NCBI GenBank assembly: GCA_035512495.1
Contig: DATKDW010000054.1
Location: forward strand, 1 to 51,525
Source: Acidimicrobiales bacterium
GTDB taxonomy: Bacteria; Actinomycetota; Acidimicrobiia; Acidimicrobiales; CADCSY01
Direction: 5' to 3'
DNA: 51,525 nucleotides
The position numbers and the translations under genes were made by a program. The notes under the pieces were generated by a model. That model was not told where the DNA came from and did no database searches. It saw only the letters and a list, made by a program, of their open reading frames with translations. This document shows, piece after piece, positions 1 to 51,525 of the stretch (the first letter of the stretch is position 1; each line of letters starts with the position of its first letter).

Positions 1-33
1 ACCGTGACGCCCCCGCGAGCTTAGGGTGCCGCC

Positions 34-306
34 ATGCGAACCGAGGGACCGGCTGGCCCCGCACGTGAGCCCGTGTTTGATCGGCCGGTGTGGAGGGACT
101 GGTTGCTTTGGTTCGGAGTCATCATGGCGGCGCTCTCCGCCTACGGGAGTGTCAGGGACCCCTACTTGGGTGAGGGGGCCGGCTTTGCTCAGGCCATCGA
201 CTTCTCGTGGCGGTTTGCCGTCACCTTCCTCATCGTTGGCTACCTGCCGGCTGCCTTCCGCCGAGGATCGAGAGAGCGGAAGGCAGCCGAGGGGCGGCGC
301 GGTTGA
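34..306 (+). CDS. Small two-helix membrane protein, unknown function
   Basis: I do not recognise this 90-residue protein. It has two hydrophobic segments (about residues 22-39 and 59-76), a short polar loop between them and a basic C-terminus (RRGSRERK...), consistent with a hairpin membrane protein with both ends in the cytoplasm. The ATG lies exactly 6 nt after TAGGGT (22-27), the arrangement seen before many genes here, which supports this start and a leaderless mRNA. A longer overlapping frame in another phase (from 26) lacks membrane or domain character and is treated as a shadow. It has no obvious operon partner. Confidence 0.55.
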   Translation: MRTEGPAGPAREPVFDRPVWRDWLLWFGVIMAALSAYGSVRDPYLGEGAGFAQAIDFSWRFAVTFLIVGYLPAAFRRGSRERKAAEGRRG

Positions 307-399
307 GCGCCCCCCACCCGGTGCCGACCCCGAGGCGCCTCGTGGTCACACGGTGGTCACGGACTCACCCGGACAACCTCGGACGACACATCGTGGGGA

Positions 400-503
400 C
401 GGGGGCGAGAGGCCGGAACCCCGGACGGTTACAGCGTTCTGCGGACCGGGCGACCTAGGGCGGACGGGCGCCGTCGGGGTTCGAGTCCTCCCCCCCCGAG
501 CCA
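400..503 (+). other. Imperfect tRNA-like sequence, possible tRNA remnant or attachment-site scar
   Basis: Positions 478-488 match the TPsiC (B-box) consensus GGTTCGANTCC exactly and are followed by a C-rich acceptor-like strand and CCA at 501-503. The strand at 400-405 pairs with 493-498 (six pairs). 423-427 pairs fully with 435-439 around a 7-nt loop with T at position 33. The variable region would be about 35 nt, D-arm pairing is poor and the pair 475/491 is mismatched, so it does not fold as a normal tRNA. With an 8-bp acceptor and G before CCA it recalls tRNA-Sec, but there is no TCA anticodon. Its T-arm also resembles tRNA-Pro. A degenerate tRNA or a duplicated tRNA end is the likeliest reading. 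Two direct copies of TGGTCAC 11 bp apart (343-349, 354-360) lie just upstream. Confidence 0.3.
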
Positions 504-557
504 CATCTTCGCCGTTAGCACCCGAGTCATGGGCGTCCTTGCGGTCCGACGGCTCGG

Positions 558-932
558 CTACAGGATCAGCCAGACGAGGGGCCAGAGGAGCACGAGGAAG
601 TACAGCACGGAGAGGAGCAGGAGGGGCGTGCGTTGCGCTGACGGCGCTGCCCTCCCGGGGGGCGCGCCTTCGGCTGGCATCAGTGCCCAGAGCGTGAGGT
701 ACGCGACGCCGACAACACCTGCGGAGACGAGGAGCCCGAGTGCCGCGAGCAGCCGGATGAAGCGGACGTCGGCCTCGAAGTGGTTGGCGATGCCTGCGCA
801 GACACCCGCGACGGTCCCGTTGGCGGTGTCGCGCGCAGGCAGGCGGGGCGCTCGGGTTGCTCGCTCGTGCTGTTCTCGCAGCTCGGCCTCGCGGGCTGCT
901 GCTTCATCAAAGGCCTCGTGAGAGCTGGTCAT
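558..932 (-). CDS. PspC-domain membrane protein
   Basis: Phage-shock-protein C family, small inner-membrane proteins linked to envelope-stress sensing. Residues 28-87 carry the family pattern: an Arg-rich lead-in, then GTVAGVCAGIANHF, then R-F-I-R-L-L at the start of a transmembrane helix (about 60-84) ending in LWALMP. A second hydrophobic helix (103-123) ends the protein. The acidic/basic N-terminus (residues 5-30) could be a short coiled segment. Its ATG overlaps the TGA of the upstream PadR gene in an ATGA arrangement (929-932), so the two are almost certainly one translationally coupled operon. PadR probably controls PspC synthesis; that is inferred from the gene pair. Confidence 0.85.
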   Translation of the reverse strand: MTSSHEAFDEAAAREAELREQHERATRAPRLPARDTANGTVAGVCAGIANHFEADVRFIRLLAALGLLVSAGVVGVAYLTLWALMPAEGAPPGRAAPSAQRTPLLLLSVLYFLVLLWPLVWLIL

Positions 933-1378
933 GAGCGGCTGGTCTCCTTTGTGGCTGCGTGCTCGAGGCGTCCCAGAGCAGTCGTGAGGACCCGTTCGAT
1001 CGTGGTTCGCTGCACGTGGCCGGCGAGTGCGCGCACGGCTTCGGTGAAGCGGACGAGTGTGGCGTCCAGGTCCTGATCCTGGGTGCGCACGCCGGTACGG
1101 AGCTCGAGCCGGGCGAGTTGGTCCTGGCGGTCCTCGAGGGCTTCTTTGCCGAGCGGGGTGAGGTGGTAGACGGTGCGCCGCTCGTGCGCTTCCCCGGCGA
1201 TGAGGCCGGCCTCTTCCAGGGCGGCGACCGCCGGGTACACCGTCCCCGTTGAGGGCTCATAGGCGTCACCGAAGAGGTCATCGAGCGCGCCGAGCATCTG
1301 GTAGGCGTGCATGGGCTGACGGGTCAACAACGCCATGATGACCAGCGGCAGCTCGCCGTGTCGGAAGAACCGGGTCAT
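929..1378 (-). CDS. PadR-family transcriptional regulator
   Basis: A 149-residue winged-helix repressor-type regulator. The N-terminal DNA-binding part has the PadR signatures: hydrophobic helix 1 (ELPLVIMALL), HAYQM, then STGTVYPAVAALEEAGLI leading to the wing RRTVYHLTPLGKEAL. The C-terminal half is the helical dimerisation region. The frame stays open further upstream, but the ATG at 1378 has a strong AGGAGG site next to it and fits the family N-terminus, so I place the start there. It overlaps the PspC gene by 4 nt. Four 11-bp direct repeats sit immediately upstream and are the obvious candidate operator for autoregulation. Confidence 0.88.
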   Translation of the reverse strand: MTRFFRHGELPLVIMALLTRQPMHAYQMLGALDDLFGDAYEPSTGTVYPAVAALEEAGLIAGEAHERRTVYHLTPLGKEALEDRQDQLARLELRTGVRTQDQDLDATLVRFTEAVRALAGHVQRTTIERVLTTALGRLEHAATKETSRS

Positions 1379-1386
1379 GCCCCCTC

Positions 1387-1430
1387 CTGCGAATCCACTG
1401 CGAACATACTGCGAAACTACTGCGAACGGC
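1387..1430 (-). repeat. Four tandem 11-bp repeats upstream of padR, probable operator
   Basis: On the + strand the core CTGCGAA begins at 1387, 1398, 1409 and 1420, an exact 11-bp period; three copies extend to ACTGCGAA. Read toward padR the unit is TTCGCAG(T). The array ends 9 bp upstream of the padR ATG, and its last copy runs into the ribosome-binding site. Spacing of one helical turn places every copy on the same DNA face, as expected for cooperative binding by a dimeric repressor. That PadR is the ligand is inference from position. Confidence 0.6.
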
Positions 1431-1513
1431 AAGCAAGGTCGGCACGAGAAGGTGCCGCTGCTGGGGATCGGTCCTGGCGTCGGAACGGCTTTGTGGGTCC
1501 CGGACCTGGCATC

Positions 1514-1825
1514 ATGGCGGCGATGGTGGGACCTACCGAGGCGAGAGATGCGCGCAAGGCTGCGCGATGGGCTGTTGCGTTCCTCTTCGCAACGCCGTTC
1601 TTTCTGCTGGGGCTGTGGTGGTGCCTGGCGGTGGTGGTGCAGGTTGCCATAGTCGGCGGGCCGCGGGACGGGAGCCTTGCCCAGCTACTGATCCTGTCTG
1701 CATTCGCGATCCCGGGCCTCGTGATGTTGTCCATCTGGACGTTCGTCGGCGTGAAGGCGGTTCGCCTCGCCTGGCGGAAGCCAGATGAGCCTCATCAGGC
1801 GAGATTCGTTTCTCCTGCGGGGTGA
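1514..1825 (+). CDS. Two-helix membrane protein, unknown function
   Basis: This 103-residue protein is unrecognised. After a charged N-terminus (MAAMVGPTEARDARKAARW) it has two long hydrophobic segments separated by a short loop containing GGPRDGS, and a basic/polar tail. The frame opens farther upstream, but that part is polar, Arg-rich and overlaps the padR promoter, so the start is placed at ATG 1514 (ATG 1523 is also possible). The stop TGA overlaps the GTG of the methyltransferase gene (GTGA, 1822-1825), so the two are probably co-translated. Confidence 0.5.
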   Translation: MAAMVGPTEARDARKAARWAVAFLFATPFFLLGLWWCLAVVVQVAIVGGPRDGSLAQLLILSAFAIPGLVMLSIWTFVGVKAVRLAWRKPDEPHQARFVSPAG

Positions 1826-2601
1826 CGCCAGCGGACAAGCGGCTGTCGTTCAACGAAGTCCCGGACATCTACGACGAGATCCGTCCCTCGTATCCCGTCG
1901 CGTTGTTCGACGTCCTGTTCGAGAGGCTCCCGTCGTCGCCAACGATCGTGGAGGTCGGTCCCGGAACTGGCCAGGCAACCAAGGATCTTCTTGCTCGGGG
2001 AGCGTCGGTCCATGCCGTGGAGATCGGCCCAGAGACGGCTGCGAAGCTCCGACGAACGCTGCCCTCGACCCGGCTTCAGGTGAGCGTGGGCGACTTCGAG
2101 CAGATTGAGCTGCCGGCATCGAGCGCCGACGCGCTGTTCTCCGCCACGGCCTATCACTGGATCTCTTCGCCGGCGCAGACGGACCGCCCGGCCTTCCTGC
2201 TGCGACCTGGAGGAGTCGTTGCGATCGTCGATCTGATCCAGGTGACCTCTGCTGTGGACCAGGGCTTCTTCGACGCCGCCACGCCGATCTACGAACGATG
2301 CGGAGAGGGGCACCGTGGCCCACCTGCCCCGGGTCGCGACGCTGTGGATCCGCAAATGCGCAACGTCCTGGAAGATGACGGGCGCTTCCACCAGGTCGCT
2401 GTGCACCGTTGGGATTGGGATCAGACGTACACCGCAGCCGAGTACCGGAAGCTCATGCTCTCGTACTCGGGGACGCAGATGATGGCCCCATCACAGCGGC
2501 TGGGCCTGCTCGACGACATGGAAGCGTTGATCGACCAGGAGTTCGGCGGGCAGATCACCCGGCCCCTCGTCGCGACCCTCACGACCGCCGCGCTGTCCTG
2601 A
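1822..2601 (+). CDS. Class I SAM-dependent methyltransferase
   Basis: A full-length 259-residue small-molecule-type methyltransferase. The Rossmann core begins with motif I VEVGPGTGQAT (about residues 43-53), followed by acidic VEIGPE (motif II), GDFEQIELP, and the ATAYHWI segment typical of the Methyltransf_11/25 group. The C-terminal third (WDWDQTYTAAEY through SYSGTQMM) is also typical of an uncharacterised actinobacterial subfamily. GTG is the start because it overlaps the preceding stop and the N-terminal motif LSFNEVPDIYDEIRPSYP is complete. The substrate cannot be told from sequence. Confidence 0.8.
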   Translation: MTPADKRLSFNEVPDIYDEIRPSYPVALFDVLFERLPSSPTIVEVGPGTGQATKDLLARGASVHAVEIGPETAAKLRRTLPSTRLQVSVGDFEQIELPASSADALFSATAYHWISSPAQTDRPAFLLRPGGVVAIVDLIQVTSAVDQGFFDAATPIYERCGEGHRGPPAPGRDAVDPQMRNVLEDDGRFHQVAVHRWDWDQTYTAAEYRKLMLSYSGTQMMAPSQRLGLLDDMEALIDQEFGGQITRPLVATLTTAALS

Positions 2602-2626
2602 ACTGGCGGGCTGGGGCGGCGGACCT

Positions 2627-3136
2627 TCATCCTTCCGTCGAGGAGGGCATGTTGGGTGTGGTCGGACCGAGATCGGTCGTCGGCGGGCGGTCGATGGTCG
2701 GCGGTGCGGAGAAGCGAGGATTTACGGCTCCGAGAGCGACGAGCCCGCAAAGCACGCAAACAAGGAATGCGACGACAGCGTGCACGCCGACGGCCGGTGG
2801 ATCCCAATGTCGGAGCCGTACCACCGTGGCCATGGCGACGGCGGAGACCGGTGGACCTGCCAACCAGAACCAGATCACGATGAATGTCGCACCTTCGTCC
2901 GGATCGAACGTGACCGCGGTGGCCAACAAACCCGCACCGATGGACACCAATGATCCAGCCACGCCGGTCAAGACCGACCAGCCCAAGTCCCTGACGGCCA
3001 GAGCACCGGATCCGCCCTCGACGGTCCTGCTCTCTCCTCGGGTGGACCTCAGCGTGCCGGAGCGCCGGCCGACCAGCTTGATCAGCACGAACGCAGCGAG
3101 AGCGAGGATCGCAAACCAGATGAGCACGGCGTCCAT
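2627..3136 (-). CDS. Four-helix membrane protein, unknown function
   Basis: A 169-residue hypothetical integral membrane protein. Four hydrophobic segments lie at about residues 4-22, 52-75, 84-105 and 116-137. The loop after helix 1 is basic (RRSGTLRSTRGESR) and the tail after helix 4 is Pro/Thr-rich (PPTIDRPPTTDLGPTT), which would suit a short exposed tail. The same frame stays open far upstream, but that part is antisense to another gene and non-hydrophobic, so the ATG at 3136 starting MDAVLIWFAILAL is preferred. No domain is recognised. Confidence 0.5.
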   Translation of the reverse strand: MDAVLIWFAILALAAFVLIKLVGRRSGTLRSTRGESRTVEGGSGALAVRDLGWSVLTGVAGSLVSIGAGLLATAVTFDPDEGATFIVIWFWLAGPPVSAVAMATVVRLRHWDPPAVGVHAVVAFLVCVLCGLVALGAVNPRFSAPPTIDRPPTTDLGPTTPNMPSSTEG

Positions 3137-3162
3137 CGTCACATGCGGCAGGCTGTACCTGT

Positions 3163-3321
3163 GCCAGCCGGACTCGACGGACTCGTCTCGCACGCGCTCG
3201 CTGGCCACGGTACCGAGACGGGTGGCGCACCTACGAAGACACCGTGGGGCCGGCGTCCGCTGCCACCGTGGTCGTCGACAACAACGATTTCGGAGGTCCA
3301 GAGCTCCTGAAGATGGCCTGA
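3163..3321 (+). pseudogene. C-terminal fragment resembling uridine kinase
   Basis: In the frame ending at TGA 3319-3321 the translation includes RYRDGWRTYEDTVGP and ATVVVDNNDFGGPELL, which resembles the end of actinobacterial uridine kinases (R-Y-x-x-G-x-R-x-Y, then VVVDN-x-D-x-x-x-P-x-L-L). The frame closes with a stop at 3121-3123 and there is no start or P-loop, so only about the last 50 residues survive. It probably marks a truncated gene left by rearrangement next to the convergent membrane-protein gene. The similarity is read by eye. Confidence 0.4.
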
Positions 3322-3404
3322 TCGCGGTCACCCTCTCGGGGGTGGTCGCGTAGCGTCTGGCGGATGGAGCTGTTGCCTGCCTCAGCTCCGACGACTGATC
3401 AGCA

Positions 3405-4274
3405 GTGGTCGTGATCCTTGGCGTGGACGTGCCCCCAGACCTCGTGGAGCTCTGGTGTGGCTGGCTCGCGCCCGACCCCCAACCCTTCATCGTCGGTACG
3501 GATGCGCGGTGGCAAGAGCTCGAGGGGGACAGCGGTGTCATCACCCCTGAGCTCCGAGACACGTTCCGGCTCTGGGCCGTGGCCCCTGGGTCGCAGCTGC
3601 TCTGGCTGTCGGATGAACGGTTCCATGGGCTCCCGAAGCCTGTTCGGGCCTCACTCGTACGGGAGCAGGTGACCCGACGAAGCGGCAACCCTCCAGGAGT
3701 CGGCGGTGTCCCGTCCGTCCGCGGGTGGCGTGACCTGCTCGACCCGACCGCGCTCCGGCGAGAAGCAGACGGCCACCGCTTCGTCTGGTGGCCCGGTCTC
3801 GTCGCGACGGACCCGATCGGGATCCTCGATCGCCTCCTGTCCGCCGATCGGCTCCCGAGCCGGCACGCAGAGGTCTCCAACTCGGTCTGGCGGCGCTGCG
3901 AAGACATCCTCCCGAACGCGCAGGCGGTGGCCGGCACATGGCCGCAGGGCAGCAGCTCGTGCTGCTTCAGCACCGTGATGACGGCTGCAGGTAGCGACGA
4001 CAGTGGTGCATGCGACAGCGTCGAGCCCTTCGGGGAGTGGCTCGACTCCGCGTGCCGAAAGGGCGGCAATCTGAGTGATGCAGGCACGGTCCTCGTTTGG
4101 CGCGACCGAGACGGCCTGCCGGTACATGCCGCGGTCGCCATCGGCGAAGGCTGGGGTCTGGAGAAGCCATCCCAGGAATGGCACTCCCCACACGCCGTCG
4201 CAACGATCTCCGACATCATCCGCACGACTCGGCTCCCAGGACAACGGCTGGAGAAGCACACGATCCTCCCCTGA
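3405..4274 (+). CDS. Uncharacterised protein with NlpC/P60-like C-terminal half
   Basis: A 289-residue protein of no established function. The C-terminal half has a pattern resembling an NlpC/P60 (papain-like) cysteine peptidase or amidase: a Cys pair heading a helix (GSSSCCFSTVMTAAG), then GTVLVWRDRDG in place of the family GDLVFF strand, then HAAVAIGEGWGLEKPSQEW in place of the catalytic His strand. The N-terminal half is rich in Trp and acidic residues (WCGWLAP, GTDARWQELEG) and could be a recognition domain. No signal peptide is seen, so it is probably cytoplasmic. The start is uncertain: GTG 3405 is used, with later GTG codons possible. Catalytic activity is inference. Confidence 0.5.
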   Translation: MVVILGVDVPPDLVELWCGWLAPDPQPFIVGTDARWQELEGDSGVITPELRDTFRLWAVAPGSQLLWLSDERFHGLPKPVRASLVREQVTRRSGNPPGVGGVPSVRGWRDLLDPTALRREADGHRFVWWPGLVATDPIGILDRLLSADRLPSRHAEVSNSVWRRCEDILPNAQAVAGTWPQGSSSCCFSTVMTAAGSDDSGACDSVEPFGEWLDSACRKGGNLSDAGTVLVWRDRDGLPVHAAVAIGEGWGLEKPSQEWHSPHAVATISDIIRTTRLPGQRLEKHTILP

Positions 4275-4396
4275 TCTTCGTCAGCCGCCTGGAAGCGGCC
4301 CCGAGCCACGAGCTGGATGCGTTGACGCACGGCGTCGGCCTCTACGGTGACGCGCAACAGCAAGGGACATCATGGTGGCCGCGGAGAGGAGCCAAC

Positions 4397-4693
4397 GTGA
4401 TCACCGAGATCCATTGCCTGCCCCGGCCGACGGGCACCGACGAGGAGCGTTACGCCTACGTCCACGCTGCCATCGCGGTGATCGAAGCGTCGGGCCTCAC
4501 CTTCGAGGTGGGCGCGCTCGGCACCACGGTCGAGGGCGAGCCCGACGAGGTGTGGCCCCTGCTGCGGCGGGTGCACGACGCGTGCCTGGCGGCTGGCGCC
4601 GACAGCGTCATCACGGTGATCAAGGTGGCGCAGTGGGCCGTCCCCGAGGGCGCGCCCTCGATCGCCAGCCTCACCGACCGGTACCGGGGCTGA
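4397..4693 (+). CDS. Thiamine-binding-type protein (MTH1187/YkoF-like family)
   Basis: This 98-residue protein matches the small thiamine_BP family (ferredoxin-like fold): a first strand ITEIHCLPRPTG, then YVHAAIAVIEASGLTFEVGALGTTVEGEPDEVWPLL, and a final strand DSVITVIKVAQW. Such proteins bind thiamine or related compounds in the cytoplasm; the exact ligand varies. The frame is open upstream, but GTG 4397 is preceded by a purine-rich GGAGAGGAG site and matches family length. No TPP riboswitch is seen upstream; TTGACG (4322-4327) and TACGGT (4343-4348) could be a promoter with a short 15-nt spacer. The gene is convergent with the next one. Confidence 0.75.
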   Translation: MITEIHCLPRPTGTDEERYAYVHAAIAVIEASGLTFEVGALGTTVEGEPDEVWPLLRRVHDACLAAGADSVITVIKVAQWAVPEGAPSIASLTDRYRG

Positions 4694-4709
4694 CGGTGGC
4701 CGACCCCCC

Positions 4710-5705
4710 TCAGTCGGGCAGGTCGCCCTCGGTGACCTCGTGGTGGAGGGGGCGTCCATCCCGGTAGCGGGCCAGGTTGTCGAGGAACAGCTCGGCCAAC
4801 CGGGCATGTCGGCCGGTGCCGCCGGCCGCGTTGTGGGGGGTGAGGACGACCGAGGGATGGCCCCAGAGCGGGCTGTCGTCGGGGAGCGGCTCGGTGGCGG
4901 TGACGTCGAGCACCGCGACCTCCGGGACGCCCCGGTCGAGAGCCTCCAGCAGCGCCTCCTCGTCGACTAGCGAGCCACGCCCGACGTTGACGAGCACCGA
5001 CGCCCTCTTCATGGCGTCGAGGAAGCCGGCGTCGACCATGCGCTCGGTGTCCGGGGTCGCGGGTGCGCTGAGGACGACCACGTCGGCACGGGGGAGTGCT
5101 GCGGTCACCGCGTCGGGCCCGACCATCTCGTCGACGGGCTCGTCGCCACTGGGGCGGCGGCGGACGCCGATGACCTGTGCGCCGAAGGCTCGGGCTCGTT
5201 CGGCCACCGCTCCACCGATGGCTCCCACCCCGATCACCAGCCAGGTGGTGCCGTGGACCTCCCGGAAGTCGTGGCGCCGCCACTCCCGCTCGGCCTGGGC
5301 GGCCCGCCAGCGATGGTCCTGCTGGTAGTGGGCGAGCACGGATCGCAGGACGTGCTCGGCGATGGGGATGTGGGTGACGTGGGCGTTGGTGAGCCGCACA
5401 CCACGTCGCACCACCTCGGCGAAGACGGGTGCGTCGACCCCGGCAGCGGGTGACTGCAGCCAAGACATCGACTCGCACCGCCGCAGGAAGCCGAAGAACG
5501 GCCGCAGGGGTGCGCCCTCGTCGAAGAGGTCGGCGGTGGCCCACACCACCTCCGGTGCGGCGTCGTCCCACTCGACGCTGACCCCCTCGGGGCCTGCGAC
5601 GATGCTGCCGTCGTCGAGCATCCGCAGCGGTCGGGCGTCGGGCGCGACCCGCGCCAGCCCGTCGCCGAAGCGTCGCCACGCCGTCTCGGTCAGGAGCACG
5701 TCCAT
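4710..5705 (-). CDS. NAD(P)-dependent D-2-hydroxyacid dehydrogenase family protein
   Basis: A 331-residue protein of the D-isomer-specific 2-hydroxyacid dehydrogenase family (2-oxoacid reduced to D-2-hydroxyacid). The cofactor domain has WLVIGVGAIGGAVAERARAFG (GxGxxG at about 159-165). The catalytic set is complete: Arg243 in NVGRGSLVDE, Glu272 in ATEPLPDDSPL and His291 in LTPHNAAGG. The basic VRRRPSG after strand 2, instead of an acidic residue, hints at NADP preference. The N-terminal half is the flanking catalytic domain. ACCCTA (5712-5717) gives TAGGGT on the coding strand 6 nt before ATG, so the transcript is probably leaderless. The substrate is not determined. Confidence 0.85.
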   Translation of the reverse strand: MDVLLTETAWRRFGDGLARVAPDARPLRMLDDGSIVAGPEGVSVEWDDAAPEVVWATADLFDEGAPLRPFFGFLRRCESMSWLQSPAAGVDAPVFAEVVRRGVRLTNAHVTHIPIAEHVLRSVLAHYQQDHRWRAAQAEREWRRHDFREVHGTTWLVIGVGAIGGAVAERARAFGAQVIGVRRRPSGDEPVDEMVGPDAVTAALPRADVVVLSAPATPDTERMVDAGFLDAMKRASVLVNVGRGSLVDEEALLEALDRGVPEVAVLDVTATEPLPDDSPLWGHPSVVLTPHNAAGGTGRHARLAELFLDNLARYRDGRPLHHEVTEGDLPD

Positions 5706-5752
5706 GGGCCGACCCTACGGCGCCGGCCGAATCTGGGAGGTGGCGTGCCCTC

Positions 5753-5761
5753 TGGTATCGT
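5753..5761 (+). promoter_or_regulatory. Extended -10 promoter element for tRNA-Glu
   Basis: TGG followed by TATCGT (5756-5761) lies 19 nt before the first base of the tRNA and has the form of an extended -10. No clear -35 is seen, as is common with extended -10 promoters. Confidence 0.4.
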
Positions 5762-5780
5762 CGTCGTTCGCCTAGCGCAC

Positions 5781-5856
5781 GGCCCGTTCGTCTAGGGGCC
5801 TAGGACACCACCCTCTCAAGGTGGAGACACGGGTTCGAATCCCGTACGGGCTGCCA
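5781..5856 (+). tRNA. tRNA-Glu (anticodon CTC)
   Basis: A complete 76-nt cloverleaf including encoded CCA. The acceptor GGCCCGT (5781-5787) pairs with ACGGGCT (5846-5852), with one G-U. The anticodon stem CCACC/GGTGG encloses loop CTCTCAA, with anticodon CTC at 5815-5817, decoding GAG. The T-arm is ACGGG-TTCGAAT-CCCGT with a perfect B-box. The body CGTTCGTCTAGG...CCTAGGAC is typical of bacterial tRNA-Glu. It lies alone between two minus-strand genes and has its own hairpin downstream. Confidence 0.97.
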
Positions 5857-5900
5857 CGAAGTGATCCCGAAGTACCGGGTGAGCTCTTCCCGAAATACCG

Positions 5901-5926
5901 AGAGCCCGGCCACCCGGCCGGGCTCT
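5901..5926. terminator. Perfect 11-bp hairpin terminator
   Basis: AGAGCCCGGCC (5901-5911) and GGCCGGGCTCT (5916-5926) form a perfect 11-bp GC-rich stem with a 4-nt ACCC loop. It lies 45 nt after tRNA-Glu and 78 nt past the stop of the convergent kaiC gene. With no U-run on either side it may act for both as an intrinsic terminator of the U-poor kind common in high-GC genomes. Confidence 0.7.
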
Positions 5927-6004
5927 CTGCGTTCCGGTGCTGGTGCCTCGCGAGCGAGGGGCTGTTCATGCAGCTGTCGCCGGCCCGCGTCTTGACCGGA
6001 CAGG

Positions 6005-7540
6005 TCAGGCGTCGGAGGTCGCGGTGTCGGCCGCGCCCGGTCCGCTCGGGTCTGCGATCAGCGGCTGGCCGGCAAGGATGCCCGTCGCGGCCGGGGGCGG
6101 GGCGCCCATCCTCAAGCCGTGATCGGTGATGGTGAACTCCAGAATGGCCTTGGAGTGGTCCGACCCGCGCAGCTTCAGGATGGAGATCCCGCGACGCAGC
6201 TCGCCGAACAGCTCCATGTAGCGCAGCAGGATGATCATGTCGAGCAGCGTCGAGGCCTCGACTCCGCTGGCGGAGGGCCCGCCCAGCAGCGAGGGCGTCG
6301 TCGTCGTCATCAGCGAGGTGATCCCTCTCGCCCTCAGGGCCGAGGTGAGGCCGAGCAAGAACTCGTGGAAGACCAGCTCGGAGGACGCCCGCTGGACGCC
6401 GGAGATGCTGTCGACCACGACCCGGGTGGGCTGGAACTCGTCGACGACTCGCAGGATCTGGATGAGGTGGGTGGGGGCTGGTGCCGACTCCGGGTACTGG
6501 CAGAGCAGGCGGATCCGGCCGTCGGCCTGCAGCGCGTCGAGGTCGTGGCCCCAACCTCGGGCGTTGCGGGTCAGCTGCTGGGCGCTCTCCTCGAAGTTGA
6601 TCATGAGGCAGCGGCCGTCGTCGTCGGTGGCCGCGGCGGCGAACTCCATTGCCAGCAACGACTTCCCAGTACCCGTTGGGCCGGAGACCAGGATGACCGA
6701 GTCCTTCATGGCACCTCCATGGCACATGTCGTCGACATCGGGGTTGCCGAGGCTGATCCGGGTGTCCGAGCACGGATGCGTCAGCTCCAGCTCCGCGAGG
6801 GAGGCGATGACGACACCTTCACCCGGCCGGATCGCGTACGGGAACTCGCCGGTGAGGTGTGGAGTGCCCCTGAGCTTGAGCGCCTCCACGGTCCTGCGCC
6901 GGACCCCGTTCTCGAGGGTGTTCCGCAGGATGAGGACGTTGTCGGCCACGAACTCCTCGACATCGAGGCGCGCTGCATCGGCGTGGTCGCGCTCCGCGGT
7001 CACGACGGCGGTCACGTCCAGCTGCTCGAGGCTCCTCACGAGCCGATGGACCTCGGCTCGGACGCGGGGCTGGTTCCCCACCCGTGTCAGCAGGTTGGTG
7101 ATCGAGTCCACCACCACGCGCTTGGCCCCGACCCGGTTCACGGCGTTGGCGATCCGCGTGATCAGCAAGCTGAAGTCCACGTCCTCGCTGATCACGAGCT
7201 CCCGGTCGTCGCTCGGTGAGAGGTCGAGGAACGCCCACGTGCCGGCGGCCTCCCAGCAGGCGATGTCCCAGCCGAGGCTGGCCATGAAGCGGCGGGTCTT
7301 CGCGGGCTGCTCGTCGAGCGTGACGAAGACGCCCGCCTCGGCGAAGTCGCGGATCCCGACGGCCAGGAACTGCGATGCCAGGACGGACTTGCCGGTGCCA
7401 GCGGCCCCCGTCAGCAGGGTGACCTCACCCTCCGGCAGGCCGCCGGCGCAGATGTTGTCCAGCCCGCGGATGCCGCTCGGCAGCATCGGCAGCGCACCCG
7501 GGAGAGGCTGCGGGGCGGCTGTCGCTGTCGGGTCAGACAT
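6005..7540 (-). CDS. kaiC: KaiC-like double-domain RecA ATPase (clock-type autokinase)
   Basis: A 511-residue protein with two tandem RecA-like domains as in cyanobacterial KaiC. CI has Walker A GAAGTGKS (45-52) and a Walker-B-like strand RVVVDSITNL; CII has GPTGTGKS (287-294) and RVVVDSISGV. The catalytic acidic pair of CII is present (NFEES, Glu317-Glu318); CI has Asp76-Glu77 at the same place. The phosphorylation region aligns with KaiC: Ser430-Thr431 (in GVEASTLLD) match S431-T432 of the cyanobacterial protein, and Ser425 replaces T426. The segment after it (IILLRYMEL to LKLRGSDHSKAILEF) is very KaiC-like. The acidic/Pro-Ala tail is unrelated. Its ATG lies inside the end of the KaiB-fusion gene (8-nt overlap, ATGTCTGA), so the two are co-translated. 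No KaiA is seen. It should be a hexameric ATPase with autokinase ability; rhythmic function is inference. Confidence 0.92.
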   Translation of the reverse strand: MSDPTATAAPQPLPGALPMLPSGIRGLDNICAGGLPEGEVTLLTGAAGTGKSVLASQFLAVGIRDFAEAGVFVTLDEQPAKTRRFMASLGWDIACWEAAGTWAFLDLSPSDDRELVISEDVDFSLLITRIANAVNRVGAKRVVVDSITNLLTRVGNQPRVRAEVHRLVRSLEQLDVTAVVTAERDHADAARLDVEEFVADNVLILRNTLENGVRRRTVEALKLRGTPHLTGEFPYAIRPGEGVVIASLAELELTHPCSDTRISLGNPDVDDMCHGGAMKDSVILVSGPTGTGKSLLAMEFAAAATDDDGRCLMINFEESAQQLTRNARGWGHDLDALQADGRIRLLCQYPESAPAPTHLIQILRVVDEFQPTRVVVDSISGVQRASSELVFHEFLLGLTSALRARGITSLMTTTTPSLLGGPSASGVEASTLLDMIILLRYMELFGELRRGISILKLRGSDHSKAILEFTITDHGLRMGAPPPAATGILAGQPLIADPSGPGAADTATSDA

Positions 7541-7823
7541 CGGAGGTACCGGGCAGGCCGAGAGCCTCGGCGAGCTGACTGGTGGCGGACAGGTCGCCGA
7601 TGACTCTCAGGACGGGCGGGGGCTGGGTCCGGATGAGCGTGGGTGTCACCAGGATGCGTGCGGCGTCGGCCTCGTCGAGGGCCTCGAGGACGTCAACGGA
7701 GGTGATGGCGTACGCGCCGGCGGGCAGGAGCTCCGCGCAGAAGCGGTCGAGGTTCGACTTGGCGGCCGCGGAGACCGCGGTGGTTCCCGACACGTACAGC
7801 GTGAACTGGTACTCCGCGGTCAC
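7533..7823 (-). CDS. kaiB: Candidate free KaiB translated from an internal GTG
   Basis: Alternative product within the fusion frame. GTG 7823 begins VTAEYQFTLYVSG and is preceded 4 nt upstream by a purine-rich Shine-Dalgarno-like run. The 96-residue product contains the whole KaiB thioredoxin-like domain and ends at the stop that overlaps kaiC. KaiB proteins are about 100 residues, so the size fits. Whether it is made beside, or instead of, the PAS-GGDEF-KaiB fusion cannot be decided from sequence. Confidence 0.45.
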   Translation of the reverse strand: MTAEYQFTLYVSGTTAVSAAAKSNLDRFCAELLPAGAYAITSVDVLEALDEADAARILVTPTLIRTQPPPVLRVIGDLSATSQLAEALGLPGTSDV

Positions 7824-8789
7824 AGCACTCCCTACCTTTCCAGCAGTCATCCGTAGCCGTGGCGATGGGTCAGCTGGGGTCCGTGACGGCTGGGCGAGCC
7901 GCTCCTTCTCCGCAACGGGCCGGGGGCGGCGCTTGTGCAGGTACATCTGCTCGTCGGCTGCATCCAGCAGGTGCTCGACAGTCGTGCCCGAACCGTCGGC
8001 GATGACGAAGCCGGTGCTCAGACCGATGGTGCAGGCCTCGCCGCTCACGAGGAACGGCTCGCGGAAGGAGGCCTCGATCCGAGCCGTGAGCTCCGTGGCG
8101 GCGGCGCGGTCGATCCCTTCGCAGAGCAGCACGAACTCGTCCCCGCCGACACGGGCGACCGAGTCTGCGGGGCGCAGCACCGAACGGAGGCGACGGCCCG
8201 CCTCGATGAGGACCAGGTCACCTGCGGCGTGGCCCCAACGGTCGTTGACAGCCTTGAAGTCGTCAAGGTCGGCCCCGAACAGGGCCACCGAGCCGGGCCG
8301 GCGAGCGAGTCGGTCGAGAGCCACGCGCAGGCGGTCCTCGAGCAGGAACCGGTTGGGAAGACCGGTCAGCTGGTCATGGGTGGCCAGGTCGACGAGAGCG
8401 ACGTCAGCGTGATGCCGGTCGGTGACGTCCCGGAGCAGGGCGAGCAGGCAGGGCCGCCCCTCCCACTCGGTGTCGACGACCCGCAGCTCGGCATACGCCA
8501 AGTGCCCTCCGGGTCGGACCAGCTCCACCTCCGACACCGCCCCGGCCAGCACGGCGAAGCCGACCTCGGCGCCGATCAGCTCGGCTTGCGAGCGCCGCAG
8601 CATCCCGACGGCGGCGGTGTTGGCGAAGCGGACCACACCGTGCTCGTCCAAGACCAGCATGCCGTCGCTGCTGCGCTGCACGAGGGCGACGAAGGCTGCA
8701 TCGCTGGCCGCCAGCCGGTTCCGGAGGGCGAGCACCTCGTCGCGCAGGTCGATGATGCTGTTCTCAGCGGCTGTCGTCGTCGGGCGCAC
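7533..8789 (-). CDS. PAS-GGDEF-KaiB fusion protein (possible internal KaiB start at 7823)
   Basis: A 418-residue open frame with three modules. Residues about 30-125 form a PAS domain (FVALVQRSSDGMLVLDEHGVVRFANTAA). Residues about 135-288 form a diguanylate cyclase: DQLTGLPNR, catalytic GGDEF at 215-219, and an inhibitory RxxD site (206-209) exactly five residues upstream, so c-di-GMP synthesis with product inhibition is expected. Residues about 326-413 are KaiB: LYVSGTTAVSAAAKSNL and ILVTPTLIRTQPPP followed by VIGDLS. At the junction, GTG at 7823 follows a GGAAAGGTAGGGAG stretch by 4 nt; starting there gives a normal-sized 96-residue KaiB. TGA and TAG lie in the alternative frame at that point, so an ancestral gene boundary fused by a frameshift is possible. 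The 5' start is also uncertain: GTG 8789 lacks a good ribosome site, while ATG 8820 has one but in another frame. Confidence 0.85.
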   Translation of the reverse strand: MRPTTTAAENSIIDLRDEVLALRNRLAASDAAFVALVQRSSDGMLVLDEHGVVRFANTAAVGMLRRSQAELIGAEVGFAVLAGAVSEVELVRPGGHLAYAELRVVDTEWEGRPCLLALLRDVTDRHHADVALVDLATHDQLTGLPNRFLLEDRLRVALDRLARRPGSVALFGADLDDFKAVNDRWGHAAGDLVLIEAGRRLRSVLRPADSVARVGGDEFVLLCEGIDRAAATELTARIEASFREPFLVSGEACTIGLSTGFVIADGSGTTVEHLLDAADEQMYLHKRRPRPVAEKERLAQPSRTPADPSPRLRMTAGKVGSAVTAEYQFTLYVSGTTAVSAAAKSNLDRFCAELLPAGAYAITSVDVLEALDEADAARILVTPTLIRTQPPPVLRVIGDLSATSQLAEALGLPGTSDV

Positions 8790-8820
8790 GGTCGGCCAGC
8801 AGACAGAGAGCCTGGGTCAT
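8764..8820 (-). CDS. 18-codon leader ORF, or frameshifted true start of the PAS-GGDEF gene
   Basis: ATG 8820 has the best ribosome-binding site of the locus, GGAGAAG with a 4-nt spacer, but opens only an 18-residue peptide (MTQALCLLADRAPDDDSR) ending at TGA 8764-8766, overlapping the PAS-GGDEF start in a different frame. Either it is a leader peptide coupled to the downstream gene, or a one-base indel near the GACGACGAC repeat separates the true N-terminus (MTQALCLLADR...) from the PAS domain. Confidence 0.4.
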   Translation of the reverse strand: MTQALCLLADRAPDDDSR

Positions 8821-9141
8821 GTCGCTTCTCCAAGGCTCGATTGGATCAGATGTCAACCATGACACGGCTTGCTCGTTGCGTGAAGATCACGGGCGATGCT
8901 TGTGACCTCTGGCCCTGACCGAAAGGTCCAAACGTGCAGAGATCGCCCCGCACAGGGTGCCCGATTGCCGCCTGGGTGCCGGGCGGCAGTCGCGGCTATC
9001 TGGCGTTATACGGGTGATCGGTGCGGTCGGCGGCCTGTCAACGGTTGCAACCGATGTGATGCGCCATGATGGAGGCGCAGAGAAGTTGATGGCACCGCCG
9101 GGCCTGCGTCGTGCCGATGCCCGCGGCCGTAGCGTGGGTCC
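8821..9141. promoter_or_regulatory. Divergent intergenic region between kai operon and rlmI-like gene
   Basis: This gene-free stretch separates two divergent genes. Toward kai, TTGACA on the minus strand (8851-8856) is a consensus -35 and lies inside the inverted repeat TGTCA-N4-TGACA (8851-8864), a possible operator; I see no convincing -10 after it. Toward rlmI, TAGCGT (9130-9135) sits 6 nt before GTG 9142. Between them (about 8870-9125) I see no gene or strong repeat. Confidence 0.35.
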
Positions 9142-10452
9142 GTGATGAGCGAGGTCCTCCGCCGACTGGCCCCGCCGGCCGACCGTCGCGTGGCGGTGCG
9201 GGTCACCGACGACGCCAAGCGTCAGGTCCGTGGCGGCCACCCGTGGGTCTTCGAGGCATCGATCACCTCTGTCACCGGCGAGGGGCAGGCCGGGGACCTG
9301 GCGGTCGTCTTCGACGCCGAGCGACGCTTCCAGGCGATCGGGCTCTACGACCCCACCTCGCCCATTCGCGTGCGGGTGCTCCACCACGGGGCCCCCGAGC
9401 CCATCACCGAGGCGTGGTGGCGGCAGCGGTTCCAAGACGCCCTCGACCGTCGCGCGCCGCTGGCGGCGTCGGCCGAGACCACCGGCTACCGGTGCGTGCA
9501 CGGTGAGAACGACGGGCTCCCCGGCCTGGTGGTCGACCGCTACGGCAGCACCCTCGTCGTCAAGCTGTACTCGGTGGCCTGGATCCCCCACCTGCCGATG
9601 GTGGTGCGGTTGCTCGATGAGCTGCTCGGGCCGGACCTGGTGGTCCTGCGCCTCAGCCGGGTGGTGCAGCGGCTTGGCGGCGACGACCTCGCCGACGGCA
9701 CCGTGGTGCTCGGCGACCCGCCTGGTGGGCCGGTGGTGTTCCGGGAGAACGGCCTCGAGGTCGAGGCCGACGTGGTCGCCGGCCAGAAGACCGGGTACTT
9801 CCTCGACCAGCGGGACAACCGCCGCCTCGTGGGCGCGATGGCCGGTGGTGGGCGGGTGCTCGACGTCTTCGCCTGCACGGGGGGCTTCTCGCTCGCCGCC
9901 GCGGCCGGAGGCGCCCGCCACGTCGTCAGCGTGGACCTGAGCGCACCGGCCCTGGCGGTGGCGCGGCGCAACCTGGCCCGCAACCACGACCGCCCGACGG
10001 TGGCGGCCTGTCGCCACGAGACGGTCGTCGGTGACGCCTTCGAGGTGATGGCCGACCTGGCGGCCGACGGCGAGCGCTTCGACGTGGTGGTCGTCGACCC
10101 ACCGTCGTTCGCCCAGAACCAGGCGAGCGTGCCCGGGGCGATGCGGGCCTACGCACGCCTCACCGACCTGGCGGTACGCCTGGTCGACGACAGTGGTCTC
10201 TTGGTGCAGGCCTCGTGTTCGAGCCGGGTTGTGGCCGACGACCTCTTCCCGGCCATCCACCGTGCCGCCGCCGGCGCCGGCCGGCGGCTGGACGAGATCC
10301 GGCGCACCGGGCACCCCCTCGATCACCCCGTCGGTTTCCGGCACGGCGCCTACCTCAAGGCGCTCTACGCCCGGGTCGAGCGTCTGACGGGGTCCGGGGC
10401 GGCCGGTGAGTCGACCGGGAGAAACCCATCGAAAGCGACGAAGAGCCCCTAG
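9142..10452 (+). CDS. RlmI-like class I rRNA (cytosine-5) methyltransferase
   Basis: A 436-residue protein of the RlmI/YccW family, SAM-dependent m5C methyltransferases of 23S rRNA. An N-terminal PUA-like RNA-binding domain (RQVRGGHPWVFEASI, residues 27-41, to about 80) is followed by the EEHEE-like middle region and the catalytic domain: GQKTGYFLDQRDNR (214-227), motif I LDVFACTGGFSLAAA (240-254), VVVDPPSFAQ (motif IV) and LVQASCSSRV with the cysteine typical of the family. The start is the GTG 6 nt after TAGCGT; the adjacent ATG 9145 is equally possible. The C-terminal Ser/Lys-rich tail after SGAAGESTG is probably disordered. The exact target nucleotide is not certain for actinobacteria. 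Confidence 0.85.
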   Translation: MMSEVLRRLAPPADRRVAVRVTDDAKRQVRGGHPWVFEASITSVTGEGQAGDLAVVFDAERRFQAIGLYDPTSPIRVRVLHHGAPEPITEAWWRQRFQDALDRRAPLAASAETTGYRCVHGENDGLPGLVVDRYGSTLVVKLYSVAWIPHLPMVVRLLDELLGPDLVVLRLSRVVQRLGGDDLADGTVVLGDPPGGPVVFRENGLEVEADVVAGQKTGYFLDQRDNRRLVGAMAGGGRVLDVFACTGGFSLAAAAGGARHVVSVDLSAPALAVARRNLARNHDRPTVAACRHETVVGDAFEVMADLAADGERFDVVVVDPPSFAQNQASVPGAMRAYARLTDLAVRLVDDSGLLVQASCSSRVVADDLFPAIHRAAAGAGRRLDEIRRTGHPLDHPVGFRHGAYLKALYARVERLTGSGAAGESTGRNPSKATKSP

Positions 10453-10479
10453 ACGGTTGCCGGCATCCGTGCGTACGAT
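10450..10479 (+). promoter_or_regulatory. Candidate promoter for the small-protein/HTH gene pair
   Basis: TAGACG (10450-10455) and TACGAT (10474-10479) are separated by 18 nt. The TAG of the -35 is also the stop codon of the upstream methyltransferase gene. It lies about 50 nt before the first downstream start, leaving a leader that carries a Shine-Dalgarno site. Confidence 0.35.
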
Positions 10480-10531
10480 CCAAGAGCGGTCAAGAGACGG
10501 CCGTCGGTGTGGGGGCAGAGGGGAGCCCGAC

Positions 10532-10696
10532 GTGCTGAACGATCAGGAACGTGCGGACCTCCGGCAGGCGCTGGAGGAGATCGACGTCGAAGAAGAACAG
10601 CGGCGGGCGGCGGAGGCCAAGTGGCGGTCTGAGGCCCTACATCGCTCGCGACGGCGCGGCGCGAACCAGCGGAGCGGGCCTCTGCGCATGCGTTGA
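10532..10696 (+). CDS. 54-residue charged small protein, unknown function
   Basis: GTG 10532 is preceded by GAGGGGAG with a 6-nt spacer, a good ribosome site, so I trust this start over the longer Arg-rich frame. The product is strongly charged: an acidic helix (LNDQERADLRQALEEIDVEE) followed by a basic Arg-rich tail (SRRRGANQRSGPLRMR), suggesting an amphipathic helix plus a nucleic-acid- or membrane-binding tail. No family is recognised. It ends just before the HTH gene and may be co-transcribed with it. Confidence 0.5.
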   Translation: MLNDQERADLRQALEEIDVEEEQRRAAEAKWRSEALHRSRRRGANQRSGPLRMR

Positions 10697-10746
10697 CCGA
10701 TTCGCCAGATCCTCAAGTCCGGGCCGGTTCCGGCCGATTGAGACCC

Positions 10747-11934
10747 ATGGAGCTCGCCCCGGTGACCGACGTCGCCAGCACGCCGCCTGCCCGCATTGGC
10801 TGGCACCTCCAGCGTGCGCGAGAGGCAGTAGGGCTGTCGGTCGACGACGCCAGCGCCAGCACCGGCCTGACCGTGGCGACCATCACCGATCTCGAGCACG
10901 GCCGACGGCTGCTCTCGGTGGCCGATCACGACCGCCTGGCTACGGCCTACGGCGTCGAGGGCAGCGCCCTGATCCCACCCCGGACCCCCGTGGTGGTCGA
11001 CGAGGCCGCCCGCGTGATCCGCCTGGGCGAGCGCGAAGCAGACCTCGGCGACGAGGCCGACGTCCTGGCCTCGTACCTCTCCCTGGTGTACGACGTGCGC
11101 GGCGCCCAGCCGGGCAAGCGTATCCCTCTCCGGGACGAGGACATCGACGCCCTTGCGGCCGTGGTCGGTGACGATCCCGACCAGATCGAGGACCGTCTCA
11201 TCGAGCTGATGGGCTGCACCCGCGACGAGGCGCGGAGCCTTCGTGCCCTGCTCCTGCGACGCCGGGTGATCGGCTCGGCCGCCGCTCTGGTGCTCGGCGT
11301 GAGCGGAGTGGCCGCCTTGGCGGCGCAGCTCGGTTCCGGGAGCGATGCTCCCGCCCCGTCGGAGCCGGCCACATCGGCGGCCGCCCCGTCGCCTGCGGCG
11401 GCACCCCCCGCCGGCGAGCTCTCCCGCATCCAGGATGCTCCCGTCGCGGAGCTCGGTCCTTCTGCGCCTGAGCTCTCGGCGCCGGCGCCTCAGGCGCCTG
11501 GTCCAGCCTCAGCCCCCGCGGCGCCGGCGCCCGCGCCGGTCGCCTCGGTCGACGGCCCCGAGCCAACGGAGCTGGCGCCGCCCACGCAGATCGAGCGCGA
11601 GCTGCCCCCGCCCCGCTTCGAAGACGAGCCCCTCCCGCCGATCGACCTCGACCCGGACCTCGGTGATGGCACGGTGACCGGCCCGGGCCCGGAGACCGGG
11701 GTCGTCCCCATCGACGAAGTGACCGAGACGGACCCCGTGGACGAGGTTCCTGTGGACGAGGTTCCCGAGGATGAGGTCCCGGTGGACAAGGTTCCGCAGG
11801 ACCTGGTTCCGCCGGACACAGTTCCGCAGGACCTGGTTCCGCCGGACACGGTTCCGCAGGGCAAGGGTCCGCCGGACACAGTTCCGCAGGGCAAGGGTCC
11901 CGAGGTCAAGGGTCCCGAGGTCAAGGGGGCCTGA
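10747..11934 (+). CDS. Membrane-anchored HTH protein (RodZ-like layout) with VPxD repeat tail
   Basis: A 395-residue protein with an N-terminal XRE/HTH_25-type domain (residues 16-70: IGWHLQRAREAVGLSVDDAS, then TGLTVATITDLEHGRR), a linker, one transmembrane helix (about 174-195, VIGSAAALVLGVSGVAALAAQL), a Pro/Ala/Ser-rich segment and, from residue 331, five-residue repeats of the type V-P-x-D-x turning into G-P-x-x-K. The order HTH - helix - extracytoplasmic tail is that of RodZ, which links the cell-shape cytoskeleton to wall synthesis, but the RodZ periplasmic beta domain is missing. ATG 10747 is chosen; the frame opens at TTG 10693. Cytoplasmic DNA binding with a wall-spanning tail is inference. 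Confidence 0.65.
   Translation: MELAPVTDVASTPPARIGWHLQRAREAVGLSVDDASASTGLTVATITDLEHGRRLLSVADHDRLATAYGVEGSALIPPRTPVVVDEAARVIRLGEREADLGDEADVLASYLSLVYDVRGAQPGKRIPLRDEDIDALAAVVGDDPDQIEDRLIELMGCTRDEARSLRALLLRRRVIGSAAALVLGVSGVAALAAQLGSGSDAPAPSEPATSAAAPSPAAAPPAGELSRIQDAPVAELGPSAPELSAPAPQAPGPASAPAAPAPAPVASVDGPEPTELAPPTQIERELPPPRFEDEPLPPIDLDPDLGDGTVTGPGPETGVVPIDEVTETDPVDEVPVDEVPEDEVPVDKVPQDLVPPDTVPQDLVPPDTVPQGKGPPDTVPQGKGPEVKGPEVKGA
11737..11931 (+). repeat. In-gene 15-bp repeat array encoding VPxD/VPxK pentapeptides
   Basis: About thirteen tandem 15-bp units encode V-D-E-V-P, Q-D-L-V-P, P-D-T-V-P, Q-G-K-G-P and E-V-K-G-P type pentapeptides. Inside the array a 30-bp dimer (QDLVP+PDTVP) is repeated almost exactly, pointing to recent slippage or unequal exchange. 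Charge shifts from acidic to basic along the array. Confidence 0.8.
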
Positions 11935-11944
11935 GCGCGGCGCA

Positions 11945-11966
11945 GCCGCCGTCCGAGGACGGCGGC
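11945..11966 (+). terminator. Hairpin after the HTH membrane gene
   Basis: GCCGCCGTCC (11945-11954) is followed two bases later by its reverse complement GGACGGCGGC (11957-11966). The innermost pairs would open to make a usable loop. It lies 11 nt after the stop codon; no U-run follows. Confidence 0.55.
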
Positions 11967-12042
11967 CGAGTCGTTGCTGCGGGCTGGGGGTCAGCCGTCG
12001 GTGTCGCCTCCGTCGGTGCCCGGCGGCTCCTACGATCGTTGC

Positions 12043-13413
12043 GTGCCCGTCGCGCCCGGCCGCCTCGCACCCCGCCTCCACGAGGCAGCGACCCGACCCG
12101 TCAGCTCGGCTTCGGTGGCGTTCCTGCGCATGGCGTTCGGCGTGGGGATGGTCGTCAACACCCTGCTCTACCTGCCTGTCCTGGTGCGGGACTACTACGT
12201 CGACACGTCGTTCCACTTCTCGTACGGCCCGCTCACGTTCGTCCAGCCGCTCCCCGGCGCCGGCATGTACCTCGTGTACGTCGCCATGGGCATCACCGGC
12301 GTGCTCATCGCCCTGGGCCGTTGGTACCGGTGGGCGGCCGCGGCGTTCTTCGTCCTCACCACCTACGTCTTCCTGATCGACTCGACGTTCTTCCAGAACC
12401 ACGAGTACCTGATCTCGCTCCTCGCCCTGCTGCTGGCGGTGCTGCCCGGGATCGACGGGCGATGGTCGCTCGATGTCGAGCGGCACCCCGAGCGGCGACG
12501 GTCGACCGTGCCGGCGTGGGTGGTGTGGCTGCTCCGCTTCCAGGTGGGTGTGCCGTACTTCTTCGGTGGCATCGCCAAGCTGAACGGCGACTGGTTGCGG
12601 GGCGAACCGCTCCGGGCGTGGCTGGCGAGCCGCACCGACATCGGGTGGCTCAACGGGCTGCTGACCAACGACGGCGTGGTCTGGTTCATGGCCCACGGGT
12701 CCCTGGTGCTCGACCTGGTGGTGGTGTGGCTGCTCCTCCACCGGCGCACCAGGGTGCCGGCCTACGTCGTGGTGACCGGGTTCCACCTGCTCAACGTCTG
12801 GCTCTTCGGGCTGTTCATCTTCCCGTGGCTGATGATCGCGGCGACCACGATATTCTTCGACCCCTCCTGGCCGGAGCGCGCCCTCGCCCGCTGGCGGTCG
12901 CCCGCGGCGGAGGCGCCCCCCCGGCCAGAGCCGGCCGCCGGGGGCCGGGTTCGACGGCTGTCGCCGCTGCTGGTCGGCGCCCTCGGGCTCTGGGTCGCGC
13001 TCCAGGTGCTGCTTCCCCTGCGCCACCTGACCGTGGCGGGCTCACCGAGCTGGACGGAGGAGCACCACCGCTTCTCATGGCACATGAAGCTGCGTGACAA
13101 GCGAGGCGACGTCACCTACGTGGTGACCGCCGCCGACGGGCGCACGTGGCGCGTCGACCCGGCCGAGCAGCTGAGTCCCAAGCAGGCGTATCGCCTGTCG
13201 GGCCACCCGGAGCGCCTCGTGCACTTCGCCCGCCACCTCTCTGCCCAGCACGGCGGCGCCGAGGTTCGGGCTGAGACGTCGGTGTCGCTCAACGGGCGAC
13301 GCCCGCAGCCGATCGTGGACCCGACGGTCGACCTGGCCTCGCAACCGGTGCTGTGGTGGGGCCCGGCGGACTGGATCCTGCCGCTCGAGGAGCCCCTGCG
13401 CCGGTCGGACTAG
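12043..13413 (+). CDS. HTTM-domain protein, bacterial homologue of vitamin K-dependent gamma-carboxylase
   Basis: A 456-residue integral membrane protein. The N-terminal two thirds form an HTTM (horizontally transferred transmembrane) domain: several helices, FFQNHEYL between helices, and RFQVGVPYFFGGIAKLNGDWLRG, where the Lys (about residue 179) matches the catalytic-base region of animal gamma-glutamyl carboxylase. The C-terminal third has the carboxylase-like lumenal/extracytoplasmic segment, including HHRFSWHMKLRDKRGDV. The animal enzyme carboxylates protein Glu with reduced vitamin K; bacterial homologues are mostly of unknown substrate, and some act as epoxidases. The start is GTG 12043, 6 nt after TACGAT (12031-12036), rather than the longer polar upstream frame. 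Activity is inference. Confidence 0.8.
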   Translation: MPVAPGRLAPRLHEAATRPVSSASVAFLRMAFGVGMVVNTLLYLPVLVRDYYVDTSFHFSYGPLTFVQPLPGAGMYLVYVAMGITGVLIALGRWYRWAAAAFFVLTTYVFLIDSTFFQNHEYLISLLALLLAVLPGIDGRWSLDVERHPERRRSTVPAWVVWLLRFQVGVPYFFGGIAKLNGDWLRGEPLRAWLASRTDIGWLNGLLTNDGVVWFMAHGSLVLDLVVVWLLLHRRTRVPAYVVVTGFHLLNVWLFGLFIFPWLMIAATTIFFDPSWPERALARWRSPAAEAPPRPEPAAGGRVRRLSPLLVGALGLWVALQVLLPLRHLTVAGSPSWTEEHHRFSWHMKLRDKRGDVTYVVTAADGRTWRVDPAEQLSPKQAYRLSGHPERLVHFARHLSAQHGGAEVRAETSVSLNGRRPQPIVDPTVDLASQPVLWWGPADWILPLEEPLRRSD

Positions 13414-13438
13414 CGACGGAGAGGCGGCAGGAGGAGCG

Positions 13439-13747
13439 TCAGGCCTGCAGGGCGACGGCGCCGCGGCGGCCGTGTCGGCGGGCCTCGGTGCGCTGGTCGT
13501 CGTTCTCGCCGCCCCAGAAGCCTTGCTCGCGGTGCTCGCGGGCGTAGTCCCGACAGTCGGGGAGCACGTCGCAGGACATGCAGATGGCACGGGCGACGGC
13601 CTCGCGGGCCTCTCGCGCTTCTGCTTGCTCCCCATGGGGGGCGAAGAAGGTGTCGGTCTGGCCTTTGCAGGCAGCGGCGTTGAGCCAGTCCTGCTGGGTC
13701 CAACGGGGCTTGAGGAACACGACTTCTGCCATGGTTGCCACCTTCAT
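13439..13747 (-). CDS. WhiB-family iron-sulfur transcription factor
   Basis: A 102-residue WhiB-like (Wbl) protein, a family restricted to actinobacteria and their phages. The four cluster ligands are Cys27, Cys56, Cys59 and Cys65 (C-x28-C-x2-C-x5-C), followed by the turn GFWGGEND and the basic C-terminal stretch RTEARRHGRRG that contacts DNA. It should bind a [4Fe-4S] cluster and act with the primary sigma factor. Two ATGs are possible (13747 and 13732, MAEVVFL...); the second matches the usual Wbl N-terminus and has a purine-rich AAGGTGG before it. Which of WhiB1-7 it corresponds to is not clear. Confidence 0.95.
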   Translation of the reverse strand: MKVATMAEVVFLKPRWTQQDWLNAAACKGQTDTFFAPHGEQAEAREAREAVARAICMSCDVLPDCRDYAREHREQGFWGGENDDQRTEARRHGRRGAVALQA

Positions 13748-13919
13748 GGTCCCCGCCCACCTCGCGGACCGGATCGTTTTGCTCGACGGATGTTCTCTGA
13801 CCGTTCACAATCTTCGCCGACGGACCCCCATCTTCCTAACAAATCTTTCCGATGGGATACATCGCGATGAGAGATGGGCGCTCCAATCGACCGCGCTGGC
13901 GCGGCGGTAGGGTCCGGAG

Positions 13920-15890
13920 GTGGACGACCAGGCGGCACCGGACGTTCGCCGGGCCCTGGCCGCGGTCACCGCCGCCCTGCCGGCGGGCGAGGAGCGCCCG
14001 GGCCAGGTCGAGATGGCCGTCGCCGTCGCCGGGGCCATCGCCAGCGGCGAGCACCTGCTCGTCCAGGCGGGCACCGGCACCGGCAAGACGATCGCCTACC
14101 TGGTGCCCGCCATCCTGTCGGGTCGCACGGTGGTGGTCGCCACGGCCACCAAGGCGCTCCAGGAGCAGCTGATCGGGCGCGACCTCCCGCACCTGCGCTC
14201 GACCATCGGGGTGCCCTTCGAGGCCGCTCTCCTCAAGGGGCGATCCAACTACCTGTGCCGGGCGGCGCTCGCCGACGCCAGCGCTGCCGGCGCCCAGGGT
14301 GCGCTCGTCGACGACGGCGCCGTCGCACTCGACGCAGGCCGGCTCGCCGAGGTCGTGGCCTGGTCGGTCACCACTCCCACCGGCGACCGCTCCGACCTCC
14401 CGCTCGCCCTGAGCGATCCCGAGTGGGGTCGCCTCTCGGTCGGGGTGGGGGAGTGCCCCGGAGCCCACCGGTGCCCGCACGGGGACACCTGCTTCGCCGA
14501 GGGTGCGCGTGCGGCGGCGGCCGAGGCCGACGTGGTGGTGGTCAACACCCACCTCTACGGGATCCACGTGGCGACCGGTGGCGCCGTCCTGCCCGATCAT
14601 GAGGTCGTGGTCGTCGACGAGGCCCACGCCCTCGAGGACATCGCCGCCGACACCCTCGGCGCCAGCGTCGGACCCGGCCGGCTCGACCACCTGGCGCGGG
14701 CGTGCCGCACGCTGTTCAGCGCCGACCACCCGGCCATCGCGGGGGTCGAGTCGGCCGGCCGTCACCTCGACGGGGTGCTCGGCGACCTCGCCGACCGGCG
14801 CGTCGACCCGCCCGCGCTGCCGGCGCTGGCCGACGCGCTGCTCGCCGGGGCCGAAGCCGCTGGCGCGGTCACCACCGCCGCCAGGGCGCTCGACGTGGGC
14901 GGCGACGCCGAGGTGCGCCGCGACCGTGTCGTCCAGCTCGCCACCAACCTGGCGGTCGACCTCCGCCTCGCCGGCGATCCGGGTGCCGATCGGGTGGCCT
15001 GGGTGGAGGGAGGCTCGTCGCCCCGCCTGCGGGTGGCGCCGGTGGACGTGGGCGGCGAGCTCGCGGGCCGGCTCTTCCCCCACGCCACTGCCGTGCTCAC
15101 CAGCGCGACGCTCTCCGTCGGCGGGTCCTTCGACCCCGTCGCCGAGCGCCTCGGCCTCGACCGAGGGCCGGTCGACGACCAGGGCGACCCCACCGAGCCG
15201 CCCGGCTGGCGGGGCGTCGACGTCGGCAGCCCCTTCGACTACGAGCGACAGGCGCTGCTCTACTGCGCCGCCCACCTCCCAGACCCGAGGGCGTCCTCTT
15301 ACGAGGCAGCCATGCTCGACGAGCTCGAGGGCCTCATCACCGCCGCCGGCGGACGGACGCTGGCCCTCTTCACCAGCCGGCGGGCGATGGACGCGGCGGC
15401 GGCCCACCTCGAGGCCACGCTCGACGTGGCCGTCCTGGTGCAGGACCGCCTGCCGCGTCCGGTCCTGCACGAGGCGTTCCTCGAGGACGAGACATCGGTG
15501 CTGGTGGCGACGATGGGGTTCTGGCAGGGCTTCGACGCCCCGGGCGCGACGTGCTCGCTGGTGACGATCGACCGACTGCCATTCGGCCGCCCCGACGACC
15601 CCCTCTCCGAAGCGCGGCGGGAGGCGGCCACCCGGGCCCGCAAGAACGCCTTCACCGCGGTCGACCTGCCGCGGGCTGCGGTCCTGCTTGCCCAGGGCGC
15701 GGGCCGGCTGGTGCGAACCGCCACCGACCGGGGCGTCGTGGCCGTCCTCGACCGCCGGCTGGCCAGCGCGAGCTACCGCTGGACGCTGGTGCGCAGCTTG
15801 CCGCCCATGCGGCGCACCAAGGACCCGGAGGTCGTGAGGGCCGAGCTGCGCGGCCTCGTCGACCGTGACGGGAGCCCGCCGGCTCCCTGA
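13920..15890 (+). CDS. DinG/XPD-like ATP-dependent DNA helicase
   Basis: A 656-residue superfamily 2 helicase of the Fe-S DinG/YoaA/XPD type (5'-3' unwinding). Motifs: Walker A GTGTGKT (51-57), motif Ia ATATKALQEQL, four cluster-type cysteines at 113, 179, 185 and 191 (the last three in CPGAHRCPHGDTC), DEAH box at 233-236, TSATLSVGGSF (motif III/IV region), LALFTSRRAM, and late motifs FWQGFDAPG and QGAGRLVRTATDRG. All parts are present, so it should be active in repair or in resolving D-loops and R-loops. GTG 13920 is 6 nt after TAGGGT (13908-13913), giving a leaderless transcript. No LexA box is seen in front of it. Confidence 0.9.
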   Translation: MDDQAAPDVRRALAAVTAALPAGEERPGQVEMAVAVAGAIASGEHLLVQAGTGTGKTIAYLVPAILSGRTVVVATATKALQEQLIGRDLPHLRSTIGVPFEAALLKGRSNYLCRAALADASAAGAQGALVDDGAVALDAGRLAEVVAWSVTTPTGDRSDLPLALSDPEWGRLSVGVGECPGAHRCPHGDTCFAEGARAAAAEADVVVVNTHLYGIHVATGGAVLPDHEVVVVDEAHALEDIAADTLGASVGPGRLDHLARACRTLFSADHPAIAGVESAGRHLDGVLGDLADRRVDPPALPALADALLAGAEAAGAVTTAARALDVGGDAEVRRDRVVQLATNLAVDLRLAGDPGADRVAWVEGGSSPRLRVAPVDVGGELAGRLFPHATAVLTSATLSVGGSFDPVAERLGLDRGPVDDQGDPTEPPGWRGVDVGSPFDYERQALLYCAAHLPDPRASSYEAAMLDELEGLITAAGGRTLALFTSRRAMDAAAAHLEATLDVAVLVQDRLPRPVLHEAFLEDETSVLVATMGFWQGFDAPGATCSLVTIDRLPFGRPDDPLSEARREAATRARKNAFTAVDLPRAAVLLAQGAGRLVRTATDRGVVAVLDRRLASASYRWTLVRSLPPMRRTKDPEVVRAELRGLVDRDGSPPAP

Positions 15891-15910
15891 GGTGGTCGTG
15901 GCCAGGCGGG

Positions 15911-17260
15911 CTATGGCGCGGGACGGTCGAGGAGGTCGGTGACGAGCGCGGCGATGGCGCTGCGCTCCGAGCGCGTGAGCGTGACGTGGCCAAAGAGGGG
16001 GTTGCCCCGAAGGGCGTCGATGACCGACGCAACACCGTCGTGTCGGCCGACGCGCAGGTTGTCGCGCTGGGCGACGTCGTGGGTCAGCACCACCCGGCTG
16101 TTCTGGCCGAGGCGGGACAGGGCGGTGAGCAGCACCGGGCGCTCCAGGTTCTGGGCCTCGTCGATGACGACGAACGAGTCGGTGAGGCTGCGACCTCGGA
16201 TGTGGGTGAGGGGAAGCACCTCCAGGAGGCCCCTGGCCATCACCTCCTCGATCACCGCTGGTCCGGCGATGGCCTCGAGGGCGTCGGTGACCGCTGCGGC
16301 CCACGGTGACATCTTCTCGGCCTCGCTGCCCGGCAGGTACCCCAGGCCCTGGCCGCCCACGGCGAAGAGCGGGCGGAAGACCAGCACCCGCTTGTGGGTC
16401 CGCTGCTCGAGCACCGCGTCGAGCCCGGCGGCGAGGGCGAGCACGCTCTTGCCGGTCCCGGCCGGCCCCCCGAGGCTGACGATGCCGACGTCCGGGTCGC
16501 ACAGCAGGTCGATGGCGATGCGCTGCTCGGCGCTGCGGCCGTGCACGTCGAAGACGCTCCGGTCGCCTCGAACGAGGTGGACCCGGCCGTCGTCCCGGAC
16601 CCGCCCCAGCGCCGACTGCGACCCGGCGGTGAGCGCCAGGCCCGTGTTGCAAGGAAGCGTCGCGGCCTCGGCGAGGTCGATGGTCCGCTCTGCGAAGAGC
16701 TCGTCGATGGTTGCGGCGTCGACGTCGAGGTCGACCAGGCCCGGCCAGCTGACGTCGCTCGCCAGCTCGTTGCGGTACTCGTCGGACGCCAGGCCGACGA
16801 TGCTGGCCTTGAGCCGCAGCGGGAGGTCCTTGGTGACCACGACCACGTCGTGTCCCTCCGCCGCCAGGTTGCGGGCCACGGCGAGGATGCGGTGGTCGTT
16901 GTTGTCGGCCACCAGAGCCGGAGGCAGGCCGGAGAGGTCCTGGTGGTTCAGCTCGACGCGGAGGGTGCCCCCGTCGTCGTTGGCCGGCATGGCCTCGGTC
17001 AGCGAGCCGTGCTGCACCCGGAACCGCTCGAGGAGCCGCAGGGCCCGTCGCGCCGACCACCCGAGCTCGGGGTGGTCGCGCTTGGCCTCCAGCTCCGTGA
17101 GGACCACCAGGGGGAGCACCACGGTGTGCTCTTCGAACCGCTGGATGGCCTGCGGGTCGCTCAGGATCACCGAGGTGTCGATCACGTAGGTCCGGGTCGC
17201 AGTGGCGGTGCTCACCTCCCCGGCCACGTCGAGCGGAGACGGGACGAGCAGGTCAGCCAC
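15911..17260 (-). CDS. PhoH-like ATPase with N-terminal PIN domain
   Basis: A 449-residue two-domain protein. The N-terminal PIN ribonuclease domain carries [13 protein letters not shown] (Asp28), [14 protein letters not shown] and [14 protein letters not shown]; the C-terminal PhoH ATPase has [33 protein letters not shown] split into Walker A and following strand, and [10 protein letters not shown] as Walker B. Such PIN-PhoH (PhoH2-like) proteins are RNA helicase/ribonucleases, sometimes paired with an antitoxin; I see no such small upstream gene here. The frame is open to 17464, but GTG 17260 has an AGGGGG ribosome site and matches homologous lengths; GTG 17215 is an alternative. It converges with the DinG-like gene (20-bp gap). 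Confidence 0.88.
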
Positions 17261-17475
17261 GAGACCCCCTGGGGTCCGGTCCGGCGGCCGGAGGGGTCGC
17301 CGATCGGTGCGCGGTGGGTGGGAACCGGACCACTGACGACCATCAAACCCCCATCGCCGGGTCGAGTGGGGGATGGGCAGCGCGGCCGGGAGGAATTCCC
17401 GACCAGTTCGGTCGTCATTCGCCCGGGGCGTGGGTAGCCTCGGCGCGGACCAGCCACGCCTCAAGGAGAGCCCAC

Positions 17476-18107
<632 letters not shown>

Positions 18108-18111
<4 letters not shown>

Positions 18112-18998
18112 GGCGAGGGGGCCGAGGGGGGAGGCGCGACCCCCGGCGTGCCCGAGGAGAGCGGTGCCTCCTCCGCGGCGACCGCCCGCGCCAGGCGGGG
18201 TCGGGCGACGACGAGCACCGCGACGCCGACCGGGAAGAGCGCCAGGCACATCCACTGGGCGCCGGTGAGCCCGAGCACCGTCTCGTCGTAGGCCCGGAAG
18301 AAGTCGGTCGTGAAGCGACTGAGCGAGTACCAGACGAGGAACGTGCCGAGGGCAGTGCCGGGCGAGGCCCGGCGTCGGTAGAGCAGCCACGCCAGCACCA
18401 GGCCCAGCAGGACCAAGCTGACGAGCTCGTAGAGCGAGGTGTTGTGCACCACCTGCCCGACCTCGAGCGGTGGCACGCCGTCCCGCAGGGGGTTGGCCCC
18501 CTCCCTCGTCTGGCCGCCGTCGTAGCGCGTGGCGAGGACGAACCCCGTGGGGCCTCCGAGGTGCTCGCCCACCGAGTAGCAGCCGATGCGCCCGATGGCA
18601 GCCCCGATGGTCAGCGCCAGGACGGATCCGTCGAGCATCCTCCACCGGGTCGTCCGAGCCCATCGGCGGAAGGCGGGCAGGCCCACGATCGCCGCGGTGA
18701 TGAACCCGCCAGAGAACTGCAGGCCGCCCTCCCACACCGCGATGATGTCGATCGGACCGTCGATGCGGTCGAGGTGGGTGACCACCCACGTGAGGCGGGC
18801 GCCGATGACGCCGGCGATGACGAGCCTGGTGGCCAGGCTGATGGTCTGGTCGGCGGGGACCCCCCACCGCTCGCCCCAGCGGGCGGCGACCATGCTCCCG
18901 GCCACCACGCCGAGGGCGACCATGAGCCCGAAGGTCCGTAGTCCCAGCGGCCCGAGGGTGATCTCGGGGAAGGTCGTGTAGGGGATGGCGGCGATCAC
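18108..18998 (-). CDS. lgt: Prolipoprotein diacylglyceryl transferase
   Basis: A 296-residue polytopic membrane enzyme that moves diacylglycerol from phosphatidylglycerol to the lipobox Cys of prolipoproteins. Seven or so helices are visible, with WEGGLQFSGGF (89-99) and the Lgt signature at GRIGCYSVGEHLGGPTG (136-152). The essential Arg (137) and Glu (145) of the signature are present, but the position usually Asn in GRxGNFxNxE is Cys140. RFTTDFFRAYDE near the C-terminus corresponds to the conserved R-x-x-x-E/D-x-x-R region. The tail is a disordered Pro/Ser extension. It is divergent from the PH-domain gene with a 20-bp gap. Confidence 0.92.
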
Positions 18999-19018
18999 GG
19001 GGCCATGATGGCAGTCCC

Positions 19019-19540
19019 ATGCCCTCCATCACCCCAGGCGGTGCTCGCGCCATGACGGGATCCGGTCCCCGACGCCTCCACCCACGCCAGGTGCACGTCT
19101 GGATGGTGGCCCAGGCCACCACCGCTGTCGTGGGCCTTGCCCTCGTCGGGGTCGGTGAGGCCGTCCTGGCCGGCGCCACCGAGGTCGAGCTGCCGTGGCC
19201 CCCCGGGCTGGTGACCGCGGTCGTCGCCGTCGTGGCCGTCGCGGTGGTGTGGTGGTTCCCACGGCGCGCCTACGAGCGCTGGACCTACGAGCTGGCGGCT
19301 GAGACCCTCGAGCTGCGGCGGGGGGTCGTGGTGGCCCGCTACACCGCCATCCCGTACTTCCGCGTCCAGCACATCGACGTGAGCAGAGGCCCGGTCGAGC
19401 GTCTCCTGGGCCTGTCGGAGCTTGTCGTCCGCACCGCTGCGGCCACCACCGACGCACGGATCCCGGGGGTGGCGGCTGCCGAGGCGGAGGCACTGCGCGA
19501 TGTGATCCTCGACCGCACCGGTCGTGGCGACGCTGTCTGA
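19019..19540 (+). CDS. Bacterial PH-domain membrane protein (YdbS-like)
   Basis: A 173-residue protein with two N-terminal transmembrane helices (about residues 28-52 and 60-80) followed by a bPH2 domain: RRAYERWTYELAAETLELRRGVVV, then TAIPYFRVQHIDVSRGPVERLLGLSELVVRTA, the family hallmark. This is the YdbS half of the YdbS-YdbT pair. Its end overlaps the GTG of the next gene by 17 nt, so the two proteins are made together and probably interact in the membrane. In Bacillus the pair contributes to resistance to certain bacteriocins. ATG 19019 is used; ATG 19052 (MTGSGPRRL) is an alternative. Confidence 0.85.
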   Translation: MPSITPGGARAMTGSGPRRLHPRQVHVWMVAQATTAVVGLALVGVGEAVLAGATEVELPWPPGLVTAVVAVVAVAVVWWFPRRAYERWTYELAAETLELRRGVVVARYTAIPYFRVQHIDVSRGPVERLLGLSELVVRTAAATTDARIPGVAAAEAEALRDVILDRTGRGDAV

Positions 19541-21035
19541 GGCGGGGACGGCGGCGACGGGCGTCCGGCCGTCTCGGCTGCACCCCGTCAGCCCCGCCTT
19601 CGCCGTGGTGTCGAGCCTTCGCCAGCTGGTGGCCCTGGTGGTGGTGTCGGTGAGCATCGGGGGGCCGCGCCTGCTGGTGGGGATCCTCGTGCTGCAGCTC
19701 GCCTTCCAGTCGGCGGGGTGGTGGCGGCGCACGTACTCCTTCGACGGCGAGGTCCTGCGTGTCGACGAGGGGCTCCTGGCGCGCAACCAGGAGCTCATCC
19801 CGGCGCGGCGGGTGCAACAGGTGACGATGGTGCGCAAGCTCCGTCACCGACTGGTTGGTGTCGCCGAGCTCCGGATCGAGACCGCCGGCGGGGGTGACGG
19901 AGGCACGGTCCTCGAGGTGCTGAGCCTCGAGACCGCCAGCCGTCTCCGGACCGAGGTGCTGGCCGCCAAGGCTCGGGCGCAGGGGGCCGGCGCGCCGCCC
20001 TCGCCCCTCGGCGGCGCCGAGGAGGGCGCAGAGGCTGCGACCTGGGTCCCCCGGCCCTTGCCGCTGGTGACCCTGGGCTACCGCCGCTTGGCCCTGGCCG
20101 GCCTCACCGGGGCCGAGCTGCTCGTCGTCTTCGCGTTCATCGCTTCGCTGCTGCAGCTGGCCGACGACCTTCCCGGCAACCTCCTCCAGCGCCTTCGACC
20201 GCTCGAGGCCGGGCTCTCGGCCGGCGAGGTGGCGCTGGCGGTGGTGCTGTTCCTCGGGATCTGGCTGGGCTCCGCGGTTGCCGCCGCCATCCTGCGCGAT
20301 GCCGGGTACGCGCTGGCCCTCGTCGGCGACGAGCTGCACCTCCAGCGCGGCCTCCTCGACCGCAAGGAGGGGGTGCTCCCGCTCGGGAGGATCCAGGCCG
20401 TGCGCATCACGGCCTCACCCCTCCGGCGGGCGTTCGGACTCGTGTCGGTCCGCTTCCAGAGCGCCGGGCGGGGCACGGACCGGGAGGAGAGCCGGATCGA
20501 CGTGCCCATCCTTCCCGCAGCCGAGCTCGACCGCCTCCTCGCGCTGGTGCTGCCGGGCGCGGCGCCGCTGCCGCCCCTGAAGGCCGCTCCGACGGTGGCG
20601 CTGCGCCGGGCGCTGGTGCGGCGCCTCCTGCCGGTCGCCGCGGTCGCCGTGCCCCTCGTCGTGGTGCGTGGCGCGGCCGGGCTCGGTGTCGCCCTCGTGG
20701 TCGCGTGGTTCGCCGGCGCCTGGGGTGTCGCCGCCTATCGCGGCCTGGGTCACGCCGTGGACGACGGCTTCCTCGTCACCCGCACGGGCGCACTGCTCCG
20801 CCGCACGGTCGTGGTCCCGACGGTGCGCGCCCAGAGCGGGCGCGTGGTGCGGTCGCCCTTCCAGCGGTCCCTCGGGCTGGCGACGCTGCACGTCGACCTG
20901 GCCGGGCCGGGGCGCTCACCCCGAGTCGTCGACAGCTCGGAAGGCGTCGTCGAGGCGGTGCTCGAACGGGTGGTGGGCGATGTGGTGGGCGTGCCGGTCA
21001 CCGCCGACGCCAGCCGGGATGCCCTCCGACGGTAG
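19524..21035 (+). CDS. Multi-PH-domain membrane protein (YdbT-like)
   Basis: A 503-residue partner of the preceding protein. Three bPH2 domains, each preceded by a pair of transmembrane helices, can be seen: the first with WWRRTYSFDGEVLRVDEGLLAR and IPARRVQQVTMVRKLRHRLVGVAEL; the second with GDELHLQRGLLDRKEGVLPLGRIQAVRI and RAFGLVSVRFQSAG; the third with GFLVTRTGALLRRTVVVP and RVVRSPFQRSLGLATLHVDLAGPG. The GTG start lies inside the upstream gene. The repeated motif (start of domain, then R-I-Q-x-V plus R-x-x-G-L-x-x-V) makes the assignment firm; the biological role is not known in actinobacteria. Confidence 0.88.
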   Translation: MATLSEAGTAATGVRPSRLHPVSPAFAVVSSLRQLVALVVVSVSIGGPRLLVGILVLQLAFQSAGWWRRTYSFDGEVLRVDEGLLARNQELIPARRVQQVTMVRKLRHRLVGVAELRIETAGGGDGGTVLEVLSLETASRLRTEVLAAKARAQGAGAPPSPLGGAEEGAEAATWVPRPLPLVTLGYRRLALAGLTGAELLVVFAFIASLLQLADDLPGNLLQRLRPLEAGLSAGEVALAVVLFLGIWLGSAVAAAILRDAGYALALVGDELHLQRGLLDRKEGVLPLGRIQAVRITASPLRRAFGLVSVRFQSAGRGTDREESRIDVPILPAAELDRLLALVLPGAAPLPPLKAAPTVALRRALVRRLLPVAAVAVPLVVVRGAAGLGVALVVAWFAGAWGVAAYRGLGHAVDDGFLVTRTGALLRRTVVVPTVRAQSGRVVRSPFQRSLGLATLHVDLAGPGRSPRVVDSSEGVVEAVLERVVGDVVGVPVTADASRDALRR

Positions 21036-21046
21036 GGTCAGCCGCC

Positions 21047-21226
21047 GTGCCGACGCTCTGGATGTTCGCCGCCCTCGTTGCCCAGGCGACGACGACCACG
21101 ACCGAGGAGGTCGCTCGCATCGTCGGCGACCCGCTTCCAGGTTGGGTGGTCATCGCCGCCGGCGCCGCCCTCCTCGTGGCGATCCTCGCCGCCGGCATCG
21201 TCACCGGTCGTCGATCACGCTCCTGA
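21047..21226 (+). CDS. 59-residue single-helix membrane protein
   Basis: GTG 21047 lies 8 nt after TAGGGT (21033-21038). The product starts VPTLWMFAALVAQATTTTTEE, which could be a short signal-like segment, then has one strong helix (PGWVVIAAGAALLVAILAAGIVTG) and ends with RRSRS, suggesting an outside-N, inside-C single-pass protein. Too short for the usual length limits and of unknown function. It follows the YdbT-like gene by 11 nt. Confidence 0.5.
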   Translation: MPTLWMFAALVAQATTTTTEEVARIVGDPLPGWVVIAAGAALLVAILAAGIVTGRRSRS

Positions 21227-21244
21227 GACGCCCTCCGAGGAGCG
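21218..21244 (+). terminator. Weak hairpin overlapping the stop of the small membrane gene
   Basis: CGCTCCT (21218-21224) pairs with AGGAGCG (21238-21244) across a 13-nt loop. It lies between two convergent genes and could end transcription from the PH-domain cluster; no U-run. Confidence 0.3.
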
Positions 21245-21258
21245 CGTCGCGAGCGTCC

Positions 21259-21489
21259 TCAGACCGGGTCGAGGCGCACGCGGGGCTGGCCACCGTCGAC
21301 GGTGAGGGTGGCCGGGGCGGCGAGCAGGTCGAGCTCGTCATGGCCGGGGAATCGGCCGCGGAGGGCGACGACGTCACCCTTGTGCGGTCCGCTGGTGATG
21401 GTGAGCTCCACCCGCAGCACGCCGTCGGGAGCGTCCTCCGCGGCTGACGCGTCCACCACCATGGCCTCGTAGGTGCCGTCCTCGATCAT
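21259..21489 (-). CDS. Conserved-looking 76-residue beta-rich protein
   Basis: A compact cytoplasmic protein of unknown function. The sequence alternates in the way of a small beta barrel: [33 protein letters not shown], then [22 protein letters not shown]. The [11 protein letters not shown] segment suggests an OB-like fold, as in DNA-repair or recombination single-domain proteins, but no ligand-binding motif is recognised. It is divergent from the HU gene and convergent with the small membrane protein. The start ATG 21489 is the first in frame. Confidence 0.5.
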
Positions 21490-21637
21490 CCCGAAAGCCT
21501 TGCAGCACTATGGCGAGGGCGCGCACCGGCAGTCGAAACCCTTGTGCCGCAAGGGGAAATGCTTGACCTGGCCCGTGCACTCGGTTCTGATGTGGACGTC
21601 TGCGAGTCCGCAGGCCCCACGTACCACGGAGGTCGCG

Positions 21638-22138
21638 TTGAACAAGTCCGAGCTCGTCGACAGCGTCGCAGGCGACGCAGGTGTCGAGAAGAAGCAGGCC
21701 GAGAGTGTGCTCAACGCGTTCTTCCAGCGCGTCGCGTCGGAGGCCAAGGGCGGTCGCAAGGTCGCCTGGCCTGGCTTTGGGTCGTTCTCCAGCACCAAGC
21801 GCGCCGCCCGCACTGGGCGCAACCCGCAGACCGGTGCCCCGGTGAAGATCAAGGCCTCCACGGCCATGAAGTTCACCTCCAGCAGCACGCTGAAGGATGC
21901 CCTCAACAACCGCGGCGCCAAGAAGGCCACTGCCAAGAAGTCCGCAGCGAAGAAGTCGACTGCCAAGAAGGCCACGGCGAAGAAGGCCACTGCCAAGAAG
22001 GCCACGGCGAAGAGGTCGACCGCCAAGAAGGCGACCGCGAAGCGGTCTCCGGCCAAGAAGGCCAAAGCCAAGAAGTCGACGGCGAAGAGGTCGACCGCCA
22101 AGAAGGCCACAGCCAAGAAGGCGACGAAGCGGCGCTGA
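21638..22138 (+). CDS. hup: HU-family nucleoid protein with Lys/Ala-rich tail
   Basis: A 166-residue DNA-bending nucleoid protein. Residues 1-90 form the HU/IHF domain ([45 protein letters not shown], the beta-arm region with the conserved RxxRNPQTG). Residues about 94-166 are a histone-H1-like tail of [24 protein letters not shown] units, as in mycobacterial HupB/HLP. The start is TTG 21638, five bases after GGAGG; the upstream frame is non-HU. The tail probably binds DNA non-specifically and, in mycobacteria, is modified on Lys and Ser/Thr. A rho-independent-type hairpin follows. Confidence 0.95.
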
Positions 22139-22173
22139 GCGCCGCCGGACCACCTGTCCCCAAAACGTGAGCG

Positions 22174-22208
22174 GGGCTGAGGCACGCCCCCCCGACGCGC
22201 CTCAGCCC
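22174..22208 (+). terminator. Terminator hairpin after hup
   Basis: GGGCTGAGGC (22174-22183) and GCCTCAGCCC (22199-22208) form a perfect 10-bp stem with a C-rich 15-nt loop, 35 nt after the hup stop; a short TTTT run follows at about 22214-22218. Confidence 0.7.
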
Positions 22209-22325
22209 GCAACCGTTTTCCCTGCTTGAGCGCCTAATGGCGCCCCGCCGGGGACCCCTTCATGTTCGCCTCCGGCCGCTGCCGTGTCAACGGTCACACG
22301 GCGTGCGCCGGTCCGACTCGGGTCA

Positions 22326-23051
22326 CTACAGGTCGTCGATGCGCTTGAAGACCTCGGCGCGGCCGACCCCGGCGAGGGCGCCGAGCTCGGCCAGGCGGTC
22401 GTCGACGCGGGCCCGGAAGCGCGCCACCTGCCCCGCGTCGTCGGGATCGTCGATGTGGTGGGTGGTGTGGAACTGGCTGCGGTGCTCGAGCAGCGCAGCC
22501 ACCTTGTCGTCGACGTGGTCGGTGACGTCCTCGGCGTGGTCGGCCTCGTCGGCCTCCCAGAGCAGGAGCGTCGACGGCCGGTGGTGCGCCAGCTGCTGCT
22601 CCGGGAAGAAGTGCGGGTCGCGCGCTGCCACCACCCCCTCGACGGCCAGCAGACCGGCGTTGCGGTGGTCGGGGTGGAGCCGGTACCGCTTCCAGGGATC
22701 GTGGCCGAGCACCACGTCGGGGCGGAGCCTGCGGATCCAGTAGGCGACCTCCCACCGTTGGCGCAAGCCCGCCTCGAGCTCGCCGTCGGGCCATCCGAGG
22801 AAGACGACCTCGCCGGTCGCGCCGAGGGCTGTGGCCGCCGCCCGCTGCTCGGCCTGGCGCTCGACCACGAGGCGGGCGGTGTCAGCCGTGGGGTCCCAGG
22901 AGCCCTTGGAGCCGTCGGTGCAGACGAGGTGACTGACGGTGCAGCCGGCCTGGGCCCACTTGGCGACGGTGGCGCCGCAGCCGAACTCGACGTCGTCGGG
23001 GTGGGCGGCGATGGCGAGGGCTCGCTCGGGGACGGCCAGGTTCAGGTGCAC
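22326..23051 (-). CDS. PIG-L (LmbE-like) family deacetylase
   Basis: A 241-residue zinc-dependent N-deacetylase-type enzyme. The metal motif AIAAHPDDVEFGCG (H-P-D-D) is near the N-terminus, and the second histidine site is in RYRLHPDHRNAGLLAVEG. In between is the LVCTDGSKGSWDP loop typical of the family that includes MshB and Mca of mycothiol metabolism. The substrate (GlcNAc-inositol, mycothiol conjugate, or another N-acyl sugar) cannot be settled from sequence. GTG 23051 overlaps the end of the cofC-like gene by 10 nt, so they are co-translated; an upstream extension of the frame overlaps cofC deeply and is not needed. Confidence 0.85.
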   Translation of the reverse strand: MHLNLAVPERALAIAAHPDDVEFGCGATVAKWAQAGCTVSHLVCTDGSKGSWDPTADTARLVVERQAEQRAAATALGATGEVVFLGWPDGELEAGLRQRWEVAYWIRRLRPDVVLGHDPWKRYRLHPDHRNAGLLAVEGVVAARDPHFFPEQQLAHHRPSTLLLWEADEADHAEDVTDHVDDKVAALLEHRSQFHTTHHIDDPDDAGQVARFRARVDDRLAELGALAGVGRAEVFKRIDDL

Positions 23052-23689
23052 GGTGAGACGGTCGGGTCGATGGCCGATGGCCAGGTGACATCGACGAAGG
23101 AGGGCAGCTCGAGGTCGGCGGGGAGGTCGACGTCCCACATCAGCTCGGGCGCTCGTACCACCGCGGTGCGCAGGCGCAGCCGGGCGGCCTCGGCTCGATG
23201 GCGCCCGAACGAGCCGGCGCCGTAGCTGAAGGTGAACCCGGCTCCCGGTGGCACCACGGCGACGTTGGTGCCGCCGTCGTGGCGATCGGGGACGAGGATC
23301 ACCTCGCCGTCGAGCGACGCCAGGCGGGCCAGGCTGCCGGGCCTCGCCAGGGGGAGGTCGGCGTGGGCCACCACGACCCGGGACCAGCCAGCGGCGGCCA
23401 GCACGGCGGCGCCGGCGGTGACGGCGCCGTTGAGTCCGAGCCCTGGGGTCCAGGCGATCTGAGCGCCGTGGGAAGCGGCCCAGTCGGCCACCTCCTCGTC
23501 GTCGCAGACCACGGTGACGGGCAACGGCTCCGCGGCGGCCAGGACCGTGGCGGCCATCCGACGGGCGAGGTCGCCGCGCTCGGCGGCATCGAGGCCGGGT
23601 GCCAGTCGGAGCTTGGCCTCCGCGAAGGCCTTGATCGGCACCAGCGCGGCGGGCGGTGCGGCGCCGGGGCCGGTCGTCGATGCTCCCAT
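23042..23689 (-). CDS. cofC: 2-phospho-L-lactate/phosphoenolpyruvate guanylyltransferase (F420 biosynthesis)
   Basis: A 215-residue nucleotidyltransferase of the CofC/FbiD family, which joins GTP to phospholactate or, in actinobacteria, phosphoenolpyruvate in making coenzyme F420. Visible motifs: LVPIKAFAEAKLRLAPGL (substrate and GTP loop), VVCDDEEVADWA, VVVAHADLPLARPG (metal Asp), ILVPDRHDGGTNVAVVPP (the DGGTN signature) and FSYGAGSFGRHRAEA. ATG 23689 lies 6 nt after a minus-strand TACGAT (23696-23701), so it is preferred to the earlier ATG in frame at 23728. It implies that the organism uses F420. The pairing with a PIG-L enzyme is of unknown meaning. Confidence 0.9.
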   Translation of the reverse strand: MGASTTGPGAAPPAALVPIKAFAEAKLRLAPGLDAAERGDLARRMAATVLAAAEPLPVTVVCDDEEVADWAASHGAQIAWTPGLGLNGAVTAGAAVLAAAGWSRVVVAHADLPLARPGSLARLASLDGEVILVPDRHDGGTNVAVVPPGAGFTFSYGAGSFGRHRAEAARLRLRTAVVRAPELMWDVDLPADLELPSFVDVTWPSAIDPTVSPCT

Positions 23690-23695
23690 CGGGCC

Positions 23696-23742
23696 ATCGT
23701 AGGACCGGGCCGCCGAGCCGACGGTCACCGGTCCTCTACGGT
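23696..23742. promoter_or_regulatory. Back-to-back leaderless promoters of cofC and gpsA
   Basis: Minus-strand TACGAT (23696-23701) is 6 nt from the cofC ATG; plus-strand TACGGT (23737-23742) is 6 nt from the gpsA ATG. Only 59 bp separate the two start codons, so the -35 regions of the divergent promoters overlap and the two transcripts may compete. Confidence 0.5.
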
Positions 23743-23748
23743 TTCGGC

Positions 23749-24756
23749 ATGGCCATGCGCGTCGCAGTGATCGGTGCCGGATCGTGGGGGACGACGGTGG
23801 CGACGCTGGCGGCGCGCAACACCCCCACCGTGCTGTGGGCCCGACGCGAGGAGCTGGCGGCCGAGATCGACCGCGACCACGTCAACAGCGCCTACCTCCC
23901 CGGCGTCGAGCTGCCGCCGCGGCTGGAGGCGACCTCGTCGGTCGCCCAGGCCATCGCCGACGCCGACGTGGTCGTCATGGCGGTGCCCTCCCACGGCTTC
24001 CGCGACGTGCTCACCGACGTGGCCGTCCAGGTGCGGCCGTGGGTGCCGGTCATCAGCCTCTCGAAGGGCTTCGAGCAGGGGACGCGCCTGCGCATGACCG
24101 AGATCGTCAACGAGCTCATGCCCGGCCACCCCGCCGGCGTGCTCACCGGCCCGAACCTGGCCAAGGAGGTCGTCGCCGGTCAGCCGGCGGGGGCGGTGCT
24201 GGCGATGGCTGACGAACGCATCGCCGAGGCCCTGCAGCCGCTCTTCGGCACCGACTCGTTCCGGATCTACACCAACCCCGACATCGTCGGGTGCGAGGTG
24301 GCGGGCGCGCTCAAGAACGTCATGGCGATCGCTGCCGGGATGATCGACGGGATGGGCTTCGGCGACAACACGCGGGCAACCCTCATGACCCGTGGCCTGG
24401 CCGAGCTCACCCGGCTCGGCGTCGCCCTCGGCGGGGAGCCCCTCACCTTCTCCGGCCTCGCTGGCATGGGCGACCTCGTGGCCACCTGCTCCAGCACCCA
24501 GAGCCGCAACCACCACGTGGGTGAGCAGCTCGGCCTCGGCCGCAGCGTGGAGCAGATCATCGACGAGATGAACATGGTGGCCGAGGGCGTCAAGAGCTCG
24601 AAGGTGGTCTGCGAGCTCGCCGAGGAGCTCGGTGTGGAGATGCCGATCGCCGAACAGGTGGAAGCCGTGTGCCACCGGGGGCGGAGCGCCGCTGAGGCGC
24701 TCACCCTCCTCATGCAGCGCCAGTCGGGCGCTGAGATGCACGGCCTCGACGGCTGA
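23749..24756 (+). CDS. gpsA: NAD(P)H-dependent glycerol-3-phosphate dehydrogenase
   Basis: A 335-residue cytosolic enzyme reducing dihydroxyacetone phosphate to sn-glycerol 3-phosphate for phospholipid synthesis. The N-terminal Rossmann motif is VAVIGAGSWGTTVATLAARN; VVMAVPSHGFRDVL, ISLSKGFEQGT, LTGPNLAKEVVAGQPAG and VAGALKNVMAIAAGM (with the catalytic Lys) follow, then the C-terminal helical domain with FGDNTRATLMTRGLAELTRLG. Family length is normal. The start has two in-frame ATGs (23749, 23755); the first is 6 nt from TACGGT. The next gene starts 2 nt after its stop, so both belong to one operon. Confidence 0.96.
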   Translation: MAMRVAVIGAGSWGTTVATLAARNTPTVLWARREELAAEIDRDHVNSAYLPGVELPPRLEATSSVAQAIADADVVVMAVPSHGFRDVLTDVAVQVRPWVPVISLSKGFEQGTRLRMTEIVNELMPGHPAGVLTGPNLAKEVVAGQPAGAVLAMADERIAEALQPLFGTDSFRIYTNPDIVGCEVAGALKNVMAIAAGMIDGMGFGDNTRATLMTRGLAELTRLGVALGGEPLTFSGLAGMGDLVATCSSTQSRNHHVGEQLGLGRSVEQIIDEMNMVAEGVKSSKVVCELAEELGVEMPIAEQVEAVCHRGRSAAEALTLLMQRQSGAEMHGLDG

Positions 24757-24758
24757 CC

Positions 24759-27110
24759 ATGAGCGTGCGCTCCTGGCTGGTGGGCCGCGCCACAGAACGG
24801 CCGCGGTCCAGCGGTGACACCTCCCTGCGCCTCCCGATGGAGACGGTCGCTCGTGGGCTCCGCACGAGCGCGGCGGCGCGCGTGGGGGAGGGATGGGTCT
24901 GGCCGCACTGGCTCGAGCGCCAGCTCGATCCCACCTCACCGGCCTTCGTGCCGCGTGGGGACCTCCCGTTCCTGACCAACGTCACCGCCCGAGGCTGGAC
25001 GACGGTCGGCAACGTCGCCTCGCCGTGGGAGGGGGTCGTCGACCCCCGAGGGCTGGTGACGCCGTTGGACGACGGCTGGTCGCTCGACTGGTGGATCGGC
25101 GCCGATGACCGCTGGCACCTGCCGTCCCGTGAGGTGGCGGTGCGCCAGCGACTCGTCGACGACGCGCCGGTGGTGGAGACGGCGATGCGCGTGCCTGGTG
25201 GCGATGCCGTGCAGCGGGTGTTCGCCATGCAGGCCTCGTCCAGGGAGGGCGGTGCCGAGCTGGTCGTGGTGGAGATCGAGAACCAGAGCCGCGTGCCGTT
25301 CGCGGTGGCCCTCGTCGTGCGGCCCTTCAACCCGCTGGGTGTGGCCGTGGTCGAGCGGATCGGGCTCCACGAGGGAACCTCCGTGTCCATTGACGGACGG
25401 CTGGCCATGGTCTTGCCGCGGGTGCCCAATCGCATGGCCGGCTCCACCCTCGCCGAGGGCGATGTGGCCGGGACGGTCTTGTCGGGTGCGGCAGGAACCT
25501 CGTTCCCGCCCGACTTGCGCTGCGAGTCCGCCATGGCCTCCGCTGCGTTCGTCTACCCCCTCGCCCACACCGCCACGTTGCGCGTGGTCCTGCCGCTTGC
25601 GCCGGTCGACCGCACCCGCCGTCGCGGGCTCGGCCGCCGGCGGGTGCCCGATGCCCGGCGCCTCCCGGCTCGCATCCCATCGGCGACCGACGTGGCTGCC
25701 GGGTGGCGGGCCCAGTCCGGCCGTGGCATGCGCCTCGAGGTCCCCGACGAGCGCCTGATGTCATGCGTGGAGGCCAACCGCCGGTTCCTGCTGCTGTTCC
25801 ACGACGGCGACGAGGCCGCGACCGGCCCGGCCCTCTCCCGCCGGTCCGCGTTCCGCGGCGACGCGCACCTGCTCGGCGCCCTCGACCGCTACGGCTACCG
25901 CGAGGAGGCCGCCGAGGTGCTGGCCGCCTACCCGGACCGACAGCACGGGGACGGTCACTTCGGCGCGGGGACGACGGGGTGGGACGCCACCGGCGCGGCC
26001 ATCCATGCCCTCGCCGAGCACTGGCGGCTCCACCGCCAGGACCCCGCCTTGCAGGGGATCGCCCCAGGCGTCGCCCGTGGCGCGGAGTGGATCGAGCGAG
26101 CGCGGCGGCCGAGGCGGGGGAGCGACCCGGCGCTCCGCGGCCTCCTGCCGGCGGGGAGCTCCGCCGACCGCCTCGGTCCACCCGAGGTGTCCTACCGGGA
26201 CGACCTGTGGTCGTTACGGGGGCTCCTCGACGCCGCCGAGCTCCTCGCCGCCGCCGGAGAGGTCGGGGCCGCGGAGGACGCCATGGCGGCGGCCGGGGGT
26301 CTGCGGGCCGACCTCGACGCCTCCCTCGCACTCGTCGCCGAACGACTGGGCACGCAGGCGGTGCCTGCCGGACCCACGCGTCGGATCGACGCGGGTGCCG
26401 TCGCCTCGCTGGCTGCCGTCTGGCCCTTGCGGCTGATGGCCGCCGACGACCCCCGCATGCACGCCACCGCCGACGTCGTCCGCGACCGGTTCCTCCAGGG
26501 GCCGGCGTGCACCCGTGACGCCGGTGACGGTGGGCTGAGTCCCCAGCTCACGCTGCAGCTGGCCTTCGCCGAGCTCGAGGCCGGCGACCGGCGGGCGCTC
26601 GACCGCCTCGCCTGGGTGCTCGACGCCGCCACGCCCACCTGGACCTGGCCCGAGGTGGTGCACCCCCGCATGCCGGGTGGGTGCGCGGGCGATGGTCACC
26701 ACCGAGGGTCCGCGGCCGACCTCCTCACCTTCGTGCGCAACCTCTTGGTCCGCGAGACCTTCGACGGGGGGCTGGCGCTGTGCTCGATGGTCCCCGACAC
26801 CTGGCTCGGTGGCGGGATCGAGGTCCACGATGCCCCCACCCACCACGGCCTGGTGTCGTTCGCGGTTCGCTGGCACGGCGAGCGACCGGCCCTCCTGTGG
26901 GAGCTCGTCCCCCAGCCCGGCGTCGGCGAGGTGCGCATCACCGTCCCCGGCCTCGACCCCACGTGGTCCACCACGGAGCGCGCCGGCGACGCGCTCCTCG
27001 CCCCAGTGCACCCCTCGGATCCTGTGGTGGTGGAGGAGACGCCGGCAGCTCACCCCCGGACCGACGTGGCCGCCACCCCCGTCAACCTCTCGAAGCGCAC
27101 CCGCGACTGA
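24759..27110 (+). CDS. Large six-hairpin-glycosidase-like protein, function unknown
   Basis: A 783-residue protein without a signal peptide. The N-terminal ~300 residues are beta-rich (VVVEIENQSRVPFAVALVVRPF; VSIDGRLAMVLPRVP), like the beta-sandwich that precedes many alpha-toroid glycosidases. From about residue 330 the helical part shows ALDRYGYREEAAEVLAAYP, GDGHFGAGTTGWDATGAAIHALAEHWRLH and repeated helix pairs, with a C-terminal beta section again (GGIEVHDAPTHHGLVSFAVRWHG). This layout suggests an (alpha/alpha)6 toroid, related to GH15- or debranching-type enzymes, but I cannot name a catalytic residue pair. Linker Arg-rich RTRRRGLGRRR at about 285-300. It begins 2 nt after gpsA, so it is probably co-transcribed; a link to polyglycerol or glycan metabolism is speculation. 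Confidence 0.55.
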   Translation: MSVRSWLVGRATERPRSSGDTSLRLPMETVARGLRTSAAARVGEGWVWPHWLERQLDPTSPAFVPRGDLPFLTNVTARGWTTVGNVASPWEGVVDPRGLVTPLDDGWSLDWWIGADDRWHLPSREVAVRQRLVDDAPVVETAMRVPGGDAVQRVFAMQASSREGGAELVVVEIENQSRVPFAVALVVRPFNPLGVAVVERIGLHEGTSVSIDGRLAMVLPRVPNRMAGSTLAEGDVAGTVLSGAAGTSFPPDLRCESAMASAAFVYPLAHTATLRVVLPLAPVDRTRRRGLGRRRVPDARRLPARIPSATDVAAGWRAQSGRGMRLEVPDERLMSCVEANRRFLLLFHDGDEAATGPALSRRSAFRGDAHLLGALDRYGYREEAAEVLAAYPDRQHGDGHFGAGTTGWDATGAAIHALAEHWRLHRQDPALQGIAPGVARGAEWIERARRPRRGSDPALRGLLPAGSSADRLGPPEVSYRDDLWSLRGLLDAAELLAAAGEVGAAEDAMAAAGGLRADLDASLALVAERLGTQAVPAGPTRRIDAGAVASLAAVWPLRLMAADDPRMHATADVVRDRFLQGPACTRDAGDGGLSPQLTLQLAFAELEAGDRRALDRLAWVLDAATPTWTWPEVVHPRMPGGCAGDGHHRGSAADLLTFVRNLLVRETFDGGLALCSMVPDTWLGGGIEVHDAPTHHGLVSFAVRWHGERPALLWELVPQPGVGEVRITVPGLDPTWSTTERAGDALLAPVHPSDPVVVEETPAAHPRTDVAATPVNLSKRTRD

Positions 27111-27148
27111 ACGCCTGCGGCAGTGGCGGTGTCACTAGCCTGAGCAGC

Positions 27149-28168
27149 GTGTGCGACTGCCTGGTGGCGCTGAGGCCGGCCACCCGAGCGGGGGCGACGA
27201 TCTTCGCCAAGAACAGCGACCGGCCACCGGCGGAGGCCCAGCCGCTCGAGCAGCACTCGCCGAGGCGCGACGACGGGCCGCTGCAGTGCACCCACATCGC
27301 GGTGGACCCCGCCCCGGGGGAGACCATCGGGTTCGTGGGCTCGCGGCCCTGGTGGTGCTGGGGCGTGGAGCACGGGGTCAACGACGCCGGGGTGGCCATC
27401 GGCAACGAGGCGATCTACACCACGCTCGACCCGAGGACGGTGCCACCCGCGCTCATCGGCATGGACCTCGTCCGCCTCGGTCTCGAGCGGGCGGCGACGG
27501 CGGCGACCGCGGTGGAGGTCATGGTCGACCTGCTGGAACGCCACGGGCAGGGCGGGACCGGCCACCACGGCGCCGAGCGGCCCTACTGGTCGTCGTTCCT
27601 GGTGGCCGACGGCGCCGACGCCTGGGTGTTGGAGACGTCCGGGCGCACCTGGGCAACCGAGCGGGTGGCAAGGTCGCGGGCGGTGTCGAACCGAACGACG
27701 ATCCCGTCGTTCGACGCCGAGCACCGCCACCCCCGCCAGCCGGTGGCGACGCTGGTCGACCCGCGCCTCGACGCCAGCCGGGCGGTGCTGGCGGCGGAAC
27801 CGGTGCGCGTGGACGACGTGGTTGCCCACCTCCGGAGCCACGTTGGCGAGGAGGGCTTCACCGTCTGCATGCACGCCGGCGACGTCGAGGCCACCACCGC
27901 GTCGATGGTGGTGGAGCTGGCCGGGACCCACCCCCTCGCCCGCTGGCTCCTCGGGTCGCCTTGCACCTCGGTCTACGTGCCCGTCCACGTGGGCCGGGCG
28001 CTCGGCGAGCCGCCGGCGTGGGAGCGCTTCGTCGCCTTGCAGGCCGAGCACCGTCCTGCCCTCTCCCGTCTCGAGGCGGCGCTCGTCGCCGACGTGGTCG
28101 ACGAGGACGCATGGGGCCCGGAGGCGTGGCGCCGGGTCGACGACGTGCTCGCTGCGTGCGGGGTGTGA
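27149..28168 (+). CDS. C69-family (secernin-like) N-terminal-nucleophile peptidase
   Basis: A 339-residue Ntn-hydrolase. After removal of Met, the GTG start at 27149 exposes Cys2 (CDCLVALRPATRAGATIFAKNSDRPP), the autocatalytic nucleophile typical of dipeptidase/secernin family C69; the NSDRP and following EAQ motifs agree. WWWGWGVEHGVNDAGVAIGNEAIYT-like elements (here WCWGVEHGVNDAG) and YWSSFLVADGADAWVLETSGRTWA form the core beta layers. GTG 27149 is 7 nt after TAGCCT (27136-27141), which fixes the start exactly at the nucleophile. The stop is 19 nt from the convergent WS/DGAT gene. It probably cleaves small peptides or amides in the cytoplasm. Confidence 0.85.
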   Translation: MCDCLVALRPATRAGATIFAKNSDRPPAEAQPLEQHSPRRDDGPLQCTHIAVDPAPGETIGFVGSRPWWCWGVEHGVNDAGVAIGNEAIYTTLDPRTVPPALIGMDLVRLGLERAATAATAVEVMVDLLERHGQGGTGHHGAERPYWSSFLVADGADAWVLETSGRTWATERVARSRAVSNRTTIPSFDAEHRHPRQPVATLVDPRLDASRAVLAAEPVRVDDVVAHLRSHVGEEGFTVCMHAGDVEATTASMVVELAGTHPLARWLLGSPCTSVYVPVHVGRALGEPPAWERFVALQAEHRPALSRLEAALVADVVDEDAWGPEAWRRVDDVLAACGV

Positions 28169-28187
28169 GCGCGTCGAGGTCGCGACG

Positions 28188-29678
28188 TCAGGCGTCAGCC
28201 GCGGCGACCCCGGCCTGCGCCGTCGCGAGCAGGCCGGCGAGCTCGTCGAGGACGAGGTCGGCAAGCAGGTCGAGGTCGGGCAGCAGCTCGCGGCAACCCA
28301 CGAAGGCGAAGTCGAGCCGGTCGAGGTAGCTCTGCACGGTGATGTTGAGGCCCTGGCCCTCGCCGATGGTCGACACCGGGTAGTAGTGCTCGAGCTCGGC
28401 GCCGGCCAGGTAGAGCGGCGAGCGCGGGCCGGGGACGTTGGAGATCACCAGGTTGAACGGTGGGTTGAGCCGGTCGCCGATCTTGAGCCTTGTGGCCAGG
28501 CGCATGGCTCTCGTGGCCAGGGCGGGTGGGGAGAACTGCGTGTAGTCGGTCATCACGTCGGCGGGCATCAACAGGAAGCGGTCCTTGGCCGCCTCCATGG
28601 CGTGGTGCACCTTCCAGACCCTCGCCACCGGGTCGTCGACGTCGGTGGGGATGGAGGAGAAGATGGCCGAGACCCGGTTGGTCCAGCGCTCCTCCTCTTC
28701 GCCGGTGCGGATCGAAACCGGGATCATCGCCACCAGGGGATCTGCGGGCAGGGCGTCGTGAGCCTGGAGGTAACGGCGCAGGCCGCCGGCGCACACCGCC
28801 ATGATGACGTCGTTCACCGTGGCCCCCAGTGCGTTCTTGATCGCCTTGACGTCGTCGAGCGACGCGTTGCGCAGCTCGAGGCGGCGGTGGGGGGTGATGG
28901 ACCGGTTGAACGGCGTGGCCGGCGCCCGGCCGGTCCGTGGCGGTGTGGCGGTGTCGGGCTCCTCCTCCGATGCGGGACGGCGCAGGAGCGGGTTGGGCAC
29001 GCTGGACGCGAGGTCGACCAGACCCGTGAGCCCCCGGTTGCGGGTCAGCTCGCCCAGGGCCCGCAGGCTGCGGAGCTGGAGCCGGACGAGCTTGCGGGGC
29101 TTGCCGGCCATGTCGACGAGCGCCCGGCCGAGCACGGTCGCGGGTGAGGGCACGGGCTCGGGGCGACGGTCGTCGTCCGGGATGCCCTCGTCGGGGGTGT
29201 CGGGCGCGGGGTCGAAGAGGATCGTCATCAGCTCGGCGCCCGAGGCACCGTCGACGGTGGCGTGGTGGATCTTGGTGAGGACGGCGAAGCGGTCACCCTC
29301 GAGCCCCTCGATGACGTGGGTCTCCCACAGCGGGTGGGCGCGGTCCAGCGGACGGCCGATGATCCGGCCGACGAGGGCCGCCAGCGCCCGGTCGTCGCCG
29401 GGCGCCGGGAGGGCGTTCGAGCGCAGGTGGTAGTCGAGGTCGAAGTCGGGGTCCTCGATCCAGTACGGGTGGTCGAGCTGGAAGGGCACCTCGACGACCC
29501 GTCGGCGCAACGGCTCGAGCAGCGGGATCCGGCGCTCGAGCTGGCGGCGGAACGCCTCGTAGGGCGACCAGTCGGGATCGTCGGGCCGCCGGAACACCGA
29601 CAGGCCGTTGACGTGACCGAACGTCGTGCCGGTCTCCATGTACAGGAACGTGGCGTCGAGGCCGGTGAGCTGCTTCAT
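28188..29678 (-). CDS. WS/DGAT wax ester synthase/diacylglycerol O-acyltransferase
   Basis: A 496-residue acyltransferase that transfers fatty acyl groups from CoA to diacylglycerol or fatty alcohols, making storage triglycerides or wax esters. The catalytic HHxxxDG is HHATVDG (138-144). Other family motifs: LDATFLYMETGTTFGHVNGLSVF (start), HPLWETHVIEGLEGDRFAV, TVNDVIMAVCAGGLRRYL, MIPVSIRT and NLVISNVPGP, then YPVSTIGEGQGLNITVQSY near the end. All main landmarks are intact. ATG 29678 has a GAAGGATGG ribosome site. It converges with the C69 peptidase and is divergent from the GYD protein. Confidence 0.93.
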   Translation of the reverse strand: MKQLTGLDATFLYMETGTTFGHVNGLSVFRRPDDPDWSPYEAFRRQLERRIPLLEPLRRRVVEVPFQLDHPYWIEDPDFDLDYHLRSNALPAPGDDRALAALVGRIIGRPLDRAHPLWETHVIEGLEGDRFAVLTKIHHATVDGASGAELMTILFDPAPDTPDEGIPDDDRRPEPVPSPATVLGRALVDMAGKPRKLVRLQLRSLRALGELTRNRGLTGLVDLASSVPNPLLRRPASEEEPDTATPPRTGRAPATPFNRSITPHRRLELRNASLDDVKAIKNALGATVNDVIMAVCAGGLRRYLQAHDALPADPLVAMIPVSIRTGEEEERWTNRVSAIFSSIPTDVDDPVARVWKVHHAMEAAKDRFLLMPADVMTDYTQFSPPALATRAMRLATRLKIGDRLNPPFNLVISNVPGPRSPLYLAGAELEHYYPVSTIGEGQGLNITVQSYLDRLDFAFVGCRELLPDLDLLADLVLDELAGLLATAQAGVAAADA

Positions 29679-29753
29679 GTCTGGACCATCCTTCGTTGGC
29701 GCACCTCGACCCTACGGCCGACCCCGGCCCGATCACCCGGTTACCGTCTGGTT

Positions 29754-30047
29754 ATGCCCCGCTACATCATGCTCTCCAACCTCGGACCCAACGGCGCCGC
29801 CACCCTCCAGGAGCACCCCGAGCGGGTGAAGGCGGTCAACAGCGAGGTCGAGGCCATGGGGGTGCAGGTCATCGACCAGTACGCCCTGCTCGGCCAGTAC
29901 GACTTCCTGAGCATCCTCGACGCCCCCGACGAGGTGACCATGGCCAAGGTGGCCACCACGCTCGCCGCCCGGGGGACCCTCAAGGCCATGACCCTGACCG
30001 CCATCCCGGTCGACGAGTACATCGCCCGGATGAACACCGAGGGCTAG
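29754..30047 (+). CDS. GYD-domain protein
   Basis: A 97-residue single-domain protein of the GYD family (dimeric alpha/beta, ferredoxin-like). It starts PRYIMLSNLGPNGAATLQEHPER, with the family hallmark GQYDFLSILDAPDEVTMAKVATTLAARGTLKAMTL in the second half. Homologues are small cytosolic proteins of unknown function. ATG 29754 lies 6 nt after TACCGT (29742-29747), so it is probably leaderless. It lies between WS/DGAT (divergent) and a convergent small protein. Confidence 0.8.
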   Translation: MPRYIMLSNLGPNGAATLQEHPERVKAVNSEVEAMGVQVIDQYALLGQYDFLSILDAPDEVTMAKVATTLAARGTLKAMTLTAIPVDEYIARMNTEG

Positions 30048-30090
30048 CGGGCCTAGCAGTCGCTCCCGCCGGCCCGTGGGCGGGCTGTCT

Positions 30091-30330
30091 CTAGACCCAC
30101 CAGAGGTCGTTGCGCTGACGGGCACGGCGGACCTCGTCGTCGGGGAAGGCGACGGGCAGCTCCATGCCGTCGGAGAGCCGGCGCACGTGGTAGCCCTCGA
30201 AGGAGGAGCTCACGACCTCGAAGCCCTCTGCCCACGAGCGGTCGAATCCGGTCCGGACCTCGACCTTCGTGCCGGCTGCGAGCCTCGTCGCCACGTCAGC
30301 ACCACCCTCGGTCGTCGATGCCTGCATCAT
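30091..30330 (-). CDS. 79-residue conserved-looking protein with an SH3/KOW-like core
   Basis: A small cytosolic protein: MMQASTTEGG, then LAAGTKVEVRTGFDRSWAEGFEVVSSSFEGYHVRRLSDGMELPVAFPDDEVRR. The pattern G-T-K-V-E-V-R...W-A-x-G-F-E-V...G-Y-x-V-R-R-L-S-D-G-x-x-L-P resembles the short beta-barrel (SH3/tudor-like) proteins seen next to various genes in actinobacteria. Function unknown. The start is the ATG pair at 30330, after a GGAGCGGAG stretch; the Arg-rich upstream extension is not used. A small hairpin (30072-30085, GCCCG/CGGGC) follows its stop. Confidence 0.55.
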   Translation of the reverse strand: MMQASTTEGGADVATRLAAGTKVEVRTGFDRSWAEGFEVVSSSFEGYHVRRLSDGMELPVAFPDDEVRRARQRNDLWWV

Positions 30331-30472
30331 CGCACTCCGCTCCTGGTCTGCTGCGGTCGGCCGGTCCGGATCTGAAGAGCGCGGCGCGCGTCGGCGCCGG
30401 GGGGCCGGAATGTACCTTTTCACGCCATCGTGTGCACACCCGATCGTCGCCGGCCGGGACTAGCCTCCGGCG

Positions 30473-31168
30473 GTGGTCGCCTCCGCCCCCGTCCTGCGTC
30501 GAGCGTTGAAGGCATCGTCGCCCACGCTGGCGGTGGAGCGGGCGCTGTGGGCCGACGGTCACCGGGTGGTCGTGGGCATCGACGAGGTGGGCCGCGGCTC
30601 GTGGGCAGGCCCACTCACCGTCGGTGCCGCCGTCTTGCCGCAGGACCGCCGGGTCTACAAGGTGCGCGACTCGAAGGCCCTCACCGAGGCGGAGCGCGAG
30701 GCCCTCTTCGACCGGATCGCCCACTGGTGCTCGGCATGGGCCGTCGGCCACGCCACTCAGGAGGAGTGCGACGCCCTGGGCATGTCGACTGCCCAGCGCC
30801 TCGCCGCCGCCCGAGCCGTGGAGGGGCTCGGGGTGGCGCCCGACCAGGTCCTGATCGACGGGAGCTGGGACTTCGTCGGGGGCGGCAACACGCAGCGCCT
30901 GGTGAAGGGCGACGCCCGCTGCCTCTCGATCGCGGCCGCCTCGATCCTGGCAAAGGTCACCCGTGATCGCATCATGCGGGCCGAGGCCGAGCACTTCCCT
31001 GGCTACGACTTCGAGCGCAACAAGGGCTACCCCTGCCCCCACCACAAGGTCGCCCTCGCCGGCATGGGGCCGACCTCGATCCACCGTCGCTCGTGGGTCT
31101 TCATGGACCACCTGCCCTGGACCGGCCTCCACCGCCCGGTGCCGCCGGGCGCCCCGACCCTGTTCTGA
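30473..31168 (+). CDS. rnhB: Ribonuclease HII
   Basis: A 231-residue endonuclease removing RNA from RNA/DNA hybrids, including single ribonucleotides in DNA. The active site is complete: VVGIDEVGRGSWAGPL (DE at the start, GRG specificity loop), the DSKALTEAERE motif, LIDGSWDF (second Asp) and SIAAASILAKVTRD with the fourth acidic residue. The C-terminal NKGYPCPHHKVALAGMGPTSIHRRSW is typical. GTG 30473 is 6 nt after TAGCCT (30461-30466). It is followed by the terminator near 31262-31284. Confidence 0.95.
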   Translation: MVASAPVLRRALKASSPTLAVERALWADGHRVVVGIDEVGRGSWAGPLTVGAAVLPQDRRVYKVRDSKALTEAEREALFDRIAHWCSAWAVGHATQEECDALGMSTAQRLAAARAVEGLGVAPDQVLIDGSWDFVGGGNTQRLVKGDARCLSIAAASILAKVTRDRIMRAEAEHFPGYDFERNKGYPCPHHKVALAGMGPTSIHRRSWVFMDHLPWTGLHRPVPPGAPTLF

Positions 31169-31261
31169 GGGCGCGGGGCGGTGGCTGTCAGGTGAAGATG
31201 AGGTGAGGTCGGCGATGTTGACGTGCCGCCCCACCACGATGCTGCTCCGGACCCGAGGTGC

Positions 31262-31284
31262 GGGGTCGCGCCATCCGCGACCCC
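31262..31284. terminator. Hairpin between convergent rnhB and flavoprotein genes
   Basis: GGGGTCGCG (31262-31270) and CGCGACCCC (31276-31284) form a perfect 9-bp stem with a 5-nt loop, 17 nt after the flavoprotein stop on the minus strand and 94 nt after rnhB. Likely bidirectional. Confidence 0.6.
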
Positions 31285-31300
31285 ACCCCTCGAGAGTCCG

Positions 31301-32665
31301 CTACGAGGACGGGTCGATGTTCTGGTTGAGGCGGAAGACGTTGTTCGGGTCGTACTGCCGCTTGACCTCGACGAGGCGGTCCCAGTTGGGGCCGTAGGCG
31401 GCCCGCACCCGCTCCGACTCGTCCGCGTCCATGTAGTTGACGTAGGTGCGGTCAGCCGTGAACGGCGCCAGCGCAGCGAAGAGCTCGCGCACCCACGCAA
31501 TGTTGGCGTCGTCCTCAGCGGGGTCGAGCCACTCGCCGGCGATGACCAGGTTGTAGCCGGCCTGCCGGTGGGGGAAGGCCGTGGCCGTCGGCGGCACCCG
31601 CACCGCCTCGCCGTGGAAGTACTCGATCACCATGCCGCTCATCGCCGACGGTGTCCGGGCGAAGGCATCGACGAGGATCCCGACCGTCTCGTCGGTGAGC
31701 TCGCTGAGGAAGGCGCTCTTCCAGTAGTTGCGGGCGCCCTTCGGGAAGCCCTCGTCGAGCAGGGTGTTCACCACCGGGTAGGGCATGGGCTGCACGAGGT
31801 CGATCGCAGGCGGTCCGAAGCTCCGCAGGGGCGCGAGGTCGCGCTCGGCCTGGTCGAGGGGGCCGCAGTGGCACAGCGGGATCCCGACGATCTTGTCGCC
31901 CGAGCCGTCTGGGGCGTGCACGAGCCCCGCGAACGCCGTGACCTCGTCGGGCGCCCCCTCAACGAACTCGCGGTAGTACCGCAGCACCTCGGTGGCCGAC
32001 GCCAGCGGGTGGGCGACGATCCCGCCCAGCACCGTGGTGAGCGGGTGGGCGGCGAACTCGAGGGAGGCGGCCACGCCGAAGTTGCCGCCACCTCCGCGCA
32101 GGGCCCAGAACAGGTCGGGGTGCTCGTCCTCGCTCACCGTGAGGACCTCGCCCTCCGCGCTCACCAGCTCAACGGCGAGCAGGTTGTCGATGGACAGCCC
32201 GTGCTTGCCCATGAGCCAGCCGATCCCGCCGCCGAGGGTGAGGCCCGCCACGCCGGTGGTGGAGATGACGCCGCCGGTGGTGGCCAGCCCGTGCACGGCC
32301 GCGGCGCGGTTGTACTCGCCCCAGGTGGTGCCGCCCTGTGCCCGCACGGTCCGCCGCTTCGGGTCGACGTAGATGCCCCGCATCGGCGCCAGGTCGATCA
32401 TCACGCCGCCGTCGGTGCAGGCGCGCCCCGCCACGTTGTGCCCTCCGCCCCGGACCGCGATCTCCGCGTCGGCCTGCCGGGCCAGCCGGACGGCGTCGGC
32501 GACGTCGGCTGTGGTGCGGCACCGGGCGATGAGCGCCGGCCGCTTGTCGATCACCCCGTTGTGAACCTGCCGAGCGTCGTCGTAGCCGGTGTCCCCCGCC
32601 TGGAGCAGCTCACCCGAGAACGATGAGCGGACCTCGTTGAGCGCCTCTCCCTCGATGACAGTCAC
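31301..32665 (-). CDS. FAD-binding oxidoreductase, berberine-bridge-enzyme type
   Basis: A 454-residue flavoprotein of the PCMH/BBE family, oxidases of sugars, alcohols and secondary metabolites. The FAD-binding part has AEIAVRGGGHNVAGR, with His76 in place for the 8alpha-histidyl link; the usual second covalent site (Cys in CPTVG) is replaced by STTGVAGLTLGGGIGW, so a singly attached FAD is expected. GGGNFGVAASLEF follows. The BBE domain ends with YVNYMDADESERVRAAYG, then YDPNNVFRLNQNI. GTG 32665 is the start, after a GGGGGG run. There is no signal peptide, so it acts in the cytoplasm unless exported by another route. The substrate is unknown. Confidence 0.88.
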   Translation of the reverse strand: MTVIEGEALNEVRSSFSGELLQAGDTGYDDARQVHNGVIDKRPALIARCRTTADVADAVRLARQADAEIAVRGGGHNVAGRACTDGGVMIDLAPMRGIYVDPKRRTVRAQGGTTWGEYNRAAAVHGLATTGGVISTTGVAGLTLGGGIGWLMGKHGLSIDNLLAVELVSAEGEVLTVSEDEHPDLFWALRGGGGNFGVAASLEFAAHPLTTVLGGIVAHPLASATEVLRYYREFVEGAPDEVTAFAGLVHAPDGSGDKIVGIPLCHCGPLDQAERDLAPLRSFGPPAIDLVQPMPYPVVNTLLDEGFPKGARNYWKSAFLSELTDETVGILVDAFARTPSAMSGMVIEYFHGEAVRVPPTATAFPHRQAGYNLVIAGEWLDPAEDDANIAWVRELFAALAPFTADRTYVNYMDADESERVRAAYGPNWDRLVEVKRQYDPNNVFRLNQNIDPSS

Positions 32666-32742
32666 GGTTCGTACCCCCCATGTCGTTGTGTGCGGGTCTC
32701 AGGGTACGGATGTCGGCCGGTCTTGACCAGGGGGTCTTTCTC

Positions 32743-33000
32743 TCAGGCGGTGGGCCCGCAGCGCGGGCAGCGCGTGAACACCGCGCAGGCGGTCTCGGCG
32801 AGGTGGTCCGCGCCGGTGCACGCCGAGCCCCTCAAGCAGTCGCCGCCGTCGTCGCCGTGGCGGACGAAGACACCCCAGCAGTACGGCCGGGGCCGGGCGG
32901 GGGTCGCGAGGCGCATGAGGGCCTCCCGCGCCTCCTCCTCCGCGGCGAGCAGGGCGCGGTCGGCGAGGGGGTCTTCGAAGCGCAGATCGAAGAGTGACAT
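32743..33000 (-). CDS. 85-residue Cys-rich small protein
   Basis: A small unrecognised protein. The N-terminal half is helical and charged (DLRFEDPLADRALLAAEEEAREALMRLA); the C-terminal half carries five cysteines (YCWGVFVRHG, DCLRGSACTG, TACAVFTRCPRCG), enough for a zinc ribbon or small metal site, the last one with CPRC. TAGAGA on the minus strand (33007-33012) is 6 nt before the ATG, supporting a leaderless start. Possible role in metal binding only; nothing more can be said. Confidence 0.5.
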   Translation of the reverse strand: MSLFDLRFEDPLADRALLAAEEEAREALMRLATPARPRPYCWGVFVRHGDDGGDCLRGSACTGADHLAETACAVFTRCPRCGPTA

Positions 33001-33030
33001 GACCGCTCTCTACCCACTGGGTGCGGAGCG

Positions 33031-34116
33031 CTACCGGACGTGTGCCCGGGTCACGTCGGCCACCGTCGGCGTGCCGAGCAGGGCCATGGCGATCACCAGC
33101 TCGGTCCGCAGGATCTCGAGGGCCGAGACCACTCCGTCCTCGCCCCCGAGGGCGAGGGCATAGAGCCACGGGCGCCCGGCGAAGACAGCCCGGGCGCCGA
33201 GGGCCAGGGCGGTGAGCACGTCGGTGCCCCGCCGTACCCCGCCGTCGAGGTACACCTCGGCCCGTCCGGCGACGGCGGAGACGATCTCCTCGAGCACGTC
33301 GATACCTGCGGGCGTGTGGTCGAGCTGGCGGCCCCCGTGGTTGGAGACCCAGACCGCGTCGACCCCCAGCTCGCAGGAAATCGCCGCGTCCTCGCCGGTG
33401 AGGATGCCCTTGAGCACCATGGGCAGCGACGTGGCCCGGCGCAGCCACTCGAGGTCATCCCACGTCAGCTGGGAGGAGTGGAGCCCGTCGGTGACGGTCT
33501 CGACGTCGCCGGCGACGGCGTAGGAGGCGAAGTTCCCGTAGCCCGTCGCCAGCGGTTGGGTGAAGCCGCTGCGGATCTCGCGCTCCCGCTGCCCGAACAC
33601 AGGCAGGTCGACGGTGACGACGAGGGCGGTGCACCCGCTCGCCTCCGCTCGGGCTATCAGGTCGAGGGTGATGGCCCGGTCGCGGTGCTCGTAGAGCTGG
33701 AACCAGCGCAGCCCGCCGGCGGGCTCCAGATCCTCGACGGGGCGGGTGGCGAGGCTCGACGCGCAGAGCACCACGCCGGCCCGGGCCGCCGCCCGTGCCG
33801 TGGCCACCTCGGCCTCGGGTGAGGCGAGGCCGTGGAGGGCGGTTGGCGCGATGCCCACCGGCATCGACACCGCCTGGCCGAGGAGGGTGGTCGCGGGGTC
33901 GATGCGCGCCACGTCGACCAGCACCCGGGGCCGCAGGCGGTGCCGCGACCAGGCGTCGACGTTGTCGCGCAGGGTGACCTCGTCGCCGGCCCCACCGGCG
34001 TAGTAGGCGAACGCCTGCGGTTCGAGGACGGCCTCGGCCAGCGCCTCGAGGTCGCCGAGGCCGACCACACCCGGGAGGCCCACCATCGGGGCCGACTGGT
34101 TGCTGTGATCGCTCAC
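33031..34116 (-). CDS. FMN-dependent alpha-hydroxy-acid oxidase/dehydrogenase
   Basis: A 361-residue TIM-barrel flavoprotein of the (S)-2-hydroxy-acid oxidase family (glycolate oxidase, lactate oxidase/dehydrogenase, mandelate dehydrogenase). The FMN and catalytic motifs are in order: FAYYAGGAGDEVTLRDNV, MPVGIAPTALHGLASPEAEVATARAA, CASSLATRPVEDL, WFQLYEHRD, VVTVDLPVFGQREREIRSGF, LVMKGIL-like MVLKGILTGEDA, VWVSNHGGRQLDHTP (the catalytic His) and YLDGGVRRGTDVLTALALGARAVFAGRPWLY. GTG 34116 shares bases with the TGA of the upstream amidinohydrolase gene (GTGA), so the two are translationally coupled. The exact 2-hydroxy acid is unknown. Confidence 0.9.
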   Translation of the reverse strand: MSDHSNQSAPMVGLPGVVGLGDLEALAEAVLEPQAFAYYAGGAGDEVTLRDNVDAWSRHRLRPRVLVDVARIDPATTLLGQAVSMPVGIAPTALHGLASPEAEVATARAAARAGVVLCASSLATRPVEDLEPAGGLRWFQLYEHRDRAITLDLIARAEASGCTALVVTVDLPVFGQREREIRSGFTQPLATGYGNFASYAVAGDVETVTDGLHSSQLTWDDLEWLRRATSLPMVLKGILTGEDAAISCELGVDAVWVSNHGGRQLDHTPAGIDVLEEIVSAVAGRAEVYLDGGVRRGTDVLTALALGARAVFAGRPWLYALALGGEDGVVSALEILRTELVIAMALLGTPTVADVTRAHVR

Positions 34117-34985
34117 GCCGGGGGTACCGTCGGCGCCGTGTCGTACGCCCTCGCCGGCGATAGGGTCACGTCGAGGGCGAGGGTCAGGCACCGGACGCCA
34201 CCACCGGACTTCTCGAACTCGCCCACGTCGGCGACCGCCACCTCGAAGCCCCAGGCCTCGAGCTGGCGCCCGACCCGCGGTGGGCAGGCGGTCATCACCA
34301 CGTTGCGGCCCACCACGACGGAGTTGGCGGTGAAGGCGTCGGCCTCCTCAGGGGTCAGCACCAGGGGCTCGGGGACCAGCGCCTCCACCGCCCGTCGACC
34401 GGCTTCGTCCCACACGTGGGGCGCGACCAGGGCGCGACGGGCGTCGAGGGGGCAGAAGGTCAGGTCGAGGTGGAAGTAGCGCTCGTCGGTCAGTTCCACC
34501 AGGCACAGCGGGGCCCCCGTCCGTTGGGCCACCACCTCGTGGGCGGTGGCGTCGGTGCGCCACCGGTGGCCGCCAACCAGCGTGTCGCCGAAGGGCAGGG
34601 CGTCGCCCGCGCCCTCGTGGGTCGTGTCGGGAGGGAGGTCCTCCACCCGCCAGCCCCGGTCGGCGAACCAGGCTGCGTTGTGGGCGGTCTCGCCCTGACG
34701 CTCGGGGTACCGGAAGCGTGCGGGGAAGAACCGGTCGCCGTCGACGAGTCCGGCGTTGGCGGTGAAGACCAGGTCGGGCAGTCCCTCCTCCGGTGGCAGG
34801 ACCTCCACCTCGGCGCCGGCATCGGCGAGCAGTGAGATCAGCGCCTCCCACTGCGTCGCCGCCAGGTCGGCGTCGACGGGTGTGTCCCGGGCCATCCAGG
34901 GGTTGATGGCGTAAGCCACCTCGAAGTGGACCGGCGGGCACATCAGGTAGCGCCGTCCCCAGGGGTTCACCTCGACGTCCACCAT
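34113..34985 (-). CDS. Amidinotransferase-fold hydrolase (DDAH/arginine dihydrolase-like)
   Basis: A 290-residue pentein-fold enzyme. YLMCPPVHFEVAYAINPWMARD at the start is typical of DDAH- and ArgZ/AgrE-type guanidino-group hydrolases. The catalytic His is in YFHLDLTFCPLD, the Cys nucleophile in SGGGVRCLTLALDVTL, and acidic partners in LVFTANAGLVDGD. It should attack a guanidino carbon of arginine or a methylated arginine, giving citrulline or ornithine. ATG 34985 is used, not the upstream extension of the frame; a minus-strand TACCGT lies 9 nt away. It overlaps the FMN oxidase gene by four bases and is divergent from an Nfu-N-like gene. A role in arginine breakdown is inference. Confidence 0.8.
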   Translation of the reverse strand: MVDVEVNPWGRRYLMCPPVHFEVAYAINPWMARDTPVDADLAATQWEALISLLADAGAEVEVLPPEEGLPDLVFTANAGLVDGDRFFPARFRYPERQGETAHNAAWFADRGWRVEDLPPDTTHEGAGDALPFGDTLVGGHRWRTDATAHEVVAQRTGAPLCLVELTDERYFHLDLTFCPLDARRALVAPHVWDEAGRRAVEALVPEPLVLTPEEADAFTANSVVVGRNVVMTACPPRVGRQLEAWGFEVAVADVGEFEKSGGGVRCLTLALDVTLSPARAYDTAPTVPPA

Positions 34986-35052
34986 CCGCCCGGGACGGTA
35001 CCCGACCGTGCGTTCGCCCGACCTCGCCGCCACCGGTAGCCTCGGCGCCGCC

Positions 35053-35391
35053 ATGGGACAGTCGATCACCGTCGTCGAGAAGCCGACCCGCGACGCGTGG
35101 GTCGTGCGCTTCGAGACCAACCGAACCCTCACCGGCATGGGCCACGAGCGCTACCGGGTCGGCGACGAGATCGCCGGCGAACGGCCGCCCGACGAGCTCG
35201 CCCGCCAGCTCTTCGCCCGAGGCGGCATCGACGCCGTGCACATGTTCTCCAACGTGATCACCGTCGACCTGGCCAAGGGGGCCGACACGCGGGGCATCGT
35301 CGACACCATCACCGACCTCTTCACCCACTACCGCCCGGGGGTGCTGCCCCCGACCGACGAGGAGCTCACGGGGGCGGCGCCGCCCGCCTGA
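35053..35391 (+). CDS. Nfu/NifU N-terminal-domain-like small protein
   Basis: A 112-residue protein. ITVVEKPTRDAWVVRFETNRTLTG, then ARQLFARGGIDAVHMFSNVITVDLAKGADT, resembles the Nfu N-terminal domain (E-x-T-P-N-P-x-x-x-x-F ... LF-x-x-x-G-V-x-x-V-F-x-x-x-x-I-T-V). The C-terminal CxxC domain that binds the Fe-S cluster is absent, and no Cys occurs at all, so a cluster scaffold role is unlikely. It may be a partner or regulator. ATG 35053 lies 10 nt after TAGCCT (35037-35042); it is divergent from the amidinohydrolase gene. Confidence 0.55.
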   Translation: MGQSITVVEKPTRDAWVVRFETNRTLTGMGHERYRVGDEIAGERPPDELARQLFARGGIDAVHMFSNVITVDLAKGADTRGIVDTITDLFTHYRPGVLPPTDEELTGAAPPA

Positions 35392-35460
35392 GCGCGCTGC
35401 CGGCTCGTCGGTGACACGACTGTCCGACGCCGAGGGCCTGTCGTGAGGTAGACCGACACC

Positions 35461-36705
35461 ATGTCGGTTGAGGCCTGGGACGCGATGCTCGAGCGCATCG
35501 ACGACGCCGTGGCGCTCGCCGAGCTCCCGGCCCACATCCACCGGATCCTGCGCCTGCCCCGGCGGATCCTCGAGGTCGCCATCCCCGTCCGCATGGACGC
35601 GGGGAACGTCGAGGTGTTCACCGGGTGGCGCGTGCACCACAACACCGTCCGCGGCCCCGCGAAGGGCGGCATCCGCTTCCACCCCGATGTCGACGTCCAC
35701 GAGGTCACTGCCCTCGCCGCGGGGATGACGCTCAAGACGGCCGTGCTCAACCTGCCCTTCGGTGGCAGCAAGGGCGGCGTGCGGTGCGACCCGACCCGCC
35801 TCTCCCTCGGTGAGCTCGAACGCCTCACACGGCGATACGCGTGGGAGATCATGCCCCTGCTCGGCCCCGACCTCGACGTCCCCGCCCCAGACGTCAACAC
35901 CGACGGCCGGGTGATGGGCTGGCTGATGGACACCATCTCCACGGCGCGCAACGAGGAGAGCGGGACATCGGTGACGGGCAAGCCGCTGTCGATCGGCGGG
36001 ACCCACGGCCACCAGGGTGCGACGGCCGCGGGGGTGGTGGTCTGCGTGCGGGCCGCGTTCCAGGCCCTCGAGCTGCCACTGGCGGGCAGTCGCGTCGTCG
36101 TCCAGGGCTTCGGGAAGGTCGGAGGGCCGCTGGTCTTCCTGCTGCACTCGGCGGGCATGCGGGTGGTGGCGGTGAGTGACGTGGGGGGCGCGGTCTACAA
36201 CGCCGGCGGTCTCGACGCCTTCGCCCTCGCCGATCACGCCGCCGCCACTGGCAGCGTGGCCGGGTTCCACGGGGGGGAAGCCATCGCCGGTGACGCCCTG
36301 TGGTCGGTGCCGTGTGAGCTGGCGGTGCCGGCGGCGCTGGCGGGGGTGATCGACGCCGACGTGGCCCGCCGGCTCCAGGCGGCGATCGTTGTGGAGGCGG
36401 CCAACGGACCCACGACGCTGGAGGCGAGCCCGATCCTGCGGGAACGGGGGGTCGTGGTGGTGCCCGACATCCTCGCCAACGCCGGTGGGGTCACCGCCTC
36501 GTACTTCGAGTGGGCCCAGAACCGCCAGGGCTACGCATGGGACGAGCAGGTGGTGGCCGAGCGGCTGCGCCACCGCATGGACGAGGCCTTCCGGACGGTC
36601 TGGGTGCGCGCTGACGTGCTCGACGTCTCGCTGCGCCGCGCCGCGCTCGTCGTGGCCGTGGAGCGGGTGGCGGAGGCGATCGAGGCGCGGGGGCTCTTCC
36701 CGTAG
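35461..36705 (+). CDS. gdhA: Glu/Leu/Phe/Val dehydrogenase family (glutamate dehydrogenase)
   Basis: A 414-residue oxidative-deamination enzyme interconverting glutamate and 2-oxoglutarate plus ammonia. Motifs: KGGIRFHPDVDVHEVTALAAGMTLKTAV with the substrate and catalytic lysines, LPFGGSKGGVRCDP, VPAPDVNTDGRVMGWLMD (catalytic Asp), and the nucleotide fold VVVQGFGKVGGPLVFLL. The acidic end of strand 2 was not judged, so NAD or NADP use is open. TAGACC (35449-35454) is 6 nt before the ATG. The stop TAG is part of the -10 (TAGCCT) of the next gene. Family length is normal. Confidence 0.93.
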   Translation: MSVEAWDAMLERIDDAVALAELPAHIHRILRLPRRILEVAIPVRMDAGNVEVFTGWRVHHNTVRGPAKGGIRFHPDVDVHEVTALAAGMTLKTAVLNLPFGGSKGGVRCDPTRLSLGELERLTRRYAWEIMPLLGPDLDVPAPDVNTDGRVMGWLMDTISTARNEESGTSVTGKPLSIGGTHGHQGATAAGVVVCVRAAFQALELPLAGSRVVVQGFGKVGGPLVFLLHSAGMRVVAVSDVGGAVYNAGGLDAFALADHAAATGSVAGFHGGEAIAGDALWSVPCELAVPAALAGVIDADVARRLQAAIVVEAANGPTTLEASPILRERGVVVVPDILANAGGVTASYFEWAQNRQGYAWDEQVVAERLRHRMDEAFRTVWVRADVLDVSLRRAALVVAVERVAEAIEARGLFP

Positions 36706-36715
36706 CCTCGACCAC

Positions 36716-39388
36716 ATGGCTCTGACCGGTGCGCGCTTCCCCGCCCACTGGGAGGCCGACGTGGTCGCCGCCGATGGCGGCACGGTCCACCTGCGCCCCA
36801 TCACCGCCGGCGACGCAGACGCCCTCGTCGCCCTCCACAACCGCCTCTCCGACCGGACCATCCACTTCCGGTTCTTCTCGCCCCGCCCACGCCTGTCGGC
36901 GCGCGACATCGAGCGCTTCACGGTGGTGGACCACGACGACCGCGTCGCCCTCGTCGCCCAGCTCGGCGACGACATGATCGCGGTGGCCCGCTACGACAGG
37001 ATCCCCGGGAGCGACGACGCCGAGGTCGCCTTCGTGGTGGAGGACCTCCACCAGGGCCGGGGGCTGGGCACGATCATGCTCGAGCACCTCGCTGCCGCTG
37101 CCCGCGAGCGCGGCATCAGTCGTTTCGTCGCCGAGACGCTGCCCGACAACCGTCGGATGATCGGCGTCTTCCGCGATGCCGGCTGGGAGGCCACCTCCCG
37201 GCTCGAGGACGGCATCGTCAGGGTCGAGTTCCCCATCGACCCGACCCCCGGCGCGCTCGCCGCCCAGCAGGAGCGCGAGCAGCGCTCCGAGGCCCGGTCG
37301 ATGCGCCGCCTGCTCGCACCCCGCTCGATCGCGGTGATCGGAGCCAGCCGCACGCCGGGCACGATCGGCCACGAGCTGTTCCGCAGCCTCCTCGACGGCG
37401 GGTTCGCCGGTCCCGTCTACCCCGTCCACCGCCACGCCGCCCACGTGGGCAGCGTGCGGGCCTACGCCAGCGTGGTCGACGTCCCCGACGACGTCGACCT
37501 GGCGGTGGTGGTCGTCCCGGCCGCCTCGGTGCGGCGCGTGGTGGAGGAGTGCGCCGAGAAGCGGGTGCGGGGCGTGGTGGTCGTCTCGGCCGGCTTCGGC
37601 GAGCTCGGCGACGACGACGGTGTCGAGGCTGAGCGCGGCCTCGTCACCTTCGCCCGCCGCCACGGCATGCGGGTGATCGGTCCGAGCAGCATGGGTGTCG
37701 TCAACACCGACCCGGAGGTGTCGATGCACGCCACCATCGCCGGCGCCGGGACCCTCGAGGGCAGGGTGGGGTTCCTGTCGCAGTCGGGCGCCCTCGGCAT
37801 CGCCATCCTGGAGTGGGCGTCGGGGCTCGGCCTCGGCGTCTCCACCTTCGTGTCGGTGGGCAACAAGGCCGACGTCAGCGGCAACGACCTCCTCCAGTAC
37901 TGGGAGGACGACGACCACACCGACGTCGTGCTGCTCTATCTGGAGTCGTTCGGCAACCCTCGCAAGTTCGCCCGGGTGGCCCGGCGCGTCTCCCGGGTCA
38001 AGCCCATCGTGGCGGTCAAGGGCGGGCGCCGTCCGGGCCGCGCCGCCACCTCGTCGCTCACCGCGGCCGCCGCGAGTGCCGACGTCGCCGTCGACGCGCT
38101 GTTCCGCCAGACCGGTGTGGTGCGGGTCGACACCCTCGAGCAGCTCTTCGACGTCGCATCGGTGCTGGCCCGCCAGCCGCTGCCCGCCGGCCGGCGCGTG
38201 GCCCTGCTCACCTCAAGTGGCGGTCCCGGGCTCCTCGCCGCCGATGCCTGCGAGGGGGCCGGGCTCCAGCTGGCATCACTCGCCGCCGCCACGCGTGGCG
38301 CCCTCTCCGCTGCGGTGCCGGGGGCGACCAACCTGCGGAACCCCGTCGACATGGCCTCCTGGGCGTCGGCCGACGACTACGGCCGGGCCCTCGAGCTGGT
38401 CCTCGCCGACGACGACGTCGACGTCGCCATCGTGGTGTTCACCCCACCACTCCGTGTCGCGGCCGACGATGTCGCGGCGGCCGTCGCCGCTGCCGGTCGC
38501 GCCTCCGGCAAGCCGGTGGTGGCCAACTTCCTCGCCGTGCGCGGGGACGTCCCCGCGCCGCCGTCGATCCCCGTCTTCCGCTCACCCGAGGCCGCCGCCC
38601 TCGCCCTGGCGCGGGCCGCCGACTACGCCGACTGGCGCCGTCGCCCCGAGGGGCGGGTCCCCGACCTCACCGGTGTCGACGTCGCCGCCGCCCGGCTCCT
38701 CGTGGAGGCCGCCCTGAACGAGCAGCCCGACGGGACCTGGCTCTCCGAGGAAGCCAGCGCCCACCTGCTGGCTCACGTCGGCCTCCCGGTGCTGTCCACC
38801 ACCACGGTCGTCTCCCGGGACGAGGCGATGGCAGCGGCCGCGGCCCTCGACGGGCCCGTGGTGGTGATCCCTGCCGCAGTCGCCGAGCAGCTCGACGTCG
38901 CGACCGCGTCGGAGGTGCCGCTGCCAGGCCCTGACGCGGCGGGGGAGGCCTTCGACCGCCTCGTAGCAGCGTCGGGCGAGCCCTTCGCCGCCGTGGTGCG
39001 GCCGGCGGTCGCGCGCGAGACCGACCTCGTCCTGGGGGTGGTGCAGGACCCCACCTTCGGCCCGCTCGTGATGCTCGGCTCGGGGTCGTCGACGGTGACC
39101 AGCCGCGCCTTTCGGGTCACGCCCCTCACCGACGTCGACGTCACCGAGCTGGTCGACGCCTCCGCTGCCTCGGTGGTCGAGTCGACCGCGGGCTCGCCGA
39201 TCACGAGGGCGGTGGTCGAGGACCTCTTGCTGCGCGTGGGGCGACTCGTCGACGAGGTGCCCGAGCTTTCGGAGATGGACCTCGTCCCGGTCCTCGCCAC
39301 GGGCTCCGGCGCCCTGGCCGTGCACGGCCGGCTCCGGCTCTCACCGTGGTCGCCCCGCCCGGAGCTGGCCCTACGCCGCATGCGCTGA
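36716..39388 (+). CDS. GNAT acetyltransferase fused to acyl-CoA-synthetase-like (NDP-forming) domains
   Basis: An 890-residue protein with an N-terminal GNAT domain (about residues 20-175: VHLRPITAGDADALVALHNRLSDRTIHFRF; acetyl-CoA loop EDLHQGRGLGTIMLEHLA) joined to a CoA-binding domain (SIAVIGASRTPGTIGHELF), a succinyl-CoA-ligase flavodoxin-like domain (GFLSQSGALGIAILEWAS; PIVAVKGGRRPGRAA) and a C-terminal ATP-grasp. This is the architecture of protein-lysine acetyltransferases such as Pat/YfiQ with the domains in a different order. At the site where active ADP-forming synthetases have the phospho-His (SHTGxxxG) the sequence is SSLTAAAAS, so the ligase half is probably a sensor. ATG 36716 is 7 nt after TAGCCT (36703-36708). 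Likely regulates acyl-CoA synthetases by acetylation. Confidence 0.8.
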   Translation: MALTGARFPAHWEADVVAADGGTVHLRPITAGDADALVALHNRLSDRTIHFRFFSPRPRLSARDIERFTVVDHDDRVALVAQLGDDMIAVARYDRIPGSDDAEVAFVVEDLHQGRGLGTIMLEHLAAAARERGISRFVAETLPDNRRMIGVFRDAGWEATSRLEDGIVRVEFPIDPTPGALAAQQEREQRSEARSMRRLLAPRSIAVIGASRTPGTIGHELFRSLLDGGFAGPVYPVHRHAAHVGSVRAYASVVDVPDDVDLAVVVVPAASVRRVVEECAEKRVRGVVVVSAGFGELGDDDGVEAERGLVTFARRHGMRVIGPSSMGVVNTDPEVSMHATIAGAGTLEGRVGFLSQSGALGIAILEWASGLGLGVSTFVSVGNKADVSGNDLLQYWEDDDHTDVVLLYLESFGNPRKFARVARRVSRVKPIVAVKGGRRPGRAATSSLTAAAASADVAVDALFRQTGVVRVDTLEQLFDVASVLARQPLPAGRRVALLTSSGGPGLLAADACEGAGLQLASLAAATRGALSAAVPGATNLRNPVDMASWASADDYGRALELVLADDDVDVAIVVFTPPLRVAADDVAAAVAAAGRASGKPVVANFLAVRGDVPAPPSIPVFRSPEAAALALARAADYADWRRRPEGRVPDLTGVDVAAARLLVEAALNEQPDGTWLSEEASAHLLAHVGLPVLSTTTVVSRDEAMAAAAALDGPVVVIPAAVAEQLDVATASEVPLPGPDAAGEAFDRLVAASGEPFAAVVRPAVARETDLVLGVVQDPTFGPLVMLGSGSSTVTSRAFRVTPLTDVDVTELVDASAASVVESTAGSPITRAVVEDLLLRVGRLVDEVPELSEMDLVPVLATGSGALAVHGRLRLSPWSPRPELALRRMR

Positions 39389-39424
39389 TGGTCGAAATTG
39401 ATGGCAGGTCTCCTCCCGGCTGAA

Positions 39425-39440
39425 GCGAACAGGTGTTCGA
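39425..39440 (+). promoter_or_regulatory. LexA (SOS) box of imuA'-imuB
   Basis: CGAAC-AGGT-GTTCG (39426-39439 core) is a perfect actinobacterial LexA box. The -10 element TAGACT follows at once (39441-39446), so bound LexA would cover the promoter. The same 16-bp core, with identical spacer, is in front of dnaE2. Confidence 0.9.
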
Positions 39441-39452
39441 TAGACTGAGGTG

Positions 39453-40184
39453 GTGGTGCTGGCCCCTTCCTCCGAGCGAACCGATGCCCTCGATGCCCTC
39501 CGCCGGGCCGGCGCGGTGGTGCGTCCCACCGTCCTGGCCCGCCAGCAGGCCCTGCCGGTGGCCCCGGCCCTTGCCTCGCTGCTGCCCGAGGGCCTGCGGC
39601 GGGGCGGCACCGTGGCCGTCGGCCCCGGTGCCGGGACCGTCTCGCTGGCGGTGGCGCTGGCCGTGGAGGCCTCGGTCGCGGGGTCGTGGGTGGGTGCGGT
39701 GGGCGTCCGGGGGCTGGGCTTGGCGGCGGCGGCCGAGCTCGGGCTGTGCCTCGAGCGCACCGTCGTGGTCGACCCCCCGCCCGCCTCGTGGGCCGAGGTC
39801 GTCGCCGCCCTGCTCGATGCCGTCGACATCGTCTGGGCCCGACCCCCGGGTCGTGCCCGGCCGGGCGACGCCCGGCGCCTGACGGCCCGCGCCCGGGAGC
39901 GAGGGGCGGTGCTGGTGCACCTCGGCGGGAGCCGGGGGGCGTGGCCTCAGCCGGCCGATGTCTGGCTGCGGGTGGCGTCGTCGGTGTGGGAGGGCCCGGC
40001 CGGTGGCGGCGCCGGCCGGCTGACGGCCCGCCGGGTGGAGGTGGTGGCGGGAGGTCGGGGGGCCGCGGCGCGAGAGCGCCGGGCGGCGCTCTGGCTCCCC
40101 GGCCACGACGGGCGGCTGGCCACCGCCACGGGGCAGGGGTCGGCCGGTGCCGGTCTGTCCGCCCGCTGGTCGGTGGCGGGCTGA
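39453..40184 (+). CDS. imuA': ImuA'-like SOS mutagenesis protein (RecA-related, degenerate)
   Basis: A 243-residue accessory protein of the DnaE2-ImuB mutasome. The RecA-like shape remains (VRPTVLARQQALPVAPALASLLPEGL; GGTVAVGPGAGTVSLAVALAVEA), but the P-loop reads GPGAGTVS, with the Lys lost, and no clear Walker B is seen, so ATPase activity is doubtful, as in other ImuA' proteins. Three in-frame GTG codons are possible (39450, 39453, 39456); 39453 is 6 nt after TAGACT. The stop is followed 1 nt later by the imuB start. It should bridge RecA and ImuB during induced translesion synthesis. Confidence 0.75.
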   Translation: MVLAPSSERTDALDALRRAGAVVRPTVLARQQALPVAPALASLLPEGLRRGGTVAVGPGAGTVSLAVALAVEASVAGSWVGAVGVRGLGLAAAAELGLCLERTVVVDPPPASWAEVVAALLDAVDIVWARPPGRARPGDARRLTARARERGAVLVHLGGSRGAWPQPADVWLRVASSVWEGPAGGGAGRLTARRVEVVAGGRGAAARERRAALWLPGHDGRLATATGQGSAGAGLSARWSVAG

Positions 40185-40185
40185 G

Positions 40186-41586
40186 GTGGCCGGGGAGGCG
40201 GTGCGGACCCTCGTGGTGTGGTGCCCCGACTGGCCGGTGGTGGCGGCCGCCCTCGAGGCGGTGACCCCGCGCGTCGAGGTGGTCCGGCCCGGCACCCTGG
40301 CCTTCCCCACCCGGGGACCGGCCCGCCTCGCCGGTGGTGACGAGGGTCTGGTCGCACGGGTGGCGACGGTGGCCCGGGCTGCCCTGCCCCCCGCCACGGC
40401 GGTGACCGTGGGCGTGGCCGATGGGCTCTTCGCCGCCACCCTTGCCGCCCGGCGGGGGCTGGTCGTGGTCCCCGGGGGAAGCGCGGACTTCCTGGCGTCG
40501 TGGCCGGTGGGTGCGCTCGACCACGCCCCCGACGACCTCGACGGCGCCGTGGCCGGGCTGGTCCCGTTGCTGCGCCGCCTGGGCCTGCGGCGCCTGGGCG
40601 ACGTGGCCGCGGTGCCGGCCGCCGACCTGGTCGGGCGCTTCGGGTTGGCCGGCGGTCGCCTGGCCCGCCTGACCCGGGGCTTCGACGAGCGGCCGCCGCT
40701 GCTGCGGGAGGTCCCACCCGAGCTGACCGTCGAGGCCACCCTCGAGCCGCCGGCGGAGCGGGTGGAGACGGCGGCGTTCGTCGCCCGCACGCTGGCCGCC
40801 GAGCTCGACGATCGCCTGTCCCGGCGGGGTCTGGCGTGTGCCCGGGTGAGCATCGAGGCCGAGACCGAGCACGGCGAGTCGCTCGCCCGACTGTGGCGCC
40901 ACGCCGGTGGCCTCGGTCCCGCCGCCCTGGTCGACCGCGTCCGCTGGCAGCTCGACGGCTGGCTCAACCGCTCGTGGGCGGGGCGCCCCACCGGGGGCAT
41001 CGCCGTGTTGCGCCTCGTCCCCGACCAGCTTGTCGCCGCCGACGGCCGCCAGCTCGGCTTCTGGGGAGGTGCGCGCGAGGCCGACGAGCGCGCCGCCCGC
41101 GGCGTGGCCCGCCTCCAGGGGATGCTCGGCCCCGATGCCGTCCTCGTGCCCGAGCGTCGCGGCGGGCGTGGCCCGGGGGAGCAGGTGGGCCTGGTGCCCG
41201 CCCACACCGTCCGCCTGGGAGCGGAGGTGGCGGTGGCTCCCTCCGCTCGCCCAGCTGCCGGCCCGTGGCCGGGGCGAGTGCCGACCCCCTCGCCGGCCGC
41301 CGTCCCCGAGGAGGCGCCCCGGGCCGAGCTCGTCGACGCCTCCGGCGCGCCCGTCGGGGTCGGTGCCCGGGCGGAGGTGAGCGCGGCGCCTGCCCGACTC
41401 TCGGTCGACGGCGGAGCCTGGGCCGAGGTGGTGGCGTGGGCCGGGCCGTGGCCGTGCGAGGAGCGGTGGTGGGACTCCGACGGTGCCCGCCGCCGGGCCC
41501 GGCTCCAGGTGGTCACCGCGGCCGGCGACGCCCACCTCCTCGTCCGGGAGTCGGGCACCTGGACCGTGGAGGGCACCTACGACTGA
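40186..41586 (+). CDS. imuB: ImuB, inactive Y-family polymerase-like protein
   Basis: A 466-residue protein related to Y-family DNA polymerases (DinB/UmuC). The thumb/little-finger parts are recognisable: LLRRLGLRRLGDVAAVPAADLVGRFG (HhH), GFDERPPLLREVPPELTVEATLEPP, and RGLACARVSIEAETEHGESLARLW; the catalytic acidic triad of the palm (D-x-D-x-F-x-x-V) is not present in VRTLVVWCPDWPVVAAALE, as expected for the non-catalytic ImuB. The C-terminal region should bind DnaE2, the sliding clamp and ImuA'. GTG 40186 follows the imuA' stop by one base; GTG 40201 is an alternative. Confidence 0.85.
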   Translation: MAGEAVRTLVVWCPDWPVVAAALEAVTPRVEVVRPGTLAFPTRGPARLAGGDEGLVARVATVARAALPPATAVTVGVADGLFAATLAARRGLVVVPGGSADFLASWPVGALDHAPDDLDGAVAGLVPLLRRLGLRRLGDVAAVPAADLVGRFGLAGGRLARLTRGFDERPPLLREVPPELTVEATLEPPAERVETAAFVARTLAAELDDRLSRRGLACARVSIEAETEHGESLARLWRHAGGLGPAALVDRVRWQLDGWLNRSWAGRPTGGIAVLRLVPDQLVAADGRQLGFWGGAREADERAARGVARLQGMLGPDAVLVPERRGGRGPGEQVGLVPAHTVRLGAEVAVAPSARPAAGPWPGRVPTPSPAAVPEEAPRAELVDASGAPVGVGARAEVSAAPARLSVDGGAWAEVVAWAGPWPCEERWWDSDGARRRARLQVVTAAGDAHLLVRESGTWTVEGTYD

Positions 41587-41627
41587 CGAGGTGCCGTTCG
41601 CACTGCGTCCTGGCATGCTCCACGGGC

Positions 41628-42125
41628 ATGGCGCCCGAACCCACCTCGCGACGACGGCGCTCGGGCGACGGCTTCGTCACCCTGCCCGACGGGACCCGGC
41701 GCTGGGGCCGCTTCGGCGCCGCCGGCATCCTCGTCCGCCACCACCCGGCCGGTGACGAGCCTGCCTACTTCGTGGCGCTGCGCTCCAACCACTGCCACCA
41801 GGGCGGGACGTGGGCCATCCCCGGTGGCGCCCTCGACGAGGGTGAGTCGCCGGAGGAGGGCGCGCTGCGGGAGTTCGCCGAGGAGGTGGGCCCGCTCGTC
41901 GACCACGACGTCGTCGAGGTCCACGAGGACGACCACGGCGGCTGGTCGTACTGGACCGTGGTGGTCGACGTGAGGACGCGCTTCGACCCGGGCCAGGCCG
42001 CGCTCAACTGGGAGACGGCCGCCGTCCGTTGGGTGGTGGCCGCCGACCTGGCGGCGCTGCCGCTGCTGGGCGCGTTCCGCGCCACCCTCGAGCGCCTGGG
42101 ACTCCTCAACGGCGCTCGCGAATGA
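41628..42125 (+). CDS. Nudix hydrolase
   Basis: A 165-residue enzyme of the MutT/Nudix family cleaving nucleoside diphosphates linked to another moiety. The Nudix box is GGALDEGESPEEGALREFAEEVGPL (here split: GGALDEGESPEEG then ALREFAEEVG), following WAIPGG; REFAEEVG holds the metal-binding glutamates. The RNH/WT context is FVALRSNHCHQGGTWAIPGG. The start ATG 41628 fits the family. The substrate cannot be told. It lies 42 bp after imuB and could be part of the same transcript, although there is no LexA box of its own. Confidence 0.88.
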   Translation: MAPEPTSRRRRSGDGFVTLPDGTRRWGRFGAAGILVRHHPAGDEPAYFVALRSNHCHQGGTWAIPGGALDEGESPEEGALREFAEEVGPLVDHDVVEVHEDDHGGWSYWTVVVDVRTRFDPGQAALNWETAAVRWVVAADLAALPLLGAFRATLERLGLLNGARE

Positions 42126-42153
42126 GACTCGTGCCCGCCCCTGAGGCCGGCCG

Positions 42154-43206
42154 GTGGCATCCGGTACCGTGGCGCGCCATGCCGCCGACACCGTCGTCCT
42201 CGTCGCTGCCCCGGGAGCGGAGCTGAGCACCACCGGGCTCGAGCCCTGGGGTTGGGACGAGCGTTGGGCAGCTCGGTGGGCGGAGGCGGCCCCCGCCGGT
42301 GCCGTGCCCGGACGGGTCGTGCGCCACGACCGCATCGCCGTCATGGTGGCCCAGGCCGGCGGGGTCCGGTCGCTGCCGTTCCGGACGCCGGCACCGCCCA
42401 CGGTGGGGGACTGGGTGGCGGTGACCGACGGTGTGGTCGAGGCCGTCCTGCCACGGACTTCATTCCTGCGCCGCCGGGACCCCACCACCGACGACGAGCA
42501 GGCCCTGGCGGCCAACGTTGACGTGGTCGGCATCGTCTGCGGGCTCGACCGACCCGTCACGGAGGGAAGGGTCCAGCGCTTCGTCGCCATCACCCACGAC
42601 GCCGGCGCCGAGCCGCTCGTCGTGCTGACCAAGGTCGACCTGGTGGCCGACCCGGGCCCCGAGCTCGAGCTGGTGCGCCGAGCCGTGCCAGGGGTAGAGG
42701 CGATCACCGCCTCGGCCACCCGTGGCGACGGGCTCGAGGCGCTGCGGGCAGCGGCGCTCGACCGGACCCTCGTCCTCCTCGGCGAGTCCGGGGCGGGCAA
42801 GTCGACCCTGCTCAACGCCCTTGCGGGCACTGAGGTGGCGGCCACCGGCGAGGTGCGGGCGGGTGACGCCAAGGGCCGCCACACCACGACGTCCCGCCAG
42901 CTGCACCGCCTGCCGTCGGGCGGTGTGCTGATCGACTCGCCCGGCATCCGAGAGGTCGGCCTCTTCGTCGACCTCGAGGCGCTCGCCGCCAGCTTCGACG
43001 ACGTCGCCACCCTCGGCGAGGGGTGCCGCTTCCGCGATTGCGCGCACGGCAACGAGCCCGGCTGTGCGGTCACCTCGGCGGTGGAGGCGGGCAGCCTGGC
43101 CCGGCAGCGCTACGAGGCATGGCTCACCATGCGCGCCGAGGTGGCCGCCGCCGCCGTCCGCGCCGAGGAGCAAGCCCGCCGCCCCAGCCGGCGCCGAGGA
43201 CGCTGA
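42154..43206 (+). CDS. rsgA: RsgA (YjeQ) ribosome-assembly GTPase
   Basis: A 350-residue circularly permuted GTPase acting in late 30S maturation. Order of motifs is G4 (VLTKVDLV), G1 (LLGESGAGKSTLLNAL), G2 (GRHTTTSRQL) and G3 (IDSPGIREVG), the permuted order of RsgA. The N-terminal OB domain is LEPWGWDERWAARW... and the C-terminal zinc site is CRFRDCAHGNEPGCAV (Cys/Cys/His/Cys). The exact start is not sure: GTG 42154 is used, GTG 42169 is possible, and TACCGT (42165-42170) precedes ATG 42179, which is out of frame. No RNA target is visible here. Confidence 0.92.
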   Translation: MASGTVARHAADTVVLVAAPGAELSTTGLEPWGWDERWAARWAEAAPAGAVPGRVVRHDRIAVMVAQAGGVRSLPFRTPAPPTVGDWVAVTDGVVEAVLPRTSFLRRRDPTTDDEQALAANVDVVGIVCGLDRPVTEGRVQRFVAITHDAGAEPLVVLTKVDLVADPGPELELVRRAVPGVEAITASATRGDGLEALRAAALDRTLVLLGESGAGKSTLLNALAGTEVAATGEVRAGDAKGRHTTTSRQLHRLPSGGVLIDSPGIREVGLFVDLEALAASFDDVATLGEGCRFRDCAHGNEPGCAVTSAVEAGSLARQRYEAWLTMRAEVAAAAVRAEEQARRPSRRRGR

Positions 43207-43273
43207 GCGCCAGGGAGCTGGGAGGGACGGTCACCCGGTAGGCGAAACCCGACCTATCAGGTAGGCTTTCGTC

Positions 43274-43771
43274 ATGGCCGATCTCTTCCGCTTCCCCAAC
43301 CCCGTCAACGAGGTCGCTGCCCGGCTCGTCGCCGGAGCCGTGGTCGTGTTGTCGTCGGCGTACCTGCTCACCGGCAACCGGGTCGTGCTCGCCGTGCTGG
43401 CCTACGGCTTCCTGGCCCGGGTCCTGACCGGCCCCTCGCTGAGCCCTCTCGGCCAGGTGGTCACCCGTGTCGTGGTGCCCCGGCTCCCGCTGGAGGCCCG
43501 TCCCGTGCCGGGACCCCCGAAGCGCTTCGCCCAGGGGATCGGCGCCACCCTCTCGGTGGCCGCCCTCGTGCTCCACCTCGGCGCCGGCGCCCTCGGGGCC
43601 GCCCAGGTGCTGGTGGCGATGATCGTCGTCGCAGCCACGCTCGAGTCGGTGATCGGGTTCTGCCTGGGCTGCAAGATCTTCGCCCTCCTGATGCGCACCG
43701 GCGTGATCCCCGAGGAGACGTGCGCGGCCTGCAACGACATCTGGTCGCGGCCCACGACCTCGGTGGCCTGA
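43274..43771 (+). CDS. DUF4395 membrane protein
   Basis: A 165-residue integral membrane protein of the DUF4395 family, common in actinobacteria. Start FRFPNPVNEVAARLVAG, several hydrophobic helices, and the C-terminal GFCLGCKIFALLMRTGVIPEETCAACNDIW with the CxxC pairs typical of the family (FCLGC and CAAC). ATG 43274 is 6 nt after TAGGCT (43262-43267). The role is unknown; the conserved cysteines may suggest thiol-redox or sulfur handling, since DUF4395 often lies by thioredoxin-like genes; none is next to it here. Confidence 0.85.
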   Translation: MADLFRFPNPVNEVAARLVAGAVVVLSSAYLLTGNRVVLAVLAYGFLARVLTGPSLSPLGQVVTRVVVPRLPLEARPVPGPPKRFAQGIGATLSVAALVLHLGAGALGAAQVLVAMIVVAATLESVIGFCLGCKIFALLMRTGVIPEETCAACNDIWSRPTTSVA

Positions 43772-43822
43772 GCGAAGCCGAGACGGTAGACGGACCCCCT
43801 CCGCTGCAGCGAGACTGAGGGC

Positions 43823-45244
43823 GTGGCCGGGCTCGAGACGGACTATCTCGTCGTGGGCGCGGGTGCGATGGGCATGGCGTTCACCGACGCCCTGATCGAC
43901 CACGCCGATGCGCACGTGACGCTCGTCGACAGGCGTCACGCCCCCGGTGGGCACTGGCAGGATGCCTATCCGTTCGTCCAGCTCCATCAGGCGTCGCTGT
44001 TCTACGGCGTTGCATCCACCGTGCTCGGCACGGGCGCCGTGCAGCAGGACGGGCCGGAGGCCGGGCTTCAGGAACGAGCGCGTCGATCGGAGATCGTCGC
44101 GTACTTCGACGACATCTTGTACCGGCGTTTCATCGGCTCCGGCCAGGCGACGTTCCTCGGCGGAAGCGACCACCACACCGACGGCAGCTCCCACTTCGTG
44201 ACGTCTGCGGTGTCGGGTCGCACCGTGCAGGTCGACGTGCGTCGCCGTGTCGTCGACGCCACCTACTTGTCGCCGACCATCCCTGCCACGACACCACCGC
44301 CGTTCGCGGTCAGCGACGGCGCCCAGGTGGTCGCGGTGAACCAGCTTGCGAGCCTCGTCGACGCGCCGAGCAGCTACGTGATCGTTGGATCCGGGAAGAC
44401 CGCCACCGACGCGATCGTGTGGCTGCTCCAAAACGGTGTCGACCCGGATCGGATCATGTGGGTCCGACCCCGCGAGCCCTGGATGCTCAACCGTGCAGTC
44501 GTCCAGCCGGATCCGGTCGTGGCGTTGGGGTTGGCGGCGGACACGTTGGCGTCAGCCGCCGCCGCCGAGTCACTCGATGACCTGTTCGAGCGCCTCGAGG
44601 CTGCGGGAGTGATGCTGCGCATCGACCCGACCGCCGTTCCCACCATGGCGAAGACGCCAACGCTGGGTGCCTGGGAGCTCGATCTGCTCCGTGCGGTCGA
44701 GAACGTCGTGCGGCTGGGCCACATCGACCGGATCACGGGCGGGGAGATCGTGCTCGAGGATGGGTCAGTCCGGCTGCCGCGCGGTTCGCTCGTGGTGCAC
44801 TGTGCAGCCGCGGGGCTTCAGTACCCGCCGCTCGTCCCGATCTGGGCGCCAGACATGGTTCGTCTGCAGACCATCCGCGTCGGGTTCCCGTGCTTCAACG
44901 CCGCACTGGCTGGATACGTCGAGGCGACACGCGACCACGACCAGGAGCGCAACCGTCTGTGCCCGCCCAACACGCTGCCCGACGACCCAGCGTCCTGGGC
45001 GCGGATGCAGGTGCGTGGAACCGTCGCCGCCCGAACCTTCGGCGCAGAGCCGGACATCGCCGCATGGGCCGACGGATGCGTGCTCAACCCGGCTCGCATC
45101 GAACCGGGTCAGCGCAACGCTCCCTTGGTGCGCGCCGCTGCCGCACGTCTTGCGGATCATGCTGAACAGGGGCTCGTTCGGATGGCTCAGCTTGCCGGCG
45201 AGCCGGTTGCTCACACCGAGCCCTTGGGGACGACCCACTCGTGA
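43823..45244 (+). CDS. FAD-dependent oxidoreductase / monooxygenase-like flavoprotein
   Basis: A 473-residue flavoprotein. The N-terminal FAD motif is YLVVGAGAMGMAFTDAL (GxGxxG), followed by VTLVDRRHAPGGHWQDAYPF, typical of flavin-containing monooxygenases. A second nucleotide motif is YVIVGSGKTATDAIVWLLQNG (GxGxTA). GTG 43823 lies 6 nt after GAGACT (43811-43816). Codon choices here are visibly less G+C-biased at third positions than in the neighbours, and the toxin gene next to it is convergent and overlaps by 34 nt. The substrate is unknown. Confidence 0.75.
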   Translation: MAGLETDYLVVGAGAMGMAFTDALIDHADAHVTLVDRRHAPGGHWQDAYPFVQLHQASLFYGVASTVLGTGAVQQDGPEAGLQERARRSEIVAYFDDILYRRFIGSGQATFLGGSDHHTDGSSHFVTSAVSGRTVQVDVRRRVVDATYLSPTIPATTPPPFAVSDGAQVVAVNQLASLVDAPSSYVIVGSGKTATDAIVWLLQNGVDPDRIMWVRPREPWMLNRAVVQPDPVVALGLAADTLASAAAAESLDDLFERLEAAGVMLRIDPTAVPTMAKTPTLGAWELDLLRAVENVVRLGHIDRITGGEIVLEDGSVRLPRGSLVVHCAAAGLQYPPLVPIWAPDMVRLQTIRVGFPCFNAALAGYVEATRDHDQERNRLCPPNTLPDDPASWARMQVRGTVAARTFGAEPDIAAWADGCVLNPARIEPGQRNAPLVRAAAARLADHAEQGLVRMAQLAGEPVAHTEPLGTTHS

Positions 45245-45627
45245 GCGGCACCACCGATCGCGGCGAGCCGCTCGAAGTCGGCGTCATAGTGGAGCACGAC
45301 GAGGTTCGCCCGTAGCGCAGCCGCGGAGATGATCAGATCTGGGATCGGAACGCGGTGCTGTCCACGTCGAGCCAGCGCGTGCTGGAGATCGACCGCCGCG
45401 CTCATCACCTCCGGCGTGATGGGCGCCGAGTCGAAGCTCGTGCGCTCCTCGAGGACGGATTCGTAGTCGTCGAGGTTCCTGCTGCTGTAGAGGACTTCGA
45501 GATCCACGATCGCGCAGCTCGCGACCTCGCCGTCTTCGATCAGTGGACGCAGGCGCGCCTCTACGGCCGGTAGCGGGAGGCGAGCGAGTGCGCTCTTGTC
45601 GGCGAGGTAGCGAGCCCTCAGCGCCAC
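45211..45627 (-). CDS. vapC: VapC-type PIN-domain toxin
   Basis: A 138-residue PIN ribonuclease. Acidic residues of the site: Asp10 (YLADKSALARL), Glu in IVDLEVLYSS, Asp in IPIPDLIISAAAL-like VPIPDLIISAAALRAN and the later HYDADFERLAA. The C-terminal HEWVVPKGSV is usual for VapC. It should cleave tRNA or rRNA when free of the antitoxin. Its ATG overlaps the vapB stop by 10 nt, the usual toxin-antitoxin layout. The 3' end overlaps the convergent flavoprotein gene by 34 nt, an unusual arrangement; transcripts of the two could interfere. Confidence 0.9.
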   Translation of the reverse strand: MALRARYLADKSALARLPLPAVEARLRPLIEDGEVASCAIVDLEVLYSSRNLDDYESVLEERTSFDSAPITPEVMSAAVDLQHALARRGQHRVPIPDLIISAAALRANLVVLHYDADFERLAAIGGAAHEWVVPKGSV

Positions 45628-45824
45628 GCGCCTGCCATGACCTCGGGATCGTCGAGGTCGAGGTTGCGCATGGTGCTCAATCGATCGGCGTGGCGGCGAC
45701 GGCGCGCCGCGAGCACCACCTCCTCGAGAGACCGGTTCACTGCTTCCTTCATCGTCGACGCGCCGAGGATCTCGGTCGCCTCCGCGAGGAGCTCATCGTC
45801 GATGTCGACCAGGCGCTTGCTCAT
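45618..45824 (-). CDS. vapB: VapB-type ribbon-helix-helix antitoxin
   Basis: A 68-residue antitoxin. MSKRLVDIDDELLAEATEILG followed by STMKEAVNRSLEEVVLAARRRR matches the ribbon-helix-helix antitoxins of VapBC type (strand, two helices), with the C-terminal toxin-binding tail RNLDLDDPEVMAGAWR. It binds DNA as a dimer and inhibits VapC. ATG 45824 is 7 nt after a perfect -10, TATACT on the minus strand (45832-45837). The palindrome just upstream should be its operator. The upstream extension of the frame is antisense to other sequence and is rejected. Confidence 0.9.
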   Translation of the reverse strand: MSKRLVDIDDELLAEATEILGASTMKEAVNRSLEEVVLAARRRRHADRLSTMRNLDLDDPEVMAGAWR

Positions 45825-45832
45825 GGAGTCGA

Positions 45833-45863
45833 GTATATCCAAGTGGCCGCTATGGAGATATAC
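45833..45863 (-). promoter_or_regulatory. vapBC operator: inverted repeat GTATATC-N17-GATATAC
   Basis: GTATATC (45833-45839) and GATATAC (45857-45863) are perfect inverted copies separated by 17 bp. One copy overlaps the -10 TATACT of vapB. This is the expected arrangement for autorepression by the VapBC complex. Such AT-rich motifs stand out in the GC-rich surroundings. Confidence 0.6.
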
Positions 45864-45958
45864 GTCCCAAAGCGCTGGCCTGACGGGCGGAGATCCGCTG
45901 CAGGGGCCAGGCGGAACCCACGGGCGGTCGCTGGTCGCCGGTGCGAGACTGCCGCCCC

Positions 45959-46843
45959 GTGGACCTGCGCGAGCCCGACCGGGCCGGCTTCGTCGAGCTG
46001 AACCGCACCCGGCTGCGACTCTGGGAGTGGGGCGAGGAGGCTGCCCCACCGGTCATCTGCGCCCACGGGGCCTTCGACCACGGCCGCATGTTCGACGGCC
46101 TGGCACCCCGCCTCGCCGACCTGGGGCTGCGGGTCGTCGCCCCCGACCTGCGCGGCCACGGCGACAGCGGCCGACTGTCGTCAGGCCACGTCTGGACGGC
46201 GTCGGCCCTCGACCTGGCGCTGCTTGCCCGTCACCTCGGGCCACCGGTGGGTCTGGTGGGGCACTCCTTCGGCGGGGGACAGGCCCTCCACGTGGCCGGG
46301 GTCTGGCCCGAGCTGGTGCGGTGGGTGGTCAACCTCGACGGTCTGGGCCCGCCCCCGGCCGCCTTCGAGGAGGTCGACCTCGTGGCGTCGGCCCAGCGTG
46401 GCCTCGCCGCCGCCGAGAAGGTGCGCAGCCGTCCACCGCGCGTCTACGCCACGCTCGAGGAGATGGTCGAGCGGCGCCGAGGCGTCAACGTCCGGCTGCC
46501 ACCGGCGTGGGTCGAGCACCTGGTGCACCACGGCGCCGCACCGGTGGAGGGCGGCTGGGTCTGGAAGGCCGACCCCATGTTCAACATCGGCCTGCCCGGC
46601 GACTTCGACCTCGACCAGCTCAACGCCGAGCACGAGATGGTGGCCTGCCCCGTGCTCGTCCTCACCGGCGCCGAGCACGACACCTGGAGCGAGATGAGCG
46701 ACGACGAGCTCGCTCAGCGCCTCGCCCACCTCGTCGACGCCCGTCACGTGGTCGTCGAGGGCGCCGGCCACTACGTGCACGTGGAGCAACCCGACGCTGT
46801 GGCCACCGCCGTGGCAGCGTTCCTCGCCGAGGTCGGCCGGTGA
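45959..46843 (+). CDS. Alpha/beta-hydrolase fold protein
   Basis: A 294-residue serine hydrolase. Oxyanion loop VICAHGAFDHGRMFDGL, nucleophile elbow LVGHSFGGGQAL (Ser), acid Asp probably in VLTGAEHDTWSEMSD, and His in VVEGAGHYVHVEQPDAV. Between lies a cap region (ERRRGVNVRLPPAWVEHL). The arrangement recalls 2-hydroxymuconate-type or epoxide hydrolases, but the substrate is unknown. GTG 45959 is 8 nt after GAGACT. The stop overlaps the next GTG (GTGA), so this and the following protein are co-translated and probably form a pair. Confidence 0.8.
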   Translation: MDLREPDRAGFVELNRTRLRLWEWGEEAAPPVICAHGAFDHGRMFDGLAPRLADLGLRVVAPDLRGHGDSGRLSSGHVWTASALDLALLARHLGPPVGLVGHSFGGGQALHVAGVWPELVRWVVNLDGLGPPPAAFEEVDLVASAQRGLAAAEKVRSRPPRVYATLEEMVERRRGVNVRLPPAWVEHLVHHGAAPVEGGWVWKADPMFNIGLPGDFDLDQLNAEHEMVACPVLVLTGAEHDTWSEMSDDELAQRLAHLVDARHVVVEGAGHYVHVEQPDAVATAVAAFLAEVGR

Positions 46844-47484
46844 GCGGCGTGGTCGTGCTCCACGAGCCGGGCGACCTCGCCGGCGGCGCTCAGTGGGTCG
46901 ATGCCTTCGAGCGGGCAGGCGTGCCCGGGCCGGTGCGGGCCCCCGACCTCCCCGGCCACGGCTCAGCACCGGCGCCCACCGGCGGCTGCTACGAGCTGCT
47001 CGACGGGGCCATGGCGGCCGCGGTCGTCGGTGCCGGCGACGCGCCGGCGCTGGTGGTGGGGGTGGGTGCGAGTGGGTGGTCGGCCGAGGTGCTGGCCCTC
47101 GGTGGTCGGGCGGCGGCCCTGGTGCTCGTCGACGGGCTCGGCGGCCCGTGGCTCGACGCCCGCCAGCGCCTCGATGCCGGCCGACGGTGGCTCCGCGACA
47201 TCGCCGACGACCCCGCCGCCGTGGCCACGCCACCGCCCGGCGCGCCTGACCCCCGTGCCGGCCACGGGGTGGTCGACCACGGCAGCCGCCGCTTGGCCGA
47301 GCGAGCGGCCGCTGTCATGGCGGTGCCGGTGCTGCTGCTCGAGACGCCTGGATCGGGCCTCGCCCGCGCCGACGTCGACGACCTCGCCACCTGCTTCGCC
47401 ACCGGCGCCGAGGTGGCGCACCTCCCCGACCGGTCGCCGGCGTCGGTGGCGGCCGCGGTGGCGGCATGGGCGGTGCGAGCCTGA
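46840..47484 (+). CDS. Degenerate alpha/beta-hydrolase-like protein
   Basis: A 214-residue protein with the alpha/beta-hydrolase layout: VVVLHEPGDLAGGAQWVDAFER, RAPDLPGHGSAPAPTGG, then VVGVGASGWSAEVLAL where active enzymes have GxSxG. Here the elbow reads V-G-V-G-A-S-G, so the catalytic Ser is not in the standard place, and no clear His is found near the end (VAHLPDRSPASVAAAV). It is therefore probably inactive and may have become a partner of the complete hydrolase gene which it overlaps. Not recognised otherwise. Confidence 0.55.
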   Translation: MSGVVVLHEPGDLAGGAQWVDAFERAGVPGPVRAPDLPGHGSAPAPTGGCYELLDGAMAAAVVGAGDAPALVVGVGASGWSAEVLALGGRAAALVLVDGLGGPWLDARQRLDAGRRWLRDIADDPAAVATPPPGAPDPRAGHGVVDHGSRRLAERAAAVMAVPVLLLETPGSGLARADVDDLATCFATGAEVAHLPDRSPASVAAAVAAWAVRA

Positions 47485-47498
47485 CCCCGCCCCCCGGG

Positions 47499-47547
47499 GT
47501 TCTCGGCACGTTCCGGTCCGCCCTAGCTCGCTGAGCGTGCCGAGAAC
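47499..47547. repeat. Palindromic repeat, copy 1
   Basis: GTTCTCGGCACG (47499-47510) and CGTGCCGAGAAC (47536-47547) are perfect 12-bp inverted arms around a 25-bp centre beginning TTCCGGTCCGCCCT. The unit is repeated 93 bp downstream with one difference. It starts 15 nt after the hydrolase stop, so it might also end transcription. Confidence 0.8.
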
Positions 47548-47592
47548 GGAGTGGCGCTCGGGCCGGGTCCGCCAGGCCAGGGCCAATCGTGC

Positions 47593-47640
47593 TTCTCGGC
47601 ACGTTCCGGTCCGCCCTGGCTCGCTGAGCGTGCCGAGAAC
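47593..47640. repeat. Palindromic repeat, copy 2
   Basis: The second copy matches copy 1 at 47 of 48 positions (A to G in the CCTRGC centre). The inverted arms are TTCTCGGCACG (47593-47603) and CGTGCCGAGAA (47629-47639). The 45 bp between the two copies is unrelated GC-rich sequence. It ends 17 nt before the stop of the convergent flavodoxin gene. Confidence 0.8.
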
Positions 47641-47656
47641 GTCCTGAGCGCGCCGG

Positions 47657-48115
47657 TTACTCGTCCAGGGTGAGGCCGGCGGCGACGGTGGCGCCGAGCT
47701 CCCAGCACGCGTCGAGGTCGTCACGGGTGGGGCGGCCGGTGACCGCCAGGGGTGCTCGTGCCCGCTTCCACTGCAGGCCGGTGGCGATCTGCTCCACGGC
47801 CCGGATGGCGCCGTCGGCGTCGTTGTCGCCGTGCACGTAGAGGGCGTAGGGGCGGCCGACGGTTGCGTCGAGGCACGGGTAGTAGATCGTGTCGAAGAAG
47901 TGCTTGAGCGCCCCCGACATGTACCCGATGTTCGCCGGCGTGCCGAGCACGTAGGCGTCGGCTTCCAGCACGTCGACGGCGGTGGTCGCCAGGGCGGCCC
48001 GCGCCACGACCTCGACACCCTCGATGGCGTCGTCACCGGCACCCGACCGCACCGCCTCGAACATGGCGTGGGTGGCGGGGGAGGGGGTGTGGTGGACGAT
48101 CAGCAGGCGGGGCAC
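47657..48115 (-). CDS. Flavodoxin-fold NAD(P)H-dependent reductase family protein
   Basis: A 152-residue FMN-binding fold protein. LLIVHHTPSPATHAMFEAV is the phosphate-binding loop, AYVLGTPANIGYMSGALKHFFD is the flavin-ring loop region, and YALYVHGDNDADGAIRAVEQIA follows. The family includes FMN reductases, quinone reductases and flavodoxin-like enzymes. Its reading frame is clean from the ATG at 48115, with a complete N-terminus; no -10 match is obvious. The palindromic repeats lie at its 3' end. Physiological partner unknown. Confidence 0.82.
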   Translation of the reverse strand: MPRLLIVHHTPSPATHAMFEAVRSGAGDDAIEGVEVVARAALATTAVDVLEADAYVLGTPANIGYMSGALKHFFDTIYYPCLDATVGRPYALYVHGDNDADGAIRAVEQIATGLQWKRARAPLAVTGRPTRDDLDACWELGATVAAGLTLDE

Positions 48116-48177
48116 GCCCCCCGAGGGTGGACGAGGTGGGGCGTGGAGGCAAGGACCGGCCCACGTAGCATCCGGCC

Positions 48178-48849
48178 ATGGGCGGCGGATCGGACATCGA
48201 GGCGGTCATCTTCGACTACGGCGGCGTGCTGGCCACCTCCCAGTGGGACGTGCTCGCCCAGGTAGAGACGAACCGTGGCTACCCCTCAGGCACCTTCGGC
48301 CTCGTCTTCGGCGCCGCCCTCGACCCCGAGCGGCCCGACCTGCCGTCGTGGTACCTGCTCGAGACCGGCGAGCTGCGGTGGTCGGAGTTCGTCCGTCGCT
48401 CCATCGAGCAGGCCGCCGGGCAGGTGGACGGCCGCACCCTCGACGGGGCCGACTTCGAGCCGCTGGAGGAGCTGATGCCCCTCGGCGCCCAGTGGGCGGT
48501 GATCCACCGCGTTCGGCAGCTGCGCGCCCGCGGCCTCGCCACCGCCATCTGCACCAACAACGTGGCCGAGTTCGGGCCGTACTGGCGCTCGACGGTGCCG
48601 CTCGAGCTGTTCGACGTGGTGGTCGACTCGTGCGAGGAGGGGGTCCGCAAGCCCGACCCGGCGATCTACCTCCGCACCGCCGAGCGGCTGGCGTGCCCGC
48701 CGGCGGCGTGCGCCTTCCTCGACGACTCGGCCGCCAACGTGGCCGGGGCCGAGTCGGTGGGGATGACCGGTGTGCTCGTCGGCCCCGACGCCGAGGCCGC
48801 CATGGACGAGCTCGACGCCCTCCTGTCGGCGTCGCTGCGACGGGGGTGA
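48178..48849 (+). CDS. HAD-superfamily hydrolase
   Basis: A 223-residue HAD subfamily IA protein. Motif I is VIFDYGGVLATSQWD: the nucleophile Asp is present, but the second Asp is Gly, as in the N-terminal phosphatase domain of epoxide hydrolase and related Acad10-like groups (DFGGV). Motif II is CTNNVAEFG, motif III the Lys in GVRKPDPAIYL and motif IV FLDDSAANVAGAE. The cap is helical. It probably is a small-molecule phosphatase, or has a different acid-base mode. ATG 48178 lies 6 nt after TAGCAT (48166-48171). Confidence 0.85.
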   Translation: MGGGSDIEAVIFDYGGVLATSQWDVLAQVETNRGYPSGTFGLVFGAALDPERPDLPSWYLLETGELRWSEFVRRSIEQAAGQVDGRTLDGADFEPLEELMPLGAQWAVIHRVRQLRARGLATAICTNNVAEFGPYWRSTVPLELFDVVVDSCEEGVRKPDPAIYLRTAERLACPPAACAFLDDSAANVAGAESVGMTGVLVGPDAEAAMDELDALLSASLRRG

Positions 48850-48871
48850 CGGCGGTCAGTACGATCGAGGC

Positions 48872-49510
48872 GTGGTCTTCCTCGTGCTCGGCGTCGTGGT
48901 GCTGCTCGTCGTGGGCGTGGCGCTGTCCCGGCTCGGCTCGGGGCGGGGCCTGACGGTGCGGGTGTCGGTCGACGACCTCGCCATCGGCCGCCTCCCGTCG
49001 GTGTGCGTGAAGTCCGGCCGGACCTCCGACGTGCTCGTCCCCGTCGAGTCGAGCGAGAGCGCCTTCCAGCCCTGGTGGCTGTTGCTGCTCCTCCTCGGTC
49101 CGCTCGGCGTGATGGCCATGGTGGTGCTGTGGGCGACCAGCGACCGCCCGAGCCGGGTGGGCGGCCATGTGCCCGTGTCGGCGGCCGTCCTCCAGGGGTG
49201 CGATGCCGCCACTCGGGCAAGCCGCCGGTTCCTCACCGCCGGCCTGGTGGCCATGGTGGCGGGGATCGGGGTGCTGGCGGCGCCGGGCATGGCGGTGGTG
49301 CCGCCCGACGCGCTCCGCGTCGCCGTCGCCGGGGCCGTGGTGGGCGGCCTCGTGGCCAGCGCCGTCGCCGCGTCGGTCGCTCGCCGCCGCTGGGTCGACC
49401 TGCGCCTCGACGGCTCGGGTCGGTGGGTGATGATCGGCGACGTGCACCCAAGCTTCGCTGCTGCGGTGCGCGAGCAGTACGCCACCGAGAACCTCTCCGA
49501 GCGGGGCTGA
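48872..49510 (+). CDS. Multi-helix membrane protein, unknown function
   Basis: A 212-residue protein with an N-terminal helix (VVFLVLGVVVLLVVGVALSRL), a middle beta/charged stretch (TVRVSVDDLAIGRLPSVCVKSGRTSD), a strong helix (WWLLLLLLGPLGVMAMVVLW), two more (FLTAGLVAMVAGIGVLAAPGM; VAVAGAVVGGLVASAVAASV) and a C-terminal soluble part (RRRWVDLRLDGSGRWVMIGDVHPSFAAAV). The CVKSGRTSD segment after the first helix resembles proteins with a small zinc/Cys motif that is incomplete here. GTG 48872 is 6 nt after TACGAT (48860-48865). Function unknown. Confidence 0.55.
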   Translation: MVFLVLGVVVLLVVGVALSRLGSGRGLTVRVSVDDLAIGRLPSVCVKSGRTSDVLVPVESSESAFQPWWLLLLLLGPLGVMAMVVLWATSDRPSRVGGHVPVSAAVLQGCDAATRASRRFLTAGLVAMVAGIGVLAAPGMAVVPPDALRVAVAGAVVGGLVASAVAASVARRRWVDLRLDGSGRWVMIGDVHPSFAAAVREQYATENLSERG

Positions 49511-49579
49511 GGGAGGAGGCATCCTGCCCTGCCTCGGCAGGCCCTGGTTCGGAGGGGGAGGCGGGAGTACGGTCGGCTC

Positions 49580-49975
49580 ATGGCGAACGAACAGTCCGCA
49601 CATCGGCACGTGGTGGAGGCGACCGAGGCGGCGGAGACGACCATGCGGCCCCAGCGGGTGCCCGTGAACATCTACGAGGCCTCCGGCGCCCTCGTCGTCG
49701 TCGCTCCGCTCCCGGCGGTCACCGCCGACGACGTCACCATCGAGCTGCGTCCGGGGGTCCTGCGCTTCTGGTCCCACCTCCGCAGCGCGGCGCCCCGCGA
49801 GCACCTGGTGCGGGAGTGGGACTACGGCGGCTACGAGCGCGAGATCGAGCTGCCCGAGGGCTACGGGAGTGGTGTCGAGGCGACCCTGGCCAACGGCCAG
49901 CTCGCCATCCGGGTGCTCCGCGGGCCCGCCACCGGCGAGCTGGTGATCCACCCCACCCACCCCACCGCGACGTAG
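49580..49975 (+). CDS. Hsp20/alpha-crystallin-type small heat-shock protein
   Basis: A 131-residue chaperone-like protein. The alpha-crystallin domain covers about residues 27-120: VPVNIYEASGALVVVAPLPAVTADDVTIELRPGVLRFW, then REWDYGGYEREIELPEGYGSGVEATLANGQLAIRV, with LANGQLAIRVLR matching the A-x-x-x-n-G-v-L-x-I motif. Unusually, the Trp-rich central strand and the short N-terminus depart from typical Hsp20s, so oligomerisation may differ. ATG 49580 lies 6 nt after TACGGT (49568-49573). Its stop is 21 nt before the LexA box of dnaE2; it is not within the SOS unit. Confidence 0.85.
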   Translation: MANEQSAHRHVVEATEAAETTMRPQRVPVNIYEASGALVVVAPLPAVTADDVTIELRPGVLRFWSHLRSAAPREHLVREWDYGGYEREIELPEGYGSGVEATLANGQLAIRVLRGPATGELVIHPTHPTAT

Positions 49976-49995
49976 GGTCCTCGCCACTGGCGCGA

Positions 49996-50011
49996 CCGAA
50001 CAGGTGTTCGA
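49996..50011 (+). promoter_or_regulatory. LexA (SOS) box of dnaE2
   Basis: CGAAC-AGGT-GTTCG (49997-50010), identical in core and spacer to the box of imuA'. The -10 TACGGT (50012-50017) follows directly, so LexA binding would block the promoter. Confidence 0.9.
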
Positions 50012-50023
50012 TACGGTGCCGCC

Positions 50024-51525
50024 ATGGGCTGGCGGAACCCTCCGATCCCCTGGAGCGAGCTCGAGCAACGGCTGAGCGACGGCCGACCTCGGGTGACGCC
50101 GACGGGGGCCGACGGGGGAGACAGCCCTGCCTGGTCGGCTCGCCGCCAGGCCTACGAGGCGCCGCCCGACCTGGCCGTCCCCCGGCCGGGCGGCGGCGCC
50201 CCGGTGGCCTACGCCGAGCTGCACTGCCACTCCAACTTCAGCTTCCTCGACGGCGCCTCCCACCCCGAGGAGCTGGCCGAGGAGGCGGCCCGCCTCGGCC
50301 TCGAGGCCCTGGCCGTCACCGACCACGACGGCCTCTACGGCATCGTCCGCTTCGCCGAGGCGGCCCGGGCCGTGGGCCTGCCCACCGTGTTCGGTGCCGA
50401 GCTGACCCTGGGCCTCGACCGGGCGCCGACGGGCGAGGCAGACCCCCCGGGTGACCACCTGGTGGTGCTGGCCCGTGACCCCGAGGGCTACGCCCGTCTG
50501 GCCCGGGCCGTGGCCACCGCCCACCTGGCGGGGGGCCAGAAGGGCCGCCCCCGCACCGACCTGGCCGCGCTGGCCGAGGTGGCCGGCGCCGGGGGGCGCA
50601 GCGGGCACTGGCAGGTCCTCACGGGCTGCCGCAAGGGGGCGATGGCGCGGGCGCTGTGCGAGCGGGGGCCGGCCGCGGCGGACCGCGAGCTGGGCCGGCT
50701 GGTGGAGGCCTTCGGGCGAGACCACGTGGCGGTCGAGCTGTGGGATCACGGCGACCCGCTCGACTCCGCCCGCAACGACGCCCTGGTGCAGGTGGCGTCC
50801 CGGGCCGGGGTCGACCTGGTGGCCACCAACAACGTCCACTACGCCACCCCCGCCCGCCGGCCGCTGGCCACCGCCCTGGCGGCAGTGCGGTCGCGCCGCA
50901 GCCTCGATGAGGTCGAGGGGTGGCTGCCCGCCGCGGGTGGGGCGTGCCTGCGGTCGGGGGCCGAGCAGGCCCGCCGCTTCGCCCGGTACCCCGGGGTGGT
51001 GGCCCGCGCCGCCGAGATCGGTCTCGACTGCGCCTTCGACCTGGCCCTGGTGGCGCCCCGCCTGCCCGACTTCCCCGTGCCGCCCGGCCACGACGAGATG
51101 AGCTGGCTGCGCGAGCTCACCTGGCGGGGAGCGGCGACGCGCTACGGGCCCCGAGGGGCCGAGCGGGTGCCGGGCGCCTACGCCCAGCTCGACCACGAGC
51201 TCGACATCATCGATCGCCTGGGCTTCCCCGGCTACTTCCTGATCGTCTGGGACATCGTCCAGCTCTGCAACCGGCGGGGCATCTTCTGCCAGGGGCGGGG
51301 GTCGGCGGCCAACTCGGCGGTCTGCTACGCCCTCGGCGTCACCAATGCCGACGCCGTCGAGCTGGGGCTGCTGTTCGAGCGCTTCCTCTCGCCCGAGCGC
51401 GACGGTCCGCCCGACATCGACGTCGACATCGAGTCCGACCGCCGGGAGGAGGCCATCCAGTACGTCTACGAGCGCTACGGGCGGGAGAACGCCGCCCAGG
51501 TGGCCAACGTCATCACCTACCGGGC
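50024..51525 (+). CDS. dnaE2: Error-prone DNA polymerase DnaE2 (partial, cut by window end)
   Basis: The first 500 codons of the SOS-induced C-family polymerase used for damage-induced mutagenesis together with ImuA' and ImuB; the 3' end lies beyond the window. The PHP domain starts with YAELHCHSNFSFLDGASHPEEL (metal residues His67/His69) and LAVTDHDGLYG; VATNNVHYA follows. The palm contains YFLIVWDIVQLCNRRGIFCQGRGSAANS and GPPDIDVDIESDRREEAIQYVYERYG (here both shown in pieces: GRGSAANS, PDIDVDIE), with the catalytic aspartates. ATG 50024 is 6 nt after the -10 TACGGT. No truncation other than the window edge is seen. Confidence 0.95.
   Translation, partial: MGWRNPPIPWSELEQRLSDGRPRVTPTGADGGDSPAWSARRQAYEAPPDLAVPRPGGGAPVAYAELHCHSNFSFLDGASHPEELAEEAARLGLEALAVTDHDGLYGIVRFAEAARAVGLPTVFGAELTLGLDRAPTGEADPPGDHLVVLARDPEGYARLARAVATAHLAGGQKGRPRTDLAALAEVAGAGGRSGHWQVLTGCRKGAMARALCERGPAAADRELGRLVEAFGRDHVAVELWDHGDPLDSARNDALVQVASRAGVDLVATNNVHYATPARRPLATALAAVRSRRSLDEVEGWLPAAGGACLRSGAEQARRFARYPGVVARAAEIGLDCAFDLALVAPRLPDFPVPPGHDEMSWLRELTWRGAATRYGPRGAERVPGAYAQLDHELDIIDRLGFPGYFLIVWDIVQLCNRRGIFCQGRGSAANSAVCYALGVTNADAVELGLLFERFLSPERDGPPDIDVDIESDRREEAIQYVYERYGRENAAQVANVITYR

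Follow-up and report, generated by a model that had tools for sequence, protein, structure and literature searches.

The locus described here raises the question of whether a diguanylate cyclase and the clock protein KaiB are encoded as a single polypeptide and, if they are, whether c-di-GMP synthesis could be placed under the control of KaiC. In the window, i.e., the whole stretch of 51,525 nucleotides from an Acidimicrobiales bacterium that was analysed, the initial annotation had pointed to one open frame carrying a PAS sensor, a GGDEF domain and a KaiB domain, and overlapping a kaiC gene by 8 nt. Both the frame, which is free of internal stops, and the overlap are confirmed, and the motifs lie at the residues given there. 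The Pfam and NCBIfam calls are concordant, and all three domain profiles score over their cut-offs, PAS barely so. The coordinates are collected in Table 1. Such a domain arrangement in one ORF is far beyond chance, and a single fusion protein is likely, though not certain, to be real.

The GGDEF domain is recognised by Pfam with an E-value of 3.3e-39 and matches solved diguanylate cyclases (e.g., 5m3c, E 1.8e-27). The catalytic GGDEF motif (residues 215-219), the substrate motifs and the RxxD inhibitory I-site, present as RPAD at residues 206-209, are all in place (DLDDFKAVNDRWGH). The PAS matches (PAS_4, 1.8e-5; PAS, 5.8e-5) cover residues 33-75. The KaiB domain spans residues 331-406 in Pfam PF07689 (E 1e-11; score 44.8 bits, cut-off 27), and both PTLIRTQPPP and IGDLS are present, so that score and PTL, PPP and GDLS motifs alike place it in the KaiB family. 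It matches solved KaiB structures with E-values of about 1e-11 (Legionella Lpp1115, 5e-9). In an alignment extended by eye, K57, G88 and D90 of S. elongatus, which have been proposed to govern fold switching, are replaced by E, A and G. Since even KaiB1 proteins vary at these positions, which are not highly conserved (PMC5520375), the replacement does not bar KaiB membership; judged from the sequence, it would be consistent with a KaiB held in the fold that binds KaiC. The AlphaFold2 model of the fusion, built from single-sequence input, has a mean pLDDT of 35.6.

The adjoining kaiC gene encodes the only full-length KaiC of the genome, with both CI and CII domains, Walker motifs, catalytic Glu and S/T phosphosites. 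CII keeps the EE pair with the catalytic Glu and the ST phosphosites, and CI has DE in place of EE. The protein scores 522.9 bits against the NCBIfam model PRK09302 (cut-off 408) and 411.7 against the stricter circ_KaiC model TIGR02655, under the cut-off of 546 for that model. Its best solved relative is the KaiC of PDB 8zn5 (E 3.7e-141). A riboswitch, a sigma-70-like promoter and a terminator were looked for around the operon and none was found. The view that no SasA-like kinase is present was borne out, as far as kinases whose KaiB domain can be recognised are concerned: Pfam finds no histidine kinase domain in the fusion ORF, and the KaiB of the fusion is the sole KaiB-like protein of the genome, a second, weak match to PF07689 being a thioredoxin and not a KaiB.

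Table 1. Features of the kai operon in the window and of the compared loci (positions are those of the respective sequence).
Feature	Sequence	Location	Strand	Basis or remark
kaiC, two RecA-like domains	window	6005..7540	-	NCBIfam PRK09302, PDB 8zn5, motif alignment
Whole PAS-GGDEF-KaiB ORF	window	7533..8789	-	418 aa, one frame without internal stop
Stop codon of the fusion ORF	window	7533-7535	-	
KaiB part from candidate internal start, residues 323-418 (VTAEYQFTLYV...)	window	7536..7823	-	Pfam KaiB
Internal Shine-Dalgarno-like stretch GGAAAGGTAGGGAGTGCT directly before the in-frame KaiB GTG	window	7824..7841	-	anti-SD duplex
Putative former spacer, now residues 302-322	window	7824..7886	-	GC3, codon log-likelihood
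GGDEF (diguanylate cyclase) domain, residues 136-290	window	7920..8384	-	Pfam; solved diguanylate cyclases
PAS region, approximately residues 22-131	window	8397..8726	-	Pfam PAS_4/PAS; also kept in the closest relative, L042
Short ORF MTQALCLLADRAPDDDSR, 18 codons, ATG at 8820	window	8764..8820	-	good SD; other frame, overlaps the 5' end of the fusion
SpoIIE/PP2C phosphatase-KaiB fusion	L117	5619-6620	+	ends just before kaiC
SpoIIE/PP2C phosphatase-KaiB fusion	L118	6017-7018	-	ends just before kaiC
SpoIIE/PP2C phosphatase-KaiB fusion	L128	5512-6537	-	ends just before kaiC
Receiver-domain protein, ~300 aa	L114	1699-2601	+	directly before kaiB-kaiC
Receiver-domain protein, ~300 aa	L097	6822-7742	-	directly before kaiB-kaiC
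Receiver-domain protein, ~300 aa	L099	6980-7945	-	directly before kaiB-kaiC
Receiver-domain protein, ~300 aa	L092	6969-7811	-	directly before kaiB-kaiC
kaiC-kaiB-kaiB2-GGDEF	L043, L103, L106, L113; also L132, L133			L106 is PAS-GGDEF-EAL by Pfam
kaiC-kaiB-GGDEF	L044			
kaiBC-PAS-GGDEF	L092			
kaiB-PAS-GGDEF	L098, L100, L139			

The distribution of the architecture was surveyed by KaiB profile searches of overlapping samples. Of these, 296 genomes were of the same class, 396 of the same phylum and 397 of the same order; 35 were from the G793 family and 379 from the class to which a Thermoleophilia MAG belongs. Among the ~60 other KaiBs of these roughly 1,300 genomes, mostly actinobacterial, no second PAS-GGDEF-KaiB fusion was found, and KaiB is nowhere joined to a GGDEF domain. 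A tblastn search of plasmids returned no record that covers 80% of the fusion, and the KaiBs there are separately annotated. A contig scan with a two-sequence KaiB alignment and poorly chosen patterns returned only the record of the second sequence itself, a Thermoleophilia MAG, and is hardly informative on the spread of the fusion. Six genomes (G481, G079, G142, G301, G821 and G1316) have large frames around KaiB, but these were not accepted as fusions, since what lies beyond KaiB appears to be a shadow frame on top of kaiC or of some other gene.

The same survey reveals that a separate PAS-GGDEF(-EAL) gene often adjoins kaiB. Of 35 loci, 16 have a GGDEF gene no more than 5 kb from the kai genes. 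A rough model with 20 GGDEF genes scattered across 3.5 Mb would predict only about 2 such loci (p about 4e-11 on this basis). In non-cyanobacterial kaiC-kaiB clusters, a histidine kinase or a GGDEF/EAL neighbour was reported for almost all in 2011 (PMC3164672). The association of kai and GGDEF genes is thus already known, and their fusion into one frame is a new form of it. A description of a KaiB-GGDEF or KaiB-SpoIIE fusion was searched for in the open-access literature and none was found. The further proposal of the initial annotation, a coupling of KaiB-KaiC to c-di-GMP, is upheld as far as the general kai-GGDEF link goes; the fusion as an established architecture is not, given a spacer-like linker and no relative that has it.

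Tandem kaiB genes follow kaiC in seven loci (L043, L045, L103, L106, L113, L132 and L133), and the divergent second kaiB often precedes the GGDEF gene. In L139 (1171-3237, + strand), kaiB and a PAS-GGDEF-EAL gene are in frame with one stop codon between them, in the order opposite to that of the window fusion.

Joining of an enzyme to KaiB was observed in a second form. In three species of two genera (G793, G928 and G972; two of the genomes belong to one genus and one to the other), a SpoIIE/PP2C-type phosphatase carries KaiB at its C-terminus. All three proteins keep the PP2C motifs GDVAGDFHD, GDVAG, AGHPP, TDGL and DDATVV, the second and third being 86% and 50% identical to the first. Their linkers have no marked dip in GC3 and no sign of a former spacer; the absence of the dip identifies them as settled fusions. 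The SpoIIE-KaiB fusions are better founded than the PAS-GGDEF-KaiB fusion of the window.

In four other kaiBC loci of this lineage, the position directly before kaiB-kaiC is taken by receiver-domain proteins. The C-terminus of one of them has a weak KaiA match (PF07688, E 0.17), and a four-sequence profile of this region finds several KaiA chains at E 0.03-0.5; by sequence, these proteins are possible KaiA3-type regulators in Actinomycetota. A search of 12 family genomes for receiver-KaiA proteins with the four-sequence model, which had no positive control there, gave zero matches. The slot before kaiB is filled by varied signalling proteins, and twice these are joined to KaiB.

The joint between GGDEF and KaiB is informative about the origin of the fusion. 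Residues 302-322 end in a Shine-Dalgarno-like GGAAAGGTAGGGAG followed by a GTG at codon 323. GC3 is 0.47 within codons 302-322 (likewise 0.47 for codons 307-323) as against ~0.88 for the rest of the ORF, and the minimum GC3 window (7/17) has p 0.0015 in a length-17 permutation across the whole ORF. In a codon model trained on other genes of the window, but not on a gene for a Pro-rich protein, codons 302-322 score -19.6 nats, and the PAS, GGDEF and KaiB parts are clearly positive. No other 21-codon window scores as low, either in the ORF or in the other window genes tested, the Pro-rich one included; the window length was picked with the spacer region already in mind. The duplex of the internal Shine-Dalgarno with the anti-SD (-7.6 kcal/mol) ranks second among 21 in-frame starts. 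On account of the low GC3, the non-coding codon statistics and the Shine-Dalgarno before the GTG, residues 302-322 look like what was once an intergenic spacer and has retained its ribosome-binding site.

Free proteins were compared with the two sides of the joint. The closest free PAS-GGDEF protein, from G244 (292 aa, 43% identity over fusion residues 12-304, the next matches scoring far lower), has its C-terminal end opposite residue ~297 of the fusion, and its gene is not accompanied by kai genes. In the same KaiC lineage, free KaiBs start within 1-2 residues of residue 323. Codon 302 is TCA, a single base away from a stop, and a stop loss at this codon is therefore the simplest history, be it a true mutation of the organism or a change that exists only in the recorded sequence. 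The domains, the catalytic motifs, the operon layout, the spacer signature and the internal start are established by the computation. With these taken together, we regard the locus as most likely a dgc gene that has recently come to be read through into the adjoining kaiB, which would yield both the fusion and a free KaiB, a reading to which we give an even chance of being correct.

Placing the stop loss in the sequence record leads to a different explanation, in which dgc, kaiB and kaiC are separate genes in the organism and one wrong base (e.g., the TCA of codon 302 for a stop codon) or an assembly indel joins the first two. In its properties the linker is just what a spacer would be, down to the Shine-Dalgarno and start of kaiB, the frames other than that of the fusion carry stops inside it, and the genes are separate in all relatives. 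The gene shows a second anomaly, at its 5' end. Hardly any Shine-Dalgarno precedes the GTG at 8789 that is assigned as its start (-1.5 kcal); the 18-codon ORF from the ATG at 8820 has coding-like statistics, while the frame of the fusion becomes coding-like only from about codon 9. With a weak Shine-Dalgarno at 8789 and a better one before a coding-like ORF, the N-terminus of the fusion is uncertain. The short ORF may be a leader peptide, or else the true start of the gene followed by a frameshift; the seeming shift of the coding frame may mean that the gene is decaying or that the consensus has errors. Against a faulty record, the frame plot of the window displays long, consistent and unbroken frames in the other genes, which argues against an assembly full of errors throughout. 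Short-read assemblies rarely contain consensus errors, and this would count in the same direction if the present assembly is of that kind. On balance, an artefact is unlikely, yet it has to be taken seriously.

A genuine read-through might also be without function, with the cyclase end drifting or decaying and KaiB acting as a free protein from the internal start. The internal start is stronger than the one assigned to the fusion, the linker is non-coding-like and a frameshift near the N-terminus is possible, all of which would be expected of such a gene. Nevertheless, the GGDEF and PAS parts have normal codon statistics with every catalytic motif kept, and the stable SpoIIE-KaiB proteins, joined in the same order, demonstrate that such joins can persist; a functionless product is held to be unlikely, but it too is a serious rival. 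That the fusion is old and settled, with residues 291-330 as a flexible linker and no free KaiB made, is very improbable, as the codon statistics of the linker, the absence of the architecture from relatives and the established SpoIIE-KaiB linkers without a GC3 dip all speak against it, in spite of an uninterrupted ORF and a linker region rich in Ala, Pro and Arg.

Under the preferred reading, a young read-through, the ancestral state would have been a three-cistron kai operon of PAS-diguanylate cyclase, kaiB and kaiC. A recent loss of the stop codon of the cyclase gene would have led to in-frame reading through the old spacer into KaiB. As the ribosome-binding site and GTG of KaiB remain, both PAS-GGDEF-KaiB and free KaiB are probably produced, and KaiC would be translated next by translational coupling. 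From these features we infer the translation products, KaiC binding and the control of cyclase activity. The KaiB part may dock on the CI ring of a KaiC whose phosphorylation or nucleotide state allows KaiB to bind. GGDEF domains work as dimers; docking would gather several of them on one KaiC hexamer, and either their crowding or their being held apart could make c-di-GMP synthesis track the state of KaiC. The PAS domain would serve as an added sensory input and free KaiB as a competitor for KaiC sites. The established SpoIIE-KaiB fusions before kaiC indicate that an enzyme N-terminal to KaiB is tolerated and kept. What counts against this reading, besides the marginal PAS scores and the seeming frame change at the 5' end, is that PAS-GGDEF-KaiB is known from one genome only and that the KaiB-KaiC rhythm of S. 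elongatus in vitro is unaffected by added c-di-GMP (PMC13001216), though the direction of coupling in that experiment differs.

Several known systems resemble parts of this arrangement. In SasA-type histidine kinases, a KaiB-like module of thioredoxin fold likewise ties an enzyme to KaiC; there, however, the KaiB-like domain stands at the N-terminus and a histidine kinase provides the output (in part after PMC3164672), in contrast to the genuine PF07689 KaiB at the C-terminus and the diguanylate cyclase output of the window fusion. If the fusion works at all, it would by analogy work like SasA in reverse order. The kaiB-kaiC operons with a GGDEF/EAL neighbour bring identical partners into one cluster, but their GGDEF gene is separate and usually downstream of kaiB or kaiC, while in the window it is upstream and in frame with kaiB. 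The KaiA3-KaiB3-KaiC3 system of Synechocystis and other bacteria also has a regulator gene in the slot before kaiB (PMC11372060). At the window locus this slot holds PAS-GGDEF and not a receiver-KaiA protein, and kaiC keeps both phosphosites. The SpoIIE-KaiB fusions share the enzyme-KaiB polypeptide immediately before kaiC and differ in having a PP2C-type phosphatase for the cyclase, in being conserved in two genera and in having no apparent former spacer. The elongated cyanobacterial KaiB1 proteins (~250 aa) also carry an N-terminal extension; theirs matched no known domain (PMC5520375), whereas that of the window is PAS-GGDEF.

A broader proposal, which we put forward tentatively and consider rather unlikely, is that KaiB is a portable C-terminal docking module that places varied enzymes on the KaiC ring in this part of Actinomycetota, namely c-di-GMP synthesis here and a PP2C phosphatase in SpoIIE-KaiB. 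In this operon, the internal start would set the ratio of enzyme-bearing to free KaiB, and the state of KaiC would control c-di-GMP without a kinase. KaiB-cyclase and conserved KaiB-PP2C polypeptides would, if the proposal is true, provide a direct answer to how KaiB-KaiC output is achieved without SasA and RpaA in non-photosynthetic bacteria, in which a clock-like ATPase controls an enzyme by docking. The fusion of the window is also a possible birth stage of such a protein, with the old ribosome-binding site still within the linker.

Two further genes of the window are worth recording. An HTH protein (10693-11934, + strand) has a sub-threshold match to the C-terminal domain of BldD (E 0.0046) and a repetitive tail of the VPQDLVPPDT type; in Streptomyces, the C-terminus of BldD binds c-di-GMP. 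It is followed by a protein resembling HTTM and vitamin K-dependent gamma-carboxylases (11974-13413, + strand), with Pfam matches to HTTM at 5e-70 and to the VKGC lumenal domain at 1e-31.
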